From: Fibrobacter sp.
GTDB taxonomy: Bacteria; Fibrobacterota; Fibrobacteria; Fibrobacterales; Fibrobacteraceae
Assembly (NCBI GenBank): GCA_024399035.1
Contig: JAKSID010000014.1
Span: 1-64,000, forward strand
DNA: 64,000 nucleotides
Reading direction: 5' to 3'
The notes beneath the pieces are model-generated. The model was given only the letters and a program-made list of their open reading frames with translations, ran no database searches and was not told the origin of the DNA. Made by a program: the position numbers and the translations under genes. Positions 1-64,000 of the stretch are shown piece after piece (within the stretch, counting starts at the first letter, position 1; the number at the start of each line of letters is the position of its first letter).

Positions 1-2602
1 TTCCTGTTACAGCATTGTAGCTGTTCATGCCGCGAACCTTGACAACACGAGATGCCGTGCTCATTTCCCCTTCAGTCTCGCCAATATCGGTCTTTTCTTC
101 CTCAAACTTCACTTTGCCGGATTCATAGTCGCTATAGAGGCAAATGTCGGCCTTGTCAAAGTAGAGCATGTCCACATTAGCACCACCATCTGTGGTGATG
201 GAGGAAAGGGTCAGAACATTCTTGCCTTCGACAAGCATCACCTTTACATCCACGGTTTCCCAAGTGGTCCAGGCACCGGTCATGTCCATCTTCACTTCGC
301 CAACTTTTTCTCCGTTGACAGTAAGGTTCATGTTGCGTTCAGCCTTGCCGCCATTAGCATAGCGGATAGTCAAGGTAGCTTCCGTAGCGGACTTGGAGTA
401 AATATTCCAGGTGCCAAAGCTTTCTGTACTATTGTCGAAGTTGTAATAGCCCTTTTCCTGCCAGCCAGCATTAGTGCTCTCAAAAGTGCCCGCGCCATCA
501 TCCGGAGTGGAGGCGTCTAGAGCGGTAGCATAAGTTTTGCTAGAGCTGGACACAGCGGGAGTTTCGCTGGAGCTGGAAGCCGGAACAACGCTGGAAGAAG
601 ACTGTGCCGGAGTGACGGAAGAACTGGAAACTGCGGGAGTCACGGAGCTGCTGGAGCTATTCGGGTAAACCACAGCACCACCCTTGCCAACGGTATAAAG
701 GCTGGGCTGCTTCAGGTTCTTGCCCACGTTATCCGGCAGGTAATAGCTCAGGTGTGGCGGCTGGTTGTATGCCACATTCTGCCAAGCAATGCCCAGACGG
801 TACTGGGAATCATGCATCAAGGTATAGACGCGATGAGGAGAAGTCACCGCAGTGGAGAAAATGATGATCTTGTTCTGGTCGGAGCCGGAACGGGTAATCA
901 GTTCTTCGCGCCAGTCGCCCAGAATATCCGCCACCAGACAGGGATTAGCCTTGGTGTAGTTGTTCAGGCTGGAGCCTTCCACATTGTAGAAACTGAAGTA
1001 GCGGTCAATGCCCTTGGAGCTTTGATTCCACTTGTCGATCTTTCCACCGGTGTTGTAGGCGTAAGTGCCTGCCTTGGGAGAACCCACGGCGTCCAGCAAT
1101 TCGTCCTGAAGATCTCCGTCAAAGTAGATGCGGAAATTCTGGGACGGGAGGACGTCCCAAAGTTTTTTGCCGGTGGCGCTATAAATGGCACCGCTGGCGT
1201 AGCTCCACATTTCAAAACCGCGGTTGGTGGAATCCAAATCTGCAGCCAGACCGCGACCGTTGTCGCCACCGGTCTGCTTGGTGCCCCAGATAATCTTGCC
1301 GCCTTCGGCGGTATGAAGTTCATCGCTGTAAGCAGCGTTAGTTTCTTCGTGAACGTCCCAAACTTCAAGACCCGGGCGATCCGGATCCATGTCGGACACG
1401 TGCATGGCGTCACCATGACCAAGGCCCGTGCGATACATAAAAGTACCGTCGTGATCCAAAGCGCCTGCGCCCCAGATAATTTCGTCCTTGCCGTCGTTGT
1501 CTACATCGGCGACGCTCAGGTTGTGATTGCCCTGGCCGTAAAGCCCTTGCCCCTTTGTGGAAGCGGAATACTGCCACTTGTTTTTCAGTTGTTTGCCATC
1601 GAAATCGTAGGCGGCAACGTACGCCTCGGTATAGTAACCGCGGGAGGTAATTAAGCTGGGGTGTACGCCATCCAGGTAGGCAACGGCGGCTAGCATACGG
1701 TTATCTCGGTTGCCGTAATTGTCACCGGAAATCTTGCCGCGAGCAGGCCAGAAGTTGATAGTATTGATGGCTGCACCTGTAGTGCCGTTGAATATGGTCA
1801 GGAATTCATTACCGCTCATGATGGTGCCTGTAGAAGTACGGTAATCCTTGGAGGCATCGCCGATGACCTTGCCAGTGCCATCCACCGTTCCATCGCTGGT
1901 CTTCATGGCGATTTCAGAAATGCCGTCTCCGTCGAAGTCAAAAACCATGAACTGGGTGTAGTGCGCACCGGCACGAATGTTCTTGCCCAGGTCAATACGC
2001 CACAGACGGGTTCCGTCCAGCTTGACGCCGTCGATGAAAACGCTGCCGGAGTAACCGGAGTTGGCGTTATCCTTAGAATTGTTCGGGTCCCACTTGATCA
2101 CCAGATCCAGCGTGCCGTCGCCGTCCAGGTCGCCAGTGCTCATGTCGTTAATGCTGTAGACGCAAGTGCTGCCGTCGGGCATTGTCTGGTTGGCGGGAGC
2201 TGTAGCCTTCAGGTTCAGAACCTTGTAGGGGAAGGAAATCTTGCTGTTCCCGTCCTTGTAAGTCTGGTCATAAACCAGGGAAAGGCCTTCCTGAGTTCCT
2301 TCCACACCGTTCACTACTGCGGCAACGGTATACTTAGATGTTGCGGTGCCCTTGGCATCCAGGTAATTGGTCGGTTCAGAGCCGCCAATGGTGGCAATTT
2401 TCGTTCCGTCGCGATAGAGGTTGAAAGCGGTGGTGGGCGCATCTGTACCCAAAAGGCGCCAGCTGACCAGCATTCCGCCGCCAACGTTCGCAGCGACAAG
2501 ACCTCGGCTCAAATTTTCCATTTGACGAGCCGCATTTGCCTGAACGGTCAAACCAAGGCCCAAACCAAAAGCCACAACGGCTTTCACTAATCCATATCCC
2601 AT
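1..2602 (-). CDS. Rhamnogalacturonan lyase, PL11 family, with C-terminal CBM (3' end outside window)
   Basis: A secreted pectin-degrading enzyme expected to cleave the rhamnogalacturonan I backbone by beta-elimination. The frame stays open to the window edge (about 867 residues seen). Residues 1-24 are a signal peptide. The catalytic region (about 25-640) has Ca-binding-like DGDG repeats (DLDGDGTLDL, DFDGDGISEI, DVDNDGKDEI) and a GLGHGDAMH stretch typical of YesW/YesX-type PL11 lyases. A Ser/Pro/Val/Thr linker follows (about 648-690), then a CBM35/CBM6-like module with a GTFESTNAGW-type start, and the beginning of a further tail. The ATG at 2602 was chosen because GGAG lies about 7 bases upstream; an in-frame ATG at 2614 lacks this. 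Family assignment is firm. The exact CBM family is inferred. Confidence 0.88.
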   Translation of the reverse strand, partial: MGYGLVKAVVAFGLGLGLTVQANAARQMENLSRGLVAANVGGGMLVSWRLLGTDAPTTAFNLYRDGTKIATIGGSEPTNYLDAKGTATSKYTVAAVVNGVEGTQEGLSLVYDQTYKDGNSKISFPYKVLNLKATAPANQTMPDGSTCVYSINDMSTGDLDGDGTLDLVIKWDPNNSKDNANSGYSGSVFIDGVKLDGTRLWRIDLGKNIRAGAHYTQFMVFDFDGDGISEIAMKTSDGTVDGTGKVIGDASKDYRTSTGTIMSGNEFLTIFNGTTGAAINTINFWPARGKISGDNYGNRDNRMLAAVAYLDGVHPSLITSRGYYTEAYVAAYDFDGKQLKNKWQYSASTKGQGLYGQGNHNLSVADVDNDGKDEIIWGAGALDHDGTFMYRTGLGHGDAMHVSDMDPDRPGLEVWDVHEETNAAYSDELHTAEGGKIIWGTKQTGGDNGRGLAADLDSTNRGFEMWSYASGAIYSATGKKLWDVLPSQNFRIYFDGDLQDELLDAVGSPKAGTYAYNTGGKIDKWNQSSKGIDRYFSFYNVEGSSLNNYTKANPCLVADILGDWREELITRSGSDQNKIIIFSTAVTSPHRVYTLMHDSQYRLGIAWQNVAYNQPPHLSYYLPDNVGKNLKQPSLYTVGKGGAVVYPNSSSSSVTPAVSSSSVTPAQSSSSVVPASSSSETPAVSSSSKTYATALDASTPDDGAGTFESTNAGWQEKGYYNFDNSTESFGTWNIYSKSATEATLTIRYANGGKAERNMNLTVNGEKVGEVKMDMTGAWTTWETVDVKVMLVEGKNVLTLSSITTDGGANVDMLYFDKADICLYSDYESGKVKFEEEKTDIGETEGEMSTASRVVKVRGMNSYNAVTG

Positions 2603-2694
2603 AACACACTCCATTCGGGCATAGCCCTTATGTTTTACACCAAGAAGAAAACTAATCTAAAAAGGTTCCTACATCCACACCCTTCCCGATTTTA

Positions 2695-2714
2695 CCGTAG
2701 TCCAGGGACTACGG
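2695..2714. promoter_or_regulatory. Perfect 9+9 bp palindrome in the leader of the PL11 gene
   Basis: CCGTAGTCC and GGACTACGG face each other across 2 bases. The site lies about 17-36 bases downstream of the predicted start point of the PL11 promoter, so it could be an operator for a repressor or a hairpin in the mRNA leader. The arms are symmetric enough for a dimeric regulator. There is no T-run, so it is not a terminator. The regulator is unknown. Confidence 0.45.
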
Positions 2715-2737
2715 ACACCCATTTTCTTCTAATTTGG

Positions 2738-2766
2738 AATATACATACTTTTTATATAAAAGTCAA
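2738..2766 (-). promoter_or_regulatory. Predicted promoter of the PL11 lyase gene
   Basis: On the minus strand a TTGACT -35 box (2766-2761) and a TATATT -10 box (2743-2738) are separated by exactly 17 bases, pointing at the lyase gene. The predicted start near 2731 gives a leader of about 130 bases, which carries the palindrome at 2695-2714. The rest of the 300-base gap up to 2925 is AT-rich, and I see no gene in it. Confidence 0.6.
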
Positions 2767-2925
2767 CACTTTTAAGTTATTTTACAAGATTTTCGATTTT
2801 CAATTACAATTCACAAAACAAAAAGTCCACATTTCAAATAAAAATCCTCATTTTTACATTTTTTGAGACACTAGGTTCACTCACCCGTCGTAGAACCACG
2901 CTTTTTTACTACATTTTTGGCCGTT

Positions 2926-3921
2926 ATGGCAAATTGGTGGAAGAAATTCTCCTGGGAATGGCTGTTCGATGGAATCGCAGCCCGTTCTCCGACGTTCGTG
3001 AAGATCATGGTCGTCACAGGTAAGTCCTTCCTCTATTACCACGGTATGACCCGTGCCGCCTCCCTGACCTACACCACCCTGGTGGCTGTGGTTCCCCTGC
3101 TGATTTTGCTCACCTCCATTACATTGGCTGTTGGCCTGGGCCATTTTATGTCCGACTACCTGCCCATGTTGCTGGACATGCTGAACCTGGACTGGCCGAC
3201 GGATCCCCTGATCGCCATTGTGCAGAACGCCGAACACGTACCTATAGGCAGACTGGGCTTTATCGGTGCTTTGGGTCTTTTTGTCACGTTCATCCTGGCT
3301 ATCGGCAGCCTAGAAACCAACTTTAACGTGGTGTGGGAAAACAAGACCTCCCGTACCCTGATTCGACAGATCCAGATTTACACCCCGCTTCTGTTGATTG
3401 TGGCAGGCATTATCGGTATGTTCGCCGGTTTCGTAAACCACGTGCAGAACGTACTGCGTCTGATTATGGTGGACGGATTCCATTTTTCCCAGGAAACCTT
3501 GACCACCGTCATCAATTTCTTCTGGTACACAGCCTTCAACTTTGCCGCAATTTTGCTGATTTTCCTGATGCTCCGCGCCCTGCCCGCACGCCCGCGCCAC
3601 AAGGCCAAGCATTACACAAAGCGTAAATTGACCTTGGTTTCCCTGATGTCCGCCTTGATTTCTTGGCTGTGCATTATCATTTACGTAAAGATCCTGATGT
3701 TCATCCAGACCGCCATGGTCACCAGAATGTCCATTTTCTATGGTTCTTTGGCTTTCATTCCCTTACTTTTGTTCTTGGTTTTTGGAATCTGGACAATTAT
3801 ATTATGTGGAAACAGCCTTGTGTGGACCATCTGTTGTTGGCCCGAGGCCAAGGAAAAGAAATGGAACTGGGCAGCAACCCTGGAGGACGTCCATGACAGC
3901 ACTATTGAAGAAAAGAAGTAA
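2926..3921 (+). CDS. YihY/BrkB-family inner membrane protein
   Basis: An integral membrane protein of the YihY/virulence factor BrkB family (331 residues). Its molecular role is not settled for the family; the old RNase BN label is known to be wrong. Several hydrophobic segments are visible (for example LVAVVPLLILLTSITLAV and LGALGLFVTFILAI-like stretches), and the N-terminal YYHGMTRAASLTYTTLVAVVPLL stretch is family-typical. The ATG at 2926 is preferred over a TTG three codons upstream. The next gene starts inside its last codons, with GGAGG at 3882-3886 serving it, so the two are translationally coupled. Confidence 0.85.
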   Translation: MANWWKKFSWEWLFDGIAARSPTFVKIMVVTGKSFLYYHGMTRAASLTYTTLVAVVPLLILLTSITLAVGLGHFMSDYLPMLLDMLNLDWPTDPLIAIVQNAEHVPIGRLGFIGALGLFVTFILAIGSLETNFNVVWENKTSRTLIRQIQIYTPLLLIVAGIIGMFAGFVNHVQNVLRLIMVDGFHFSQETLTTVINFFWYTAFNFAAILLIFLMLRALPARPRHKAKHYTKRKLTLVSLMSALISWLCIIIYVKILMFIQTAMVTRMSIFYGSLAFIPLLLFLVFGIWTIILCGNSLVWTICCWPEAKEKKWNWAATLEDVHDSTIEEKK

Positions 3922-4504
3922 GTTCATCACCGCAGCTCTGGTCATTTTGGCTTGCGCCACCAGCAGCTTTGCAGAACTTCGCTCTATGCAGTTCACCCCC
4001 GAAGAAAGCGCCAACGACAGTTGGAAGGCCTACCTGGGCTTTAGCGGCGGAAACTCCATGATCGCCGACGATGGTACAATTTTTGCCGGTCTCCGCATCG
4101 GTATTGACTGGAACTCCCTGATCGGCACCGGCCTTTGGGGCAACGTTATCATTAGCGATGTCCGCAACTACAACGTCAAGCAGAAGCAGATGCTGGACTA
4201 CAAGGCATTCGGTGTGCAGGGCGAAATCACTCCCTATCGCCACGGGATTTTCTCTGTTTCCGTACCCGTGAACGTAGGTTTCGGTGTGGTGAACACCATG
4301 AACCAGGGAGACGAAGCATTCTCTCCCGAAGATTATTTCTTTGTGGCTGACGCTTCGGTTCACTTTGGCGCACGATTGACCAAGGCTCTGGAAGTTTCTA
4401 TCGGTGGCGGCTACAGGATTTTCGCCGGCATTGAAGAAAACAATTTGGAGAATTCTGACTTCAATACACTCTTTGGTGAACTCCGCTTTACCATCAAGGA
4501 ATAA
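3893..4504 (+). CDS. Small secreted, probably outer-membrane protein, unknown function
   Basis: A 203-residue protein with a clear signal peptide (FITAALVILACATSSFA, cleavage about residue 24). The mature part has alternating hydrophobic/polar strands and many Gly and aromatic residues (YLGFSGGNSM, GLRIGIDWNSLIGTGLWGNV) and ends in an aromatic-containing strand (LFGELRFTIKE). This would fit an 8-stranded outer-membrane beta-barrel, but I recognise no named family. The ATG at 3893 has GGAGG six bases upstream and overlaps the YihY gene by 29 bases. The stop overlaps the ATG of the following uvrA-like gene by one base, so the three genes form an operon. Confidence 0.6.
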   Translation: MTALLKKRSKFITAALVILACATSSFAELRSMQFTPEESANDSWKAYLGFSGGNSMIADDGTIFAGLRIGIDWNSLIGTGLWGNVIISDVRNYNVKQKQMLDYKAFGVQGEITPYRHGIFSVSVPVNVGFGVVNTMNQGDEAFSPEDYFFVADASVHFGARLTKALEVSIGGGYRIFAGIEENNLENSDFNTLFGELRFTIKE

Positions 4505-6924
4505 TGTCTAGCTTCATTTCTCTTCGTGGGTGTAGGCTCCACAACTTGAAGAATGTGGATGCGCAGTTCCCGTTGGGAAAGATTACTGTGGTTTGCGGCC
4601 CCTCTGGCTGCGGAAAATCAACTCTAGTTTTGGACACCCTTCACGGGGAGTCGAAGCGACGTTATCTTGAAACGTTGTCTCCCTTCGCATGCGAACTGTT
4701 GGGCGGTCGCAGGAACATTCCGCTGGACAGCGCCGAAGGTTTATCTGCAAGTCTCGCCATCGGCCCTAGCCACGGGGAATCGCCTGCGAAGGCTTATGCT
4801 TTAAGTATTTCGGAATGCGATAGCGCGTTGCGGACTCTGTTTGCGGCGTTTGCGAAACCGGCCTGCCCTGTTTGCGGCAGCCCCATGGAAAGTACCAGCC
4901 GTGAAGAAATCATCAGGCAGATTGCAAGCAGGCCGGAAGGAACCAAACTGCAGTTTTTCGCACGAATGGACACGGGATGTGGGAACGTCGGTTCGCAGAT
5001 GACAACAGGAGGCAAGGGCGCCGCGGGTAAGAAAAGCGCCGGCCAGTCGCTGGACAAGTTGTCCGCAGTTTTCCTGGCGCAAGGTTACACCCGCGCCATC
5101 GCCGACGGAGTGGTTTATTCCCTGGCCGACTTGACCGACGCAGAAAAGGAAATCTGCCCCAAGGAATTTTTCATTGTCGTAGACCGCGTCATTGTCCGCG
5201 AGAACACCCGCACTCGTATTGCAGAAGCGGTTGATGGCGTTTTGAAGCTGACCCACAGCGAACTGACTCTGGACGAAAACGGCACGCGCACCGTGTTTAG
5301 CACCGTGCCCTGCTGTAAGGAACACGGGGCTGCAGAAATCAAGGCACTGGAAGCCGCAGACTTTACGCCCTACAACCGCAAGAACGCCTGTGCCTGCTGT
5401 AGCGGAACCGGATTTAAGGAAAGCGCGGGCAACGATGCGACGGAAGAAGTCAACGAGGAATGCCCAGAATGCGGCGGCCTGCGATTGAAGAAAGCCTTCT
5501 TGAATGCAACCATCGGGGGCGTTACCTGGGCCGAGGTTTTAAGCACGCCCTTCTCCCTGCTGGAGAAAAAAGTCCGGGGCCTTTTTGAAGAACGCATTAA
5601 GCAGAATTTGGCTCCCACGCTGAACAGCCTGCTGGACCGCATTGAAGCAATCAACGAACTGGACATCGGCTACCTGACAGCAGGTCGTTCCGGCGTCACC
5701 TTGTCCGGCGGCGAAATGCAGCGTTTGCGTTTGGCCAGTTTGTCTACCGGACATCTGAATGGTTTGACCATAGCCTTGGACGAACCGGCCAGCGGCCTTC
5801 ACCACACCGATGTGGAAGCCCTTTGGAAGGTGCTGAAGAAAGTTCAGTCCCGCGGCAACACGTTGGTCTTGATTGAACACAATCCCGGCATTATTGAGAA
5901 GGCCGACTGGATTATTGAAATGGGTCCGGGCGCCGGCGAAAATGGCGGTGAAGTGCTGTTCATGGGCCCCGCAAAAGAAGTTTTAGGCAACCCCGCCTCC
6001 CCCACAGGAAATTGGATCAAGTTTTTGAAAGGCACGAGGCGCGAGACTGAACGTCATTCTGAGCCGAAGGCGAAGAATCCAGGGACATCCATCCCCGTTC
6101 GCGATTTCGCCCTCTTCGACATGAAATCCGTTTCCGCCGATTTTCCCCTGAAGAAATTTAGTGTCATTACAGGCCAGAGCGGTAGCGGCAAGTCTACCCT
6201 CATGTTCAAGAACTTGGCAGCCCGCGCCAAGGCAGGCGAATTCGCCCCGCTGGGAATTGACGCTTTGTCCATCCTCTCCACCGGGGATTTTCACGGCAAC
6301 CGCCGCAGCACCGTTTTAAGTGCCATCAATATGGGAAACCTCTTGCGCGATCTTTTTGCAAAGCTTCCCGAAAGTAAAGTCCGCGGTTACGCCGCCAGCA
6401 AATTCGCCACCCACGCTGCAGGCGGCCGCTGCGAAAACTGCAAGGGCGAAGGCGTCATCCTGGACCCCTCCGGCTACGAAGAAACGGAATGCCCCGTCTG
6501 CTTAGGCAAGCGCTTCCGCGACGAAGTTCTGGAAATTCGATTCAAGAGTCTTTCCATCGCCGACATTCTGGATATGGAAATCGGCGCAGCCTACAAGCTT
6601 TTCGCCAACATGAAGTCCTTCGCCGACAAGCTGAAACCTCTGGTGGATACAGGCTTGGACTACCTGCGCTTAGGACAATCCACCGCCCACATGTCCGGCG
6701 GCGAACGCGCCCGTTTACGTTTGTCTATCGCACTTGCCAGAGCAAAGGCTCCCAACACCTTATTCTTGTTCGATGAGCCCGCACGCGGCCTCCATCAGGT
6801 GGACATCAAGCACCTGCTGGAACTCATCCATGGTCTTACGGAAGCTGGCCACACCGTAGTGGCCATCGAACACGCCCAGGACTTTGTGAATGCCGCAGAC
6901 TATGTGGTGGAATTGAGCAGATAA
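4504..6924 (+). CDS. UvrA-like excinuclease ABC ATPase (short paralogue)
   Basis: A cytoplasmic twin-ABC ATPase of the UvrA family (806 residues; canonical UvrA is about 940-960). Half one has Walker A GPSGCGKS (32-39), zinc-knuckle Cys pairs (CPVCG near 119; CACC and CPECGG near 300-325), signature LSGGEMQRLRL and LDEPASGLHHTD. Half two has GQSGSGKS near 558, CENCKGEG/CPVC near 642-665, MSGGERARLRL and LFDEPARGLH. The catalytic motifs look intact, so it is probably active as a damage sensor or UvrA2-type relative; a canonical uvrA would be expected elsewhere. Residues about 509-527, in the linker between the halves, are encoded by intergenic-type repeats (see 6051-6082). It starts on the last base of the preceding gene. 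Confidence 0.85.
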   Translation: MSSFISLRGCRLHNLKNVDAQFPLGKITVVCGPSGCGKSTLVLDTLHGESKRRYLETLSPFACELLGGRRNIPLDSAEGLSASLAIGPSHGESPAKAYALSISECDSALRTLFAAFAKPACPVCGSPMESTSREEIIRQIASRPEGTKLQFFARMDTGCGNVGSQMTTGGKGAAGKKSAGQSLDKLSAVFLAQGYTRAIADGVVYSLADLTDAEKEICPKEFFIVVDRVIVRENTRTRIAEAVDGVLKLTHSELTLDENGTRTVFSTVPCCKEHGAAEIKALEAADFTPYNRKNACACCSGTGFKESAGNDATEEVNEECPECGGLRLKKAFLNATIGGVTWAEVLSTPFSLLEKKVRGLFEERIKQNLAPTLNSLLDRIEAINELDIGYLTAGRSGVTLSGGEMQRLRLASLSTGHLNGLTIALDEPASGLHHTDVEALWKVLKKVQSRGNTLVLIEHNPGIIEKADWIIEMGPGAGENGGEVLFMGPAKEVLGNPASPTGNWIKFLKGTRRETERHSEPKAKNPGTSIPVRDFALFDMKSVSADFPLKKFSVITGQSGSGKSTLMFKNLAARAKAGEFAPLGIDALSILSTGDFHGNRRSTVLSAINMGNLLRDLFAKLPESKVRGYAASKFATHAAGGRCENCKGEGVILDPSGYEETECPVCLGKRFRDEVLEIRFKSLSIADILDMEIGAAYKLFANMKSFADKLKPLVDTGLDYLRLGQSTAHMSGGERARLRLSIALARAKAPNTLFLFDEPARGLHQVDIKHLLELIHGLTEAGHTVVAIEHAQDFVNAADYVVELSR
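6051..6082. repeat. GTCATTCTGAG-type intergenic repeat inside the uvrA-like gene
   Basis: The stretch carries GTCATTCTGAGCCGAAG followed by GCGAAGAATCC, a widespread bacterial intergenic repeat pattern. It is read in frame as RHSEPKAKNPG between the two ABC halves. Just upstream, GGCACGAGGCGCGAG resembles the GGCACGAGGCTCGAG repeat near 31897, so two repeat types appear to sit next to each other in this linker. Confidence 0.6.
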
Positions 6925-7209
6925 CTAAACGAAATCAATTTCAAAGTCAACTTTTGTCGCTCTCATTTCAAAAATTTTCCACAATACCACCAGCATTTTA
7001 AGTACAACTTAAATTACAGGTTTTCGTCCGCGACCGGACTCATAGAAATCAAATTTTACTATATTCAACTCATTCTCATCCGGCATTCGTGCGCGGCCAT
7101 TAACTCTCTGCTTGCTGCTCGCGGCACGACCCTTTCAATTTGACCGAAGGAAGGACGCCGCAGGGTACCTGGGAAAGCGCTTCCTGAGTATGTAACGTAG
7201 GTCTCCCGA

Positions 7210-8220
7210 TTGGATCTTCCGGAACAGGAAATCCCGGAACTCCTGCGGCACTCCACCTTCCTTTCCGCGAAGGAAAATACGGCTTTCATCAGGCTTTTCG
7301 AGGACAAGGAAATCCTGATAGACTTTCTGAACGCGGTCCTTCGCCGTAGCGACGAGGACGTAATCACCGAGGTGGAGCACATGAACCGCGACCTGGCGGT
7401 CATCTACCCCAGCGACGACATCGTCGGTGTCGATGTTCACGCCAAGACCAAGAAGGGCGAATACATCGACGTAGAGATGCAGAGATACGGTCACACTCAC
7501 TTTAAGGATCGCGTCGTTCTGTACGGAGCCGTCATGGCCGCCGAGGCCCACCGAGAAGAACTTCTTTCCCTTCAGAAGCGCCGCCGCGAACTCTCCCTCG
7601 CAGAACGTTATCGCATGCCCAAGATATACAGCATCTGGATCTGCGAGAACGCCACCGACGGCAACAAGGACTACCGCGACACCTGGGCAATCTACCGCAA
7701 GAGCGACCTGGGAAACAAGGACGCCTTGCCCGTAAGCGATGTTTTGAACTATATTTTCATCAAGTTGCCGAAGCTGGAAGGCGCCAAGGACGTCCCCGAA
7801 AGGGAACGGGAATGGATGGACTTCATCAACAACTGCGGCAGCCGCGACGAAATTCCCAGCACCGCAACGGGCGCCATCCGCGACGCTTACGAGCGGTTGC
7901 GCATCCGCAGAACCCCTAAGGAAATCCTTGAAAGGCAGACTCTTTCCATGACCACTCAGTATGATATCGACTGTTACATTGATGATGCCGTTAACGAAGG
8001 CTTCGAAAAAGGACTTAAAAAAGGACTTGAAAAAGGACTTGAAAAGGGGCTTGAAAAGGGGCTTGAACAAGGAATCGAGAAGGGTAAGGACGAGGCTCGG
8101 ACCGAAGCGATCGTCAAAGCCCTAAGGCGCGGCAAACTAACCCTGGATGAAATCGCAGAAGACAACGATGTTACAATCGATCGGGTACGAGAAATCCAGA
8201 AAAATTTGCAGGGAAAATAG
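7210..8220 (+). CDS. Rpn/PDDEXK_2-family nuclease (putative transposase-like)
   Basis: A 336-residue member of the Rpn (recombination-promoting nuclease) / PDDEXK_2 family, a group of DNA endonucleases once labelled transposases. The N-terminal part carries the family-type LFEDKEILIDFLNAVL helix and a PD-(D/E)XK core (Asp in VGVDVHA near 75; DVEMQ near 88). The tail has a repeated KGLE block (about 262-290) and a small helical module (EARTEAIVKALRRGKLTLDEIAEDNDV) resembling a sigma- or HTH-like segment. The only start available is the TTG at 7210: TAG stands in frame at 7198, so the N-terminus could be slightly eroded. The repeat tail is coded by 12-base units prone to slippage. Confidence 0.8.
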   Translation: MDLPEQEIPELLRHSTFLSAKENTAFIRLFEDKEILIDFLNAVLRRSDEDVITEVEHMNRDLAVIYPSDDIVGVDVHAKTKKGEYIDVEMQRYGHTHFKDRVVLYGAVMAAEAHREELLSLQKRRRELSLAERYRMPKIYSIWICENATDGNKDYRDTWAIYRKSDLGNKDALPVSDVLNYIFIKLPKLEGAKDVPEREREWMDFINNCGSRDEIPSTATGAIRDAYERLRIRRTPKEILERQTLSMTTQYDIDCYIDDAVNEGFEKGLKKGLEKGLEKGLEKGLEQGIEKGKDEARTEAIVKALRRGKLTLDEIAEDNDVTIDRVREIQKNLQGK

Positions 8221-8239
8221 AAGGTTTCGCAGAAAAAAA

Positions 8240-8262
8240 AGCTACACAATGTGTAGCTTTTT
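8240..8262 (+). terminator. Rho-independent terminator after the Rpn gene
   Basis: AGCTACACA and TGTGTAGCT form a 9-bp stem with almost no loop, preceded by an A-run and followed by a T-run. Confidence 0.75.
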
Positions 8263-8370
8263 CAAATTCTATAAAACACTCCTGAACTTTTTATAGAGTA
8301 ATCGGGAAACTAAACCACAAACAAATTAGTTTGTAAGAAATCTACTGCCTGTTGTGGTGTCTTCGGCACC

Positions 8371-8991
8371 TTGGTTAGAACGAGGGCGCTAAAGCGCCGC
8401 TACGAGTTTCCAGAGACAATTTCCATCTGGATTTGCAATTTCCACCCTCGTGAAAACTGTACCGAGTACCGGGACGAATGGGCAATCTACAGCAAGTCGG
8501 ACATCGAGCATTATAGCGGCAAGGCAGGTCCCTTGCCAATCACAAGCAAAATCAAGTATATTTTACTGGACTTGCCGAACTTTGTCAAGTATTGCAACAA
8601 GACGGACTCCCGCGAAATGCGCTGGCTCTATCTTCTTGCAAACGCAGGAGGCAAAGAAGACCTGCCCGATATGGAAGATGAAGTTTTGAATCAGGCCAAA
8701 GGGCGGATTTCAATCGACTCGGCGAGCGAAAGTTTATTAAAGACCCAGGAGCACTCCATGATCGCACAGGACGAAATCATCTGCCGCCTCGCCGAAGGCA
8801 AACTGCAAGGCCTTGAGGAAGGGCGTGCTGAAGGGCGTGCTGAAGGATTCTCTGAAGGCAAAAGCGAAGCCCGCACAGAGGCCATCATTAAGGCTTTAAA
8901 GCGCGGAAAACTCACAATTGAGGAAATCGCCGAGGACAACGACACCCCCGTAGACAAAGTGAAAGAGATTCTTTCAAAAATCAAATCCTAG
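8371..8991 (+). pseudogene. Decapitated Rpn-family gene remnant
   Basis: About 206 codons matching the C-terminal two thirds of the neighbouring Rpn protein: RYEFPETISIWIC aligns with RYRMPKIYSIWIC, and the tails EARTEAIIKALKRGKLTIEEIAEDND and EARTEAIVKALRRGKLTLDEIAEDND are near-identical. The nuclease core with its Asp and Glu is absent; upstream sequence in the same frame shows no similarity and has stops at 8299-8313. The first codon used here (TTG 8371) is therefore only nominal. It may be dead or may still express a tail-only protein. The pair probably arose by duplication followed by 5' loss or replacement. Confidence 0.7.
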
Positions 8992-9005
8992 AAAACAATC
9001 ATTAC

Positions 9006-9043
9006 AAAAAGCGGCTCCCTAAAAAGGATCCGCTTTTCTTTTT
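9006..9043. terminator. Bidirectional terminator between convergent genes
   Basis: AAAAAGCGGCTCC and GGATCCGCTTTT form a hairpin flanked by A- and T-runs, between the plus-strand Rpn remnant and the minus-strand mscS-type gene, so it can serve both. Confidence 0.75.
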
Positions 9044-9060
9044 ACAACCTGAACTATCAG

Positions 9061-10236
9061 CTATTTTTTCAAATACCCTGCATATTGGAACAAAGTAAGT
9101 CCAAATTCAGGCAGCACCGCAATGAGGTGGTCAAAAATATCGGACTGGATTCCTTCGTAGGTAATCCATTCAGTCTTGTTGGTAAAGGCGTAAATTTCCA
9201 GAGGCAAGCCCTCGGGGGACGGCGGCAATTGACGGGTCATCAAGGTCATGTTCTGAGCCACATCTTCTAAGGAACGCAGGTAGGCCGTACAATAGGCACG
9301 GAAGGTTCCCACGTTGGTCAAATGGCGGCTGTTCACCATATCCAATTCGCTAGGTTCAGCCCCTTCACCATACTTAGCCGCAAATTCCTCAGCCAGTTCC
9401 TTACGCTTTTCATCCATGTAAGGTTTCAAGATTTCGATCTTGGAAAGGCGTTCGATTTCTTCGGGAGTCAAGAAGCGAATGCTTTGCTGGTCAATGAGCA
9501 GAGAGCGCTTGATGCGGCGACCGCCGGATTCCTCCATACCGCGCCAGTTCTTGAAACTGTTGGTAATGAGGTCATAGGCCGGAATCACAGAAATCGTCTT
9601 GTCCCAGTTACGAACCTTCACCGAAGTCAAGGTAATGTCGATGACCGTACCGTCAGCATGATGGCGTTCAATTTCAATCCAGTCGCCCTTGCGCAAAAGA
9701 TCCGAAATATTAATCTGGATACCGGAAACCACGCCCAGAATGGAGTCGCGGAAAATCAACATCAAGACCGTTGCGGCAGCGCCCAATGCAGACAAAATAA
9801 ACACTGGACTCTTCCCAGAAACCTGGGAAACAATGATAATGGCGCACACGCAGAAAAAGAAAAGTTTAATTGCCTGGAAAATTCCGTGCAGCGGTTTATT
9901 CTTTGTCTTCTGATGGTTATCGTTCAGCGCCTCGACAACGTCCAACACAGAACAACCCACAGCAAAGCCAACCAGAGCCAAGCACACGTTGGAAAGTCGG
10001 GTGCAATGATCCAAAAGGGCGGAACCCGCCGGCAGAATTTCAACAATCCCTGCGCTGAAAATGGCAATGGGGAAAAACTGGGTTGCCCTGGAGAAAAAGT
10101 TCTTTTCTACCAGCAAATCATCAAACTTATTGGGAGTTTTGGCAGCAATTCGCTTAGCAATGGGATTTACCACAAAAAAGCAAAGAGCCGCCACCAGCAA
10201 AACAACAATTAGTAATAAGAGAAACTTGTAATCCAT
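9061..10236 (-). CDS. Mechanosensitive channel, MscS/YbdG family
   Basis: A 391-residue inner-membrane channel that opens under membrane tension and releases solutes on hypo-osmotic shock. N-terminal transmembrane helices (FLLLLIVVLLVAALCFFVV; IAIFSAGIVEIL; CLALVGFAVGCSVL; LFFFCVCAIIIVSQV) lead to the pore helix (ILSALGAAATVLMLIFRDSILGVVSGIQI) and the beta domain (DLLRKGDWIEI, ITLTSVKVRNWDKTISVIPAYDLI). The long cytoplasmic part resembles E. coli YbdG. It is divergent from the CobW-type gene with only 35 bases between the starts. TATTTT lies 6 bases before its ATG, suggesting a leaderless message. Confidence 0.88.
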   Translation of the reverse strand: MDYKFLLLLIVVLLVAALCFFVVNPIAKRIAAKTPNKFDDLLVEKNFFSRATQFFPIAIFSAGIVEILPAGSALLDHCTRLSNVCLALVGFAVGCSVLDVVEALNDNHQKTKNKPLHGIFQAIKLFFFCVCAIIIVSQVSGKSPVFILSALGAAATVLMLIFRDSILGVVSGIQINISDLLRKGDWIEIERHHADGTVIDITLTSVKVRNWDKTISVIPAYDLITNSFKNWRGMEESGGRRIKRSLLIDQQSIRFLTPEEIERLSKIEILKPYMDEKRKELAEEFAAKYGEGAEPSELDMVNSRHLTNVGTFRAYCTAYLRSLEDVAQNMTLMTRQLPPSPEGLPLEIYAFTNKTEWITYEGIQSDIFDHLIAVLPEFGLTLFQYAGYLKK

Positions 10237-10271
10237 AGCCTAAAAATACAAAATTTGCTAGATTATGGGCC

Positions 10272-11627
10272 ATGAAGAAATCAGTACCTATTACAGTGCT
10301 CACCGGTTACTTAGGAGCCGGTAAAACTACTCTCCTCAACTACGTTCTTAACAATCAGGAAGGCTATCACGTAGCTGTTATCGTCAACGATATTGGCGAA
10401 ATCAACATTGACCAGACCCTCATTGAAAAGGGCGGAAACATCACCAAGGAAGATTCCGGCAAGTTGGTACCCCTTTCCAACGGTTGCATTTGCTGCTCCC
10501 TGAAGCAGGACATGCTGGAACAGATTGCCGAAATTCTTGAAACCGGCAAGTTCGACTACATTCTTATTGAAGCCAGCGGTATTTGCGAACCCGTACCTAT
10601 CGCACAGACCATCTGTATGGCAGGTTCCCAGCTCCAGGGCAAGAATGGCGAGCCTCTCCCCTGCCATCTGGACAGCGTTACTGCCGTGGTAGACGTTCTC
10701 CGCCTGGCCGACGAATTCGCCGGTGGCGAAAAGCTCCTTTCCAAGGATCTGGAAGAAGAAGACATTGCAAACCTGCTGATCCAGCAGATCGAATTCTGCA
10801 ACACCATCATTTTGAACAAGGTGGACTGCCTGAGCGCAAAGGACCTTGAACATGTGAAGGCTGTTGTTAGAGCCCTCCAGCCCACCGCCAAGATGATTGA
10901 AACCAACTACGGCAAGGTGGAAATGAAGGACATCCTGGATACCAAGCTGTTTGATTTTGAAAAGGTTGCAGAATCTGCTGCATGGGCCATCGAACTGAAC
11001 AAGATTGATGACGACCATCACGACGATGATGATGACGACGATGACGAACACGATCATGAACATCATCACCATCACGATGAAGAAGATCACAGCGACTGCG
11101 ATCATGAACACGGTGTTTGCCACCATCACCACGATGATGACGACGACGATGATCACGAACATCATCACCATCACGATGACGAAGACCACAGCCACTGCGA
11201 CCATGAACATGGCGTTTGCCACTGCGGCCATCATCACGACAAGGATCACCCGCATGGTGACGAATACGGCATTTCAACCTTCGTGTATGAACGCCGCCGT
11301 CCCTTCGATCGCAAGAAATTCGAAGCATTCCTGGATGACTATCCCAATGCCATCATCCGCACCAAGGGTCTCCTCTGGTTCAGCGACGAACGTTCCGAAA
11401 GCTACCTCTTCGAGCAGGCAGGCAAGCAGGCAACCGCACAGAATTTCGGTCGCTGGTTTGCTGCAGAAGACAAGGCTACCCAGGATTACATTCTCGCCCA
11501 GAATCCCGACCTGAAGAAGGTTTGGGACGACGAATACGGCGACCGTATCATCCGTCTTGTGTTCATTGGCCAGCACATGGAAAAGAAGAAGATCATCGCA
11601 GTTCTGGACAGTTGCCTGGACAAGTAA
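10272..11627 (+). CDS. CobW/COG0523 GTPase, metal chaperone with His/Asp-rich insert
   Basis: A cytoplasmic G3E-family GTPase (451 residues), the group that includes zinc chaperones such as ZigA/ZNG1 and cobalamin-linked CobW. Walker A is GYLGAGKTT (12-20); the metal-binding CxCC motif is in NGCICCSLKQD (near 72-75); the G-motif NKVD is in IILNKVDCL. Residues about 244-331 are an insert made of two copies of a roughly 32-residue unit, each with an Asp run, a His run and CDHEHGVCH, an unusually large metal-binding store. The CobW C-terminal domain follows (about 345-450). TAGATT lies 7 bases before the ATG. No Zur operator was identified, so zinc as the metal is an inference from the family. 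Confidence 0.87.
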   Translation: MKKSVPITVLTGYLGAGKTTLLNYVLNNQEGYHVAVIVNDIGEINIDQTLIEKGGNITKEDSGKLVPLSNGCICCSLKQDMLEQIAEILETGKFDYILIEASGICEPVPIAQTICMAGSQLQGKNGEPLPCHLDSVTAVVDVLRLADEFAGGEKLLSKDLEEEDIANLLIQQIEFCNTIILNKVDCLSAKDLEHVKAVVRALQPTAKMIETNYGKVEMKDILDTKLFDFEKVAESAAWAIELNKIDDDHHDDDDDDDDEHDHEHHHHHDEEDHSDCDHEHGVCHHHHDDDDDDDHEHHHHHDDEDHSHCDHEHGVCHCGHHHDKDHPHGDEYGISTFVYERRRPFDRKKFEAFLDDYPNAIIRTKGLLWFSDERSESYLFEQAGKQATAQNFGRWFAAEDKATQDYILAQNPDLKKVWDDEYGDRIIRLVFIGQHMEKKKIIAVLDSCLDK

Positions 11628-11646
11628 TTAACAGACTTAGTTCAAC

Positions 11647-11681
11647 AAAAAGCCCTGCGAGCCAAATCGCAGGACTTTTTT
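11647..11681 (+). terminator. Terminator after the CobW-type gene
   Basis: CCTGCGA (11654-11660) pairs with TCGCAGG (11667-11673) across a 6-base loop, followed by a T-run. Confidence 0.8.
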
Positions 11682-11719
11682 TATTTTTTGCGTATGAAAT
11701 TTAGGAGGTTTATTTGACT

Positions 11720-12346
11720 ATGTTCAGGTCAAAGTTTATTTGGGTTAGCGCATTCGCCATCGCATTAATCAGCGCCTGTTCCAGCGGCACCGATGCCGAT
11801 GAAACCAGCGGCGTTTTCCCCGAGCGCTGGGCAAACAATCCTGCAGGTTACGGAAGCGAAATTTATTCCGTTGCCAAAGGCGACTCCGTCAATGGATTCC
11901 AATGTTCTGTTTATGAAAGCGAAAACGCAGTCATTGAATCCTCCATTGAATTTCAATCAGGATTTGAAATCAAGGCCATATACCACAACCTCATCAAAAA
12001 CGACAGCATCAAAGTAACTGTTTTCGTCAGCATGGAACCTTATACAAAAAAGACCATGGAAGACATGTGCAATAAAATGACCCAAAGCGCTGATACAGCC
12101 AATGGCGCGTACGTGGTTTGCGAAGATGATTACATCAAAGAAGTCGCATTCGGTTCATATACAGTGTCCGATTCTATCGCAATAGAGAAAACAAAGAATC
12201 GTGCAATTGAGCACTGCAAGCAGCAGGACATGGACTATGGAGAGGCAGTTGACGATGACTCCGTCGTGGTGCCATCCTGTGAAGCAGACACTCTTTTCAG
12301 AGCAGACGGATCCTTCACCCTGGATATTCCGGATAACTGCATCTAG
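11720..12346 (+). CDS. Lipoprotein of unknown function
   Basis: A 208-residue protein with a lipoprotein signal peptide (FIWVSAFAIALISAC, lipobox ISAC) followed by a Ser/Thr/Asp-rich stretch. It has several Cys residues (FQCSVY, EDMCNKM, VVCEDD, EHCKQQ, PSCEAD, DNCI) that could form disulfides in the periplasm or at the surface. I recognise no domain. AGGAGG at 11703-11708 could serve either the TTG at 11714 or the ATG at 11720; the ATG was chosen. It ends 9 bases from the convergent exporter gene. Confidence 0.6.
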   Translation: MFRSKFIWVSAFAIALISACSSGTDADETSGVFPERWANNPAGYGSEIYSVAKGDSVNGFQCSVYESENAVIESSIEFQSGFEIKAIYHNLIKNDSIKVTVFVSMEPYTKKTMEDMCNKMTQSADTANGAYVVCEDDYIKEVAFGSYTVSDSIAIEKTKNRAIEHCKQQDMDYGEAVDDDSVVVPSCEADTLFRADGSFTLDIPDNCI

Positions 12347-12355
12347 TTTTCATTC

Positions 12356-14554
12356 CTATTCTTGACATAAATTTTGCGATATAATCGGTTGGAGTAATCC
12401 AGCCGATTTTTGATTTTTAAAACCTTTACCGAAGGGTTTTGTCAGCACGATCAGCACCGGCGTAATGGTAAAGTCCGCCACCAGGGCAGTCACAAGGCCA
12501 ATGCTTGCCATAAGCCCCACCCTAAAGAAGATGGTCACAGGGCTTACCATGTAGGCAAGGAACATCATGCAAAGAATAATGGTGGTGCTCACCATGCTCT
12601 TGCCCACGTCCCTGAAGGTGGCAAGAACAGATTCGCGATAGTTCCCGCATCGTTCAAAGCAAAGCTTGGAATGATTGACAAAGTGGATGGTATCGTCCAC
12701 CGCTATACCGATGGCCATGGGAATCACCATCATGGTCATCATGTCCATGCTGAAATCACAGTAGCCCATGACAGCGCCAATCACAAGAATGGGAGCTACG
12801 TTGGGGATCATGCCAATCAATCCCGTTTTCACGCTCATGAACGATGCAATCAAAAGCAGGACTATCATCACAAAGGATACGCACACGGACTTGATTTCAC
12901 CCTTCACCAGTTTGTTATTCATGGAAGCCTGTTCCACGGCATAACCTTCTACACCCACATCGGCCTTGGGGAAATAATGGCGAACAAGAGTCTGGGCGCT
13001 GTCGATATCAACATCAATCTGCTTGGAATTCCACTCCTTCAGTTCCACATGAATGTAGGCGGTGCTGAAATCGTCGGTAACGCCACCCACCATCACACGG
13101 GCTTTTCCTTCGGTGAACTTGGTCAGAGGCAACTTTGACAAATCCGTAACGGAGCTGTCCAAGGCGGCGAATTTTTCGGGATTCTTGAAGGACGCGGAAT
13201 CAGAATCACCGCCCAAATCAATCATCACATTGTAGGAGTAAACATTGGCCAGTTCGGAATCCATCAGTTCTACCAGGCGCTCCACAAAAGGCAACTTGGT
13301 GCCGAACATTTCCACATATTCCATATTCACTTTCAGCCCCATGCATCCAATGGCGCTGGCTACGGCAACGGCAACAGAAGCCAAGGCAATCGGCAGTTTC
13401 ATGTTCAAAGCCTTGCCGCCGATCTTCACCAGGATTTTTTCAATTCGGCCTTCATCGTTTGCAAGTTTCGCGACCGCTTTTTCGCCCTTGCCGTCATAGC
13501 TGAACAGGATGGGTACCAGAATAATCACGTACAGGTAAACAGCAAAAACCATGGCGGCGCAAATGGAGCCCACGATTTTCATCACGGGCATTTCCACAAC
13601 CAAAAATGACAACATGGAAGCAACCGTGGTCACCACCGTAAAGAAGATGGGCCAGCCCGTTTCCGTTACCGCTTCCACCAGGGCTTCATCACGATTTTTC
13701 GGGCGATTGCCAAAGCAGGTTTCTAGGCGCTGATATGCTTGCTTGAAACTGTTTATGTAGTGGATGGAATAGCCTACGCTTAAGGCCATGCCCAGCACCA
13801 AGGGCAACGTAAACAAGGTAAAGTCAGGCTTAACGCCCAGCCAGCCGCAAATGCCAAACACAGAAGCCATGGCAAAGGCAATGGCCATCAGGGGCACCAG
13901 CACACCGAATTTGCTTCGGGTGAAAAAGGCCAGGCAGAAAATCATGATGAACACGCCGATAACTACGGAACGTGCCGCCTGGGGCATGGTGGAATCATTT
14001 TTTGCAACTTCAAGATAAGGCTCGCCGCCGGCGTTCAAGTCCCACTTTTCAGACTTAAACTCCGGACGTTTCAGCATGTCCGCTACTGCGCGGCCAATTT
14101 TTGCAGCATCATCAGCCGGATCCGTGTAACGTTCAAGGCTCAGGTGAAGCAGCGCCTCGGTACCTGCGGAGTTTTCGATGGAATGGATTTCCTTTGCCAG
14201 AGGAATGTTCGCCAGCATGTAGCGAGAAAGTGTGTCCCGCATTTCAAGGATTGCGGAATCACGGACACTTGGCGCGGATTCTGCGGAACCGCCTGCCCCT
14301 TGCGCACCCTTTGCAGTTACCAGAACCACGACGCTGGCGTCATTTCCGAAATGCTCCCGGAACTTTTCCGCATTGACCTTGGCCGGGTCCCCTTCCAGAA
14401 ACCAGCCATCATTTGTAAAACTGAACTCAAAACGTAAAATGCCGGCAGCGGCAGCCAACGTAAAAAGAATAATCCCAATAAGAATTCCACGACGATGGGC
14501 TGTCTGGAACTTACCCAAGCGATTAAAAATCTTGTTGATCTGAAGAACCTTCAT
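12356..14554 (-). CDS. RND/MMPL-family exporter (COG1033 type)
   Basis: A 732-residue inner-membrane transporter of the RND superfamily, single-gene MMPL/COG1033 type (predicted exporter of lipids, hydrophobic compounds or related cargo). It has the expected layout of one N-terminal helix (GILIGIILFTLAAAAGI), a periplasmic loop (about 50-190), a cluster of helices with DFTLFTLPLVLGMALSVGYSIHYINSF, a second periplasmic loop and a second cluster with MMVIPMAIGIAVDDTIHFVNH. The ATG at 14554 was chosen; the earlier GTG at 14605 falls within the upstream gene's terminator hairpin. No membrane-fusion or outer-membrane partner gene lies beside it. Substrate unknown. Confidence 0.82.
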   Translation of the reverse strand: MKVLQINKIFNRLGKFQTAHRRGILIGIILFTLAAAAGILRFEFSFTNDGWFLEGDPAKVNAEKFREHFGNDASVVVLVTAKGAQGAGGSAESAPSVRDSAILEMRDTLSRYMLANIPLAKEIHSIENSAGTEALLHLSLERYTDPADDAAKIGRAVADMLKRPEFKSEKWDLNAGGEPYLEVAKNDSTMPQAARSVVIGVFIMIFCLAFFTRSKFGVLVPLMAIAFAMASVFGICGWLGVKPDFTLFTLPLVLGMALSVGYSIHYINSFKQAYQRLETCFGNRPKNRDEALVEAVTETGWPIFFTVVTTVASMLSFLVVEMPVMKIVGSICAAMVFAVYLYVIILVPILFSYDGKGEKAVAKLANDEGRIEKILVKIGGKALNMKLPIALASVAVAVASAIGCMGLKVNMEYVEMFGTKLPFVERLVELMDSELANVYSYNVMIDLGGDSDSASFKNPEKFAALDSSVTDLSKLPLTKFTEGKARVMVGGVTDDFSTAYIHVELKEWNSKQIDVDIDSAQTLVRHYFPKADVGVEGYAVEQASMNNKLVKGEIKSVCVSFVMIVLLLIASFMSVKTGLIGMIPNVAPILVIGAVMGYCDFSMDMMTMMVIPMAIGIAVDDTIHFVNHSKLCFERCGNYRESVLATFRDVGKSMVSTTIILCMMFLAYMVSPVTIFFRVGLMASIGLVTALVADFTITPVLIVLTKPFGKGFKNQKSAGLLQPIISQNLCQE

Positions 14555-14569
14555 GAAAATCAAACATAG

Positions 14570-14615
14570 AAAAAGCCCAAGCGGCAGAAAAAATTTTCTA
14601 CGCACTCGGACTTTT
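14570..14615 (-). terminator. Terminator of the FISUC lipoprotein gene
   Basis: On the minus strand AAAAGTCCGAG pairs with CTTGGGCTTTT (two G-U pairs), followed by T residues, about 25 bases after the stop at 14640. Confidence 0.6.
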
Positions 14616-14639
14616 ATAAGGATCTTTTTTTATTGTAGC

Positions 14640-15698
14640 TTAGTCCTGAACGCAACGGACCGAGCTAGCGCTTTTCTTATTCCATTCACCTTTCATGTAA
14701 ACGCTAGCATCGTTGTTGAACAAGGCCAGATCAGAGGCTTTATTTTTGTCAGTTGCAACCTCACTGGCTAACCAGAAGTAAGCGCGTTCTCCTGCAGACA
14801 TGAATTCATCGTCAGCGCCGCTCCTGTAGCCACCGGGGAGCGCAGAAAAGCCGAATTCATCAGTGCCATTACCGTCCTTATCATTGCCGTCCTTATTCCA
14901 GCCACGGCCAGACTTGAGAGCAGTACCTGCGGTTGCTTTACCGCCCACAGCATTCACAAGTGTTTCAAGTTCAGCCTTGGAGGGCAAGTGCCAACCATCG
15001 GGGCAAATACCCTGAACCGTTGCCGGCAGGGTGCAAGTTTTACCATAGCCGCAAGTTTGTGGATTTTCAGCATCCTTGGCTAAAGCTACAGAATCAATTG
15101 CAGCAGACCAAGTGTAAAGACGACCGGTCACATCGCAATTTTTCGCAACGTTACCAAAGCACCAAGAACGGCCCTTAAGACTAGTTGTTTTTGCGGAATC
15201 GGCATAGTTCAGGTTTTCTGCCATCCAAACCTGCTCACCGATCTTTACGGTCTTGTAAGTTTTTCCGTCACGGTCGTCAGTCATAGAGCCGTATTCAATA
15301 GAGGAATTCATGTAAGATTCCTTGGACACGTCAAAAGACCAGGTCTCTTCACTAGAACTGGAGAGAATTTCTTCGCTGGAGCTAGAGGAAGGTTCTTCGC
15401 TGCTGCTGGAGGCATTTTCCAAACTAGAGGAAGATTCTACCTTTTCGCTGGAGGAGGAATCGTCCTTGACGCTGGAGGAACTTTTTTCATCGTCACGAGA
15501 GTTGGATGATTTTACTGCACTGGACGAAGAGCTCTTCACAACACTTGAGGAGGAACTCTTTGTTTCCTTGGAAGAAGAACTTTTTTCTTCGATGGAGGAG
15601 CTACTGGAGTCATCATCATTAGGCGCAGACACGGATGTATCATCACCGCATGCCACCATACCCATAGTCAAAGCCAACAATGCAAACATTTTTTTCAT
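14640..15698 (-). CDS. FISUC-domain lipoprotein (Fibrobacter major paralogous domain)
   Basis: A 352-residue surface lipoprotein: signal peptide with lipobox (MGMVAC, Cys17), a long Ser/Glu/Lys linker (about 30-118) made of repeated SSSS blocks, then the Fibrobacter succinogenes major paralogous domain (about 130-350). Family marks are DGKTYKTVKIGEQVWMAENLNY, ICPDGWHLPSKAELETLV, FGFSALPGGYR, YFWLASE and SVRCVQD. The domain has a C-type-lectin/FGE-like look, but its role is not known. AAGGAG precedes the ATG. It is the first of two such genes in the window; the other is at 54768. Confidence 0.88.
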   Translation of the reverse strand: MKKMFALLALTMGMVACGDDTSVSAPNDDDSSSSSIEEKSSSSKETKSSSSSVVKSSSSSAVKSSNSRDDEKSSSSVKDDSSSSEKVESSSSLENASSSSEEPSSSSSEEILSSSSEETWSFDVSKESYMNSSIEYGSMTDDRDGKTYKTVKIGEQVWMAENLNYADSAKTTSLKGRSWCFGNVAKNCDVTGRLYTWSAAIDSVALAKDAENPQTCGYGKTCTLPATVQGICPDGWHLPSKAELETLVNAVGGKATAGTALKSGRGWNKDGNDKDGNGTDEFGFSALPGGYRSGADDEFMSAGERAYFWLASEVATDKNKASDLALFNNDASVYMKGEWNKKSASSVRCVQD

Positions 15699-15862
15699 GC
15701 TTTTACTCCTTTTTTTAAAGCGGGCGAAAAATAAGATTAATCCTGTTCTTTGGCTGTGATTTCAGTCAATTCTGTTTGGCACATTTTTTGCAATAATCAA
15801 TTGGACCCATCCCGACCGGATTTTTGTTTTTTCTAAATTTATTTCGAAAAACTTAAATATGG

Positions 15863-15895
15863 TCTAACCACTAAACACTAACCACCAACCACTGG
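15863..15895. repeat. AACCACTAACCAC-type repeat before the aconitase gene
   Basis: Short, imperfect repeats of TAACCACTA / TAACCACCA / AACCACTGG end 6 bases before the aconitase ATG. A longer array of the same words, in both orientations, lies directly before potA (33656-33722). Neither gene shows a Shine-Dalgarno, so the repeat occupies the ribosome-binding region. Confidence 0.6.
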
Positions 15896-15901
15896 TATCC
15901 T

Positions 15902-18175
15902 ATGCTTTTTAATTTCGACATGATTCAGGCTACTTACGCCCGTATTCCTGGTCGCGTGGCAGAAGCTCGCAAGCAGCTTGGCCGCCCCCTCACCCTGGCC
16001 GAAAAGATTCTGTACAGCCACTTGATCGCTGGCGCCGAATCCAAGACCTACGTTCGTGGCACTGACTTTGCCGAATTTAACCCGGACCGCGTCGCCATGC
16101 AGGACGCTACCGCCCAGATGGCCCTCCTCCAGTTTACAACTGCTGGAAAATCCAAGGTCGCTGTTCCAAGTTCTGTACATTGCGACCACTTGATTATCGC
16201 CAAGGAAGGTGTGGAAGTTGACCTCCCGAAGGCAAAGTCCGACAGCAAGGAAGTTTATGACTTCCTCCAGTCTGTTTCTGCAAAGTACGGCATTGACTGC
16301 TGGCTCCCGGGCGCAGGCATTATTCACCAGGTGGTTCTTGAAAACTACGCCTTCCCCGGTGGCATGATGATCGGTACCGACTCCCACACTGTGAACGCAG
16401 GTGGTCTCGGTATGCTGGCTATCGGCGTTGGCGGTGCTGACGCTGTGGACGCCATGGTCGGCCTCCCCTGGGAATTGAAGTACCCGAAGATGATCGGTGT
16501 GAAGCTCACCGGCAAGCTCCAGGGCTTCGCAACCGCTAAGGACATTATTCTGAAGCTGGCAGGCATCCTGACTGTTAAGGGTGGCACCAACGCTATTATT
16601 GAATACTTCGGCGAAGGCGCTCGCAGCCTTTCTGCTACCGGCAAGGCAACCATCGCCAACATGGGTGCAGAAGTGGGCGCAACCTGCTCTACCTTCAGCT
16701 ATGACGACTCCATGAGCCGCTACCTGAAGATTACTGGCCGTGCAGACGTGGCTGCCGCTGCCGACAAGATTGCTGAACACCTGAAGGCCGACCCCGAAGT
16801 GGAAGCTGAACCGGAAAAGTACTTCGACCGCGTTGTAGAAATCAACCTCTCCGAACTGGTTCCCCACTACAATGGCCCCTTCAGCCCGGACCGCGCATTC
16901 GCCGTTACCGACATGGCTGAATCCATCAAGGCTACTGAAGCCAAGCCGGAATCTACCCCGGTGGTTTCCGCAGCTCTCATCGGTTCCTGCACCAACTCCA
17001 GCTACGAAGATTTGTTCATGGCTGCTAGCATGATCAAGCAGGCTCTGGCTAAGGGTCTTACCCCCAAGTGCCCGCTCATCATCAACCCGGGTTCCGAACA
17101 GGTCCGCTACACCGCTGAACGCGACGGACTCATCGACCTCTTCAAGCAGTTTGGCGCAACCATCATGACCAACGCCTGCGGTCCTTGCATTGGCCGTTGG
17201 GACCGTGCCGGTGCCGAGAAGAAGGAACTGAACACCATCGTTCACTCCTTCAACCGTAACTTTGCAAAACGCGCCGATGGCAACCCCAACACTCACGCAT
17301 TCGTGGCTTCTCCGCTGATGGCTGTGATCGCCGCCCTTTCTGGCGACATCCGCTTCAACCCCATGACCGACACCCTCGTCAATGGCGAAGGCAAGGCTGT
17401 GAAGCTGGATCCTCCTGAACAGTGCGAACTGCCGCCGAAGGGCTTCGATGTGAAGGACGCTGGCTACCAGGCTCCTGCAGAAGATGGTTCCTCCATCACC
17501 GTTTCCATCAACCCCGAAAGCAAGCGCCTCCAGGTTCTGGCTCCGTTCGCTGCATGGGACGGCAAGGACATCATGGGCGCTCCGATCCTCATCAAGGCCA
17601 AGGGCAAGTGCACCACCGACCACATCTCCATGGCTGGTCCGTGGCTCAACTACCGCGGTCACCTGGAAAACATTTCCAACAACATGCTCATCGGCGCTGT
17701 GAACGCATTCAACGGCGAAACCAACAAGGTTCTCTGCCAGTGCGGCGAATACAAGGAAGTTCCGGAACTTGCCAAGGTTTACAAGAACAAGGGCATCGGC
17801 TCCATCGTTATCGGTGACGAAAACTATGGTGAAGGCTCCAGCCGCGAACACGCCGCTATGGAACCCCGCTTCCTGGGCGTCAAGGCCGTGATCGTGAAGA
17901 GCTTCGCCCGTATTCACGAAACCAACCTGAAGAAGCAGGGCATGCTGGCCCTCACCTTCGCAAATCCTGCCGATTACGACAAGATTCAGGAACAGGACGT
18001 GTTCGACATTCTCGGCCTCACCGAGTTTGCACCGGGCAAGCCGCTGACTCTCGCTATCCACCACAAGGATGGCTCTTGCGAAAACATCACTTTGAACCAC
18101 ACCTACAACGAACAGCAGTGGGCATGGTTCAAGGCCGGTTCCGCACTGAACCTGATCAAGCTGAATAATAAGTAA
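15902..18175 (+). CDS. acn: Aconitate hydratase (mitochondrial-type)
   Basis: The TCA-cycle enzyme interconverting citrate and isocitrate through cis-aconitate, cytoplasmic, with a [4Fe-4S] cluster. The length (757 residues) matches the mitochondrial-type aconitase rather than AcnA/IRP1 (about 890) or AcnB. Cluster ligands are Cys363 ([10 protein letters not shown]) and Cys426/Cys429 (ACGPCIGRW); TDSHT and GGADAVD are in the N-terminal half, and the swivel domain has [15 protein letters not shown] and [12 protein letters not shown]. It stands alone with its own terminator. A long open frame on the opposite strand is a codon-bias shadow. Confidence 0.95.
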
Positions 18176-18211
18176 TTGGATGCTGCGGTGGAAACGCCGC
18201 GGTCACCCCAT

Positions 18212-18246
18212 AAAAAAATCCTGGGCCAAAACCCAGGATTTTTTGT
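18212..18246 (+). terminator. Terminator after aconitase
   Basis: AAATCCTGGG and CCCAGGATTT form a strong hairpin followed by six T residues; the A-run before it may also let it act on the minus strand. Confidence 0.85.
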
Positions 18247-18307
18247 TTTACGAAATTGGCGCAGTTTCAAAGAGCGCAAAAAAGATGCGCAACAACTAAC
18301 CGCGCAA

Positions 18308-19495
18308 TTACTTCACACAACTATTGCCAGCAAAAGCATCAAGAATCTTATTGGCAGAAAGCTTCGTAATTGCCTTGATATGGGCGGATTCTTCATCCTT
18401 GCCAACGCCTTGGGGCTGTTCCACCAATTCTGTGTTACCATACTTCAAAACGATGGTTGCACGGCTGGTAATCAAAGTTCTCGCCGTATTAGGCTTATCA
18501 GAGAAATTCAGGGTAGCGTTAATTTCGGGCAGGCCTTCCGTATTAGAAATGCCCAAGCCCGCATCTGCCAAGAAACCCTGCAGTGCGCCGCATTCCACAA
18601 CGTTTCCGTCACAAACAAGTTTGTACACGCATCCGGTCTTCTCGGACTGGTAAGCGACTTCTTTCTTCACCAAGCCAGACTGCTGGGCGAATTCAAAATT
18701 AATATCCGCAATGGCAGTCACCGATCCGCTGGGCTTATTCTTCTTTACATCAGCCATAGGGAAAACGGCCTTGCCGTTCTTATCCGTCTTACGCGTCGCC
18801 AGGTCCTTGTTGTCCTGACTCAGCACAATGGGGAAATTTTCCACAGGGCCCACATAGTCAGACACAGTCACAATCAGGGATTCATCCGTCACCACGGCGT
18901 CCATTTTCACAGAAGCCAAGGCGGAGCGCAGGAACTTGCCCAACTCGGCAAGAGTCGTTTCCAGCAAAAGATCGTTGGAAACCTTCTGCAAGCAAGAGAG
19001 ATTTTCAAGATGTTCGTCGTAACGGTCCACCGTCTTTTTCAGGTCTACTAGTTCACCGGAGACTCTGTAATAATGGCCATTGCGCATGTCGCGACGAATG
19101 ATAGAATCATTTTTCTTTACATCGCTACGCATCTTTTCCATGTCAACCAAGATCTTGGAAGCCAGCTGATCTAAGTCCACGCTCACCGTAGACTGGAACA
19201 AGCCATTCTTCTTTGGACCGGCCTTAATCTTTGCGCCCTTCAGCAGCACATTGCTAGTCACAGATTTTTTGCTTTCGAAGGTAGACTGCACATTGCCCTC
19301 GGCATCTTCAGTCTTGATCGTTTCTACAGAGGCCTTGACGTTAGTGCTAATCTGCATGGCGGCTCCTTCCAGAGCCTTTTTATCAGCATCCTTCTGAGAT
19401 ACCTTGGAAGTCGCAGTATACGTTACCACGTTGGCAGCCAAAGCCAACGCGGGCACCAAGGCCAAGGCTCCTAGAACAAATCGCATCATTTTCAT
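18308..19495 (-). CDS. Secreted protein of unknown function, LPP20-like N-terminal region
   Basis: A 395-residue protein with a signal peptide (FVLGALALVPALALA). The N-terminal mature part (YTATSKVSQKDADKKALEGAAMQISTNVKASV) resembles LPP20/FlgT-N-type domains, which begin with an xGxGxS-like strand and a helix of the AxxxAxxA kind. The middle is helical (about 120-215), followed by an Ig/carboxypeptidase-regulatory-like stretch (VTVSDYVGPVENFPIVLSQ, RKTDKNGKAVFPM). It is last in a minus-strand run; its ATG overlaps the stop of the gene before it. It likely works in the periplasm or at the outer membrane with those partners. Function unknown. Confidence 0.55.
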   Translation of the reverse strand: MKMMRFVLGALALVPALALAANVVTYTATSKVSQKDADKKALEGAAMQISTNVKASVETIKTEDAEGNVQSTFESKKSVTSNVLLKGAKIKAGPKKNGLFQSTVSVDLDQLASKILVDMEKMRSDVKKNDSIIRRDMRNGHYYRVSGELVDLKKTVDRYDEHLENLSCLQKVSNDLLLETTLAELGKFLRSALASVKMDAVVTDESLIVTVSDYVGPVENFPIVLSQDNKDLATRKTDKNGKAVFPMADVKKNKPSGSVTAIADINFEFAQQSGLVKKEVAYQSEKTGCVYKLVCDGNVVECGALQGFLADAGLGISNTEGLPEINATLNFSDKPNTARTLITSRATIVLKYGNTELVEQPQGVGKDEESAHIKAITKLSANKILDAFAGNSCVK

Positions 19496-20511
19496 TATTG
19501 GATTTCCAGAATAATCAGTTTCTTGGTAATGTTCTGCTTACGAACTTTGGCAAAACCGCTCAAGGATTCATAAAATTCGCCATAGACCATTTGAGCGTCT
19601 TCGTGTTTTTCGGGGTCTGCAAAAACCATCAGGTCATAGGTATTGCGACTCATGGAATTCACCACCATCTTGCTGAACTTTTTGCGAATCTGCATCGAAA
19701 CAATATTGGAGATTTCTTCGGCCTGATCATCGGTAAACTGGCCTACCAAATGAGCAATGACTTTATACTGGACACCCATTTCCATTTGGGCGGCAAGTTT
19801 TGCACGGATCTTATTTTCAAGGCCCACAATAGCCTTTTCCATAGCCTTTTGAACCAGTGCACGCTGAGATTCACTACCGGCGGTACTCATGCGAACGGAT
19901 TCGCTGCCAAGCAACTGTGCGGTAGAAGCTTCGCTTGCGTTCAAGTCGATAACGATATCGTTTTCCTGAATGGAACCGGAATAAGTAATGTTGATGTCGG
20001 CGCCAACGGTAAGGCCTGCAGCATATGCAAGGTCTTCGTCGTTACCTGCGATGGCAGACTGGAGAGAAACAACTTCATCCAACTGAGCCTGACTTTCCAA
20101 GCCAACCACGTTGTAGTCCCTGCCGGTCAGGTAAGCGTTAATGACTTCCATGGCAGTCTTTGCCAGAGGATTCTTGCGGACCACATCAATATTGGGATTC
20201 ATCTTGCCGGTAAGGGCTGGCGCAACCAAAACGGTGGGAGCCACCTTGAAGGCCACATTGGACAACTGAATTGTCGGTTCTTCCGGAGCCGCTTCTACAG
20301 TACCGCCTGCAGCAACAGGAGGCTTTTCTGCATCCAATTCCTTAGCTGCAGGAGTATCGTTAGGCACTTCGCTGTAAGAGGCGTCAGCACTATTGCGAAC
20401 AGCATCTGCAGTGGCCGCATCCATAGTGGCCGGTTTTTCAGGAGCGCTACCTGCACAAGACATCAAAGCAAAGGCACTAAAGGCCATAACAGAAAACAAA
20501 ACTTTATTCAT
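19495..20511 (-). CDS. Lipoprotein resembling DUF6175 family
   Basis: A 338-residue lipoprotein (lipobox LMSC) with an Ala/Pro/Glu-rich spacer (about 20-80). The folded part begins VAPTVLVAPALTG and continues with a helix (AMEVINAYLTGRDYNVVGLESQAQLDEV), GLTVGADINITYSGSI and a DAxxAxxLGSESVR-type segment. This pattern resembles DUF6175/LpoB-CsgG-like proteins, as judged by eye. The stop overlaps the start of 18308-19495, and the FecR-domain gene lies 29 bases upstream, so all three are one transcription unit. Confidence 0.55.
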   Translation of the reverse strand: MNKVLFSVMAFSAFALMSCAGSAPEKPATMDAATADAVRNSADASYSEVPNDTPAAKELDAEKPPVAAGGTVEAAPEEPTIQLSNVAFKVAPTVLVAPALTGKMNPNIDVVRKNPLAKTAMEVINAYLTGRDYNVVGLESQAQLDEVVSLQSAIAGNDEDLAYAAGLTVGADINITYSGSIQENDIVIDLNASEASTAQLLGSESVRMSTAGSESQRALVQKAMEKAIVGLENKIRAKLAAQMEMGVQYKVIAHLVGQFTDDQAEEISNIVSMQIRKKFSKMVVNSMSRNTYDLMVFADPEKHEDAQMVYGEFYESLSGFAKVRKQNITKKLIILEIQ

Positions 20512-20540
20512 CTTTCAAACCCTTTCTTCAAGTATAAAAA

Positions 20541-22109
20541 CTATTCCTTTTCAAAGTAGGACTTGGCGTCATTGAATTCATCTGATTCAGGAGAAACCAT
20601 CTCGTTAGTTTCCGGATCATGGTTGCCACGATTACAGAATGCCTGGTAGGACTTGCTACCCGTAAATTCCTTTCCAGACTTGGTCTTGGCCACCACTTCA
20701 ATATCTACAGTCTTGGCAACGATCCCTCGACCCACGGTGTTATACGGGCCGATAACCAAGGGAACAGTGTACGACAACGCCGTCAACTGATTTTCATTGT
20801 ACGTTCTAATAGTCTTTCCACCACGTTTAACAGTAATAGAACTAAGATCGTTCAGGTCTTCCTTGGAGATGCCTTTAAGATTGATTTTCAAGTTCTTTGT
20901 AACGCGTCCTGTGGGAGGCGGCAAATGAACCTGTTCCGCGCCACCCAAATCTACTGTGAGTTTTTCGATCAAGGAATTCTTCTTTTCTGCAGCTGCGGTA
21001 GCAGAGGCTGCACTATTAGCGGAATCAGCAGCATTTAGTTCTGCAGGAGTCACATATTCCGTCACCCACATGTAGCAAGGGAATTCAACAGTACCATCGC
21101 CACAGCTAACCAGGAATCGCTTGGTTCCATATGCTTCGGGATCCCAGGCAAAGTTCTTTTTATAAACGCCATCAGCGCCAACAGTATCGCTTTCACCCCA
21201 AATGGTCACCACCACGCCGGAATCCACAAAAGCCTGCAGGGTAATCATAGGCTGGGCGATAGAGTCCTGAATCTTACGGGCCTGGAAGGTCAAGCTCTTC
21301 TCGAACTTTTTCAATTGTTCTTCGTAGGTCTTATCAAATTCCTTCAAGGCTTTCTGCAAATCAACCTGGGCAATCTGTTCTTCAGGTCCCTTAGTCAAGG
21401 AGTCAATAGCCCGAGCCAGTTGCTTTGTACCAGAAGAGGCCAAGTTCATCTTGTTTGCCTTACCCTTGAAATCCACAAGAATCGTCTGCTTTTGGGCAAT
21501 TCGGTTTACCTTGCCGGTTTTACCAGACACGTCCACCAAGCCTTCCTTCAAGGAAACCACCGTATTGCCCTTCACATTGCCAACGAAGCCTGCTGTACCT
21601 CGAATTGCAGCACCGGCATTCCCCGTTTTAAACTGGTAGGATGCGTTCTTCTGCTTTTGAATATCGAAATAGACTTTACCATTATCAACGCTTACCAAAT
21701 ACAACTTGGCGCCAGCACCATCTTCATGGGCTTCCAGGGTAACGTTGGAATTTTCAGATACAATCAGAACAGAACCATCCATTGCACCCAATCTTGTTTC
21801 AGATTCCAACCCTGTTTTCACATGGTCATTTTCAACAATCCAGTTGCCAATACGAACCTTTTTCCAATTGTCTCCGTTTCCAGTCTTTAGCATGGTAACA
21901 TCGCCAATAACACTGCGGGCCTTGGTTTTGAACAGGCTGCGTTCTGCCGGAGCATCGAGATCATCCGTATGAGTAGAGGAATCTACAGCCGTAGATTCAA
22001 CTACAGGCTTAGTCTCTATCTCCGGTTTAGAGGCATCATCTGAAGATTTTTTTTGGCACCCTGCGACAAAAAGGCTTAATATGGCAAGGCATGCAATCCA
22101 TTTTTTCAT
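20541..22109 (-). CDS. FecR-domain lipoprotein
   Basis: A 522-residue lipoprotein (MKKWIACLAILSLFVAGC, Cys18). Residues about 60-190 form a FecR-like beta domain (GDVTMLKTG, VRIGNWIVENDHVKTGLESETRLGAMDGSVLIVSENSNVTL, YQFKTGNAGAAIRGTAGFVG), here without the transmembrane anti-sigma arrangement, so a sensor or structural role is more likely than sigma regulation. A coiled-coil-prone segment (about 235-275) and an Ig-like C-terminal region follow. The ATG at 22109 was chosen for the GGAG ahead of it. First gene of the 18308-22109 unit, divergent from the LPP20 lipoprotein. Confidence 0.75.
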   Translation of the reverse strand: MKKWIACLAILSLFVAGCQKKSSDDASKPEIETKPVVESTAVDSSTHTDDLDAPAERSLFKTKARSVIGDVTMLKTGNGDNWKKVRIGNWIVENDHVKTGLESETRLGAMDGSVLIVSENSNVTLEAHEDGAGAKLYLVSVDNGKVYFDIQKQKNASYQFKTGNAGAAIRGTAGFVGNVKGNTVVSLKEGLVDVSGKTGKVNRIAQKQTILVDFKGKANKMNLASSGTKQLARAIDSLTKGPEEQIAQVDLQKALKEFDKTYEEQLKKFEKSLTFQARKIQDSIAQPMITLQAFVDSGVVVTIWGESDTVGADGVYKKNFAWDPEAYGTKRFLVSCGDGTVEFPCYMWVTEYVTPAELNAADSANSAASATAAAEKKNSLIEKLTVDLGGAEQVHLPPPTGRVTKNLKINLKGISKEDLNDLSSITVKRGGKTIRTYNENQLTALSYTVPLVIGPYNTVGRGIVAKTVDIEVVAKTKSGKEFTGSKSYQAFCNRGNHDPETNEMVSPESDEFNDAKSYFEKE

Positions 22110-22173
22110 GTAAGGACTCCTAACATTACACACAAAATGTAGTCAATAATTTGCGTAATTTGAACAAACGTTC

Positions 22174-22202
22174 TTGACCATCCCCTCGCTTTAACATAAA
22201 TT
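22174..22202 (+). promoter_or_regulatory. Promoter of the LPP20-family lipoprotein gene
   Basis: TTGACC (22174-22179) and TAAATT (22197-22202) with a 17-base spacer; the start is predicted near 22209, giving a leader of about 43 bases that carries AAGGAG. Confidence 0.6.
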
Positions 22203-22251
22203 TAGGCAAAACAAAATCAATCGACCGATTTTAACCAAGGAGAAACAAAGA

Positions 22252-22809
22252 ATGAAGAAATTGTTCGCCGCACTCGCTGTCGTCGCTTTGTTGGCCGGCT
22301 GCGCAAGCCAGACCCCCCAAGAAAAAACAGTCAGTGCAATGACCGAGATTATTGCCAAGAAAACCCAGTACATCCGTGAAGGTAAGCCCGCCGGCATGGG
22401 TATCGGTCTCTCCTCCGACGAAACGATCGCTTACGAAAAAGCCGACCAGAACGCTCGTGTTGACTTGGCAAAGGAAATTGACGCACAGGTCAAGGCTTTG
22501 ACTAAGAATTTCAAGGAACAGATCAACGTCGAAGGCATGGAAGCTGTCGCAGAACATTTCTCCAACACCGCAAAGACTGTTGTTGATGTGAACCTCACCG
22601 GTGCAACCCTCATGGATGTTAAGATCGAAACAGTCGACGGCAAGTTCAAGGTCTATGGCGTTATGCCCCTGAACACCGTTCTCATCGAAGAATACTTCAA
22701 GTCCGTTGAAAATACCGACAACAAGCTTTCCGACGAACAGAAGCAGGCAATCCGCGACTTGGCCCAGAAGGCTTACGCAGATTTAGACATCGAAGTTCCG
22801 GCAGAATAA
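22252..22809 (+). CDS. LPP20-family lipoprotein
   Basis: A 185-residue lipoprotein (lipobox LAGC, Cys16) with an LPP20-type domain: IGLSSDETIAYEKADQNARVDLAKEIDAQVKAL followed by a helical segment, VDVNLTGATLMDVKI and FKVYGVMPLN. LPP20 proteins are outer-membrane lipoproteins of unclear role, some linked to flagellar or envelope assembly. It is read away from the FecR-domain operon, whose last product also looks LPP20-like, so the two transcripts may build one envelope complex. Confidence 0.78.
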   Translation: MKKLFAALAVVALLAGCASQTPQEKTVSAMTEIIAKKTQYIREGKPAGMGIGLSSDETIAYEKADQNARVDLAKEIDAQVKALTKNFKEQINVEGMEAVAEHFSNTAKTVVDVNLTGATLMDVKIETVDGKFKVYGVMPLNTVLIEEYFKSVENTDNKLSDEQKQAIRDLAQKAYADLDIEVPAE

Positions 22810-22833
22810 CAGCGGAGCATTCCCCGTCTATAA

Positions 22834-24183
22834 TTAGCGATGTTCATTCGTAGTGGGTTCTAAGCCACGGAAGAAGGCTAGCCCTTCGTAATCGTTCTTA
22901 AAAGCCTGCACACTTTCGCCAATCATATAAAGGCTTCCCGTAATCAAAACGGGGAGTTTTTTATTTGTTACGCAGGAATCTTCGTCGGCGGCAGCACGGA
23001 CTTCATCAAGATAGGTGCGGCTGAGCAAGCCTTCGCTGGCAACAGTCAATCCTAGGTCGCTTAGGAGCCCGCGCAAGTCGTCCAGTTCACGGAAGCGAGG
23101 ATAAGGCGTTTTGGTAATGTGCCAATGGCTTACGTGGGGCGCCATCAGTTTAAGCATTTCGCTAACGTCCTTGTCCTTGAGGGCGCCAAAGACGCAATGG
23201 AACTTTTGGCCGGGATAGTACTTGTCCAAGGATTCCACAAGGCGACGCACCGCATGGGAATTGTGGGCTCCATCCAGAATGTAATCCACCTGACCGCAGG
23301 CATTTTCAAGCTTTTGCATGCGGCCGGCCCAAGAGCGTTTTGCAAGTGTGGTTAGCGCCAGGGTGTCGTTGTAGGAGGCCGCGCCTTTTACCGCGGCGCT
23401 GTCGCAGAACAATTTCGCCGCAGCCAGAGAAAGGCTAGCGTTTTCCACATAATGCTGCCCCAAGTTGGGCAATTCAATATCAGAACGAATCTCCGGGACA
23501 ACAGCCGTTGCACCCAAGGAGGCCGCATATTCCTTAGCCACATCAAGTAACAGCTCGTTCAAACCGCCCAGCACAAAGGTCTTTCCGGCAACGCGCTCCG
23601 CAGAAGTCCCCAGCACACCCATCTTTTCTTTCAAGATGGCTTCTTCTGTTGCACCCAAAACTTCTGTATGTTCCAAACCAATGCTTGTGACCACAGCCAG
23701 TTCACCATCGGCAACAGCGGTGCTATCCAGGCGACCGCCCATTCCTGCTTCCAGAACAGCCACCTGAACGCCGGAGTTGGCGTAATGCAAAAAGGCAACC
23801 AAAGTCAATACTTCAAAGAACGTAGGTTCGATTTTTTCGGCATCGCTACGACCAGCATTTACCTGTTCTGCGGCAGCCTGCACCTGCAGCAAATACTTGT
23901 CCAGATCAGCCATAGAAATGGGTTCGTCATCCACACGAATTCTTTCCTGAAGGCTTACTAGATGGGGGCTCGTATACAGGGCTGTCTTATATCCGTGAGC
24001 CTTTAAAACACCCGACAAATAATAGCTGGTTGAGCCTTTTCCATTGGTGCCAACCACGTGAATTGTCTTGAATTTTTTCTGAGGGTTACCCAGGGCTTCG
24101 CAAAGGGCGCGAGTGGATTCCAAGCCAGGCATCATCCCGAACATTAAGCGGGAATTCAGATATTCCATACCAACATAGAGCAT
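22834..24183 (-). CDS. folC: Folylpolyglutamate synthase / dihydrofolate synthase
   Basis: A cytoplasmic ligase adding glutamate to dihydropteroate and folates (449 residues, normal family length). The ATP-binding loop is VVGTNGKGST (44-52), followed by YTSPHLVSLQERIRVDD and TFFEVLTLVAFLHYA; EAGMGGRLDSTAV is the Mur-ligase-type Mg/ATP motif, and DGAHNSHAVRRL lies in the C-terminal domain. The first ATG (24183) is supported by TATATT 7 bases upstream, suggesting leaderless initiation. Confidence 0.93.
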   Translation of the reverse strand: MLYVGMEYLNSRLMFGMMPGLESTRALCEALGNPQKKFKTIHVVGTNGKGSTSYYLSGVLKAHGYKTALYTSPHLVSLQERIRVDDEPISMADLDKYLLQVQAAAEQVNAGRSDAEKIEPTFFEVLTLVAFLHYANSGVQVAVLEAGMGGRLDSTAVADGELAVVTSIGLEHTEVLGATEEAILKEKMGVLGTSAERVAGKTFVLGGLNELLLDVAKEYAASLGATAVVPEIRSDIELPNLGQHYVENASLSLAAAKLFCDSAAVKGAASYNDTLALTTLAKRSWAGRMQKLENACGQVDYILDGAHNSHAVRRLVESLDKYYPGQKFHCVFGALKDKDVSEMLKLMAPHVSHWHITKTPYPRFRELDDLRGLLSDLGLTVASEGLLSRTYLDEVRAAADEDSCVTNKKLPVLITGSLYMIGESVQAFKNDYEGLAFFRGLEPTTNEHR

Positions 24184-24290
24184 GGCCTACAATATAGAAC
24201 ATTCCTTTTTCACGAAAATGATGTATCTTTGTTTACATACACGAATCAAAGATTCGTCCATTTTTAGATTATTTGTAAATAGGTTTTTAT

Positions 24291-25058
24291 ATGCGTCGCA
24301 AGATTTCGGGAGCAAAGCCCATTTCTGTATTTGTTCTTTTGGCGGTATTTCTTTTGGCGCTGTTCATCGAAGCGCAGGCCAAGGTGGATCCCGAGGCAAA
24401 GCCGCAGCATTACGACTACCGCGGGGCCGGCCAGCAAATGCGCCGAATCTACTACGGCGACTTGCAAGAAACATTGTACTGCGGTTGCAAATACCAAGAT
24501 AAAAAGCACGTAGATTTTACCACTTGCGATTTTGAGCCCCGCTACAACCCCAACAGAAAAAGTCTAAAGCGAGCCCAGTCCATCGAATGGGAGCACATCG
24601 TTACCGCCCACAATATGGGGCACTTTCTGCCCTGCTGGAAAGAAGGCGGACGCAAGAACTGCAGCGCCAACGATGATAAATTCAAAATTATGGAAGGCGA
24701 CCTGCACAACCTTTACCCAGCCATCGGTGAAGTCAATGGTGACCGCAACAACTTTATGTACAGCCAGTGGACCAACGATCCGGAGCCCATGTACGGCAAG
24801 TGCAAGACCATCGTAGATTTCAAGCTTAAAAAAGCCCAGCCCCGCGAAGAAGCCCGGGGTATCATCGCCCGAGCCAGTTTCTACATGGAAAAGACCTATG
24901 GCATAAAACTTTCCAACCAAGACCGCAGACTATTCGAAATCTGGGACCGTCAACACCCCGTTACCCCCAGAGAATGCGAACGCGACCGTCGAATTTTCAA
25001 GGTTCAGGGCGACCACAACCCCTTTGTTTACGAGAAATGCCAAGAAAAGAACTTCTAG
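24291..25058 (+). CDS. endA: Secreted endonuclease I (EndA/Dns/Vvn family)
   Basis: A periplasmic or secreted non-specific nuclease (255 residues). The signal anchor FVLLAVFLLALFIEAQA is at the N-terminus. The beta-beta-alpha-metal core is seen in IEWEHIVTAHNMGHF (His near 100-105) and GDLHNLYPAIGEVNGDRNN (about 136-154), where His, Asn and Glu bind Mg and act in catalysis. Cys residues at several points (CGCKYQ, TTCDFEP, LPCWKE, KNCSAND) fit the disulfides known in Vvn. An AGG-type ribosome site lies upstream. Confidence 0.92.
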   Translation: MRRKISGAKPISVFVLLAVFLLALFIEAQAKVDPEAKPQHYDYRGAGQQMRRIYYGDLQETLYCGCKYQDKKHVDFTTCDFEPRYNPNRKSLKRAQSIEWEHIVTAHNMGHFLPCWKEGGRKNCSANDDKFKIMEGDLHNLYPAIGEVNGDRNNFMYSQWTNDPEPMYGKCKTIVDFKLKKAQPREEARGIIARASFYMEKTYGIKLSNQDRRLFEIWDRQHPVTPRECERDRRIFKVQGDHNPFVYEKCQEKNF

Positions 25059-25125
25059 AAAGTTCGCAAAGCTTCGCCTTATAGATTTTTTCTAACTTCT
25101 TTTTGTATTTGGTAAAAGGATTAAT

Positions 25126-28100
25126 ATGCGCCGTTTAACAGTATTATTGGCAATGCTCGCATGCAGCGTTTTTGCACAGGTGGAATTCCCCCTGGGTTCT
25201 AAAGTTGTAAACGTTACCAAGGATCCGTATAACGCAAAGGCCGATGGTAAGCACGACGACACCCAGGCTATTCAGCAGGCTCTGAATGACCACCCGGATG
25301 GAGACTACATCATCTACCTCCCCCACGGCATCTACAAGATTGCCGAACAGCTGACCTGGCCCCAAACCGAAAAAGACGAAACTGCAACCCGTCGCACTAT
25401 TTTGCAGGGCCAGAGCATCGGCGGCACCATTATCCAGCTGGCCGACAGTACCTACGGTTTCGATAACGAGGACTTCCCCAAGGCAATCCTTTACACCGGT
25501 ACCGGTCCCGAGCCCCGCATTCGAAACGCCATACGCGACTTGACCCTGAGAACCGGCAAGGGCAACCCCGGTGCCATCGGCGTCCAGTTCAATGCCTCCA
25601 ACCAGGGCGTTATCAGCAATGTAAAGATTCATTCCGGCGACACCACCGGCGTGTACGGCATAGACCTTAGCTTTACCGACAAGATTGGTCCCCTTCTGTT
25701 GAAGAATGTGGAAGTCCGAGGCTTTAAGGTGGGCATTTACACCAAGGGCGAATCCGGCGCACTCACCATGGAACACGTTACCTTGGGTGGCCAGACCAAG
25801 TACGGCCTTGAAAACGAAGACATGAACCTGGCCATTCGCGCACTCCGCTTCAAGGGTTCCGTTCCCGCAGTCTACAACCACGGCGAATACGCCATCATGA
25901 GCCTTGTGGATGGCACCCTGGAATACGACCCGGGCAAAAAGAAGCCCATCAAGGCTACCGCTATTATTAACGAAAGCCATATGTTCGCCCGTTCCATGAA
26001 GGTCAGCAAGTTCGCAACCATGCTGAGATCCACCAAGAAAGGTGTCATGGACGAAATCACCAACAGCGAAATTATTGAATACACCACCGAACCCAGCAAG
26101 CAGCTTTGCCACAGCCCCAAGCAGTCTATGCGAGTTCCCGTGGCGGAAACTCCCAGCTTTGCAGAACAAAAAGCCGATGACTGGATTACCATTGCCGGTG
26201 ACTACGGTGGAAAATCAAACACCGGTTCCGATGACTCCAAGGCCATTCAAGAAGCTATTGACGATGGTGCAGAAACCATCTACTTCCCGCCGGGAGGCCG
26301 ATGGACCATTAACCGCGACATTTATATCCGCAACCGCGTTCGTCGCCTTCTCGGTACCGAAGCCCGCATCGACGGTAAGGGCAAGTTCATTATCGAGAAC
26401 GGAGCGTTCAATGAACTGACCATCGAACGCTTCTCAGAATTCGGTAACGGCATTATCCAAAAGTCTACCCGTTCCATCTTGCTCAAGAACATGATGGTCA
26501 AATCCCTTGAAACAGACGAACTGGGCAAGGGCGACATCTTCTTGGAAGACGTTTCTATCGGCACCATCCAGATGAACTACCAAAGACTCTGGGGCCGCCA
26601 GGTGACCATGATTGGCGACACCAAGGGCCCGAAGATTACCAACAACGGTGGCACCGTATGGATTCTAGGTCTTACTGCCAAGAAGGGCAACACCATTATC
26701 CAGAACTTTAACAAGGCTTCTGCAGAACTGGTTGGCGTTGAAATCGAATCCAGCGACAAGGCTAAGCAGCGTCCCATGTTCATCAACGACAATTCCAGCC
26801 TTAGCATCGTGGGTCTTCGCGAAACATTGACCCGTGGCAACCCCTTCTTAAAGATTGTCGAAGATTCCCGCCAGGCATCTGCCATCAAGGCTCTGTTCGG
26901 CAAGGAACTGCTCCACACCGAGAACGGCGGCGTAATGCTCCCCCTGTTTGTGGGCTACGCTCCCAAGTCCGGTCCTAACGAAAAGCCCAAGGTTAGCATT
27001 CCCAAGGAGATGCTTGTTGTGCAGCCCAACCGCTTGCGCATTACAGGCTCCGTAGAAGATGACGGCCGTGGCGACGGTCTTTGCGAAGTGCCCGTCCGCT
27101 GGAAAAAGGCTCAGGGCCCCGGTAAGGCAAGTTTCTCCGACACAACCGCTTACGAGACAGACATTTCCTTTACTGCAAGTGGCCGCTACAACGTGATTTT
27201 CACTGGCGACGACGGATTCCTCACTGGTGCAGACACCGGTAAGGTCTACGTATTCGACAAGCGCTACACCACCATGGACAACAGCGGAAACAACATTCCC
27301 AGCGGTCGCGGTGCAGCCACCTGGATTTCTGAATTCGACAACTACAGCCCCCACAGCAGCGACCCCGAACTCCACGTGGCCAACGTTCCTGGACAGGCAG
27401 GAAAGATCTACCTGAAGTTTGACCTTTCTGCTTTGCCCGGGCCTCTGTTTGACGTAGCACTCCAGCTGAACATGCCTGATTCCATCAAGAAGCCAGTGCA
27501 GTTGAACATCTTTGGCTTAAAGGAAACTTCCAAGGACATGGACTTCGGCGACCAGAAGCTGGGCGTTGACTGGTCCGAGAATGAACTGACCTGGGAAAAC
27601 GCTCCCGCAAACCTACCCCAGGCTGGAGGCCAGTTTAACATCCGTAAGAACTCCGGTGGCGGCGTGGATACCAAGTACGCCGAATACCTAGGCATTATTA
27701 CAATCAACCCCAAGGCCCCGCTAGGCGCATTCCTGCGTTCCCCCACCTTGACTGAATTCTTCAAGCGCAAGCACGCCTCCCACATGTACACCTTGATTCT
27801 TACTGCAGTTGAACCGGGCGAAACTATTATGACTTCTCCCAGCACTGGTAAGCAATTCGCACCGTCCCTGTACATTGGCTACTTCGACAACACCCGTTCT
27901 GTGGGTGGCGACGCTATGGATGGCGGTTATACTTTGTCTAAGGTCAACGTAGACAAGTTCTCCCTGGATTGCAACTTTGACTTAACCGTGGGTTACCCGC
28001 AGTTTATTCAAATTGAAATTATCAACGAATTTGGTAAGCGAATGCTGACCGTTGCAGCCCGCGAACTTGACGGCGAAAAGAAGACCAACTTCAAGTTTAA

Positions 28101-28188
28101 GGCAAAGGCCTTCCCCACCGGCAAGTACACTCTGAAGGTGATCGGCGAAGCATTTACCGCAGAACAGAAATTCTACATCCTGAACTAG
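25126..28188 (+). CDS. Secreted double beta-helix protein with CBM96-like and C-terminal sorting-like domains
   Basis: A 1020-residue secreted protein, signal peptide 1-17. Two Pectate_lyase_3-type right-handed beta-helix regions are marked by the start motif DPYNAKADGKHDDTQAIQQAL (about 35) and its degenerate copy AGDYGGKSNTGSDDSKAIQEAI (about 360). They are followed by a PKD/cadherin-like segment (about 630-705), a DNRLRE/CBM96-like domain (about 715-920: AATWISEFDNYSP, KIYLKFDLSALPG, DWSENELTWENAP) and an 80-residue tail (IEIINEFGKRMLTV...PTGKYTLKVIG) shaped like T9SS-type sorting domains. It probably binds or cleaves a plant polysaccharide; no catalytic residues could be fixed by eye. A lipoprotein gene follows 7 bases later. 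Confidence 0.75.
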   Translation: MRRLTVLLAMLACSVFAQVEFPLGSKVVNVTKDPYNAKADGKHDDTQAIQQALNDHPDGDYIIYLPHGIYKIAEQLTWPQTEKDETATRRTILQGQSIGGTIIQLADSTYGFDNEDFPKAILYTGTGPEPRIRNAIRDLTLRTGKGNPGAIGVQFNASNQGVISNVKIHSGDTTGVYGIDLSFTDKIGPLLLKNVEVRGFKVGIYTKGESGALTMEHVTLGGQTKYGLENEDMNLAIRALRFKGSVPAVYNHGEYAIMSLVDGTLEYDPGKKKPIKATAIINESHMFARSMKVSKFATMLRSTKKGVMDEITNSEIIEYTTEPSKQLCHSPKQSMRVPVAETPSFAEQKADDWITIAGDYGGKSNTGSDDSKAIQEAIDDGAETIYFPPGGRWTINRDIYIRNRVRRLLGTEARIDGKGKFIIENGAFNELTIERFSEFGNGIIQKSTRSILLKNMMVKSLETDELGKGDIFLEDVSIGTIQMNYQRLWGRQVTMIGDTKGPKITNNGGTVWILGLTAKKGNTIIQNFNKASAELVGVEIESSDKAKQRPMFINDNSSLSIVGLRETLTRGNPFLKIVEDSRQASAIKALFGKELLHTENGGVMLPLFVGYAPKSGPNEKPKVSIPKEMLVVQPNRLRITGSVEDDGRGDGLCEVPVRWKKAQGPGKASFSDTTAYETDISFTASGRYNVIFTGDDGFLTGADTGKVYVFDKRYTTMDNSGNNIPSGRGAATWISEFDNYSPHSSDPELHVANVPGQAGKIYLKFDLSALPGPLFDVALQLNMPDSIKKPVQLNIFGLKETSKDMDFGDQKLGVDWSENELTWENAPANLPQAGGQFNIRKNSGGGVDTKYAEYLGIITINPKAPLGAFLRSPTLTEFFKRKHASHMYTLILTAVEPGETIMTSPSTGKQFAPSLYIGYFDNTRSVGGDAMDGGYTLSKVNVDKFSLDCNFDLTVGYPQFIQIEIINEFGKRMLTVAARELDGEKKTNFKFKAKAFPTGKYTLKVIGEAFTAEQKFYILN

Positions 28189-28195
28189 GAATACC

Positions 28196-29953
28196 ATGAT
28201 GAGCATCAAGAAACTTTTCACATTAAGTTTGTTTTCGCTTAGCGTCGCAGGCCTCGTTGCATGCGATAAAGGTTCCGGCACAGATCCCAAGGACGACGAC
28301 AGTAGTTCTTCTGTTGCAAGCTTTAAGTCCAGCAGTTCCTTGAGCCCGGACCGCGCCGAAATTCCCTATCCCCGAGAAATTGAACTTGGCGACACTATGC
28401 AGGTCAACGTGGAAATCTGCAAAAAGAACTGCGCAGACACCACCGACAGGGACCCCAGCGAAACCTACATCGAAAGTGACGACACTGTTCTTCCGTTGTA
28501 CCTGGGCAATTTCCCCAAGGGCAGCCGCATCAAGGTTTATGCACGCGCAAACAACCTGGATAACGCACAGATTCGTATCAAGAGCGAAAAGGGCGAATCC
28601 CTCCGTGCTGTAACGGCTATTCCCAAGAAGGCCCAGAGCAAGGACTCAGTTTACGCCGACTACTTCGCCCCCGATTTCGGTGCTGACTCCTCCAAGATCT
28701 TTAGAGATTCCAACGAATTCATCGTGTTCAACGAAGGCCATTACTACCTTGAACTTTCCGGCGAATTCGAGAACGAATCCACCCTGCGCTTGAAGACCGT
28801 CGTTGACACAGCCTACTACAACTACACCGGCGACAGCAAGTCCGTTTCGATGAAGATGACCGACACTATCCGCGGTGTCATTCTGATCAACGATACATTA
28901 GACGTTATTAGCATTGATTTTTCTGCCAGCGAAGGATACAGCATCAACCTTAAGTCCTCCGGCAAGAACATCACCCAGATTGAATTGAAGGACGGCAAGG
29001 AAATCTTGAGAAAATTCGCTGGCAACGTAGACACCTTGTTGGTTCCCAACGATTCCGTGGAATGGTCCCTGGACCTGACTACCGAAGGTACCTCCTTCTT
29101 CTACCAGACCGGTCCCTTTGCATTCTTCGAAGTAGACTCCAAGGCTCGTGCATTGGAAAAGGGTGAATACTTTGCAAAGCCCGACTCCATTAAGATGCCC
29201 GGCGAATACCTGGTCAGCACACGCCCCAAGGACGATCCGGGCAAGGCCATCTACAAGTACAACCTGCGTCAGGAACAGTACGTATGGCTGGGCGATTTCA
29301 AGAAGGGAGACTCCATTCGCGTAGAACACAAGATTTCTAACTACTCCGACGACAACCAGGTTAGCCCCGTCACCATTGAGATTATGGACAAGGACCAGAA
29401 GGTTCACGCAACAGTAAGTTCCGTTTATGGTGGTGGTCTTTCTGTAACCAAGGACATGCCCGAAGGCCCGTACTATCTGCATTATCTCCGTTTGAATTCC
29501 AATCCCTTGGACCAGGTGGCAGACTCCCTGCGCTATGTGCTCCAGCTCCGCACTTTGTTACAGCAGATTGGTTCTGTGGAAAACATGGAATTCTACAACC
29601 ACGAAACTGAAAGTTCTGTGAAGGTGATATCCAATAGCGTTGGTGACACAATCCGTTTCGGCAGATTGAACCAGATGTTCTCCATGGATGCAAACAAGGA
29701 TAAGGGTTGGGACGACGTTGGTTACGACGTTCGTTGGTACGTTCCCTGCAGCGACTTGAACATCATCAACTTCAACTACAGGGTTGCCTCTTGCGAAGCC
29801 AATGGTTCTGGCGAGCAGTTGATTACTTCCAACTACCTGATCGTGAAGGACGCTGTTGGCGAAACCGCAAGCCTGATTGCAGAAAGCGTGGCGGATCCGT
29901 CTATGCGAGATACGCTTAGCATTCTGGTAATTGCAAAGACTGCTGAAGAATAA
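28196..29953 (+). CDS. Large lipoprotein with Ser-rich linker, unknown function
   Basis: A 585-residue lipoprotein (lipobox VAC in SLSVAGLVAC, about Cys23) with a DDDSSSS/KSSSSL linker typical of this organism. The remainder is beta-rich with repeated Ig-like or CBM-like strands (for example HYYLELSGEFENESTLRLKTV and GPYYLHYLRLNSN). No family is recognised. It lies 7 bases after the double beta-helix gene, in an apparent operon, so it may be the surface partner of that enzyme. Confidence 0.65.
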   Translation: MMSIKKLFTLSLFSLSVAGLVACDKGSGTDPKDDDSSSSVASFKSSSSLSPDRAEIPYPREIELGDTMQVNVEICKKNCADTTDRDPSETYIESDDTVLPLYLGNFPKGSRIKVYARANNLDNAQIRIKSEKGESLRAVTAIPKKAQSKDSVYADYFAPDFGADSSKIFRDSNEFIVFNEGHYYLELSGEFENESTLRLKTVVDTAYYNYTGDSKSVSMKMTDTIRGVILINDTLDVISIDFSASEGYSINLKSSGKNITQIELKDGKEILRKFAGNVDTLLVPNDSVEWSLDLTTEGTSFFYQTGPFAFFEVDSKARALEKGEYFAKPDSIKMPGEYLVSTRPKDDPGKAIYKYNLRQEQYVWLGDFKKGDSIRVEHKISNYSDDNQVSPVTIEIMDKDQKVHATVSSVYGGGLSVTKDMPEGPYYLHYLRLNSNPLDQVADSLRYVLQLRTLLQQIGSVENMEFYNHETESSVKVISNSVGDTIRFGRLNQMFSMDANKDKGWDDVGYDVRWYVPCSDLNIINFNYRVASCEANGSGEQLITSNYLIVKDAVGETASLIAESVADPSMRDTLSILVIAKTAEE

Positions 29954-29956
29954 ATC

Positions 29957-30157
29957 TTAGACTTCCCAAATCTGATTGGGAAGTTTTCCAATATCGCGAA
30001 AGTCCAACTTGCCTGCGGTGGGCGCAGAAACACTGACCAGGCGAGCCAAGGGCTTACCGGCACGTTCAATTACGATTTCTTCGTCTTTCAAGGCAACCTG
30101 GTTCAACAGATTGCCAAAATTTTGGCGGACTTCCATTGCAGATACGACTTTTGCCAT
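29957..30157 (-). CDS. Phd/YefM-family antitoxin, no toxin partner
   Basis: A 66-residue DNA-binding antitoxin. The whole N-terminal fold is recognisable: VVSAMEVRQNFGNLLNQVALKDEEIVIERAGKPLARLVSV is the standard Phd/YefM pattern, where the second strand carries the xxxxxGKPxAxL motif. The short C-terminal tail (KLPNQIWEV) would bind a toxin. No toxin ORF (Doc, YoeB, PIN/VapC) lies on either side: downstream it runs into the stop of a plus-strand lipoprotein gene 4 bases away. It is an orphan regulator or relic. Confidence 0.8.
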   Translation of the reverse strand: MAKVVSAMEVRQNFGNLLNQVALKDEEIVIERAGKPLARLVSVSAPTAGKLDFRDIGKLPNQIWEV

Positions 30158-30180
30158 AGTGATTAAAAAATAGTTATATT
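30151..30180 (+). promoter_or_regulatory. Promoter of xseA, leaderless type
   Basis: TTGCCA (30151-30156), 18-base spacer, TATATT (30175-30180). Only 6 bases separate the -10 box from the GTG start, so the message should begin at or next to the start codon. The -35 box overlaps the start of the phd-like gene, so the antitoxin could repress or interfere here. Confidence 0.6.
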
Positions 30181-30186
30181 CTCATC

Positions 30187-31485
30187 GTGGAAACAGAAGT
30201 AAGATCCTATACAGTCACGCAATACATGACTTCCCTTAAGCGAAAAGTGGAAGAAACCCCGGCTGTATGGGTTCGCGGGGTCATTACCCAGATTTCTATC
30301 AAGCCCAACATCGTCTATTTGACCATCGCGGACTTTGAAGAAGGTAACGTAAAGCCAATTTCTGTTATTAGCCTTTCCTGTTTCGCAGGCCGATTTGCAG
30401 CCATCCAGGCAAAAATTGCTTCCTGCGGAAAGCCTTTTGAACTAAAGGACCAGTTGAAAGTCAGTTTCCTGATCAAGGCGGAGATTTACGTTCCCTACGG
30501 AAAGTTGCAGGCCCAAATTTTGGACATTGATCCGGTGTACACTATTGGCGAGCTAGCCATGACCCGCATGGAGATCCTGCGAAAGCTTGGTGCCGAAGGT
30601 CTTATTGAAAAGAACAAGCTTTTGGAGTTGGCACCCGCCCCCATGCGCATTGGCCTTATTACCGGCGAAGGCACCGCCGCCTTCAAGGACTTCACCTCCA
30701 AGCTAGCTGAGTCGCCCTTCGCATTCAAGGTCATGACGATTTATGCGAAAATGCAGGGCGCAGAAACAGAGCCCACGGTGCTTGCAGCACTTGAAAAGCT
30801 GGCGAAAGTAGACGCCATCGACGTGGTCTGCATTGTTCGCGGCGGCGGCTCCAAGACAGATTTGAATTTCTTTGACAGCGAAGCGCTTTGCCGCGCGGTA
30901 GCCAACTTCCCTGTACCCGTGTTTACAGGCATTGGTCACGAAATCGACAAGAGCCTGCTGGACGAAGTTGCCTACCAGAGTTGCATCACTCCTACTGACA
31001 CCGCAAAGCGACTCATCGACCGCGTGGCCGACAGCTGGAGCCAAATGCAGGTTCTTGCACAGAACATTGCCGCCGCCGCGAAAGACGCTCTGGTCCAGGA
31101 GAATCAACACCTGTCTAATTGCGGCGTAAACTTGCAGCAGAAAGTTTCCAAACGCATCCAGAACGAAAAGACGAAGCTGGCACTTTGCGGCAACAACATG
31201 AAGCGTTCCCTGCAGTTCGTCATCCGTGACGAAAAGGCCCGCATAGAACGAAACATCGAAGGCCTTAAGCAAGGTTCCCGCAAGATTCTGGACTTGGCAA
31301 AGTCCAACTTTAATTTGTCTGAAATCAAAGTGAAGACAGCCGACCCTGCAACCGTTCTTGCCAAGGGCTACTCTTTGACTTTAACCTCTGACGGAAAATT
31401 CGTTCGTAATGCAAGCCAGCTTAAATCCGGCGACACGCTGACCACCCGCCTCCGCGACGGCAGCGTCACCTCCGTGGTGCAATAA
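30187..31485 (+). CDS. xseA: Exodeoxyribonuclease VII large subunit
   Basis: The catalytic large subunit of exonuclease VII, which degrades single-stranded DNA (432 residues). An N-terminal OB-fold (about 1-110, VWVRGVITQIS and VPYGKLQAQILDIDPV) precedes the nuclease domain with APMRIGLITGEGTAAFKDF, VVCIVRGGGSKTDLNFFDSEALCRAVA, PVFTGIGHEIDKSLLDEVA and the CITPTDTAKRLIDRV region. Then come a coiled-coil arm and the C-terminal ATVLAKGYSLTL...LKSGDTLTTRLRDGSV. The small subunit xseB is not adjacent. The GTG start is supported by the promoter position. Confidence 0.93.
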   Translation: METEVRSYTVTQYMTSLKRKVEETPAVWVRGVITQISIKPNIVYLTIADFEEGNVKPISVISLSCFAGRFAAIQAKIASCGKPFELKDQLKVSFLIKAEIYVPYGKLQAQILDIDPVYTIGELAMTRMEILRKLGAEGLIEKNKLLELAPAPMRIGLITGEGTAAFKDFTSKLAESPFAFKVMTIYAKMQGAETEPTVLAALEKLAKVDAIDVVCIVRGGGSKTDLNFFDSEALCRAVANFPVPVFTGIGHEIDKSLLDEVAYQSCITPTDTAKRLIDRVADSWSQMQVLAQNIAAAAKDALVQENQHLSNCGVNLQQKVSKRIQNEKTKLALCGNNMKRSLQFVIRDEKARIERNIEGLKQGSRKILDLAKSNFNLSEIKVKTADPATVLAKGYSLTLTSDGKFVRNASQLKSGDTLTTRLRDGSVTSVVQ

Positions 31486-31899
31486 TTATTCAAAAACCGG
31501 CAGTGTCTCAATTTTTTCAAAACGCTTGGTCGCCCCGTCCAGCTTAAAGTAGCGGACAGCATCCCCCAAGGAAAGCATCACGTAGTTTGGCGTCAAAATC
31601 TGCAGGTACTTGTTCAACTGTTGCTGCAGCCCGGGCCACGTATATTCCCCCGGAGCCTTGCATTCCACCAAAAGCCAAGGCTTATCCATACCAGCCCCGG
31701 CCCTAAAGTTGTGAACCATAATGTCCACGCGGTCGTCCGTCTTGGGATCGACGGTACTCAGCGGAAATTCCACCGCAATCAAATGTTCCGGAACTTTCAC
31801 CTGATCCAGCAAATAACGGATAGTCGCCTGGCGCACGTGTTCTTCGGGCGTTGCAGGGACATCCTTCTTGCGGATGGGATCGTATAGGTAATCAGGCAC
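31486..31899 (-). CDS. Stand-alone HsdR_N/PD-(D/E)XK-type protein
   Basis: A 137-residue protein matching the N-terminal domain of type I restriction HsdR (HsdR_N_2 type), a PD-(D/E)XK nuclease fold: RQATIRYLLDQVKVPEHLIAVEF, then Asp59 (RVDIMV) and Glu79/Lys81 (WLLVECKAP), followed by QLNKYLQILTPNYVMLS. The catalytic Asp, Glu and Lys are all present. No methylase or specificity genes lie nearby, so it is not a restriction system. Such single-domain proteins are common in Bacteroidota and relatives, and their role is unknown. It is convergent with xseA, with adjacent stops. Confidence 0.8.
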   Translation of the reverse strand: MPDYLYDPIRKKDVPATPEEHVRQATIRYLLDQVKVPEHLIAVEFPLSTVDPKTDDRVDIMVHNFRAGAGMDKPWLLVECKAPGEYTWPGLQQQLNKYLQILTPNYVMLSLGDAVRYFKLDGATKRFEKIETLPVFE

Positions 31900-32021
31900 G
31901 AGGCTCGAGGCTCCAGGTTAAAAGTGGCGAGCAGATAACTATGGACCGAAAAATAGAAAACAGGCTTTTTTTCATTTTTCAGCAACTCCCAATTTCCCAC
32001 AAAAAAATGTTTATCAAAGCC

Positions 32022-32050
32022 TTGACGTGCGTAAAATCCAGAAGTATATT
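32022..32050 (+). promoter_or_regulatory. Strong promoter of the alanine leader unit
   Basis: TTGACG (32022-32027) and TATATT (32045-32050) with an exact 17-base spacer. The -10 box ends 7 bases before the ATG of the leader ORF, so the transcript should start at that codon. Confidence 0.75.
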
Positions 32051-32057
32051 AGTGGGC

Positions 32058-32162
32058 ATGAACAAGATCTTTGAACAGAATATCATCGCAGCAGCGATTG
32101 CGGCAGGCGCGGCGGAAGCACGAGCCTGTGTTAAATCATGCGCGACTGTTCAGGAATTGTAA
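32058..32162 (+). CDS. Alanine-rich leader peptide (candidate attenuator ORF)
   Basis: A 34-codon ORF starting exactly where the transcript is predicted to start. It holds 10 Ala codons, 9 of them within codons 11-23 (order A A A I A A G A A E A R A), and ends in TAA. The peptide itself probably has no function; its translation would sense charged tRNA-Ala. It resembles known leader peptides (trpL, leuL, hisL) in size and design, but no alanine example is known to me. The aminotransferase gene at 32348, which resembles the alanine-forming AlaA, follows the terminator. Confidence 0.6.
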   Translation: MNKIFEQNIIAAAIAAGAAEARACVKSCATVQEL

Positions 32163-32236
32163 AGGTCTGTACGCAACCAACAAGCGAAACAGATAAAAGG
32201 AATTCAAAGGGCAGTCCCAAACGGACGGCCCTTTTT
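32072..32236 (+). promoter_or_regulatory. Candidate alanine attenuator: alternative hairpins and terminator
   Basis: Four pairing regions are visible. Region 1 TGAACAG (32072-32078, codons 5-7) is the perfect complement of CTGTTCA (32146-32152, codons 30-32). Region 2 GACTGTTC (32144-32151) can instead pair with GGGCAGTC (32209-32216) over 8 bp with two G-U. That last segment is also the 5' arm of the terminator (GGGC..GTCC, 32209-32217, with GGAC..GCCC, 32223-32231, then TTTTTATTTT). A ribosome stalled in the Ala run (codons 11-23) leaves region 2 free to form the antiterminator; one at the stop codon covers it and the terminator forms. The remaining gap to 32347 is AT-rich and may hold a weak second promoter. 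Confidence 0.6.
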
Positions 32237-32347
32237 ATTTTGCCCGAATTTAAACCAAAACCCATAACTAAAGGAAAATTCTCTAGAATTTTATTCTATA
32301 ATTAACCCATTAATTAAGAGAATTATAATACCTCTAAGGAGTATAAA

Positions 32348-33652
32348 ATGAGAAAGCGTTTGCTTACCGAAGGTGCCAAGGAACTGTCTTACGAAATCCG
32401 TGAGATCGTTAAGAAGGCGAACCTCCTGAAAACGCTGGGCATGCCGAAGATCCACTGGGAAAACATCGGCGACCCCATTGAAAAGAAGTGCCAGGTTCCC
32501 GAATGGATCAAGGACATCGTTGTGGACCTTTCCAAGGAAAACCGTTCCTATGGTTACTGCCCGTCCAAGGGTATGCTTGAAACTCGCGAATTCATCGTGA
32601 AGGAAACCAACAAACTGGGCGGCGCCCAGATTACCGTTGACGACATCCTGTTCTTCAACGGCCTCGGTGATGCAATCGCCACATTGTACAGCCTCCTGTC
32701 CATGACCACCCGTATCATTGGACCGTCTCCTGCATACAGCACCCACAGCTCTGCAGAAGCAGCACATGCACACTCTGCTCCTATCACCTACAGCATGAAG
32801 CCGGAAAACCACTGGTATCCGGACCTGGAAGAACTTGAAAACAAGGTGAAGTACAACCCCTCCATCGCTGGCATCCTGATTCTGAATCCGGACAACCCCA
32901 CTGGCATGGTCTATCCTCTTGAAATTCTCCAGAAGATCGTTGATATCGCAAAGCGTTACAACCTGTTCATCATCTGCGACGAAATCTACAACAAGATTAC
33001 CTACAATGGAGCAAAGGCTTACGCTCTGGCCGAATACATCGGCGACGTTCCGGCTATCGCTCTGAAGGGTATTTCCAAGGAATATCCGTGGCCGGGTGCA
33101 CGTTGCGGCTGGGCTGAATACTACAACCGCGACAAGGACGAACAGTTCGACGCCTTCTGCCGCGCTCTTGACAATGCCAAGATGGTTGAAGTCTGCTCCA
33201 CCACACTTCCCCAGATGACCATTCCTCGCGTGCTGGGCGATCCTCGCTTCATGGAACACCGCCAGGCTTTGAACGAAAAGATTGGCCGTCGCTCCGCCAT
33301 CATTAACGAAATTCTTTCCGACATTCCGGAACTGTATTTCAACCCCACCTACGGTGCATTCTACAACACCATCATCTTCCGTGAAGGTGTTCTGAACAAC
33401 CACCAGAGCCTGAAGATCGACAATCCGCAGATCAAGGCCAAGGTTGAAGAATGGTGCTCCAAGACCGAAAATTTGGACTACCGTTTCGTGTACTATCTGT
33501 TGGGCGCAAAGGGTATCTGCGTGGTGCCCAGCACCAGTTTCTGCACCGACCTCAAGGGATTCCGCGTGACGCTGCTTGAAGAAGACGAAGCAGAACTGCG
33601 CAGCGTGTTCACCACCATCCACGACGCCATCATCGAGTACTTGCATAGCTGA
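32348..33652 (+). CDS. PLP-dependent aminotransferase, AlaA-like
   Basis: A class I/II fold-type I aminotransferase (434 residues), cytoplasmic, probably glutamate-pyruvate (alanine) transaminase. LSYEIREIVKKA...NIGDP, YGYCPSKGMLETREFI, ILNPDNPTGMVY, IICDEIYNKITY and the PLP lysine in GISKEYPWPGARCGW (Lys244) match the alanine/aspartate group, and the beginning is closest in layout to E. coli AlaA. The alanine-rich leader upstream supports alanine as product. CTAAGGAG precedes the ATG. It is a single gene; the spermidine transporter follows after a repeat array. Confidence 0.82.
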   Translation: MRKRLLTEGAKELSYEIREIVKKANLLKTLGMPKIHWENIGDPIEKKCQVPEWIKDIVVDLSKENRSYGYCPSKGMLETREFIVKETNKLGGAQITVDDILFFNGLGDAIATLYSLLSMTTRIIGPSPAYSTHSSAEAAHAHSAPITYSMKPENHWYPDLEELENKVKYNPSIAGILILNPDNPTGMVYPLEILQKIVDIAKRYNLFIICDEIYNKITYNGAKAYALAEYIGDVPAIALKGISKEYPWPGARCGWAEYYNRDKDEQFDAFCRALDNAKMVEVCSTTLPQMTIPRVLGDPRFMEHRQALNEKIGRRSAIINEILSDIPELYFNPTYGAFYNTIIFREGVLNNHQSLKIDNPQIKAKVEEWCSKTENLDYRFVYYLLGAKGICVVPSTSFCTDLKGFRVTLLEEDEAELRSVFTTIHDAIIEYLHS

Positions 33653-33655
33653 ATC

Positions 33656-33722
33656 AGTGGTTAGTAAACAGTGGTTAGTAAACAGTAATCACTAACCACT
33701 AGCCACCAACCACTAGCCACTA
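33656..33722. repeat. CAGTGGTTAGTAAA / ACTAACCACTAG repeat array before potA
   Basis: Two direct copies of CAGTGGTTAGTAAA are followed by reverse-orientation copies (ACTAACCACTAGCCACC and AACCACTAGCCACTA), so the whole can fold as a long imperfect hairpin. It fills the gap between the aminotransferase stop and the potA ATG, ending 3 bases before that ATG. A shorter version lies before the aconitase gene at 15863. Confidence 0.75.
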
Positions 33723-33725
33723 AAT

Positions 33726-34811
33726 ATGAAATCTTTCGATCTTCAGGTTAAGAACGTTTCCAAGAGCTTCGGCGAAAAGGCCGTGCTCAAGGGAATTGAC
33801 GTATTCATCAAGGACGGTCAGTTCGTGACTCTGCTTGGTCCTTCCGGTTGCGGAAAGACCACGCTTCTCCGTATTATCGCCGGTTTTGAAAAGGCCGACG
33901 CAGGCGAAGTGATTCTTAGCGGCGAGGTTATCTCCAACAAGTCGCCCGCGCACCGCCCCATCAATACGGTGTTCCAGAGCTACGCCCTGTTCCCCCACCT
34001 GAACGTGTTCAACAATATCGCGTTTGGCCTCAAGAGCCACAAGGTTCCCAAGGACGAAATCGAGAAGCGTGTGAACGCCATGATGGAAATGGTGAACATC
34101 GTAGACCTGAAGAACGAAATGCCCGCAACCTTGAGCGGCGGTCAGAAGCAGCGTGTTGCCTTGGCCCGCGCCTTGGTGAACGAGCCCGACATTCTTTTGC
34201 TGGACGAACCATTAAGCGCTCTTGACGCCAACCTGCGTAAAAAGCTCCAGGTGGAACTGAAGGAAGTCCAGAAGAAGACCGACACTACTTTCATTATGGT
34301 GACCCACGACCAGGACGAAGCGATTGCAGTAAGCGACCGCGTGCTGGTGATGTACAAAGGCGCCATCGTGCAAGATGGCACTCCCGAAGATGTTTACGAG
34401 CATCCGGTAAATCGCTTTGTGGCAACCTTCATGGGTGAATGCAACATTCTTGAAAGCGAACGTGTTACAGACAAACTAGCAAAGGTCGCTTTTGGCGAAC
34501 TGGTGCTTGAAAAAGATCCGCAGTGGGCCGCGGCCCCCGAAGGCAAGTGCTGCGGTGGCATCGCCATCCGTATGGAAGACATCCATGTTTGCACAGCAGG
34601 CGAAAACTTTGACAACAATGTTTTCGATGCCCGCATCCTGGAGAGAATTTTCCGTGGCGACTACTGGGAACTGATTGCAGAACTCCCCGGCGTTGGCAAT
34701 GCAGAAAGCCTCAAGCTTCGTGTGATGACCGACCCCGACGAAATCTACAATCCGGGCGACCAGGTCAAGCTGTACATGGAACCCCAGTACCTGCAGGTCC
34801 TGGCGGACTAG
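33726..34811 (+). CDS. potA: Spermidine/putrescine ABC transporter ATP-binding protein
   Basis: The ATPase of a polyamine importer (361 residues). Walker A is LGPSGCGKTT (37-46), with the Q-loop at FQSYALFPHLNV, signature LSGGQKQRVALARAL (about 137), Walker B LLLDEPLSALD, H-loop VTHDQDEA, and a C-terminal TOBE domain (GECNILESERV...LYMEPQYLQVL). The gene order potA-(tRNA)-potB-potC-potD is that of the PotABCD system. No clear Shine-Dalgarno is seen: the repeat array abuts the ATG. Confidence 0.9.
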   Translation: MKSFDLQVKNVSKSFGEKAVLKGIDVFIKDGQFVTLLGPSGCGKTTLLRIIAGFEKADAGEVILSGEVISNKSPAHRPINTVFQSYALFPHLNVFNNIAFGLKSHKVPKDEIEKRVNAMMEMVNIVDLKNEMPATLSGGQKQRVALARALVNEPDILLLDEPLSALDANLRKKLQVELKEVQKKTDTTFIMVTHDQDEAIAVSDRVLVMYKGAIVQDGTPEDVYEHPVNRFVATFMGECNILESERVTDKLAKVAFGELVLEKDPQWAAAPEGKCCGGIAIRMEDIHVCTAGENFDNNVFDARILERIFRGDYWELIAELPGVGNAESLKLRVMTDPDEIYNPGDQVKLYMEPQYLQVLAD

Positions 34812-34899
34812 TCCCACAACACCCGCGGACTAAATTTTTTCATTTTTACCTCTTACCAACTTAGTCTCTTTATACTATCTTTGGGCGCACCTAAGAAAA

Positions 34900-34971
<72 letters not shown>

Positions 34972-34977
34972 CTACAG

Positions 34978-35013
34978 AAAAGCCGTCAGTTCTATGCTGG
35001 CGGCTTTCTTTTT
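34978..35013 (+). terminator. Terminator after tRNA-Thr
   Basis: AAAGCCGTCAG and CTGGCGGCTTT form a hairpin (one T-G) followed by a T-run. Confidence 0.8.
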
Positions 35014-35068
35014 ATAAATCGGCAAAGGTCCTTCAAGCGTCGGCGATTTTCTTTCTATCTTTTCTCAC

Positions 35069-35968
35069 ATGCAAACCGAAGTCTTCGAAGGAAAGCTTAC
35101 TACCCGCGCACGCATGCGCAAGTTCGGCGTTCTGCTTACAGGCCCCGGCATGCTGTGGCTCATTGTTTTTCTTCTGTTGCCCACTGCATTTCTGATGGTC
35201 CTGGCTTTCGCACAGCGCGGTAGCTACGGCAGCATCAACTGGGACTTTTCCATTGAAAACCTGAGGCGTCTTGTTGGCTTTAGTTCCTTCGGTTGGTCTC
35301 CCGACAATTTGCTTATCCTTTGGCGCAGTCTTAAGATTGCAGTCATCACCACCGTTCTTTGCATTGCCTTTGGCCTGCCTATGGCTTTCTGGATTGCAAA
35401 CCACGGCAAGACCATGCGCGCCTTTTTGTTCGCACTGATCATGGTGCCTAGCTGCACCAACCTGGTCATCCGCACTTCCGCCTGGATGACTTTGCTGGGC
35501 CCCGATATGTTCCCCGCAGAAATTGCAAGATTCTTCGGAATCATCGCCGAAGGTGAATCCCTTTACCCGGGCAGTTTTGCAGTCTATATCGGCATGGTCA
35601 GTTCCATGCTGCCTTTCGCGGTCCTCCCCCTCTACACCAGCGTGGAGCGCTTGGATTGGGGCGTGGTCGAAGCTAGCCGCGACTTGTACGCAGGCCCACT
35701 TCGCACATTCTATCACGGCATTCTCTCCCAGATGATGCCGGGCATTGTGGCAAGCGTTATCTTGACTTTGGTCCCTAGCCTTGGCATGTACGTCATTAGC
35801 GATTTGCTAGGCGGCGGTAAGTATATGTTGATCGGCAACCTGATTCAGCAGCAGTTTGGAGCCGCCATGGACTGGCCCTTCGGCGCCATGCTGGGCTCCG
35901 TGTTGATCATTTGCAGTGTTATCAGCCTGGTTATTTTCCAGCGCGTGGGAGGCAAGAACTTTGTCTAA
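35069..35968 (+). CDS. potB: Spermidine/putrescine ABC transporter permease
   Basis: A 299-residue inner-membrane permease with about six helices (PGMLWLIVFLLLPTAFLMVLAF at the start; VITTVLCIAFGLPMAFWI; AVYIGMVSSMLPFAVLPLY; VASVILTLVPSLGMYVI; GSVLIICSVISLVIF). The cytoplasmic EAA loop is EASRDLYAGPLRTFYHGILSQMMPGI, the contact for PotA. TATCTT lies 7 bases before the ATG and no ribosome site is seen, suggesting its own leaderless promoter after the tRNA terminator. The end overlaps potC by 8 bases. Confidence 0.9.
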   Translation: MQTEVFEGKLTTRARMRKFGVLLTGPGMLWLIVFLLLPTAFLMVLAFAQRGSYGSINWDFSIENLRRLVGFSSFGWSPDNLLILWRSLKIAVITTVLCIAFGLPMAFWIANHGKTMRAFLFALIMVPSCTNLVIRTSAWMTLLGPDMFPAEIARFFGIIAEGESLYPGSFAVYIGMVSSMLPFAVLPLYTSVERLDWGVVEASRDLYAGPLRTFYHGILSQMMPGIVASVILTLVPSLGMYVISDLLGGGKYMLIGNLIQQQFGAAMDWPFGAMLGSVLIICSVISLVIFQRVGGKNFV

Positions 35969-36782
35969 GAAAAAGCTTCCCTTTATTACCGTGATCCTTT
36001 CCATCATCGGTTTTATCCTGCTTTACCTGCCCATGTTCCTTGTGGTGGAACAGAGTTTTAATGCAAGCAAGCACGGCCAGAGCTGGGGCGGCTTCACCCT
36101 GGATTGGTACACCGGGTTGGCAGACAACGCCATGGTCCAGACCACCACCGTCAACACCTTGATTTTGGCAGTTGTCAGCACCATCATAGCAACCGTTCTT
36201 GGAACGCTCCTGGCCATCGGTATCCACCGCACGCCCTGGGGCAAAAAGATGCAGTATTTCTACGACATGAGTATCAACGTTCCCGTGGTGACGCCGGATA
36301 TCTTGATGGCCATTGCCCTTGTTTCTGTATTCGCCCTGTTCCGCAGCTGGACTTCCCTATTCGACCCGGGCATGCTTACCATGGTCATCGCCCACGTTAC
36401 CCTTGAAACCAGCTTTGTGGTTCTTGTGGTGCAGAGCCGACTGGTGAGCATCGGCAAAGACCAGATCGAGGCCGCCCGCGACCTGTATGCCAGCACCGCC
36501 GGTGCATGGTTCCGTGTGATCATCCCGCAACTTTCTACGGCCATTATTTCCGGCGCCCTTCTGGCATTTACCCTGTCTTTGGACGACTTTATCCTAAGTT
36601 TCTTTACCAGCGGCCCCGAATCCCAGACATTGCCCCTGTACATCTACGGATCCCTTAAACGAGGCATTTCTCCCCAGATTCACGCCTTGTCTTCCATTAT
36701 CTTTGGCCTTACATTGTTTGTAATGGTTTTGATGGTGTTCCGCGGAATCCGAAAAGAACGGAAATTGGCCCGAAAGCTCTAA
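35961..36782 (+). CDS. potC: Spermidine/putrescine ABC transporter permease
   Basis: A 273-residue permease partner of PotB. The start is taken as the TTG at 35961, which has GGGAGG eight bases upstream and overlaps the potB stop; no ATG fits before it without running deep into potB. Helices are visible at the N-terminus (FITVILSIIGFILLYLPMFLVVE) and in TLILAVVSTIIATVLGTLLAIGI, MAIALVSVFALF and FVMVLMVF. The EAA loop is EAARDLYASTAGAWFRVIIPQLSTAI. Confidence 0.88.
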   Translation: MSKKKLPFITVILSIIGFILLYLPMFLVVEQSFNASKHGQSWGGFTLDWYTGLADNAMVQTTTVNTLILAVVSTIIATVLGTLLAIGIHRTPWGKKMQYFYDMSINVPVVTPDILMAIALVSVFALFRSWTSLFDPGMLTMVIAHVTLETSFVVLVVQSRLVSIGKDQIEAARDLYASTAGAWFRVIIPQLSTAIISGALLAFTLSLDDFILSFFTSGPESQTLPLYIYGSLKRGISPQIHALSSIIFGLTLFVMVLMVFRGIRKERKLARKL

Positions 36783-36807
36783 TTCTTACAAACTTATTTT
36801 TTTTGAT

Positions 36808-36852
36808 GCCGCTCACTTTGAAATGGGCGGCTTTCTATATATTTTTTTTGAG
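36808..36852 (+). terminator. Possible weak terminator between potC and potD
   Basis: GCCGCTCA and TGGGCGGC pair (one mismatch) 25 bases after potC, with an A/T-rich tail ending in a T-run. It might reduce read-through into potD or act as a stabilising mRNA hairpin. Confidence 0.4.
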
Positions 36853-36887
36853 CTTAATTAGATTCAACCTTCATTTAAAGGTCACAA

Positions 36888-37952
36888 ATGAAAAAGGTTC
36901 TTCTTTTTATTTCCCTCCTCCTGGCAGCCTCTCTTTTTGTAGGCTGTAACGAAGAAAAAAAATCCAGCGCCCATCCGGATAAGGTCACTGTAATGATCTA
37001 CAGCGAATACATCGATCCGGCCATGCTTACCGATTTCCAGATGAAGACCGGCTACAAGCTGCAGCTGGAACTGTACGAAGCCCAGGAAGAAATGATCGGC
37101 AAGCTCCAGGCTTCTGGCACCAGCCAGTACGACGTAATTATCGCCAGCGACGTGGTAATTCAGCAGATGATCCACCTGGGACTTATCCAGCCCATCGACA
37201 CAAACAAGGTTCCCAACCGCATCAATATCGCAGACCAGTTCAAGAACCCCAGCTACGACCCCACCAACAGCTATTCCATTCCTTACCTCTGGGGCACCAC
37301 AGGCATTCTCTACCGCGATGCAAGCGTAGACCCCATGAAGGTCAGCTACAACATGCTTTTCGATTCAAAGCAGACCAAGGGCAACTTCAGCCTTTTGGAA
37401 GAAAGCCGCTCCATGCTTTCCATGGCAATGCAAGCTAAGGGCTTCGACGCAAACAGCACCAAGCAAGAAGAACTGAACCAGGCTGTGGAACATATTCTCA
37501 AGGCAAAGAAGGATCCTCACTTCCTTGGCTTTGACGGTTCCGTAGGCGGCAAGGACAAAGTCCTTTCCAAGATGGACTGGGCTGCAATCGTCTTCAACGG
37601 CGAAGCCATGGCAGCCATCGAAGAAGATTCCTCCCTCCAGTTCGCCATCCCCACCGAAGGTTCCTTTATGTGGGTCGACGCCATGTTGCTCAGTTCCAAG
37701 GCTCCCAACAAAGAAGGCGCCTACGCATTCATGAACTACATTCTTGACGCAAAGATCGGCGCCCAGCTGGCAAAGTTCATCAACTACGCCACCCCCAACA
37801 AGGCATCCCTCGAAGTCATCGACGAAGAATTCAAGAACAACCGCGTTATCAACCCGTCCAAGGAAGAAATCGACCGCATGGTGTTCCTGAAGGACCCGGG
37901 CGACGCAGCACGCCTCTTCGACGAAGCATGGACCATCGTGAAGACCCGTTAA
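36888..37952 (+). CDS. potD: Spermidine/putrescine-binding lipoprotein
   Basis: The substrate-binding component of the polyamine importer (354 residues), membrane-tethered by Cys20 of the lipobox (ASLFVGC). Family marks: VTVMIYSEYIDPAMLTDFQMKTGYKLQLELYEAQEEMIGKLQ, YDVIIASDVVIQQMI, LWGTTGILYRD and EGSFMWVDAMLLSSKAPNKEGAYAFMNYILD. The polyamine specificity follows the PotD resemblance and the operon; related binding proteins take other compounds. Confidence 0.88.
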   Translation: MKKVLLFISLLLAASLFVGCNEEKKSSAHPDKVTVMIYSEYIDPAMLTDFQMKTGYKLQLELYEAQEEMIGKLQASGTSQYDVIIASDVVIQQMIHLGLIQPIDTNKVPNRINIADQFKNPSYDPTNSYSIPYLWGTTGILYRDASVDPMKVSYNMLFDSKQTKGNFSLLEESRSMLSMAMQAKGFDANSTKQEELNQAVEHILKAKKDPHFLGFDGSVGGKDKVLSKMDWAAIVFNGEAMAAIEEDSSLQFAIPTEGSFMWVDAMLLSSKAPNKEGAYAFMNYILDAKIGAQLAKFINYATPNKASLEVIDEEFKNNRVINPSKEEIDRMVFLKDPGDAARLFDEAWTIVKTR

Positions 37953-37983
37953 TCGCGTACTTGACTGATGATTCGGGTAATGG

Positions 37984-38014
37984 AAAAAGCCTCGCTATTC
38001 AGCGGGGCTTTTTT
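37984..38014 (+). terminator. Terminator after potD
   Basis: AAAAAGCCTCGC and GCGGGGCTTTTTT form a hairpin with a 6-base loop; the flanking A- and T-runs let it also end the convergent minus-strand xth gene. Confidence 0.82.
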
Positions 38015-38036
38015 CGTTTACAAATTTCAATAATCC

Positions 38037-38846
38037 TTAGACGCCTTCGCTCTTCTTGATAGGCATGGGAGCAAAGGGAGGTTCAAGTTCAATGCTTATG
38101 GGACAATGGTCGGAGCCCATCACACCAGTGTGGATGTTGGAGCTGACGATATTGGGAACAAGGCCCGCGTCCACAAAGGCATAATCCAGGCGCCAGCCCA
38201 CGTTGCGTGAACGGGCACCAAAGCGATTGCTCCACCAGGAGTACATGTCGCGCGCTTCGGGATTCAGATGTCTGAAGCTATCTACGTAGCCGTTTTCCAC
38301 ATACTTGTCCATCCAGGCGCGTTCAATGGGCAAGAATCCGCTGATGTTCTCGTTTTCCTTGGGGCGGGCAATATCGATTTCCTTGTGGCAGGTATTGTAG
38401 TCGCCCACGGTCACCACATGCTTACCATCGGCAAGCCAGCGGTTGCTGTTTTCGAGGAACGCATCGTAAAAGCGGAGTTTGTAGTCCAGTCGGTCGTCGC
38501 CCGAGCCACCATTAGGGAAATAGATGCTGTTCAGCACCCAGTCCGGGAAAACCAGCTGGAGCACGCGGCCTTCGTTATCAAATTCTTCGTTGTCGAAACC
38601 GTAGTTCACACGGTCCGGTTCAATCTGAGTGTAAATGCCAACACCGCTATAGCCCTTTTTGCGCTTACAGGGATTCCAGTAGACAAAGTAGCCTTCGGGA
38701 TTGGCGATGGATTCGGGAATCTGGTCTTCTTCGGCACGGACTTCCTGCAAGCACAGGATATCGGGCTTGGTGGTATTGAACCACTCTTCAAAACCCTTTT
38801 TCATGACGGATCTGAGTCCGTTGACGTTCCAGCTGTAGATATTCAT
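38037..38846 (-). CDS. xth: Exodeoxyribonuclease III / AP endonuclease
   Basis: A base-excision-repair enzyme cutting at abasic sites (269 residues from the chosen start). The ATG at 38846 opens the canonical MNIYSWNVNGLRSVMKKGF; upstream in-frame ATGs add sequence with no family likeness, and GGGA lies ahead of this start. Catalytic motifs: PDILCLQEVRA (Glu), YSGVGIYTQ, VTVGDYNTCHKEIDIARP (Asp/Asn), YSWWSNRFGARSRNVGWRLDYAFV and GSDHCPISIEL (Asp-His). Confidence 0.93.
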   Translation of the reverse strand: MNIYSWNVNGLRSVMKKGFEEWFNTTKPDILCLQEVRAEEDQIPESIANPEGYFVYWNPCKRKKGYSGVGIYTQIEPDRVNYGFDNEEFDNEGRVLQLVFPDWVLNSIYFPNGGSGDDRLDYKLRFYDAFLENSNRWLADGKHVVTVGDYNTCHKEIDIARPKENENISGFLPIERAWMDKYVENGYVDSFRHLNPEARDMYSWWSNRFGARSRNVGWRLDYAFVDAGLVPNIVSSNIHTGVMGSDHCPISIELEPPFAPMPIKKSEGV

Positions 38847-38965
38847 TTGATTCCCAATCTTTAAACTAATGTAAAGATAGCTTTTCATTTGGGAATTTTT
38901 GAATCTTTTGAACTTTATTTGAATAAAAAAATGCAAAATGAAATAATAATGGTATATTTATACAC

Positions 38966-39559
38966 ATGAAAAGAAACCTTTTTGTCGCTACAAGTATCGT
39001 TTTTTTGTCTTTTTTGGCAGGTTGTGCGGGTGGTAAATCCGGTGGAAATGGCGAAAATCTCGAAATTCCTACAAATATGCCCCCCATTTGCCGCGACATC
39101 GACTTCGTGGCCCAGCCCGATATGCGAGAAATGTGCGGCGTACGCGTAAGGCACTCCAAGGCCTACCGCAACATTCCCCAGCAGCGCTACTTGATCAAAC
39201 CCGCAGAAACTTCCATCGTCAAGACCAACGGCCAGCTGGAACTCCGTTTCCAGAACTCCCTGCCTCTTATCCTGGACGGTCCTATTGTAGACGAAATGGT
39301 TTTCAACCAGGACAAGCGTCTTGAAAAGATCAAGAACACTTACGACTACCACGAAATCTACACCAAGAATTCCGGCCGTGTCCGCATCTTCAAGATGGGC
39401 ATTCCCACCGATGCAGGCAACATCTACAGCTTCTGCTACAACATTCCCGAAAAGAAGGGTAACGCAAGAACCCGTAGCGTGGCCATGGGTAACCGAATCG
39501 AAGCCATGTCCTGCGCAGATTTCGACCGTCTGGTTGCAGAGAACACCAAGAAGAAATAG
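38966..39559 (+). CDS. Lipoprotein of unknown function
   Basis: A 197-residue lipoprotein (VFLSFLAGC, Cys20) with a Gly-rich spacer. A conserved-looking core contains paired Cys residues (PPICRDI, EMCGVRV, FCYNI, MSCADF) and a beta-rich middle (LELRFQNSLPLILDGPIV). I know no family; it looks like a Fibrobacter-specific envelope protein. TATATT lies 7 bases before the ATG. It has a good terminator of its own. Confidence 0.6.
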   Translation: MKRNLFVATSIVFLSFLAGCAGGKSGGNGENLEIPTNMPPICRDIDFVAQPDMREMCGVRVRHSKAYRNIPQQRYLIKPAETSIVKTNGQLELRFQNSLPLILDGPIVDEMVFNQDKRLEKIKNTYDYHEIYTKNSGRVRIFKMGIPTDAGNIYSFCYNIPEKKGNARTRSVAMGNRIEAMSCADFDRLVAENTKKK

Positions 39560-39607
39560 CTTTCTGTTTCGCTGCGAAAAACAGCGCCGAAGAGCCTAGA
39601 ATTCAAG

Positions 39608-39638
39608 CACTCTCGTTTTTATACGGGAGTGTTTTTTT
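39608..39638 (+). terminator. Terminator after the 38966 lipoprotein gene
   Basis: CACTCTCGT and ACGGGAGTG pair across a short loop, followed by seven T residues. Confidence 0.78.
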
Positions 39639-39655
39639 CTACTTTTGCTCCCGTA

Positions 39656-40546
39656 ATGGCAAACGAAGGCAAATTCATTCACAACGCTCTAAAGCAGGTT
39701 CACATTAACACGTCCTGCTCCGCGGTTTCTGGCTTTTCCATCTCCGGATTGGCCACCTACTTGCAGTTGCCCGAACTTGACTTTTGCATCGACATGGGCG
39801 AATGCCCGCTGTCGGCTACTTCGTTGAATCACGTGTTCCTGACTCATGCCCACGGCGATCACGGCCGCTGCATTATGCGTCACCACAGCCTCCGCAAGAT
39901 GATGGGCGTGGAACGTGACAGCGTCTACTACATGCCGGATTTCATCTGCGATGCCGCCAAGAACTGGATTCGCGCCGAAGCCATTTTTGAAGGTGTACCC
40001 GAGAACAAGTTCCGCTACCCGGAAATCATTCCTGTAAGCGCCGGCGAACTTCAATTCCTGAAATACCGCAAGGATCTGGCCCTGGAAGCCTTCGAGGTCA
40101 AGCACTCCATTCCGGCCATGGGCGGAACCCTCTACTACTACAAGAAGAAGTTGAAGGACGAGTTCCTGGACAAGACGCCCACAGAACTGATTGAACTTCG
40201 TAAGAACAAGGTGGAAATCACCCGCGAAGTTTATGAACCGCTGGTCAGCTTCATGGGCGACTGCCTGGGCGAAAGCCTGCTGGACAACAGCCGAGTTTTC
40301 CAGTCCAAGGTACTGATTACGGAATGTACATTCCTCACCCCTGACGACGAAGAAATGAGTTTCAAGAAAGGCCACACCCACATTAGCCAGATTGCAAAGG
40401 CTTTGAACGAGGTGGACAAAGATGTGAAGTGCGAAAAGATCATCTTGAGCCATTTCTCCATGAAGTATTCCGACAAGCTGATCAAGGATATGGTGAACAA
40501 GTACATCCCGGAAAAGTTTAAGGATAGAATTGAGATTTTAATTTAA
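39656..40546 (+). CDS. RNase Z-like metallo-beta-lactamase-fold hydrolase
   Basis: A 296-residue MBL-fold protein resembling tRNA 3'-processing RNase Z. The zinc motif HAHGDHG is present with the RNase Z-like context (HVFLTHAHGDHGRCIMRH), followed by FEVKHSIPAMGGTLYYYKKK, SFMGDC and the terminal ILSHFSMKYS, which corresponds to the HFSxRY motif of RNase Z. The first residues (ISGLATYLQLPELDFCIDMGECP) fit the same family. The ATG at 39656 is preferred because the earlier in-frame start at 39629 falls in the preceding terminator's T-run. The substrate may be tRNA or another nucleic acid. Confidence 0.8.
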   Translation: MANEGKFIHNALKQVHINTSCSAVSGFSISGLATYLQLPELDFCIDMGECPLSATSLNHVFLTHAHGDHGRCIMRHHSLRKMMGVERDSVYYMPDFICDAAKNWIRAEAIFEGVPENKFRYPEIIPVSAGELQFLKYRKDLALEAFEVKHSIPAMGGTLYYYKKKLKDEFLDKTPTELIELRKNKVEITREVYEPLVSFMGDCLGESLLDNSRVFQSKVLITECTFLTPDDEEMSFKKGHTHISQIAKALNEVDKDVKCEKIILSHFSMKYSDKLIKDMVNKYIPEKFKDRIEILI

Positions 40547-40548
40547 AG

Positions 40549-40625
40549 ATGTCATTGCGAGGAACGTAGCGACGTGGCAATCTAAGAATGCTTCGATTGC
40601 GTCACCTAACGGTTCGCAATGACAT
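40549..40625. repeat. 77-bp palindromic repeat with GTCATTGCGA ends
   Basis: A 12-bp terminal inverted repeat, ATGTCATTGCGA (40549-40560) and TCGCAATGACAT (40614-40625), encloses inner words (AACGTAGCGACGTGGCAATC, GCTTCGATTGCGTCACC) that recur in other copies at 46451, 47375, 52228 and 52833. It fills the gap between the RNase Z-like gene and trmB and has no coding capacity; it looks like a MITE or REP-type element. Confidence 0.75.
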
Positions 40626-40637
40626 AGAGAACAGAAT

Positions 40638-41393
40638 ATGAGTGAAGATGTAAAGAACGAAATTGAAGAAGTCGAAGGCGCAGAAGCCGTAGAAAAGGAA
40701 GTGGTCATTCCGGAATTTTTCCGTGACCTGAAGGAAGATGAAAATGCCAAGTCTCTTTGGCACTATGTATTCCGCACCAACGGCGACCGCAAGCCTATCG
40801 CCACTCCCGATGGCCTCCCCCACAAGCTGGACTTTGATTGGAAGGATATGTTCCCAAGCCACAACGACCACATCGAAGTGGAAATCGGTTCCGGCAAGGG
40901 CAGTTTCATTGCAGACTATGCCGCCAAGCACCCTGACTACTTTATCATGGGTAGCGAATGGGATTACACCTGGGCAGCATTCGCCCAGCGCAAGATGAAC
41001 AAGGCAGGCGTTTTGGAAAACGCCAGCATGCTCCGTGGCGACGTGTTCTACTTCCTCCGCGACTGCGTCAAGGACAACACCGTGGACGCATTCCACATGT
41101 ACTTCCCGGATCCGTGGCCCAAGGAACGCCACCACAAGAACCGTCTGCTCCGCCCCGACTTCCTGGAACAGGTTGCCCGCGTTCTTAAGCCCGGCAAGAG
41201 AATTTTCTACTGGGGTACCGACCACAAGGAATACAACGAAGTGGCCCTGGAAGTGTTCGACAATTTCAAGGGTTGCAAGGTCCTGGTCCGCAACGAAGCT
41301 GAACCTACCGAAGGTATCATGACTGGTTTCGAAAAGAAGTACCGCAAGGAAGGCCGCCCCATTTATCGTTCCATCATTGAGTTTGAAAAATAG
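40638..41393 (+). CDS. trmB: tRNA (guanine-N7-)-methyltransferase
   Basis: Methylates G46 in tRNA variable loops using S-adenosylmethionine (251 residues). After an acidic N-terminal extension (about 1-30), the SAM motif IEVEIGSGKGSFI is followed by MGSEWDYTWAAFAQRKM, MLRGDVFYFL, DAFHMYFPDPWPKERHHKNRLL (family signature), FYWGTDHKEY and a C-terminal TGFEKKYRKEGRPIYR. Its start is 12 bases after the palindromic repeat. Confidence 0.94.
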   Translation: MSEDVKNEIEEVEGAEAVEKEVVIPEFFRDLKEDENAKSLWHYVFRTNGDRKPIATPDGLPHKLDFDWKDMFPSHNDHIEVEIGSGKGSFIADYAAKHPDYFIMGSEWDYTWAAFAQRKMNKAGVLENASMLRGDVFYFLRDCVKDNTVDAFHMYFPDPWPKERHHKNRLLRPDFLEQVARVLKPGKRIFYWGTDHKEYNEVALEVFDNFKGCKVLVRNEAEPTEGIMTGFEKKYRKEGRPIYRSIIEFEK

Positions 41394-41447
41394 TCGGGAG
41401 AAAATTGTCTTCTTTTGACATCTGAGATTTGCTAGTTTATCGTCACT

Positions 41448-43097
41448 ATGTTAAAACAGCTTTCTATCAATGGTTTCACTCTTATAGCCCAGGCAGAGGT
41501 TAACTTCCGCCAGGGATTTACCGCCATTACAGGCGAGACTGGCGCTGGCAAGTCAGTATTATTAAAGGCCCTCCGCATTGTTTGCGGCGACAAGGCCCAA
41601 GCCAGCATGGTTCGCGGCGGCGAGGAGAAAGCGATTGTAGAAGCGATCTTCGACATCAGCAACGAGCCCCAGGTCAAGTCCATTCTGGATGAATTGGAAA
41701 TCGATGCCGACGACGAACTGGTAATCCGCCGCGAGATTCTTGAAAGCGGTAAGGGTCGCGCCCGCGCCAACGGCTCCATGATAAACCAGGCCGACTTGCA
41801 GCGCATCGGTGAAGAACTGATCCAGATGCACGGCCAGAGCGAACAGCTGTTGCTGCGCGATACTCGCACCCACGCCCAAATGCTGGACGCCTATGCGGGT
41901 AACGGTCAATTGCTGGACGAGTACAGCAAGCTGTGGACCAGCTGGAACGATATCCAGAACAAGATTGCAGCTACCGAAGAACGTGCCAAGAATCTTGCCG
42001 CCCAAAAGGACTTCTTGAAGTTCCAGCACGACGAATTGACGAAGGCAGCACTCAAGGCCGGCGAAGAAGAAGAACTTGAAGAAAAGGTGAGCAGCGCCAG
42101 CAAGGGCGAAGCCGAACGCCGCCATCTGGGTGACATCCAAGGGATGCTTGCCGGCGAGAACGGCCTCCTGGACATGGTCCAGAGCTTGCAGGCCCGCATG
42201 CGCACCTTGGCCATCAAGTGCCCCAATTACGAAGAGGACCTGAAGGCGCTTGAAGAGGTGGCAGATCCCTTCGAGAGTGTTTGCAAGGACCTGATGCGTT
42301 TGACTCCGTCTGCAGCTGTAAGTGCCGCAGACATTGACAAGGCAAACTCCCGAATCGCCCAGATTCAAAAGTTGAAGAGAAAGTACCGCACCGATGTGGC
42401 CGGCCTTATGGCCCTCACGGAACAACGTCGTGAAGAATTGAGCAGCCTCGAAAATCTGGATGCGGATCTTGAAGAACTTTCCCGCCAGTCCAAGAAGACT
42501 TTGGCAGAACTGGAAAAGGTGGCAGCAAAACTGAACGCCGCCCGTGTTGAGGCCGCGGTCCGATACGACCAGTCTGTCAGTGACATCCTGCACACCCTTG
42601 GTATGCCCAAGGCCGAATTCAAGACCTCTATCGAAAAGCAGGCCTTGGGTCCTATCGGCTCCGACCGCATCGAGTTCCTGCTGGCACCCAACCCGGGCGA
42701 AGGCACCAAGAGCCTGCAAAAGGCAGTCTCCGGCGGCGAACTTTCTCGCTTGCTGCTGGCCATCAAGAGCGTTATGGCAGAACTGGACAAGGTCCCCCTG
42801 CTGATTTTCGACGAAGTGGATTCCGGCATTAGCGGCGAAGTAGGCAACAGCATTGGCGACGCCCTCCGCAAGCTGGGCCAGCACCATCAGATTTTGACCA
42901 TCACCCACCTGCACCAGGTGGCAAGTCGCGCACAGAACCAGCTGGCCGTCAGCAAAAAGGAAATCGACGGCCGCACCTTCACATCCATTGTGGAACTGGA
43001 CCGCGACGGTCGCGTACAAGAACTTTCTCGCATGTTAGGCGGCGACAGCGAAACGATCCGCGAACATGCAAAGCAACTTTTGGAGAACAACCAATGA
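41448..43097 (+). CDS. recN: DNA repair protein RecN
   Basis: An SMC-like ATPase acting in double-strand-break repair (549 residues, normal length). Walker A ITGETGAGKSVLLKAL (about 27-42), LIQMHGQSEQLLLRD (typical RecN loop), coiled coils (about 160-370), signature SGGELSRLLLAIK (about 428), Walker B LLIFDEVDSGISGEV, and THLHQVASRAQ at the C-terminus. The stop overlaps the next gene by 4 bases. Confidence 0.95.
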   Translation: MLKQLSINGFTLIAQAEVNFRQGFTAITGETGAGKSVLLKALRIVCGDKAQASMVRGGEEKAIVEAIFDISNEPQVKSILDELEIDADDELVIRREILESGKGRARANGSMINQADLQRIGEELIQMHGQSEQLLLRDTRTHAQMLDAYAGNGQLLDEYSKLWTSWNDIQNKIAATEERAKNLAAQKDFLKFQHDELTKAALKAGEEEELEEKVSSASKGEAERRHLGDIQGMLAGENGLLDMVQSLQARMRTLAIKCPNYEEDLKALEEVADPFESVCKDLMRLTPSAAVSAADIDKANSRIAQIQKLKRKYRTDVAGLMALTEQRREELSSLENLDADLEELSRQSKKTLAELEKVAAKLNAARVEAAVRYDQSVSDILHTLGMPKAEFKTSIEKQALGPIGSDRIEFLLAPNPGEGTKSLQKAVSGGELSRLLLAIKSVMAELDKVPLLIFDEVDSGISGEVGNSIGDALRKLGQHHQILTITHLHQVASRAQNQLAVSKKEIDGRTFTSIVELDRDGRVQELSRMLGGDSETIREHAKQLLENNQ

Positions 43098-44251
43098 CGG
43101 AAGAAAAAGTTTCTGATGTTAGATTCCGCAGCCGCATCTGGAGCATCCTGCGCGCAGCAATCTTTGTCTGCGTCATCTGCTTCATCTGGAACGGTATGCT
43201 TAAAACCGCCGCAGGCTTCGTAGTCATCGCAATGGCTATGGGTTGGGTAAACCTCTACCAGCTTCGTTCCGAAGAAGTAGAAATGCCCTACTACAGATTG
43301 TGGCTAAACGTCATCGACGGCGCCCTTTCCTTTGTGGTTATGGCAAGTATCTTCGTCCACGACCTTCTTAAAGAAGAATCCGCCGAAAAGCTCCTGGCTG
43401 TAGGCTGCGTATTACTTCTGGCTCGCCTCATCGCACACACCTTGTTCTCCCTGGGCGTCCTCCGCGAAGGCAAGCAGCTCCCCCGCAAGCGTCGATGGAG
43501 CAAACTCTGCAATATTTCCATCACTGTCACCATGGCAGTGTACTTGCTGAATCTCGAAGACTACCAGCAGATTTGCATGGTCACTTCCATGTTGCTCATG
43601 GGCGCAAGCACCGCCGCATACGCCTACTGGTACTACCGCGACCCCGCACACCGCAAGCCCCTTTCCATTGCAAGCCAGCTCACCATGAGCCGCATCGTTC
43701 TCACCCCCTTCTTCCTGTGGGTGTTCTTCTACGATAACGATCTGGACTACAGCAACAATAGCCTGGTTTTCAAGGTTCTCTCCCTGGTCATGGTCCTTGG
43801 CTTTATGCTCACCGACTTTTTGGATGGTAAACTGGCTCGCGCCATGGGCGAAGTCAGCACCCTGGGTAAATATCTGGACCCGTTCAGCGACAAGATTTCC
43901 AACATGACAATCTTCATGTGCTTCATCGCCACCGGTTACGCTCCGGTCTGGATGGTGGCAGTGATCTACTTCCGCGAATCCAGCGTTGAGACATTGCGAA
44001 CACTTGCAGCAAGCGAAGGCCTGATTATGCCGGCACGTCGCAGCGGCAAGTGGAAAACAGCGCTGCAGGGCATGGGCATTGTGGGAATTCTCGCAGGCGC
44101 CATCGATCCGATTCGCCACTTTATTCCCGGTTTCGACGCCATTTGGCCCTATTTCCCGCAGACCATCATGGGCATTATTACCTTGGTAACTGTGGTTAGC
44201 GGCGTTGATTATTTCGTTGCAAGCAAGCACATCCTAAAGAAATTCGTTTAA
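43094..44251 (+). CDS. CDP-alcohol phosphatidyltransferase with N-terminal membrane extension
   Basis: An inner-membrane phospholipid synthase, probably PgsA-type (CDP-diacylglycerol + glycerol-3-phosphate). The family motif D-x2-DG-x2-AR-x8-G-x3-D-x3-D is complete: DFLDGKLAR, then GKYLDPFSD (about 242-265). It is 385 residues long, about twice the usual 180-200, because residues 1-190 hold four or five extra hydrophobic segments not normally present in PgsA. The ATG overlaps the recN stop, so it is translated with recN. The alcohol substrate is unproven. Confidence 0.82.
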   Translation: MTEEKVSDVRFRSRIWSILRAAIFVCVICFIWNGMLKTAAGFVVIAMAMGWVNLYQLRSEEVEMPYYRLWLNVIDGALSFVVMASIFVHDLLKEESAEKLLAVGCVLLLARLIAHTLFSLGVLREGKQLPRKRRWSKLCNISITVTMAVYLLNLEDYQQICMVTSMLLMGASTAAYAYWYYRDPAHRKPLSIASQLTMSRIVLTPFFLWVFFYDNDLDYSNNSLVFKVLSLVMVLGFMLTDFLDGKLARAMGEVSTLGKYLDPFSDKISNMTIFMCFIATGYAPVWMVAVIYFRESSVETLRTLAASEGLIMPARRSGKWKTALQGMGIVGILAGAIDPIRHFIPGFDAIWPYFPQTIMGIITLVTVVSGVDYFVASKHILKKFV

Positions 44252-44257
44252 TTACCC

Positions 44258-44286
44258 TTGCCAAAATAGGGCTAATTAACTATATA
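44258..44286 (+). promoter_or_regulatory. Promoter of the initiator tRNA gene
   Basis: TTGCCA (44258-44263), 17-base spacer, TATATA (44281-44286); the predicted start is about 7 bases before the mature tRNA 5' end. Confidence 0.65.
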
Positions 44287-44299
44287 TGGACTACCTCGA

Positions 44300-44373
<74 letters not shown>

Positions 44374-44379
44374 CTACAC

Positions 44380-44411
44380 AAAAAGACTCGGTTTTTCAAC
44401 CGAGTCTTTTT
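44380..44411 (+). terminator. Terminator after tRNA-fMet
   Basis: AAAAGACTCGG and CCGAGTCTTTT form a perfect 11-bp stem with an 8-base loop and T-run. Confidence 0.85.
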
Positions 44412-44423
44412 GCTTAGACGCAA

Positions 44424-44588
44424 AGGGCGGGGCTTTCCCCGCCCTCTGGACTCCCACCCCTTTTTGCTTTTAAGGAAGGAAATGATCGTCATCCCGGACT
44501 CTGACCCGGCGGACAGCACTTAGGAATTTATTCCTTAGTGCGCATGGTCCCCGTATGGGGAGGATCTCCTTTTTTCTATATTCGGGAC
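44424..44588. repeat. Gene-free stretch with three hairpin repeats
   Basis: Between tRNA-fMet and mqnE. AGGGCGGGG/CCCCGCCCT (44424-44445) is a perfect strong hairpin. A GTCATCCCGGACTCTGACCC word (about 44488) is a partial copy of the CCCGGA repeat found within the aminotransferase gene at 46740. GCACTTAGGAA/TTCCTTAGTGC (44517-44542) is a near-perfect hairpin. No coding sequence is seen; mqnE's likely -10 box, TATATT, lies at 44577-44582. Confidence 0.55.
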
Positions 44589-45629
44589 ATGTCTCGAATG
44601 TCTGAAGCAGAAGCTCTTGATTTGTATTTGAACGCCCCGCTGGACGAACTTTGTGCCCGCGCCAACGCCGAAAAAGAACGTCGTCACGGCAAGTCCGTTT
44701 TCTGGGTGAACAACCGTCAGATTAACTACACCAACGTTTGCGTTCTCCACTGCAAGTTCTGCGCCTTCAGCAAGATCAAGAAGGACTCCCCCACCGCTTA
44801 CGACTGGGATTACCCCACTATTCGCGACAAGGCAGCATTCGCTATCGAAGGCGGTGCCCGCGAGCTTCACATCGTCGGCGGCCTCCATCCGGACCATCCC
44901 TTTGATTACTACATCGAAATGCTCCGCAAGCTCCGTCAGGAATTCCCCAAGGTGAACCTGAAGGCTTTTACCGCTGTAGAAATCGCCCACTTCGCAAAGC
45001 TTTCTGGCCAGACGCCCCTGCAGATCATGGAAACTCTGAAGGCCGCCGGTCTTGACGCCCTCCCCGGTGGCGGCGCCGAAATTCTCGTTCAGGATATTCG
45101 CGATCAGATTTGCCCGGGTAAGGAAACCGGCGAAGAATGGCTGGACGTGCATCGCGCCGCCCACAAGATCGGAATTCCTACAAACGCAACAATGTTATTC
45201 GGGCACATCGAAAAGCCGGAACACCGCATCGCACACATGCGTATGCTGCGCGACCTGCAGGACGAAGCCCCCGGTTTCTTCGCCTTCATTCCGCTGGTCT
45301 ATCATCCGGAACATAATGCGCTGCACAACATCGTCCCTAACATGACTTCCGAGGAAGACATCCTGCGTACGGTGGCAGTAGCCCGCTTGTTCCTGGACAA
45401 CTTCCCCCACATCAAGGCCTACTGGATCCAGATGGGTATTGAAACTGCAATGAAGGCGCTGCACTCCGGCGCCAGCGACTTGGACGGCACCATCATCGAA
45501 GAGAAGATTACCCACGCCGCAGGAGCCAAGGTTCCCGTGGGCATGAGTCCGGAACGCATGAAGAATTTGATTCTGGGCGAAGGCCTAGAACCCGTAGAAC
45601 GCGATGCAAAGTACGAAGTCTACGGATAG
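44589..45629 (+). CDS. mqnE: Aminofutalosine synthase (radical SAM)
   Basis: A radical SAM enzyme of the futalosine route to menaquinone (346 residues). The [4Fe-4S] ligands are Cys51, Cys55 and Cys58 (CVLHCKFC). Later landmarks are GGARELHIVGGLHPD, LPGGGAEILVQDIRDQICPGK, IPTNATMLFGHIEKPEHR, GFFAFIPLVYHPEHN, DNFPHIKAYWIQMG and ASDLDGTIIEEKITHAAGA. These favour MqnE over MqnC by resemblance. The ATG at 44589 was chosen: TATATT is 6 bases upstream, and the first in-frame GTG at 44538 reads through a hairpin. No other mqn gene is adjacent. Confidence 0.87.
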   Translation: MSRMSEAEALDLYLNAPLDELCARANAEKERRHGKSVFWVNNRQINYTNVCVLHCKFCAFSKIKKDSPTAYDWDYPTIRDKAAFAIEGGARELHIVGGLHPDHPFDYYIEMLRKLRQEFPKVNLKAFTAVEIAHFAKLSGQTPLQIMETLKAAGLDALPGGGAEILVQDIRDQICPGKETGEEWLDVHRAAHKIGIPTNATMLFGHIEKPEHRIAHMRMLRDLQDEAPGFFAFIPLVYHPEHNALHNIVPNMTSEEDILRTVAVARLFLDNFPHIKAYWIQMGIETAMKALHSGASDLDGTIIEEKITHAAGAKVPVGMSPERMKNLILGEGLEPVERDAKYEVYG

Positions 45630-45901
45630 CAGATCAACAGTCTGCGGTTGCTTTCGCTTTGATTTGGGTGAAATTTACCTACAAAATTTCAAAGATTCGG
45701 CATTTTAGTACGTAAAAATTACTTTGTTCGAAAGCAAAAGACATTTTTCTTCGCACAATCTGGCGCAATTCGTGAACTTTTCTCTCTTGAATAAAGACAA
45801 AATTCATCAAAAGCGAGTTTTGAGGGCACTTTTTACGTTAGTTTGTACCAAATTTACGTACAAAAACTCATGTAATCGCTTTTTAGTAGGTAAAAAGGTC
45901 T
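45630..45901. other. AT-rich convergent intergenic gap with eroded inverted words
   Basis: Holds the words TAGTACGTAAAAA, TTTTTACGTTAG, TTTACGTACAAAAA and TAGGTAAAAAG, partly inverted relative to each other, which may be remnants of an inverted repeat. No convincing ORF, promoter or terminator is seen; an 80-codon ORF here lacks any gene-like features. Confidence 0.4.
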
Positions 45902-47386
45902 TTATTGGAGTTCAGCCATTCGCTTCACCGCTTCTGCGAACAGAGCGGATTCTTGCAACAAACTAACGACAACCCAACCGTCCTCTTCGAAGTCAAAGAA
46001 GAAGCCCGGCTGCACCAGCACATGTTTTTCGCGGAGCAGGCGGAGAGTCAATTCTTCGTCATCCTCGCCCAGATGGAGCACCGCATACCAGCCGCCCAGA
46101 ACCTTGGGGCAGTACTTACTGGGGAATGCGGAACGCAGCGTGTTCCAGTTGGTAACGAGGCGTTCGCGGACCTGGGCTTCGTAGGCAGAGGACTGAGCCA
46201 GCAGCGGTGCGGCCAGCGACTGCGCGCAGGAAGAGGCGCTCAAGTAGGCGTCTTCCACGAATTCCAGGGCGGCGCGTATTTCCTCGAAACGTTCACGGGG
46301 CGCGTAGAAAGCCATCCAGCCGAACTTCAGCTGAGGCGCACCCACGGCCTTACTTAAACCGTTCAGCCAGAAGATGGGGCACTTGGGTCCATCGACGGGT
46401 GCGTAGACCACATCGTTTCCGCCGCAGTCAAAATAGCGGGACGGATCCGCTTCGATTGCTTCGCCCTTCGGGCTCGCAATGACATTAGAAGAATTGCTGG
46501 TCAAATACTGCCAACTGCGTTTGACTTCGTCGCTAAATCCGTAATCGCCGAAAACTTCATCCACCACCAGAACCAAGTTGTTATCTTCGCAGAAGCGGAC
46601 AATCTCGTTCCATTCCTGCAAGCCTACAATGTGGCCAGTGGGATTGTGGGGAGAAACCAGCAAAAGAATGCGGGCATTTTCCGGCGTTGCTAACAAACTA
46701 TCCGTATCAATAACAAAACGGAACTGCGCCTCCTGTTTGTTATCCCGGACACTTTCTTTCTTGTCATCCCGGACACATTCTTTCTTGTCATCCCGGACAC
46801 TTTCTTTCTTGTCATCCCGGACACTTTCTTTCTTGTCATCCCGGACACCGGTCCGGGATCTCCCTTCCACATCAGCTTTCAACTGAGCCAGATTGCGCAA
46901 AGGTTTTTCACGCACCAGCTTCAAAAAATACGGTGCGCATTCCAGATGTTCCAACTGGGCCAACGTATCCAACAGCGGATAACCCGGCATAGGCGTCAAG
47001 ATGGCATCACCCGGATTGCAAAAAGTCTTGAAAAGAACAGAGTAAGCTTCGCTGGTGCTGGCAGTAATAATCACTTGGTTCGCAGTAAAACGACCGCCTC
47101 TTTCACGATAATATTCTGCAACCGCCTCACGAGCTTCGCGCCAACCAGAAGCATCCGGCGACCAATGACCAAACAAACTGCGAGCCTGATCCACAGCATC
47201 TTCCAACTCGACAGGCAAGCCCACACGGACCGGTGAACTGACAGTCATATCAATGAGTGCAGCACAATCACCGGCAGCACAGTCAGCAACAACCTGGGCT
47301 TTAGTCTTTTCCAGTTCAGCAAAAAAAGGACTTGGGGTCAAGTCCTTCGGAAGTCTGTTAGAAAGTTTCGTCTTTTGAGTTGCCAC
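45902..47386 (-). CDS. Class I/II aminotransferase enlarged by coding repeats
   Basis: A PLP-dependent aminotransferase (494 residues as written; relatives are near 430). PLP features: TASTSEAYSVLFKTFCNPGD, LLLVSPHNPTGH, LVVDEVFGDYGF and the lysine in NGLSKAVGAPQLKFGWM (about Lys346). Two repeat-derived inserts are present: about 176-217, an RDDKKESV eight-residue repeat, and about 301-312, VIASPKGEAIEA; both fall between core segments. The GTG start at 47386 and its GGAG lie within another repeat copy. Last gene of the leuA unit, 31 bases after the small membrane protein. A role in branched-chain amino acid transamination is suggested only by context. Confidence 0.78.
   Translation of the reverse strand: MATQKTKLSNRLPKDLTPSPFFAELEKTKAQVVADCAAGDCAALIDMTVSSPVRVGLPVELEDAVDQARSLFGHWSPDASGWREAREAVAEYYRERGGRFTANQVIITASTSEAYSVLFKTFCNPGDAILTPMPGYPLLDTLAQLEHLECAPYFLKLVREKPLRNLAQLKADVEGRSRTGVRDDKKESVRDDKKESVRDDKKECVRDDKKESVRDNKQEAQFRFVIDTDSLLATPENARILLLVSPHNPTGHIVGLQEWNEIVRFCEDNNLVLVVDEVFGDYGFSDEVKRSWQYLTSNSSNVIASPKGEAIEADPSRYFDCGGNDVVYAPVDGPKCPIFWLNGLSKAVGAPQLKFGWMAFYAPRERFEEIRAALEFVEDAYLSASSCAQSLAAPLLAQSSAYEAQVRERLVTNWNTLRSAFPSKYCPKVLGGWYAVLHLGEDDEELTLRLLREKHVLVQPGFFFDFEEDGWVVVSLLQESALFAEAVKRMAELQ
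46451..46486. repeat. GTCATTGCGAG repeat coding for VIASPKGEAIEA
   Basis: Minus-strand copy of the repeat whose coding-sense form reads GTCATTGCGAGCCCGAAG then GGCGAAGCAATCGAAG, in frame inside the aminotransferase gene. The same peptide is coded by a copy in topB at 52228. Confidence 0.8.
46740..46862. repeat. 24-bp tandem repeat plus GTCATCCCGGA palindrome, in frame
   Basis: Four tandem 24-base units (46740, 46764, 46788, 46812) begin TCATCCCGGACA and end TTTCTTTCTTG; a fifth half-unit runs into a palindrome (TCCCGGACACCGGTCCGGGA). The unit length keeps the aminotransferase frame and encodes RDDKKESV repeats. It looks like one insertion of a palindromic repeat followed by tandem amplification of one arm. 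Confidence 0.85.
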
Positions 47387-47411
47387 GTCGCTACACTCCT
47401 CGCAATGACAC
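47375..47411. repeat. Repeat copy supplying an aminotransferase start
   Basis: On the minus strand TGTCATTGCGAGGAG...AGCGACGTGGCAA matches the left part of the 40549 element. The GGAG and the GTG start codon of the downstream aminotransferase are both inside the repeat. Confidence 0.7.
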
Positions 47412-47417
47412 TTGGAG

Positions 47418-47762
47418 CTACTTCGCTCTACGGCTCTTCAAGAATTTCACAAGGATTGTTGCCAACAAAATTCCAGCGGGCAGCGCAACAGCGATGGTCA
47501 ACAGAATCAACTTCTGCACGTCGCTCATTTCCTTCAAGGATTTCTTGAAGTTCTTCAAGCGACCAAGCAAACTCTTGTTGGTAGATTCTTCGCCATTTTC
47601 AGACTCGTCACCCAGATCCTCAGATCCAGCGAAAGCCTTGGGATTAGGCAACTTGCCCAGAAGATTCATCGTCGCATTCCAAACAGGCTTGGCAAAGGCG
47701 CTGACCTTGCCAGCGTACTTGTCATACCTTTTCTTAAACGGACGTATTAACCTTCCGAACAT
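47418..47762 (-). CDS. Small membrane protein of unknown function
   Basis: A 114-residue protein. It has a basic N-terminus (RLIRPFKKRYDKY), an acidic middle (SEDLGDESENGEES), a basic helix, and one transmembrane helix near the C-terminus (LILLTIAVALPAGILLATILV) followed by KFLKSRRAK. No family recognised. It lies between leuA (40 bases upstream) and the aminotransferase (31 bases downstream) on the same strand, so it should be co-transcribed under the leucine attenuator. Confidence 0.6.
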   Translation of the reverse strand: MFGRLIRPFKKRYDKYAGKVSAFAKPVWNATMNLLGKLPNPKAFAGSEDLGDESENGEESTNKSLLGRLKNFKKSLKEMSDVQKLILLTIAVALPAGILLATILVKFLKSRRAK

Positions 47763-47802
47763 CTTTCGTCTCTCGTCTGTAGGGCGAAGCCCGTTCTCTC
47801 GT

Positions 47803-49374
47803 CTATTTGTACAGCAAATTCACGCCACCGAAGAGGGCGCGCATGTTAGCCTTGAGAGTATCGCTACTTACACCGCGGCCTTCAACTTCCTTGCCGTTGC
47901 CCTTCAGCACAATACGGCTGAGACCGCGACCGGCCCACATGGTATCCTTTTCGGGAACCACGACCTGGCGATACTTCACCAGTTCCACCGGCATGCCGAT
48001 TTCACGCATGAGCATGAGGCCTGCTTCGATGGGGCCTTCGGCAGTGATGGACTTGACCATGGGTTCCTTGTCCTTCTTGAAATGGAAGACAAAGCGATTT
48101 TCATCGGGCACCACTTCGATGTTGTTGAACACCAGGCGACCGTTGACGTTGACGCGCTGTTCGCGGAATACATCCAGAACACGTTCGGCGCTCATTTCGC
48201 CTTCCTTTTCGCTGTAGCTCTTGAGGATGGGCTGCAGTTCGGCGGCCTCGGCCAGGCTCAGCTTGTAGCCGAACTTGGTGATGATTTCGTACACGGCGGT
48301 ACGACCGCTCTGGCTGGTAAAGCTGAGGGAATCGTTCTGGTTACGGCCAATGATGGAGTAGTCAATGGGGCGGTATGCTCCCTTCTTCATGTCCTTGGTC
48401 TTGCTGGCGCCATCCTGATGGATACCGCTACGGTGAACGATAGCTTCGGCACCAATGAGCGGAGCGCGGGTATAAATGCTAACACCGGACCACTGGGAAA
48501 TCAAGATGGCAGTTTCGTAAATCTTGTCCAGATGCAGACCGGTATCAACGCCGGAGTTGTGCAGGCCCAGAGCCACTTCGTAGAAGTTGGTATTGCCGCA
48601 ACGTTCGCCAAGGCCGTTCAAGGCTACTTCCAGCTGGGTTGCACCCACGAAGAAGCTTTCGACGGTAGCGGCGGTGGCCATACCCAGGTCGTTATGGCAG
48701 TGAACAGAAATGGTCACATTCTTGGGCATGGCATCGTACACCTGCTTGATCTGGCTGATGTACAGCATGGGGCGATAACGTTCTACGGTGTTGGGCAGGT
48801 TCAAGGTAGTTGCACCGGCTTCCACCACTGCCTTCAAAACTTCAATCACGAAGTCCATGTTTTCCAGGCAGTCGCCAAAATGTTCGCAACTGAATTCCAC
48901 GTCACCCTTGTCGCCCACCAGGGACTTGGCCAGCTTCACGCAATCCACGGCGCGGGCCTTCACCTGTTCCGGAGTCATGTGAAGCACATGTTCCATAGAG
49001 AGAGGGCTAGTAGCCAGGAAGGTATGGATACGGGGATGAGGTGCATACTGGACAGCTTCCCAGCAGCGCTGAATGTCGCTAGGTACGCAACGAGCCAAAC
49101 CGGAGACCACCACCTTCTGGGCAACTTCGTCGCCTGCGGCAGCCATTTCGGCAGTAAGCTGGGCCAGTTCCTTTACAGATTCAAAATCCATTTCAGAAGA
49201 AGCGGGGAAACCCACTTCGGCACCCTGCACACCCAGCTTCAACAACTGGAGGTACACATCCTTCTTCTGGGCATTGTTCCAGGGCTTGGGCAAAGCCTGG
49301 TTTCCGTCACGCAGAGTGACATCATAAAAGAACGGTTTTCTTGCCTGGTCGGCACAATCCATCATACAGTTCAT
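47803..49374 (-). CDS. leuA: 2-Isopropylmalate synthase-type enzyme
   Basis: A DRE-TIM metallolyase condensing acetyl-CoA with a 2-oxoacid, first step of leucine synthesis (523 residues). Marks: DVTLRDGNQALPKPWNN (catalytic Arg-Asp near 22), QGAEVGFPASSEMDF, HTFLATSPLSMEHVL, ISVHCHNDLGMATA (metal His pair, near 222), LNGLGERCGNTNFYEVALGL, HRSGIHQDGASK, and a C-terminal regulatory-like domain (SITAEGPIEAGLMLM...GRGVSSDTLKANMRALFGGVN). Relatives make citramalate or homocitrate, but the leucine-rich leader upstream argues for isopropylmalate. AGGAGA stands seven bases before the ATG. Confidence 0.87.
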   Translation of the reverse strand: MNCMMDCADQARKPFFYDVTLRDGNQALPKPWNNAQKKDVYLQLLKLGVQGAEVGFPASSEMDFESVKELAQLTAEMAAAGDEVAQKVVVSGLARCVPSDIQRCWEAVQYAPHPRIHTFLATSPLSMEHVLHMTPEQVKARAVDCVKLAKSLVGDKGDVEFSCEHFGDCLENMDFVIEVLKAVVEAGATTLNLPNTVERYRPMLYISQIKQVYDAMPKNVTISVHCHNDLGMATAATVESFFVGATQLEVALNGLGERCGNTNFYEVALGLHNSGVDTGLHLDKIYETAILISQWSGVSIYTRAPLIGAEAIVHRSGIHQDGASKTKDMKKGAYRPIDYSIIGRNQNDSLSFTSQSGRTAVYEIITKFGYKLSLAEAAELQPILKSYSEKEGEMSAERVLDVFREQRVNVNGRLVFNNIEVVPDENRFVFHFKKDKEPMVKSITAEGPIEAGLMLMREIGMPVELVKYRQVVVPEKDTMWAGRGLSRIVLKGNGKEVEGRGVSSDTLKANMRALFGGVNLLYK

Positions 49375-49446
49375 TTTTTATCTCCTGCCGGCATCCACAC
49401 GCCGCAAGCCTTAATTTTACGCATCAAAGATAAAAAAATTGACCAT

Positions 49447-49485
49447 AAAAAAAGAACCCGCATCGTTGTGGAAGCGGGCCTTTTA
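49447..49485 (-). terminator. leuL: Leader terminator (attenuator) before leuA
   Basis: On the minus strand GGCCCGC pairs with GCGGG across a loop of about 12 bases, followed by TTC and seven T residues, about 70 bases before leuA. Its 5' arm can instead pair with GAGGCG in the leader ORF (49528-49533 with 49471-49476), a weaker candidate antiterminator. Confidence 0.72.
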
Positions 49486-49518
49486 TTGGTTAAAATCTTT
49501 GTAGCGTAAGATAATAGC

Positions 49519-49587
49519 CTAGAACCTCGCCTCAGTATCACGAAGAGCGATGCAAAGTAGAAGTCGAAGGTCTAGAATCTTTTTCAT
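49519..49587 (-). CDS. leuL: Leucine-rich leader peptide
   Basis: A 22-codon ORF reading M-K-K-I-L-D-L-R-L-L-L-C-I-A-L and onward, six Leu in the first 15 residues with a run of three. CTAGACCT (codons 5-7) pairs with AGGTTCTAG at the ORF end (one bulged base), the classic 1:2 hairpin. Stalling for leucyl-tRNA would free the 3' arm region and prevent the terminator at 49447. The ATG is 7 bases after the -10 box, hence leaderless. Confidence 0.78.
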   Translation of the reverse strand: MKKILDLRLLLCIALRDTEARF

Positions 49588-49594
49588 GTTTAGG

Positions 49595-49623
49595 AATATA
49601 CAAACAATCTTTCGAATTGGCAA
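49595..49623 (-). promoter_or_regulatory. Promoter of the leuL-leuA unit
   Basis: Minus-strand TTGCCA (49623-49618), 17-base spacer, TATATT (49600-49595). The start falls at or one base before the leader ATG. The rest of the gap to the divergent symporter gene (49624-49668) is AT-rich and must hold that gene's promoter. Confidence 0.75.
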
Positions 49624-49668
49624 GATGGATTTTCAAGCCAGCAAAATTCATTTATTATCTTTAAATTC

Positions 49669-51099
49669 ATGATCGAATCTATTCATTCCGTAATTTCCAA
49701 TATCAGCAATTTTCTGTACCAGCCCTTTATCGTGCCTCTATTCTTAGTGGCAGCGGGTCTGTACTTCTCCATCCGAATGAAGTTCCCCCAGATACGCCTT
49801 TTCAAGGAAACCATTCGCGTTACCAAGGAAAAGCCCATGGAGGGCAGCGGCATTTCCTCCTTCGGAGCTTTAATGGTCTCTACCGCCTCTCGTGTAGGTA
49901 CCGGCAACATTGTGGGCGTTTCCTCTGCAATTTGCTTGGGTGGTCCCGGAGCTGTTTTCTGGATGTGGCTTATCGCTATTTTTGGAGCATCTTCAGCCTT
50001 CGTTGAATCGACACTTGCTCAGATCTACAAGCGTGAAGACTTGGTTACCGGTCATTCTTACGGTGGTCCTTCCTACTACATCCAGACAGCACTGAAATGC
50101 CGTTGGTTGGGCATTATCTTCTCCGTATTCGTTTTACTGACCTACGTCATCGGATACAACCTTCTGGCCTCCTACAACATTCAAACCTCTCTTTCCAGCT
50201 ATAGTTTCTACAGCGAAGGAACAACCCCGGCAATCGTAGGCATTCTTCTCGCCATATTGTTCGCTGCCTGCGTTTTTGGTGGAGCAAAACGACTCACCAA
50301 AATCACAAGCTACTTGGTTCCCGTCATGGGCGTCATCTACGTGTTGGTCGCCATCGGTGTTATTCTCTACAACTTCACCAACATTCCTTCTATGTTCGCC
50401 TTGATTTTCAAGGACGCCTTTTCCTTTGAAGCTGGAGCAGGTGGTTTCGCCGGAAGCTGCATTATGTATGGTATTAAGCGCGGTTTGTACTCTAACGAAG
50501 CAGGTATGGGTTCCGCACCCAACGCCGCCGCCAGCGCCAGCGTTAGCCACCCCGTAAAGCAAGGCCTGGTCCAATCCTTCTCTGTCTTTATTGACACCTT
50601 GGTCATTTGCACCGCCACAGCACTTATGTGTCTTTCCACCGGCGTATCCCCCAACGGAGATCTTTCCGGTATTCCTTACGTTCAGGAATCCCTCCGCAGC
50701 GTCCTTGGTGGCATCGGTCCTATTTTCATTACCATTTCCATTGGTCTTTTCGGATTCACCACCTTGATCGGAAACTACTACTACACCGAAGGCTGCCTCC
50801 GCTTTATTATGGCCAAGCGTCCGGGTAAAACTGTCATGACCGTTTTCAGAATCATCGCAACAATCATTGTTTTTGTGGGCGCCATTTCCAGTGCAGGTTT
50901 CGCCTGGGATTCTGCCGACTTGTGCCAGGCCTTGATGGTTGTGGTAAACATTCCCTGTATCTTGATTCTCTCCCCCATCGCTTTCAAGGCCCTTAAGAAT
51001 TACACGGACCAGAGAAATGCAGGCAAGGAACCGGTCTACATCGCCAAGGAATGTGGTGTAAAACAGGATACCGATTTCTGGAATAAAGAAGAAGACTAA
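49669..51099 (+). CDS. AgcS-family alanine/glycine:cation symporter
   Basis: An inner-membrane Na+- or H+-coupled amino-acid importer (476 residues). About 10-11 helices; AgcS marks include SSFGALMVSTASRVGTGNIVGVSSAICLGGPGAVFWMW, GGPSYYIQ, GIKRGLYSNEAGMGSAPNAAASA and LFGFTTLIGNYYYTEGCLRF. It is read away from the leucine-controlled leuA unit; alanine and glycine are the usual substrates in this family. A small protein gene follows by 10 bases. Confidence 0.9.
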   Translation: MIESIHSVISNISNFLYQPFIVPLFLVAAGLYFSIRMKFPQIRLFKETIRVTKEKPMEGSGISSFGALMVSTASRVGTGNIVGVSSAICLGGPGAVFWMWLIAIFGASSAFVESTLAQIYKREDLVTGHSYGGPSYYIQTALKCRWLGIIFSVFVLLTYVIGYNLLASYNIQTSLSSYSFYSEGTTPAIVGILLAILFAACVFGGAKRLTKITSYLVPVMGVIYVLVAIGVILYNFTNIPSMFALIFKDAFSFEAGAGGFAGSCIMYGIKRGLYSNEAGMGSAPNAAASASVSHPVKQGLVQSFSVFIDTLVICTATALMCLSTGVSPNGDLSGIPYVQESLRSVLGGIGPIFITISIGLFGFTTLIGNYYYTEGCLRFIMAKRPGKTVMTVFRIIATIIVFVGAISSAGFAWDSADLCQALMVVVNIPCILILSPIAFKALKNYTDQRNAGKEPVYIAKECGVKQDTDFWNKEED

Positions 51100-51109
51100 G
51101 CAGGGAATA

Positions 51110-51490
51110 ATGGAACACGAATTCACCATTAGGGGCCGAATCTCCAAGGGGATTGATTTGGGCGCAAAACTGCAATGGGTAGAGCAGGACTTTGAAAGCC
51201 TTGGTCTAAAATTCAATTCCCAGGACAAGTCTAGGTTTACTTTAAAAAGCGAAGATCTTGCCAACGACGCACTGGAGCAGGCTTGCATTAATTTGTCCAT
51301 AATTCTCGGATGCAAGGTAGCCATTTGCAAGGACCACGAAATATACGGCGTAGCCAACGTGTTTAATGGTGGTTCTGATTACGAAGTGGTGGACGAAGAT
51401 TGCTTTTTGTGGATTTACGAACGTGGCACATGCTTAGAAAGTGAACACACAAAATTCTTTAACGAAAAATTCGTATCTTTGCCACTATGA
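51110..51490 (+). CDS. Conserved-looking small protein, unknown function
   Basis: A 126-residue soluble protein without signal peptide: acidic, with Cys residues (QACINL, LGCKVAICKD, DEDCFLWI). A central alpha/beta pattern (FTLKSEDLANDALEQACINLSIILGCKVAIC) is visible, but I know no family. Its stop overlaps the topB ATG by 4 bases, so the two are coupled, and it lies 10 bases after the symporter gene. Confidence 0.6.
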   Translation: MEHEFTIRGRISKGIDLGAKLQWVEQDFESLGLKFNSQDKSRFTLKSEDLANDALEQACINLSIILGCKVAICKDHEIYGVANVFNGGSDYEVVDEDCFLWIYERGTCLESEHTKFFNEKFVSLPL

Positions 51491-54400
51491 TTCTTCTTGT
51501 GGCAGAAAAACCTTCCGTTGCAAACCAGCATTACAAGCCAATGCTGGAACGTTTGGAAGGTGAAAAGTTCACCCAAGGAGATGGTTGCCTTATTGGCCAG
51601 AACCATTGCATTACCTGGTGTGTGGGTCACTTGATTACTTTGGCACCGCTGGACGCCTACCCCGGTTTTGAAGGCGGTTGGCGACTGAGCAATCTGCCTT
51701 TGCTTCCGGAAAAATTCCGCTTGATGGAAATTGAAAGCACCCGAAAGCAGTTGGCTGTGGTGCGGGATATGATGAGCAAGGCGGACGTTCTGGTGAACGG
51801 CGCCGACGCCGGCCGCGAAGGTAACCTGATTTTCGACCTGATTCTAGATTACACCCCCGCTTTCAAACAAAAGCAGGTGAAACGTTTGTGGGTGAACAGC
51901 TATGTGGCCAAGGACCTGGACAAGGCTTGGAAAAACCTAGAAGACGCCACCCAGCGTTTGAACTTGAGTTACGCAGCAAGACTTCGCCAACGTGCCGACT
52001 GGATGGTGGGCCTTAACGCCACCCGCGCCTACACACTCACCGCAGGCCGCGGCAAGATGATTTCTGTGGGCCGAGTGCAAACACCTACATTGAATTTGAT
52101 CGTAGAGCGCGACGCCATGGTGGAGCAGTTCAAGGAACTGTACTACTACAGCGTGGTAGGAACCTGGAAAGGCTTTCAGGCTCAGCTTTTGCGCCCGGAT
52201 CGGGACGCCAAAGCAAGTTCTTCTCCAGATGTCATTGCGAGCCCGAAGGGCGAAGCAATCGAAGCTGGCTCCACAAGCATTTCCAAACAGCCTCTAAAAG
52301 TTGCAATCTTCGAAAAAGAGGAGCCGGCCCAGGCTGTGGTGGACAAATGCTCCCCGCCCGAAGAAGCCGCCATTGTCTCCATCGATGTCCAGCAAAAAAA
52401 GCAGTTCCCACAAAAGCCCTTCGACCTGACGGAACTGCAAAAGGAAGGCAACAAGCGTTTCAAATACAGCGCCCAGCAAGTGCTGGACTGCGCCCAGAAC
52501 CTTTACGAAAAGAAGCTGCTCACCTACCCCCGTACCGATTCCGCCTACCTGCCCGACACCATGAAGCAGGAAGCCTACCAGTTGGCCATGCGTTTGGCAA
52601 AACCGGAGCAGCAAAAGATCATGCGTCCGGAATCGGAGAACTTCGTTTTCATCAACAGCAGCAAGGTCACAGACCACTTCGCCATCATTCCTACCGGCGA
52701 ACAGCCCGACGAAATCAAGGGTGGCCTCCCCGAGATGGAAGAGAACATCTACAACCTGGCCAAGGAACGCTTTGTTCAGGCATGGCTCAAACCATACGTC
52801 TGGAATGAAATGGAAGTGACATTGAAAAGTCCAGATGTCATTGCGAGCCCACAGGGCGAAGCAATCGAAGCAGGCACACCCAGCAGTTCTCAAGAAACCT
52901 TCCGTCTCAAGCTGAAGCAAAACGAAGACTTAGGTTTCCGCGCTCTCGTCAAGGAAGAAAAGAAAGCCAAGTCCAAGAAGAAAGGAGATCCCGGCTCGGA
53001 GGCCGGGATGACAGATGGAAAATCCAGCGAAGACGGCGGCAATTCCGATGACATTACAAACATCGTAGAATCCTTCCCCGACTGGAAGCAGGGCGACAAG
53101 GCTCCCTTCGACAGCATCGAGCTGCAAAAGAAAAAGAAGTCCAAGCCCAAGTACTACACCGAAGCAACGCTCCTTGCCGCCATGAAGACCGCAGGCAAGC
53201 AAATCGATAACGAAGAACTGGCCGAAGCCATGAAGGACCGCGGTCTTGGCACCCCGGCAACCCAGGCTGGCATCATCGAAACGCTGAAAAAGCGCGGCTT
53301 CATCGAAGCACAGAAAAATAATCTGGTCAGTACCCTTCGAGGCCGCGAAGTCATCGCCCTGATGGACGAAAAAGTCAAGTCCCCCGAAATGACCGGCGAA
53401 TGGGAATACAAGCTCTCCCAGGTGGAAAAAGGCAACCTGGATCCCAAGGAGTTCCGCGACGGCATCGTGGAATACGTCAAGGAACTTTTTGTTCAACTTC
53501 ACGAAAAATACGGCAGCCAATTTGAACGCGAAACCGTTACCGACGCCCTGCCCTGCCCCAAGTGCAGCCAGCCTATGGAAATCGCCCCCTGGGGTTATGT
53601 CTGCAAGAACGCGGAATGCGGATTCAAGGCCGGCCACACCATAGCAGGCCGCACCCTTAGCCACGCCGAAATGGGCAAGCTTCTAGCCACAGGTAAATCC
53701 GACTTACTCAGCGGATTCAAGAGCAAGAAGGGAACCACCTTCAGCGCCAACCTGATTCTTGGCGAAGACGGCAACATCGGATTTGAATTTAGCGACGAGC
53801 CCAAGGCTTCAACGCCCACACAATTCAAATGCCCCAAATGTGGCAAGCAAATTCTTGACTCTGGCAACCGTTTAGTTTGCGAAGGTTCCAGCGGCAACTC
53901 CGGTGAAGGTTCCAGCGGCGACGCCCCCTCCTGTGACTTTATTTTCTTCAAGACCATCGCCGGCCACATTATGAGCGATGAAGAAATGGCCGAGCTGTTC
54001 AACAACGGCACCACCGACGTCATCACCGACTTTATCACAAAGAAGGGACAATCCTTCAGCGCCAAGGTGGTCTGGGACAGCGAACATAAGGCTACCTTCG
54101 CCTTCGAAAATGACGGACACTTCCACGGCTCCGAAACCAAGTACAAGTGTCCCATCTGCAAGCACACTCTGGAAGAAAACAAGAACGCCATTTTCTGCAC
54201 AGGCAAGGGCACCGACCGCGACGAACAAGGCAATCCCTGCGATTGCAAGTTCACCCTTTTCAAGACTGTCGCAGGCAAGAAACTTCGTGCCGCCGACATC
54301 AAGGCGCTACTCTCCGGCGAAAAGACCGAACTTATCAGCGGATTCAAAAGCAAGAAAGGCGACACCTTCGACGCCTTCTTAAAACTGGGCCCCGACGGCA

Positions 54401-54726
54401 AAACAAACTTCGAGTTCCTCCGCAGAGACTTCCCCTGCCCCGCCTGCGGTGACCAGCTTCGTTTCTGCAGAGGCAGCGACGATCAAGGCAGAAACCTTTC
54501 CGCCTACGTATGTCGCAATCCCCATTGCAACTACGGTATTCCCCAGGTATTCTACCAGCGAGAATTCACCGACGAGGAAATCGAAGGCTTACTCAAGAAC
54601 AAATTCACCCCCGTTCTAGAAGTATTTAAAAAGAACGACACGAAATTCCGTGCCGCTCTTGAACTTCGCGAAGGCGGAAAACTCGCCTTCAATAAATTGA
54701 CCGTCGAAGTCATCGAAAAGAAATAA
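51487..54726 (+). CDS. topB: DNA topoisomerase III, enlarged
   Basis: A type IA topoisomerase relaxing and decatenating DNA (1079 residues; E. coli TopB is 653). Toprim: LLVAEKPSVA (Glu near 7) and NGADAGREGNLIFD; active Tyr347 in LLTYPRTDSAYLPD; QADWMVGLNATRAYT-like SVGRVQTPT stretch. The C-terminal 400 residues hold four zinc-ribbon modules (about 687, 782, 888, 985; CPKC, CPKC, CPIC, CPAC), joined by repeated GFKSKKGxxFxAxLxL segments. Three intergenic-type repeats are in frame: two encode VIASPKGEAIEAG/VIASPQGEAIEAG and one encodes GDPGSEAGMTDG. TATCTT stands 7 bases before the ATG. Confidence 0.93.
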   Translation: MILLVAEKPSVANQHYKPMLERLEGEKFTQGDGCLIGQNHCITWCVGHLITLAPLDAYPGFEGGWRLSNLPLLPEKFRLMEIESTRKQLAVVRDMMSKADVLVNGADAGREGNLIFDLILDYTPAFKQKQVKRLWVNSYVAKDLDKAWKNLEDATQRLNLSYAARLRQRADWMVGLNATRAYTLTAGRGKMISVGRVQTPTLNLIVERDAMVEQFKELYYYSVVGTWKGFQAQLLRPDRDAKASSSPDVIASPKGEAIEAGSTSISKQPLKVAIFEKEEPAQAVVDKCSPPEEAAIVSIDVQQKKQFPQKPFDLTELQKEGNKRFKYSAQQVLDCAQNLYEKKLLTYPRTDSAYLPDTMKQEAYQLAMRLAKPEQQKIMRPESENFVFINSSKVTDHFAIIPTGEQPDEIKGGLPEMEENIYNLAKERFVQAWLKPYVWNEMEVTLKSPDVIASPQGEAIEAGTPSSSQETFRLKLKQNEDLGFRALVKEEKKAKSKKKGDPGSEAGMTDGKSSEDGGNSDDITNIVESFPDWKQGDKAPFDSIELQKKKKSKPKYYTEATLLAAMKTAGKQIDNEELAEAMKDRGLGTPATQAGIIETLKKRGFIEAQKNNLVSTLRGREVIALMDEKVKSPEMTGEWEYKLSQVEKGNLDPKEFRDGIVEYVKELFVQLHEKYGSQFERETVTDALPCPKCSQPMEIAPWGYVCKNAECGFKAGHTIAGRTLSHAEMGKLLATGKSDLLSGFKSKKGTTFSANLILGEDGNIGFEFSDEPKASTPTQFKCPKCGKQILDSGNRLVCEGSSGNSGEGSSGDAPSCDFIFFKTIAGHIMSDEEMAELFNNGTTDVITDFITKKGQSFSAKVVWDSEHKATFAFENDGHFHGSETKYKCPICKHTLEENKNAIFCTGKGTDRDEQGNPCDCKFTLFKTVAGKKLRAADIKALLSGEKTELISGFKSKKGDTFDAFLKLGPDGKTNFEFLRRDFPCPACGDQLRFCRGSDDQGRNLSAYVCRNPHCNYGIPQVFYQREFTDEEIEGLLKNKFTPVLEVFKKNDTKFRAALELREGGKLAFNKLTVEVIEKK
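52228..52264. repeat. GTCATTGCGAG repeat in topB, copy 1
   Basis: Reads GATGTCATTGCGAGCCCGAA then GGGCGAAGCAATCGAAG; encodes DVIASPKGEAIEAG, about residues 248-260. The same words code the insert in the aminotransferase gene at 46451. Confidence 0.85.
52833..52870. repeat. GTCATTGCGAG repeat in topB, copy 2
   Basis: Near-identical to copy 1 (ACAGGG in place of GAAGGG); encodes DVIASPQGEAIEAG. It lies between KSP and TPSSSQ in a loop following VWNEMEVTL. Confidence 0.85.
52984..53012. repeat. CCCGGC/GCCGGG palindromic repeat in topB
   Basis: GATCCCGGCTCGGAG then GCCGGGATGACA, a hairpin in frame, coding GDPGSEAGMTDG within a Lys- and Ser-rich linker. This is the mirror form of the GTCATCCCGGA type seen at 44488 and 46740. 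Confidence 0.75.
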
Positions 54727-54767
54727 AAACCTTTATTTCTTTACCAACGCCAGCCTTCGTAGGGTTA

Positions 54768-57104
54768 CTAGTCTTTGATACAACGAACAGACTTATAATC
54801 AGTCTTAAGCATATCATTTCTAACGGATCCAGAACTGTATCTATTGGAAACCATAGAGCCATTGATCCATAAAAGCGGAGCATACTGTTCCGAATAAACT
54901 TGGGTATCTTTTGTCATTCCGCTTTTTCCCGATGTCCAAAATTGCGCAACATAATGATCTGATTTAATCCCGGATGTTGGACTGAAAAAACCTGAAGGCA
55001 GCACATTCAATCCGTATAAATCATTACCAAATGTTTGTTCAGTACCATTTTCTGAAGTCAACCAATATTCAGTAGATGAAGCCATATTTACAGCAGGACC
55101 AACTTTGGAAACCAGGACCGCAAATTCTGACGAATCGGGGACATGCCAACCTTCTGGACAGATTCCCTTACGCGGTATAGCAAAGGAGCCAGCCACACTA
55201 TTCGAACACCTGTCTGCAACAACGGAGATACTTTCACAATCAACAACAGTGGCCCATTGATAGAAATATCCGTACTTACTACCATCAGCATCATCAGAAC
55301 GTTTTTTTGCGGTTGTTCCCATGGACGATTCATAGAATCTTAGGTTTTCCGCCATCCACACCTGTTCACCAATTTTAACAATACTATACTTTTGACTCGA
55401 AACTCCACGACTATCAACAAGTATACCTCTAGGGACGCCGTCTTCACAAGACATATCCGACGGATACTTAACGCCATTACAAAGAAGTTCCACCTGGTTT
55501 TTGTCATTACAAAAATATTTTGAATCATCTATCGGCTCCCCGTTGCAAAGGGAATGAATTTCATCATCGTCATTACAGTAAGAAAATTCCACATTATATT
55601 TTTTTGAGCCGCAAGTTCCTAAAACATCATCCTTTTCACATTCATATTTAGAAACGTCATATTTTTTTCCACCGCAAATTCCATAGACATTTCCATCATT
55701 ACCGCACGTTTCCTCTGAAGGCTTGTACTTTTTACCATTACAAAGTTCATGAACCTCGATCTCTTCTGTATCGCAAAAGTGTGTATTCGGATCAAATTTT
55801 TCAACTTCCCCGCACCAGCCTAAAATTTTAATAGGATTACAAACTATCTCCACGCCCTCAAACTTTAGCGTGGGGGAAACCATTTTCCCAAGAAGATTCA
55901 ACTCTTGGTATTCAACGGACAATGTGAACATATTATCGCCCGCCCTAGGATTCATGCTAGATTCAGCGAAAGGATCTTCCCACTCCACATAACCTGTTTT
56001 AGGACTATTTTCATCAGGATAGAACGTCCAAACTACTGGAAAAACATCGCCAATACCATATTCCGTAACGACGTTCCTATCAACAAGAGCCTTGCAAACA
56101 CCGGAAATCATCGTGTCTGAACTGGATTCAATGCTACTAGAGCTAGAATTTTCCTCAGAGGAACTGGATTCAATTTCACTAGAGCTGGATTTTTCATCGG
56201 AAGAACTGGATTCGACTTCACTAGAGCTGGATTTTTCATCGGAAGAACTGGATTCGACTTCACTAGAGCTGGATTTTTCATCGGAAGAACTGGATTCACT
56301 CAAAGAACTACTTTCCTCATCGTCATCACGGTCGTCAAACAGAGCAAGACCTGCAATGAGGAAACCAGCATTTTTACCACTTTGAGTTTCCGTAAAGGTC
56401 ACACCAACAGCATTAACCTTTCCCAAGAATTTTTTAAAATCAGATTCACCACTCTGTTTCTTAAAATCCTCAAACCACACATTCACTGCGCGAACTTTCT
56501 TGGAATCATCGTTAACAACATTCAATGCTTTAGAACGATATTCAGAAACAATTTTGCCATCTTTCATTTCCAAGAGACTAATGTAAAAGTCCGAGGACGA
56601 AGCTAGCGCAACGGTCATACCCGTATAGCGATCTTCACCAGTCAAGTCAACATCTTTTAAATTGACAAACAAGGTAGCAAAGGGACTACGAACTTCGTTT
56701 GATATTTCAACCTTACCGGAAATGCCCCCCAACCTAAGGAGAGTCATCATATCTCGGGGCAACTGATCTACAGGATAAACCTGGCCCTTGTCATTGGCAA
56801 TATTCAGACGGACCGTAGACTCGTCATCAGTAACCAAGCCCCACTTTGTTCCAACAGTAGTTTCTACGCCATAGGACTTTCCATCATAAGCTCTCCAAAG
56901 CTCAAAGCAGGAGGCCGCATTTTTCGGGCATGACAATTCATAGACTGAGGTTGCTCCGGTATCGATAACATCCACATCGCCATAGGTTTCTCGGAATTCG
57001 TCCTTAAACTCTTCGGCATAATCCGTACAAGCGGAGACCACAAGCAACAAAGCCAGGGCAACAAACCATAAGACAATCATTTTTTTCTGGGCAAACATCT
57101 TCAT
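54768..57104 (-). CDS. FISUC-domain lipoprotein with Cys-rich repeats
   Basis: A 778-residue surface lipoprotein (lipobox SAC, Cys26). Order: N-terminal beta-rich region (about 27-265), a Ser/Glu/Asp linker (about 268-335) coded by 42-base tandem repeats, an Ig-like region, about six Cys repeats of 21-24 residues (about 430-560) of form C-x-G-KKY-x5-8-C, then a Fibrobacter major paralogous domain (SSQKYSIVKIGEQVWMAENLRF, ICPEGWHVPDSSEF, YWLTSENG, KSVRCIKD). The ATG at 57104 is preferred over one two codons earlier, by spacing to GGGG. It follows 57114-58535 with a short gap. Binding or structural role inferred. Confidence 0.83.
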   Translation of the reverse strand: MKMFAQKKMIVLWFVALALLLVVSACTDYAEEFKDEFRETYGDVDVIDTGATSVYELSCPKNAASCFELWRAYDGKSYGVETTVGTKWGLVTDDESTVRLNIANDKGQVYPVDQLPRDMMTLLRLGGISGKVEISNEVRSPFATLFVNLKDVDLTGEDRYTGMTVALASSSDFYISLLEMKDGKIVSEYRSKALNVVNDDSKKVRAVNVWFEDFKKQSGESDFKKFLGKVNAVGVTFTETQSGKNAGFLIAGLALFDDRDDDEESSSLSESSSSDEKSSSSEVESSSSDEKSSSSEVESSSSDEKSSSSEIESSSSEENSSSSSIESSSDTMISGVCKALVDRNVVTEYGIGDVFPVVWTFYPDENSPKTGYVEWEDPFAESSMNPRAGDNMFTLSVEYQELNLLGKMVSPTLKFEGVEIVCNPIKILGWCGEVEKFDPNTHFCDTEEIEVHELCNGKKYKPSEETCGNDGNVYGICGGKKYDVSKYECEKDDVLGTCGSKKYNVEFSYCNDDDEIHSLCNGEPIDDSKYFCNDKNQVELLCNGVKYPSDMSCEDGVPRGILVDSRGVSSQKYSIVKIGEQVWMAENLRFYESSMGTTAKKRSDDADGSKYGYFYQWATVVDCESISVVADRCSNSVAGSFAIPRKGICPEGWHVPDSSEFAVLVSKVGPAVNMASSTEYWLTSENGTEQTFGNDLYGLNVLPSGFFSPTSGIKSDHYVAQFWTSGKSGMTKDTQVYSEQYAPLLWINGSMVSNRYSSGSVRNDMLKTDYKSVRCIKD
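56119..56300. repeat. 42-bp tandem repeat in the Ser linker
   Basis: Three near-identical 42-base units (56161, 56203, 56245), each starting GAACTGGATTC, are flanked by a degenerate copy at 56119 and a partial one at 56287. They encode SSSSDEKSSSSEVE. The copy number is likely to vary between strains. Confidence 0.85.
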
Positions 57105-57113
57105 AACCATCCC

Positions 57114-58535
57114 CTAGAAAAAGAAGGTGACTCCAGCACCAACAATGCCGGCGGCCATCAAGCCTAGGCCCACAGCACGGAGCGTTTGGGCACTTTCAAT
57201 TTTATCCAATCGATCGGAGTACTCCTCAGGACTACTCGGGCGCTTTTCACGTTCAGAGGCAGCCTTGCTGTTGAATACGGCAGCCATAATTCCACCACCA
57301 ACGGCAACTGCACCTGCAATAGCCAGGGGAACCACGTGTACCTTAAAACGACTGCCCTTTTCCGCAGTAGATTCCACAGCACTAGAAGCACTTGCATCGA
57401 TAGCAGCGGACTTAGCGGCAACGCTTGCGGCAAGCGCAGCGGATTCCTCCTTGGCCATCGTTTCCATTTCGTCTTCGTCCGCTTCATTGGGTCCCTTCAA
57501 ATGCTTAACCACCGGAGGAGGCAAAGTGGAATCGCCCATCACAGCCACTGCGGAAATTTCACCCTTCGCAACAGCGTCATTAATCTCGCCATCGGTCTTA
57601 CCCCAGGTCCAACGACCCATCAAGTCTTTTTCCTGATAGGCAGAGGTAAACTCCACACGACCACGGAAGTGCTGCATCTCGCCATCCTCACCCATGGGCA
57701 AGTTCACCTTACGTTCCTGGAAATTCACAATCAAGTGAGAATGCTTACGTCCCATAGGCAAAGCGGTCACATTAAACAAACGGGCGCCATTCAAGTAGTA
57801 AGAGCCTGCCACCGGACGATTCAAGTCCAGGTAGAAATCCAACACTTCAGGTTCCAAAACAATCTGAATGTTGGCAGAATTATTTCTCAAAGAATCGTTA
57901 ATCTGCTGCACAGACTGCACAAACAACGGAGCGAATTCATCACCAGCCTTACGCAAGACAATCTCACCGCACTTATCCAGCCAGCGACTCATCATCTTGG
58001 TCTGCTGTTGCATCCTGTTCGCATCGAAATACAAATTGAAATTGTAGGTGGCGTCAAAAGCACCTTCGAAGCTCAACGGTTCCAAATCCACAGAACCATT
58101 TAACTTAAGCAACTGTTCCTTGGAAACCAGAATTCCACCCAGAGCGGTTGCGCAAGCCTTGATCTGTTCCGTACGTTCAGCAAGGGTGGAGCCCATCTTC
58201 ATGGCACCTAGTCGCAGTTCACCGGTCACTTCCATATACTTGGTTTCGAATTCCGGAAGTTCAACCGCATAAAAGTGGCTACACTCGTCATCCAGCACAT
58301 CATTGATGGAGATCATGGAGCACTTGTCGTTAATCTTTGCAATTCTATTGGCTCTTTCCCACAAAGCCTCAAGTTCGGGGTTGTTTTGGCCAAGTCCATC
58401 CTTCAAGGATTCCAAATCTTTTTGAATAGTTTGAAATTCAGAAGCATCCTTAACAAAAATCGAGGCGGTCATGTCTGCGTAAACAGCAGAAACAAGAACC
58501 ATCAAAGCGCAAAAAAGCATTTTGTAAGATTTCAT
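57114..58535 (-). CDS. Secreted envelope protein, unknown function
   Basis: A 473-residue protein with a signal peptide (KMLFCALMVLVSAVYA), a coiled-coil-prone N-terminal region (EFQTIQKDLESLKDGLGQNNPELEALWERANRIAK), and a central beta-rich part with SVDLEPLSFEGAFDATYNFNLYFDA. An Ala/Ser-rich spacer follows, and the C-terminus has a hydrophobic helix (VPLAIAGAVAVGGGIMAAVF) and a second near the end (GLGLMAAGIVGAGVTFFF). No family recognised. The ATG at 58535 is preferred over a TTG two codons earlier. The next gene (FISUC lipoprotein) starts about 9 bases after its stop, so they are one unit. Confidence 0.6.
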   Translation of the reverse strand: MKSYKMLFCALMVLVSAVYADMTASIFVKDASEFQTIQKDLESLKDGLGQNNPELEALWERANRIAKINDKCSMISINDVLDDECSHFYAVELPEFETKYMEVTGELRLGAMKMGSTLAERTEQIKACATALGGILVSKEQLLKLNGSVDLEPLSFEGAFDATYNFNLYFDANRMQQQTKMMSRWLDKCGEIVLRKAGDEFAPLFVQSVQQINDSLRNNSANIQIVLEPEVLDFYLDLNRPVAGSYYLNGARLFNVTALPMGRKHSHLIVNFQERKVNLPMGEDGEMQHFRGRVEFTSAYQEKDLMGRWTWGKTDGEINDAVAKGEISAVAVMGDSTLPPPVVKHLKGPNEADEDEMETMAKEESAALAASVAAKSAAIDASASSAVESTAEKGSRFKVHVVPLAIAGAVAVGGGIMAAVFNSKAASEREKRPSSPEEYSDRLDKIESAQTLRAVGLGLMAAGIVGAGVTFFF

Positions 58536-58578
58536 ATCCAAATAATAACATTTTGGATTTATTGTAAATTTTTAGGAC

Positions 58579-58611
58579 AAAAAAAAAGACCCGATTTAAG
58601 GTCGGATCTTT
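58579..58611 (-). terminator. Terminator after the 65-residue protein gene
   Basis: On the minus strand AAAGATCCGA pairs with TCGGGTCTTT (one T-G pair), followed by nine T residues. Confidence 0.75.
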
Positions 58612-58634
58612 GTTGAACTGCGAAGTACGAGCAA

Positions 58635-58832
58635 TTAATCCAAACGTTCGCCCAGAATAACGCTTGCGTAGGCCACAGCCACAGCGCAAGCGGCAAGCAC
58701 ATTACCAGTTGCCAGAATCATAGCTGCAAATACAACCGGAGTGAAAATCATAAGTCCGGCAAACAGAACATCGTTGTGTGCGATGGAAAGAGAAGAAACT
58801 GCCTTGGAAGTGATGTTCATAATCTGACGCAT
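58635..58832 (-). CDS. Small two-helix membrane protein, unknown function
   Basis: A 65-residue protein: a polar N-terminus, then two hydrophobic helices (VLFAGLMIFTPVVFAAMIL and VLAACAVAVAYASVIL) and a charged tail (GERLD). AGG stands about 8 bases ahead of the ATG, and a good terminator follows the stop, so it is a single-gene unit. No family recognised; toxin, bacteriocin-like or regulatory membrane peptides are all possible. Confidence 0.6.
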   Translation of the reverse strand: MRQIMNITSKAVSSLSIAHNDVLFAGLMIFTPVVFAAMILATGNVLAACAVAVAYASVILGERLD

Positions 58833-58950
58833 ATTTTTACCTATTATCCTTTGCCTGAAAGTTCGCGAACCAGTCGTTTACCTCCAAGCTCTCATTGTTA
58901 CATGAACAAATATAGGTCCAAAATAGCGTCAGTTTTTGACAATTTCAAAA

Positions 58951-60888
58951 TTAATTTTTTCCTTCAATTCCAGCCTTTTTATTAAAGGCCTCAGGCGTGG
59001 TGAACGTAGGAACAATTTCATGCAGGGCGGCAATAGCCACATCATCCTTATTTTCCTTGGCTGCATTCTGCAAATTCCATAATTGATTAATGAACATAGG
59101 GCCAATTTCTATTTGACGCCCGACAAAAATCAGCTTATTCTCGGTTTTTTCAAGACCTTCCTCGTTCATCAGAAGTTCTTCCTTGATTTTTTCACCTGGG
59201 CGGAGACCTGTAAACTTAATAGGCACATCCTTGTAGGGAACCTTTCCGTACATACGAATCAAGTTTTCGGCCAATGTCAAAATTTTTACAGGACGTCCCA
59301 TATCCAACACAAAGATTTCGCCACCCTTTGCAAAGCTTGCAGCTTCCAAAACAAGGCTCACGGCCTCAGGAATCGTCATAAAGTAACGAATAATATCGGG
59401 ATGCGTTACCGTAACAGGCTTTCCTTGTTCAATTTGACGTTTAAACAGGGGAATCACAGACCCGTTGCTACCAAGAACATTTCCAAAACGAGTAGTCACA
59501 AACTCAGTCTTTTTATCCTGCTGCTGTGACATGTACTGCACGATCATTTCGCAGCAACGCTTGGAGGCTCCCATCACATTAGTGGGATTCACCGCCTTGT
59601 CGGTACTGATCATAACAAACTTACCCACATCATGCTGTAGGGCCAAGGTCGCCATGTTAAACGTTCCAATAACGTTATTCTTGATGGCCTCCATGGGATT
59701 GTTCTCCATAAGGGGCACATGCTTATGGGCAGCAGCATGGAATACCACATCAGGCCTATACGCCTTGAAAATTTCATTCATGCGGAAATAGTCACGAACA
59801 CTGGCAATAAGAGTTACAAGGTTCAGCTTATCGCCATACTCCATCACCAGTTCCTGCTGTATTTCATAAGCGTTATTTTCGTAAATATCAACAATGACAA
59901 CCTGCTTAGGATTGTACTTTGCAATTTGACGGACCAGTTCACTACCGATACTGCCACCGCCTCCAGTAACCATACAAACTTTGCCGCAAATAAAATTCAA
60001 CACACCGGTATTATTGAACTTGATGGTTTCGCGGCCAAGCAAGTCTTCTACCTTAATATCACGAATTTGGCCAACAAAATTTGTGGAACCATCACCAAGT
60101 TTCGAAGTATCCAGCAAATTACCAATAAAAGGCAGAATCTTGATCGGCAATCCTGTTTGGCTGCACAAATCAAGAATTACTTGACGGTCTGCCGGAGGGC
60201 AACTAGGTATGGCAAAAATAATCTGCTGGACATTTTCAGCCTTGGCGATTGCCGGAATTTCACTGGTACCGCCAGCAACAACAACGTTGTAATAGAACTT
60301 CCCCATCTTGGTTCGATCATCATCGATAAGGCAAACCGGATAAATTGCGCTACTTGCACCACGATCACTCTTATCATGTTTGCTATGACGGATTTCCTGC
60401 AGCAAGATCATGGCAGCATTTCCAGCACCAATGATCATGGTACGTTTCACTTCCGCCTGCAAATGTCCTGTTTCAACCAAGGTAATAAAGGCATCCTTGA
60501 ACATATATCTGAAAAGAACTACACCGCAAGCAGCAATTATCGTATGCAGCAAATAGAATTCCCAGAAAAAGTCGCCACTGATTACAAGAATCAAAACACT
60601 TCCGACGCCCATACCAAGCACAACACCTAGTACACAAGTCAGATAATCCCTGCGACTAATATAACGCCATAATTTATTGTAAGCGCCCGCAAGCATAAGG
60701 CAGCTGAAGCAGCAGAATACGCTCACCACAAAAATCATGAACAGGTCCGGGCGGCCAATACGTTCAGCAAAAAGCGGCAACGGGAAGTTCGCCACAAGTC
60801 CGGATACGGCAACAATAAAGGCGTCCACAACGGCGAGAACACGCTTACGATACCTAAAACTTTTAAATAAAGCCTTAATCCTTTCCAT
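58951..60888 (-). CDS. Nucleoside-diphosphate-sugar 4,6-dehydratase, CapD/PglF/WbpM type
   Basis: A 645-residue membrane-anchored short-chain dehydrogenase making 4-keto-6-deoxy sugar nucleotides for surface polysaccharide. Four N-terminal helices (about 15-120), a CoA-binding-like domain (MIIGAGNAAMILLQEI, about 150), then the SDR domain: VTGGGGSIGSELVRQIAKY (about 306-322), DVVFHAAAHKHVPLMENNP, and VMISTDKAVNPTNVMGASKR, where Lys replaces the usual Tyr-containing triad in this extended SDR group, and LRPGEKIKEELL. It follows the Wzc-like gene by 20 bases. Confidence 0.9.
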   Translation of the reverse strand: MERIKALFKSFRYRKRVLAVVDAFIVAVSGLVANFPLPLFAERIGRPDLFMIFVVSVFCCFSCLMLAGAYNKLWRYISRRDYLTCVLGVVLGMGVGSVLILVISGDFFWEFYLLHTIIAACGVVLFRYMFKDAFITLVETGHLQAEVKRTMIIGAGNAAMILLQEIRHSKHDKSDRGASSAIYPVCLIDDDRTKMGKFYYNVVVAGGTSEIPAIAKAENVQQIIFAIPSCPPADRQVILDLCSQTGLPIKILPFIGNLLDTSKLGDGSTNFVGQIRDIKVEDLLGRETIKFNNTGVLNFICGKVCMVTGGGGSIGSELVRQIAKYNPKQVVIVDIYENNAYEIQQELVMEYGDKLNLVTLIASVRDYFRMNEIFKAYRPDVVFHAAAHKHVPLMENNPMEAIKNNVIGTFNMATLALQHDVGKFVMISTDKAVNPTNVMGASKRCCEMIVQYMSQQQDKKTEFVTTRFGNVLGSNGSVIPLFKRQIEQGKPVTVTHPDIIRYFMTIPEAVSLVLEAASFAKGGEIFVLDMGRPVKILTLAENLIRMYGKVPYKDVPIKFTGLRPGEKIKEELLMNEEGLEKTENKLIFVGRQIEIGPMFINQLWNLQNAAKENKDDVAIAALHEIVPTFTTPEAFNKKAGIEGKN

Positions 60889-60908
60889 ACCAAACTACTC
60901 TTTTTAAA

Positions 60909-63074
60909 CTAGCTACGTTTTTTGTAACTGTAATATCCGTAGTTGTAGTGATAACCTCTACCCTCACGTTCGCAATGGTTCATTACAAACGCCTTAGGAG
61001 ATTCACTTATACGATCCACCTTGACCATGGCCTCATTAATCTGATCAATGGAATGGCGACCATAATGAAGGACAAAGAGCGATAGATCGACCAAAGGCAA
61101 AATCAGTTCCGTATCGGCGACCAAGTTAATGGGCGGAGTATCCAAGATAATGGAATCAAACCGTTCACGAGCCAGTTTCAGCAATTCAGGAAGACGGTCT
61201 CCGTGAAGCAAATCTGTAGGAGCCATCTTGGCGCTACCGGCACCAATGACCCACATGTTATCCACGTCGGTTGCAGACAAAGCGTCATCCAAAGAGCATT
61301 TGCCGGCAAGAATTTCAGCCAAGCCTTGTTTGTGCTTACTGTAAACCACACCGCGACGCATGTCCGCATCAATCAGCAAAACCTTCTTGCCCGTATTTGC
61401 GAACAATGCGGCAAGGTTTCTAGAAACAAAGGACTTGCCAACGCCAGCCACCAGTCCAGCCACCATGATTACTGGATGTTCTACGTTCATAGAAAATTCA
61501 ACAGAAGCTAGCAAGCTGCGAAGCGCTTCGCTGGCCGGATCTTCGGGAGACTGGCAGACCAAGGGCAATTTTCCCTTGCGGTATGCAGAGCCCATGCGAT
61601 AAGCTTTCTTGAGTTCCCTGTTACCAGACTCAGGAATCTTAGCATAAACGCTGATGCCCGTTTCGCGTTCGATTTCCAAGGCATTTCGAGCACCACTCTG
61701 AAGCATACGAATCAAGAACACCAGCAGTACACCAATCGTGAATGCCGCGGCAACACAGCAAAGCAGAATACGGGCAGAACGAGGCTTTACCTTATCCGCA
61801 TCTTCTACAGCATAGTCCACCACACGCACCGTACCCACTTCGCCGGCACGAACAACACGCAGCTGCTGGATATTGTTCAGCATAGAAGTATACTGAGCGT
61901 TATTCACTGCAACCTCTTCCTGCAGGCTCAAGACTTCCTGCTGAGTCAGAGGCATCTTCGATGCTGAATTTTTCAGTTTGGACAACTCGCTACGAATTCT
62001 GGCCTGCTGTTTTACGATGGTCTGAACCGCCGGATGCTCATTCTTGAAAAGTCGTGCAGTCTCCTGACGCTTCTGTTCCAAGTGCAGCAACTGATTGTTC
62101 AAGTCCTGTTCTTTCTTAAGCAGGGCCTGGGTTTCGCCAGACATATCCACGGACCCAATGCGATGGCGATAATCTGCCAGTTTCTTTTCGGCAGAGTCCA
62201 GCTTAGCCTTAACGCCAGGCAACTGATTCTCCAGGAACTGCAAGGTCTTTTCGGCTTCGGCACTGCGCATTTCGATATTCTGACGCAGGTAAACGTTTGC
62301 CACCGTATTCAGGACGGACTTGGCTCGGTCCGGGTAACGATGGTGGTACTTAATGCCAATGACGCCAGTCTGCTTGCCCCGTTCTGCAATCTTCAACTGT
62401 CCAGCCAATCTACGGGCGGCCTTCAAAGGCGTGGTCTGACCAATCTTAAATTCTTGCCCGGGCTTACCCTTCAGCAAGCTAACCTGAATAGAAACAGAGT
62501 CTCCGTTATAGCTAGCGGTTTCTTCCTGCCCAACCGTTCCAGTAAGAACGGAGGTTCCCTCGGAATCGAAAACCTCATACGTGGAATCGTTCACAATTCG
62601 AGCAGACCAGCCGCCACGACGTTCCAAAGGCAATGCCAAGTTGGAAATGTCCATACGACCTTCACGATGGCGAAGGCGATCCATAAAGCCAACAGGAATC
62701 GCGCTAAAGCACAGTCCCTCAGCGTCGACTACATAGCTAAGAACCTTGCGGCTCTTAATCATTTCAATTTCAGCGTCGGCGGGGCTTGCCATATCCAGGA
62801 GCATGCCCATTTCACCGCCCATGGCCCTACCGGCCTTATTCCCCTTAAGGTCTAGCTTGAGCAAAGCGTCGCTAGCATATACCGGGCGGGACCAATTACC
62901 AACAAAAACGCCAACAGCGGCACCCACCAGAACAAACAACAGCAGCAACCAACGTTTCTTCCACAGGAGGTCGAAGGCATCGATCAAGGTTATGGAATCG
63001 TTGGGCTTAACGTTTTGCAACGCTGCTAAATTGATCGTGGCCGAGGCCGTCTGATTAGCGTTGTTTTCTTTCAT
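60909..63074 (-). CDS. Wzc-like polysaccharide co-polymerase / tyrosine autokinase
   Basis: An inner-membrane protein controlling exopolysaccharide chain length (721 residues). A Wzz domain is bounded by two helices (WLLLLFVLVGAAVGVFVG near 40; ILLCCVAAAFTIGVLLVFLI near 440) with a long periplasmic coiled coil. The BY-kinase domain has Walker A GLVAGVGKSF, Walker A' LLIDADMRRG and Walker B IILDTPPINLV. A Tyr-rich tail (YHYNYGYYSYKKRS) is the autophosphorylation cluster. Its ATG directly follows the stop of the 55-residue ORF. Confidence 0.92.
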   Translation of the reverse strand: MKENNANQTASATINLAALQNVKPNDSITLIDAFDLLWKKRWLLLLFVLVGAAVGVFVGNWSRPVYASDALLKLDLKGNKAGRAMGGEMGMLLDMASPADAEIEMIKSRKVLSYVVDAEGLCFSAIPVGFMDRLRHREGRMDISNLALPLERRGGWSARIVNDSTYEVFDSEGTSVLTGTVGQEETASYNGDSVSIQVSLLKGKPGQEFKIGQTTPLKAARRLAGQLKIAERGKQTGVIGIKYHHRYPDRAKSVLNTVANVYLRQNIEMRSAEAEKTLQFLENQLPGVKAKLDSAEKKLADYRHRIGSVDMSGETQALLKKEQDLNNQLLHLEQKRQETARLFKNEHPAVQTIVKQQARIRSELSKLKNSASKMPLTQQEVLSLQEEVAVNNAQYTSMLNNIQQLRVVRAGEVGTVRVVDYAVEDADKVKPRSARILLCCVAAAFTIGVLLVFLIRMLQSGARNALEIERETGISVYAKIPESGNRELKKAYRMGSAYRKGKLPLVCQSPEDPASEALRSLLASVEFSMNVEHPVIMVAGLVAGVGKSFVSRNLAALFANTGKKVLLIDADMRRGVVYSKHKQGLAEILAGKCSLDDALSATDVDNMWVIGAGSAKMAPTDLLHGDRLPELLKLARERFDSIILDTPPINLVADTELILPLVDLSLFVLHYGRHSIDQINEAMVKVDRISESPKAFVMNHCEREGRGYHYNYGYYSYKKRS

Positions 63075-63242
63075 TTAGGCCTGACGATCGTGTTCGCTAG
63101 GAATGACAAAACCAAATTCGTCGCTTGATTCCTTGAAGTCGTCAATGTCTTCACAATCACCAGAGCAGCTAAGCAAGGAAGACTTGCTATTCAAGACCAA
63201 TACGGACATCTTCGGGGTCATATATTCTTTCTTCAAATCCAT
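63075..63242 (-). CDS. 55-residue protein upstream of Wzc
   Basis: Starts at 63242, with AAGGAG six bases ahead, and stops directly before the Wzc ATG. The start MDLKKEYMTPKMSVLVL is of the kind seen in many small Bacteroidota proteins of unknown role (basic, ...EYxxPxMxV); the middle has CSGDC, the C-terminal part is acidic (EDIDDFKESSDEFGF). No signal peptide. It could be a peptide precursor or a small regulator of the polysaccharide unit. Below usual ORF-length cut-offs, but the ribosome site and tight packing support it. Confidence 0.65.
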   Translation of the reverse strand: MDLKKEYMTPKMSVLVLNSKSSLLSCSGDCEDIDDFKESSDEFGFVIPSEHDRQA

Positions 63243-63251
63243 ACTGACTCC

Positions 63252-64000
63252 TTACTTAACGATAACCTTTTTGTGGTTGTTGTAATAGGTACCCTTTACG
63301 GTCGGCTTGTGGTCAAGCTTGCGACCCTTGAGGTCAACCCAGTGATCAACGGTGATATCACCAGTACGGGTGTTCATGGAACCAAAGTGCGTAGAGGCGG
63401 TTTCGTTACCTTCAGCATCAACACTCATGATTCGTACTTCGATAGTTTCAGGAAGTTCTTCTTCCATAGAGGCGTCGGCCATAGCCTTTGCCAGAACATT
63501 GTTGGTCTTTGCACATTTCAAGTAAGCACGCATGGGGCGAATCTTGATGCCTGCAGCGCCCTTAACGAATTCGCCGGCCTTGATATCGTCGATATCACGA
63601 GCGGCAAAGCCATACACACGGCCAAGTTCAGGATCACCCTCGTTCCACACTTTGTATTCGTAGGAACCAACAAAGTCCCAAGTTCCATACTTATCACTGT
63701 TACTATCAACACGAGTATTGGTTGTAGTGTTCAGGGTGACAGTAGGGCGATTGTTGCTGATATCGAATTCAAGGGCATCCATATCTGCGCCAGGGATGGC
63801 AACATACGGAGTGTTGGCTTTCAAAACTTGGTCATAATCGTGGGTAATATAAAGAACCCAAGGTGCACGGGAGTATTCGTTACCATCCCAGTTCTTAGTA
63901 ACCTTCATGTACTTGAAACACTTCACATTTTTCAAGCGCCATTCATCGATGTCGAACGGCAGCATAATGGTTGCAGGAACGTTATTCTTAAATGCACGAT
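63252..64000 (-). CDS. C-terminal part of a secreted protein with sorting-like tail (5' end outside window)
   Basis: The frame is open to the window edge; 249 codons are seen. The residues are beta-rich (YVAIPGADMDALEFDIS, TWDFVGSYEYKVW, GRVYGFAARDIDDI, AGIKIRPMRAYLKC). The last part (WVDLKGRKLDHKPTVKGTYYNNHKKVIVK) follows the YDLxGRxxxxKPxxKGxYxxNGKKVxxK pattern of secretion/sorting tails in Bacteroidota surface proteins. The 55-residue gene begins 9 bases after its stop. Probably a secreted surface protein of the exopolysaccharide unit; activity unknown. Confidence 0.7.
   Translation of the reverse strand, partial: RAFKNNVPATIMLPFDIDEWRLKNVKCFKYMKVTKNWDGNEYSRAPWVLYITHDYDQVLKANTPYVAIPGADMDALEFDISNNRPTVTLNTTTNTRVDSNSDKYGTWDFVGSYEYKVWNEGDPELGRVYGFAARDIDDIKAGEFVKGAAGIKIRPMRAYLKCAKTNNVLAKAMADASMEEELPETIEVRIMSVDAEGNETASTHFGSMNTRTGDITVDHWVDLKGRKLDHKPTVKGTYYNNHKKVIVK

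Follow-up and report, generated by a model that had tools for sequence, protein, structure and literature searches.

The gene that begins at position 32348 of the 64,000-nt stretch of Fibrobacter DNA analysed here (the window) is preceded by a short, alanine-rich reading frame and an intrinsic terminator, which raises the question of whether the supply of alanine decides how far transcription proceeds into it. Our analysis leads us to conclude that this leader very probably works by ribosome-mediated transcription attenuation, sensing the supply of alanyl-tRNA and controlling a putatively alanine-forming aminotransferase in cis. The same reading had been put forward in the original prediction, and is now supported by conservation across the genus, by covariation of the competing folds and by a computed switch between them.

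Anatomy of the leader and its gene

All features of the locus lie on the plus strand. The distal promoter P1 (32022-32050), recognized by direct reading and by a consensus scan, reads TTGACG-N17-TATATT, with its -35 element at 32022-32027 and its -10 box at 32045-32050. Seven nucleotides past the -10 box stands the ATG of a 34-codon ORF (32058-32162) with the product MNKIFEQNIIAAAIAAGAAEARACVKSCATVQEL (34 aa), for which homologous leaders were aligned from 44 loci of the genus. Because the spacing between -10 box and start codon is only 7 nt, the leader mRNA is predicted to be leaderless, with transcription beginning at the start codon itself. Nine alanines fall within codons 11-23 (32088-32126), the putative regulatory codons, and another is found at codon 29.

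The ORF overlaps a set of mutually exclusive pairings. Region 1 (TTTGAACAG, 32070-32078, codons 5-7) contains TGAACAG at 32072-32078, which is perfectly complementary to CTGTTCA at 32146-32152, and two U-G pairs lengthen this helix to 32070-32078/32146-32154. Region 2 (32144-32154) has region 3 as its alternative partner, GACTGTTC at 32144-32151 pairing with GGGCAGTC at 32209-32216 over 8 bp, two of which are U-G. In the window fold this antiterminator is extended by GAATT (32154-32158), which pairs with 32201-32205 and has an equivalent, GAAAC:GUUUC, in the other main clade of leaders; a middle hairpin (32165-32194), also present in the window fold, lies between the antiterminator arms. Region 3 doubles as the 5′ part of an intrinsic terminator that it forms with region 4 and a U tract (32206-32236). 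Its portion at 32209-32236 reads GGGCAGTCC-CAAAC-GGACGGCCC-TTTTT, with one A-G mismatch in the stem and A-U pairs that lengthen the stem to 32206-32234. A further hairpin lies within the Ala run itself (32103-32129), as predicted both by the window fold and by RNAalifold, and carries an A-U to G-C compensatory change at alignment columns 82/102. Direct reading of the window confirmed the promoter, the ATG 7 nt downstream of it and the Ala-rich ORF that the original prediction had described, together with the perfect 1:2 complementarity, the 8-bp 2:3 pairing and the terminator.

The window's leader RNA folds with a z-score of -4.45 relative to dinucleotide shuffles, none of 200 shuffles being as good. 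When its synonymous codons were shuffled, joint 1:2 and 2:3 pairing was kept in 0 of 200 samples, and redrawing the synonymous codons of six leaders abolished joint pairing in nearly all samples, the worst leader keeping it in 18 of 200. The Rfam covariance models, among them those for the T-box and for the Leu, His, Trp, Thr and Phe leaders, left the leader unmatched up to E=1 in a search of positions 30000-36000.

The gene behind the leader (32348-33652) encodes a class I/II aminotransferase, which scores 691.9 bits against NCBIfam PRK06855 (cut-off 443), a family of aminotransferases to which no substrate is assigned. Among solved structures it comes closest to the E. coli glutamate-pyruvate aminotransferase AlaA (4cvq, 1.4e-40) and to a transaminase of P. 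furiosus (1xi9, 9.4e-40). Since these are the closest solved relatives, the resemblance to AlaA on which the original prediction relied holds up and "AlaA-like" is a fair label; judged by this homology, the enzyme would form alanine in vivo. Both the gene and the gene order are conserved in the genus.

Conservation and covariation within Fibrobacter

Upstream regions of the orthologues were oriented and scanned, and the 44 with a homologous leader entered the alignment; the named relatives are Fibrobacter, mostly rumen and horse-gut genomes. The distance from the -10 box to the start codon, which is ATG or GTG, is exactly 7 nt in 42 of these 44 leaders, and the box itself is TATATT in 42/44. 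The -35 element begins with TTGA in every case and is TTGACA in 31/44, with a spacer of 17-18. The leaders range from 33 to 45 codons with 9-15 Ala each, and 29.5% of all frame-0 residues are Ala. The 44 leaders served to build a covariance model which, run on 80 genomes of the genus, matched 58 of them with E < 1e-25, once per genome, plus one remnant (E 0.0087). For 30 matches the flanking sequence was retrieved, and in every case the aminotransferase gene follows immediately; the model revealed no extra copies before other genes in the 80 genomes. Outside the genus, no leader was present among the other Fibrobacterota or the Bacteroidota orthologues examined.

The leaders fall into two main clades, the smaller of which, clade B, includes the window (7 leaders, FEQ...AAGAAEARACV...), while the larger, clade A (37 leaders), encodes FGQ...AASPAAARAI[MV]GLSRETKICKA; one locus, L010, is placed near the window's clade by the gene tree. 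About a dozen orthologues in the genus have neither leader nor terminator, with no other regulator obvious at these genes, and one locus is cut by a contig end. Three loci (L009, L016 and L075) retain the terminator hairpin alone and have lost the leader ORF, i.e. they carry degrading attenuators. At several others, among them L014, L015, L017, L069 and L078, repeat-like blocks (CTGGATCCTTCGCCCTTTACAGGGCTCAGGATGAC...) are inserted between terminator and gene, and these have the appearance of short repeats, either mobile or intergenic.

Comparison of the two clades separates selection on the RNA from selection on the peptide. The leader peptides are well conserved in their N-terminal half. Their C-terminal half shows no relationship between the two clades, either in sequence or in frame, yet the RNA pairings are retained. 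Clade A reads region 2 as CTG TCC and clade B reads it as aCT GTT C, the spacing between ATG and region 2 being a multiple of 3 in 37/37 clade-A leaders (75-105 nt) and 1 mod 3 in 7/7 clade-B leaders. As the clade-A distance changes only by multiples of 3, the frame is held; as region 2 remains paired despite its clade-specific reading frame, it is the RNA pairing and not the peptide that is selected there. Between region 1 and the conserved end, leaders likewise vary in length in frame, through added Ala-rich codons. Substitutions in the Ala columns are distributed over codon positions 1/2/3 as 18/15/49, compared with 79/47/106 elsewhere.

Both competing folds are conserved. The terminator fold (1:2, middle hairpin and 3:4) is paired in 94.3% of cells and the antiterminator fold (2:3, the GAAAC:GUUUC extension and the middle hairpin) in 92.2%, each with 7 pairs changed on both sides; among the individual helices, 1:2 is 98.7%, 2:3 97.7% and 3:4 96.5% paired, and the middle hairpin has 91% and 79% of cells paired with five pairs changed on both sides. 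None of 500 column shuffles equals either fold in covariation score, in cells paired or in cells changed on both sides, and in both folds the pairing collapses on a shift by one column. Unguided RNAalifold recovered 1:2, the Ala-run hairpin and 3:4. In the 1:2 helix, columns 17/126 switch from G-C to A-U between clades, and columns 121/194/205, located in regions 2, 3 and 4, change jointly, A,U,A replacing G,C,G, a three-way covariation. Truly compensatory changes in the core helices are few on the gene tree, about one event each at 17/126, 121/194/205 and 119/196, and G-C/G-U swaps at the terminator base arose 10-12 times, and neither of the two positions concerned shows a broken pair. A U tract follows 3:4 in most leaders, and some leaders end in interrupted T runs. 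The covariation is strong but not overwhelming, because the shuffle control leaves relatedness in. The alignment across Fibrobacter genomes proposed in the original prediction, which had named lack of conservation as evidence against attenuation, thus revealed conserved Ala runs as well as compensatory changes.

Predicted switching, a candidate second promoter and other readings

In the mechanism that we propose, the P1 transcript would start at the leader ATG. With alanine plentiful, the ribosome would clear the Ala codons and cover or pass region 2, whereupon 1:2 would re-pair and 3:4 would form the intrinsic terminator. With alanyl-tRNA short, the ribosome would halt on the first Ala codons and, because the first Ala pair lies 2-3 codons past region 1 in 42/44 leaders, region 1 would be buried within it; 2:3 would then pair ahead of the synthesis of region 4, no terminator would form and the aminotransferase gene would be transcribed. 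According to the original prediction, a ribosome at the stop codon covers region 2. This holds for the window's clade, where 5 nt separate the end of region 2 from the stop. It does not hold for the larger clade, in which the stop lies about 25 nt further; there the switch must depend on passage and release, giving 1:2 plus 3:4.

Folding calculations on the 44 leaders, with an assumed footprint that puts the edge of the ribosome 15 nt beyond the first base of the first Ala codon, reproduce the switch. The terminator helix 3:4 has a median probability of 0.96 in free RNA and a probability of 0.999 when region 2 is covered, and a ribosome at the first Ala pair brings 2:3 to a median of 0.9995; as long as region 4 is not yet transcribed, P(2:3) does not fall below 0.88 in any of the 44. 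Eight of the 44 free leaders favour the antiterminator at equilibrium, in a calculation that ignores translation and the order of folding. The window's own stalled RNA still prefers the terminator at equilibrium (P 0.99), so its antiterminator must win kinetically, before region 4 is made.

A candidate second promoter, P2, is situated 3′ of the terminator. Its -10, TATAAT (32297-32302), belongs to a TTCTATAATT-type motif that occurs about 45 nt upstream of the aminotransferase start codon in most orthologues of the genus, leader-less ones included. P2 has no clear -35 and was not paired with one in a promoter scan, which flagged a neighbouring TTAACC-N16-TATAAT at 32302-32329. We also observed that within 32280-32347 the TTCTATAATT box stands between the inverted repeat AAATTCT / AGAATTT, a candidate promoter with operator. 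Should P2 be active, the attenuator would modulate expression and not set it alone; it may govern only the distal transcript, i.e. part of expression.

The extreme form of this would be that P2 mainly drives the gene and the attenuator is a relic or minor element that contributes little. The occurrence of a P2-like motif in most orthologues even after leader loss, and the retention of the terminator alone in some genomes, would fit such a history, but purifying selection clearly acts on P1 and on the leader, antiterminator and terminator in 58 genomes, and we consider this reading unlikely. P2 might instead keep up a base level of the enzyme while the terminated leader RNA, as a leaderless mRNA, or the Ala-rich peptide also acts in trans on other genes; this possibility, modelled on Sinorhizobium rnTrpL/peTrpL, has in our estimation only a slim chance of being correct.

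Two other readings deny the Ala codons their role as a sensor of alanine. In one, the leader is a general translation-stress attenuator whose Ala codons are mainly structural, and any ribosome slowed or blocked by an antibiotic or by general starvation opens the gene. Such breadth has a precedent in the whiB7 uORF attenuator, which responds to many stalls, alanine starvation included (PMC10727445, PMC13393426), and the hairpin within the Ala run shows strong conservation as an RNA structure. Ala is nevertheless retained in a variable, weakly structured stretch while the third base varies, in-frame insertions add Ala, the first Ala pair holds its spacing to region 1 and the controlled gene is an alanine aminotransferase homologue; we regard this explanation as quite improbable. 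It is very unlikely that the unit is a gene for an Ala-rich small protein, equipped with a promoter and a terminator of its own and without a part in regulating the gene downstream: its self-contained layout and the conserved N-terminal half of the peptide would suit one, yet the leader varies between 33 and 45 codons, the pairings outlast the unrelated C-terminal halves of the clades, the competing antiterminator is conserved and the position upstream of one same gene is constant. The reading as an alanine-sensing attenuator accommodates an Ala-rich short ORF, a terminator, a competing antiterminator and a 1:2 protector, all of which are present, with disruption of 1:2 by the ribosome predicted from the geometry; at the level of sequence, the leader has every property of ribosome-mediated attenuators for which we tested.

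Relation to known attenuators and to other Fibrobacter leaders

Ribosome-mediated attenuators control the trp, his, leu and thr operons of E. coli and Salmonella (PMC1183508). The Fibrobacter leader shares with them a leader peptide rich in the cognate codon, exclusive 1:2/3:4 versus 2:3 pairings and a terminator before a gene that is here putatively biosynthetic. It differs from them in its alanine signal, its predicted leaderless start and its occurrence in the phylum Fibrobacterota, as well as in the placement of region 1 just 5′ of the regulatory codons, where it would be buried behind the A site of the stalled ribosome, and in having a hairpin in the Ala run that separates region 1 from region 2. 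A leaderless leader ORF, predicted in Fibrobacter, is also found in the classical trpL/rnTrpL attenuator of Sinorhizobium meliloti, whose RNA begins with the leader ATG itself (PMC7298713); that system, however, concerns tryptophan and trpE(G) in an alphaproteobacterium, and both its RNA and its peptide have additional functions in trans.

In the whiB7/wblC attenuator of mycobacteria and Streptomyces, stalling on a uORF leads to an antiterminator (PMC10727445, PMC13236596). The mycobacterial whiB7 uORF attenuator is reported to respond to alanine starvation, to be required for the response to it, and to raise aspC, and with it alanine synthesis, indirectly (PMC13236596, PMC10727445, citing Poulton 2024). 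This attenuator controls a transcription factor and answers many ribosome stresses, whereas the Fibrobacter leader would control an enzyme gene in cis; with an aminotransferase and not a WhiB-type factor behind it, the leader falls outside the whiB7 type. Mycobacterial polycysteine short ORFs (Canestrari 2020, as cited in PMC13236596) are reportedly leaderless, use cognate codons like the Fibrobacter leader and regulate the operon behind them, but sense cysteine and serve other operons. The original prediction knew of no described alanine leader. This stands for direct sensing, since our search of the open literature found no alanine-codon attenuator and no attenuation in Fibrobacter; it needs qualification for alanine starvation as such, in view of the reported whiB7 response. 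Since leaderless attenuators are known and whiB7 is reported to respond to alanine starvation, neither feature is new alone, and we judge that the leader extends classical ribosome-mediated attenuation to a new amino acid.

Candidate leaders with this layout for Leu and Trp were also observed in the genus. A candidate Leu attenuator precedes a leuA-like gene on the minus strand of the window (49623-49447; TTGCCA-N17-TATATT-N7-ATG), with the candidate leader MKKILDLRLLLCIALRDTEARF (49587-49519, minus strand, six Leu) and a terminator near 49480-49447; the gene itself matches TIGR00973 with E 1e-97, under the family cut-off. A Leu-rich leader near a -10 was present at 26 of the 31 leuA-like loci of the genus that were examined. 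A candidate Trp attenuator, at a trpE locus (L225, genome G044), consists of the leader MNFVTNATLNRRWWRGL near a GATATT box, with a terminator hairpin behind the leader. The same simple scan detected no Trp leader at L226 and L227, and a simple scan detected no similar leaders before hisG and ilvB.

With this leader, alanine would join the amino acids that are sensed directly by classical attenuation, with the gene of an alanine-forming enzyme controlled in cis. Alanine is among the amino acids most used in proteins, and the leader would therefore provide a test of models that tie attenuator sensitivity to the usage of the sensed codon. Taken together with the Leu and Trp leaders, it suggests that Fibrobacter, which are major fibre degraders of the rumen and hindgut, probably regulate amino-acid synthesis via leader peptides, apparently on leaderless transcripts.
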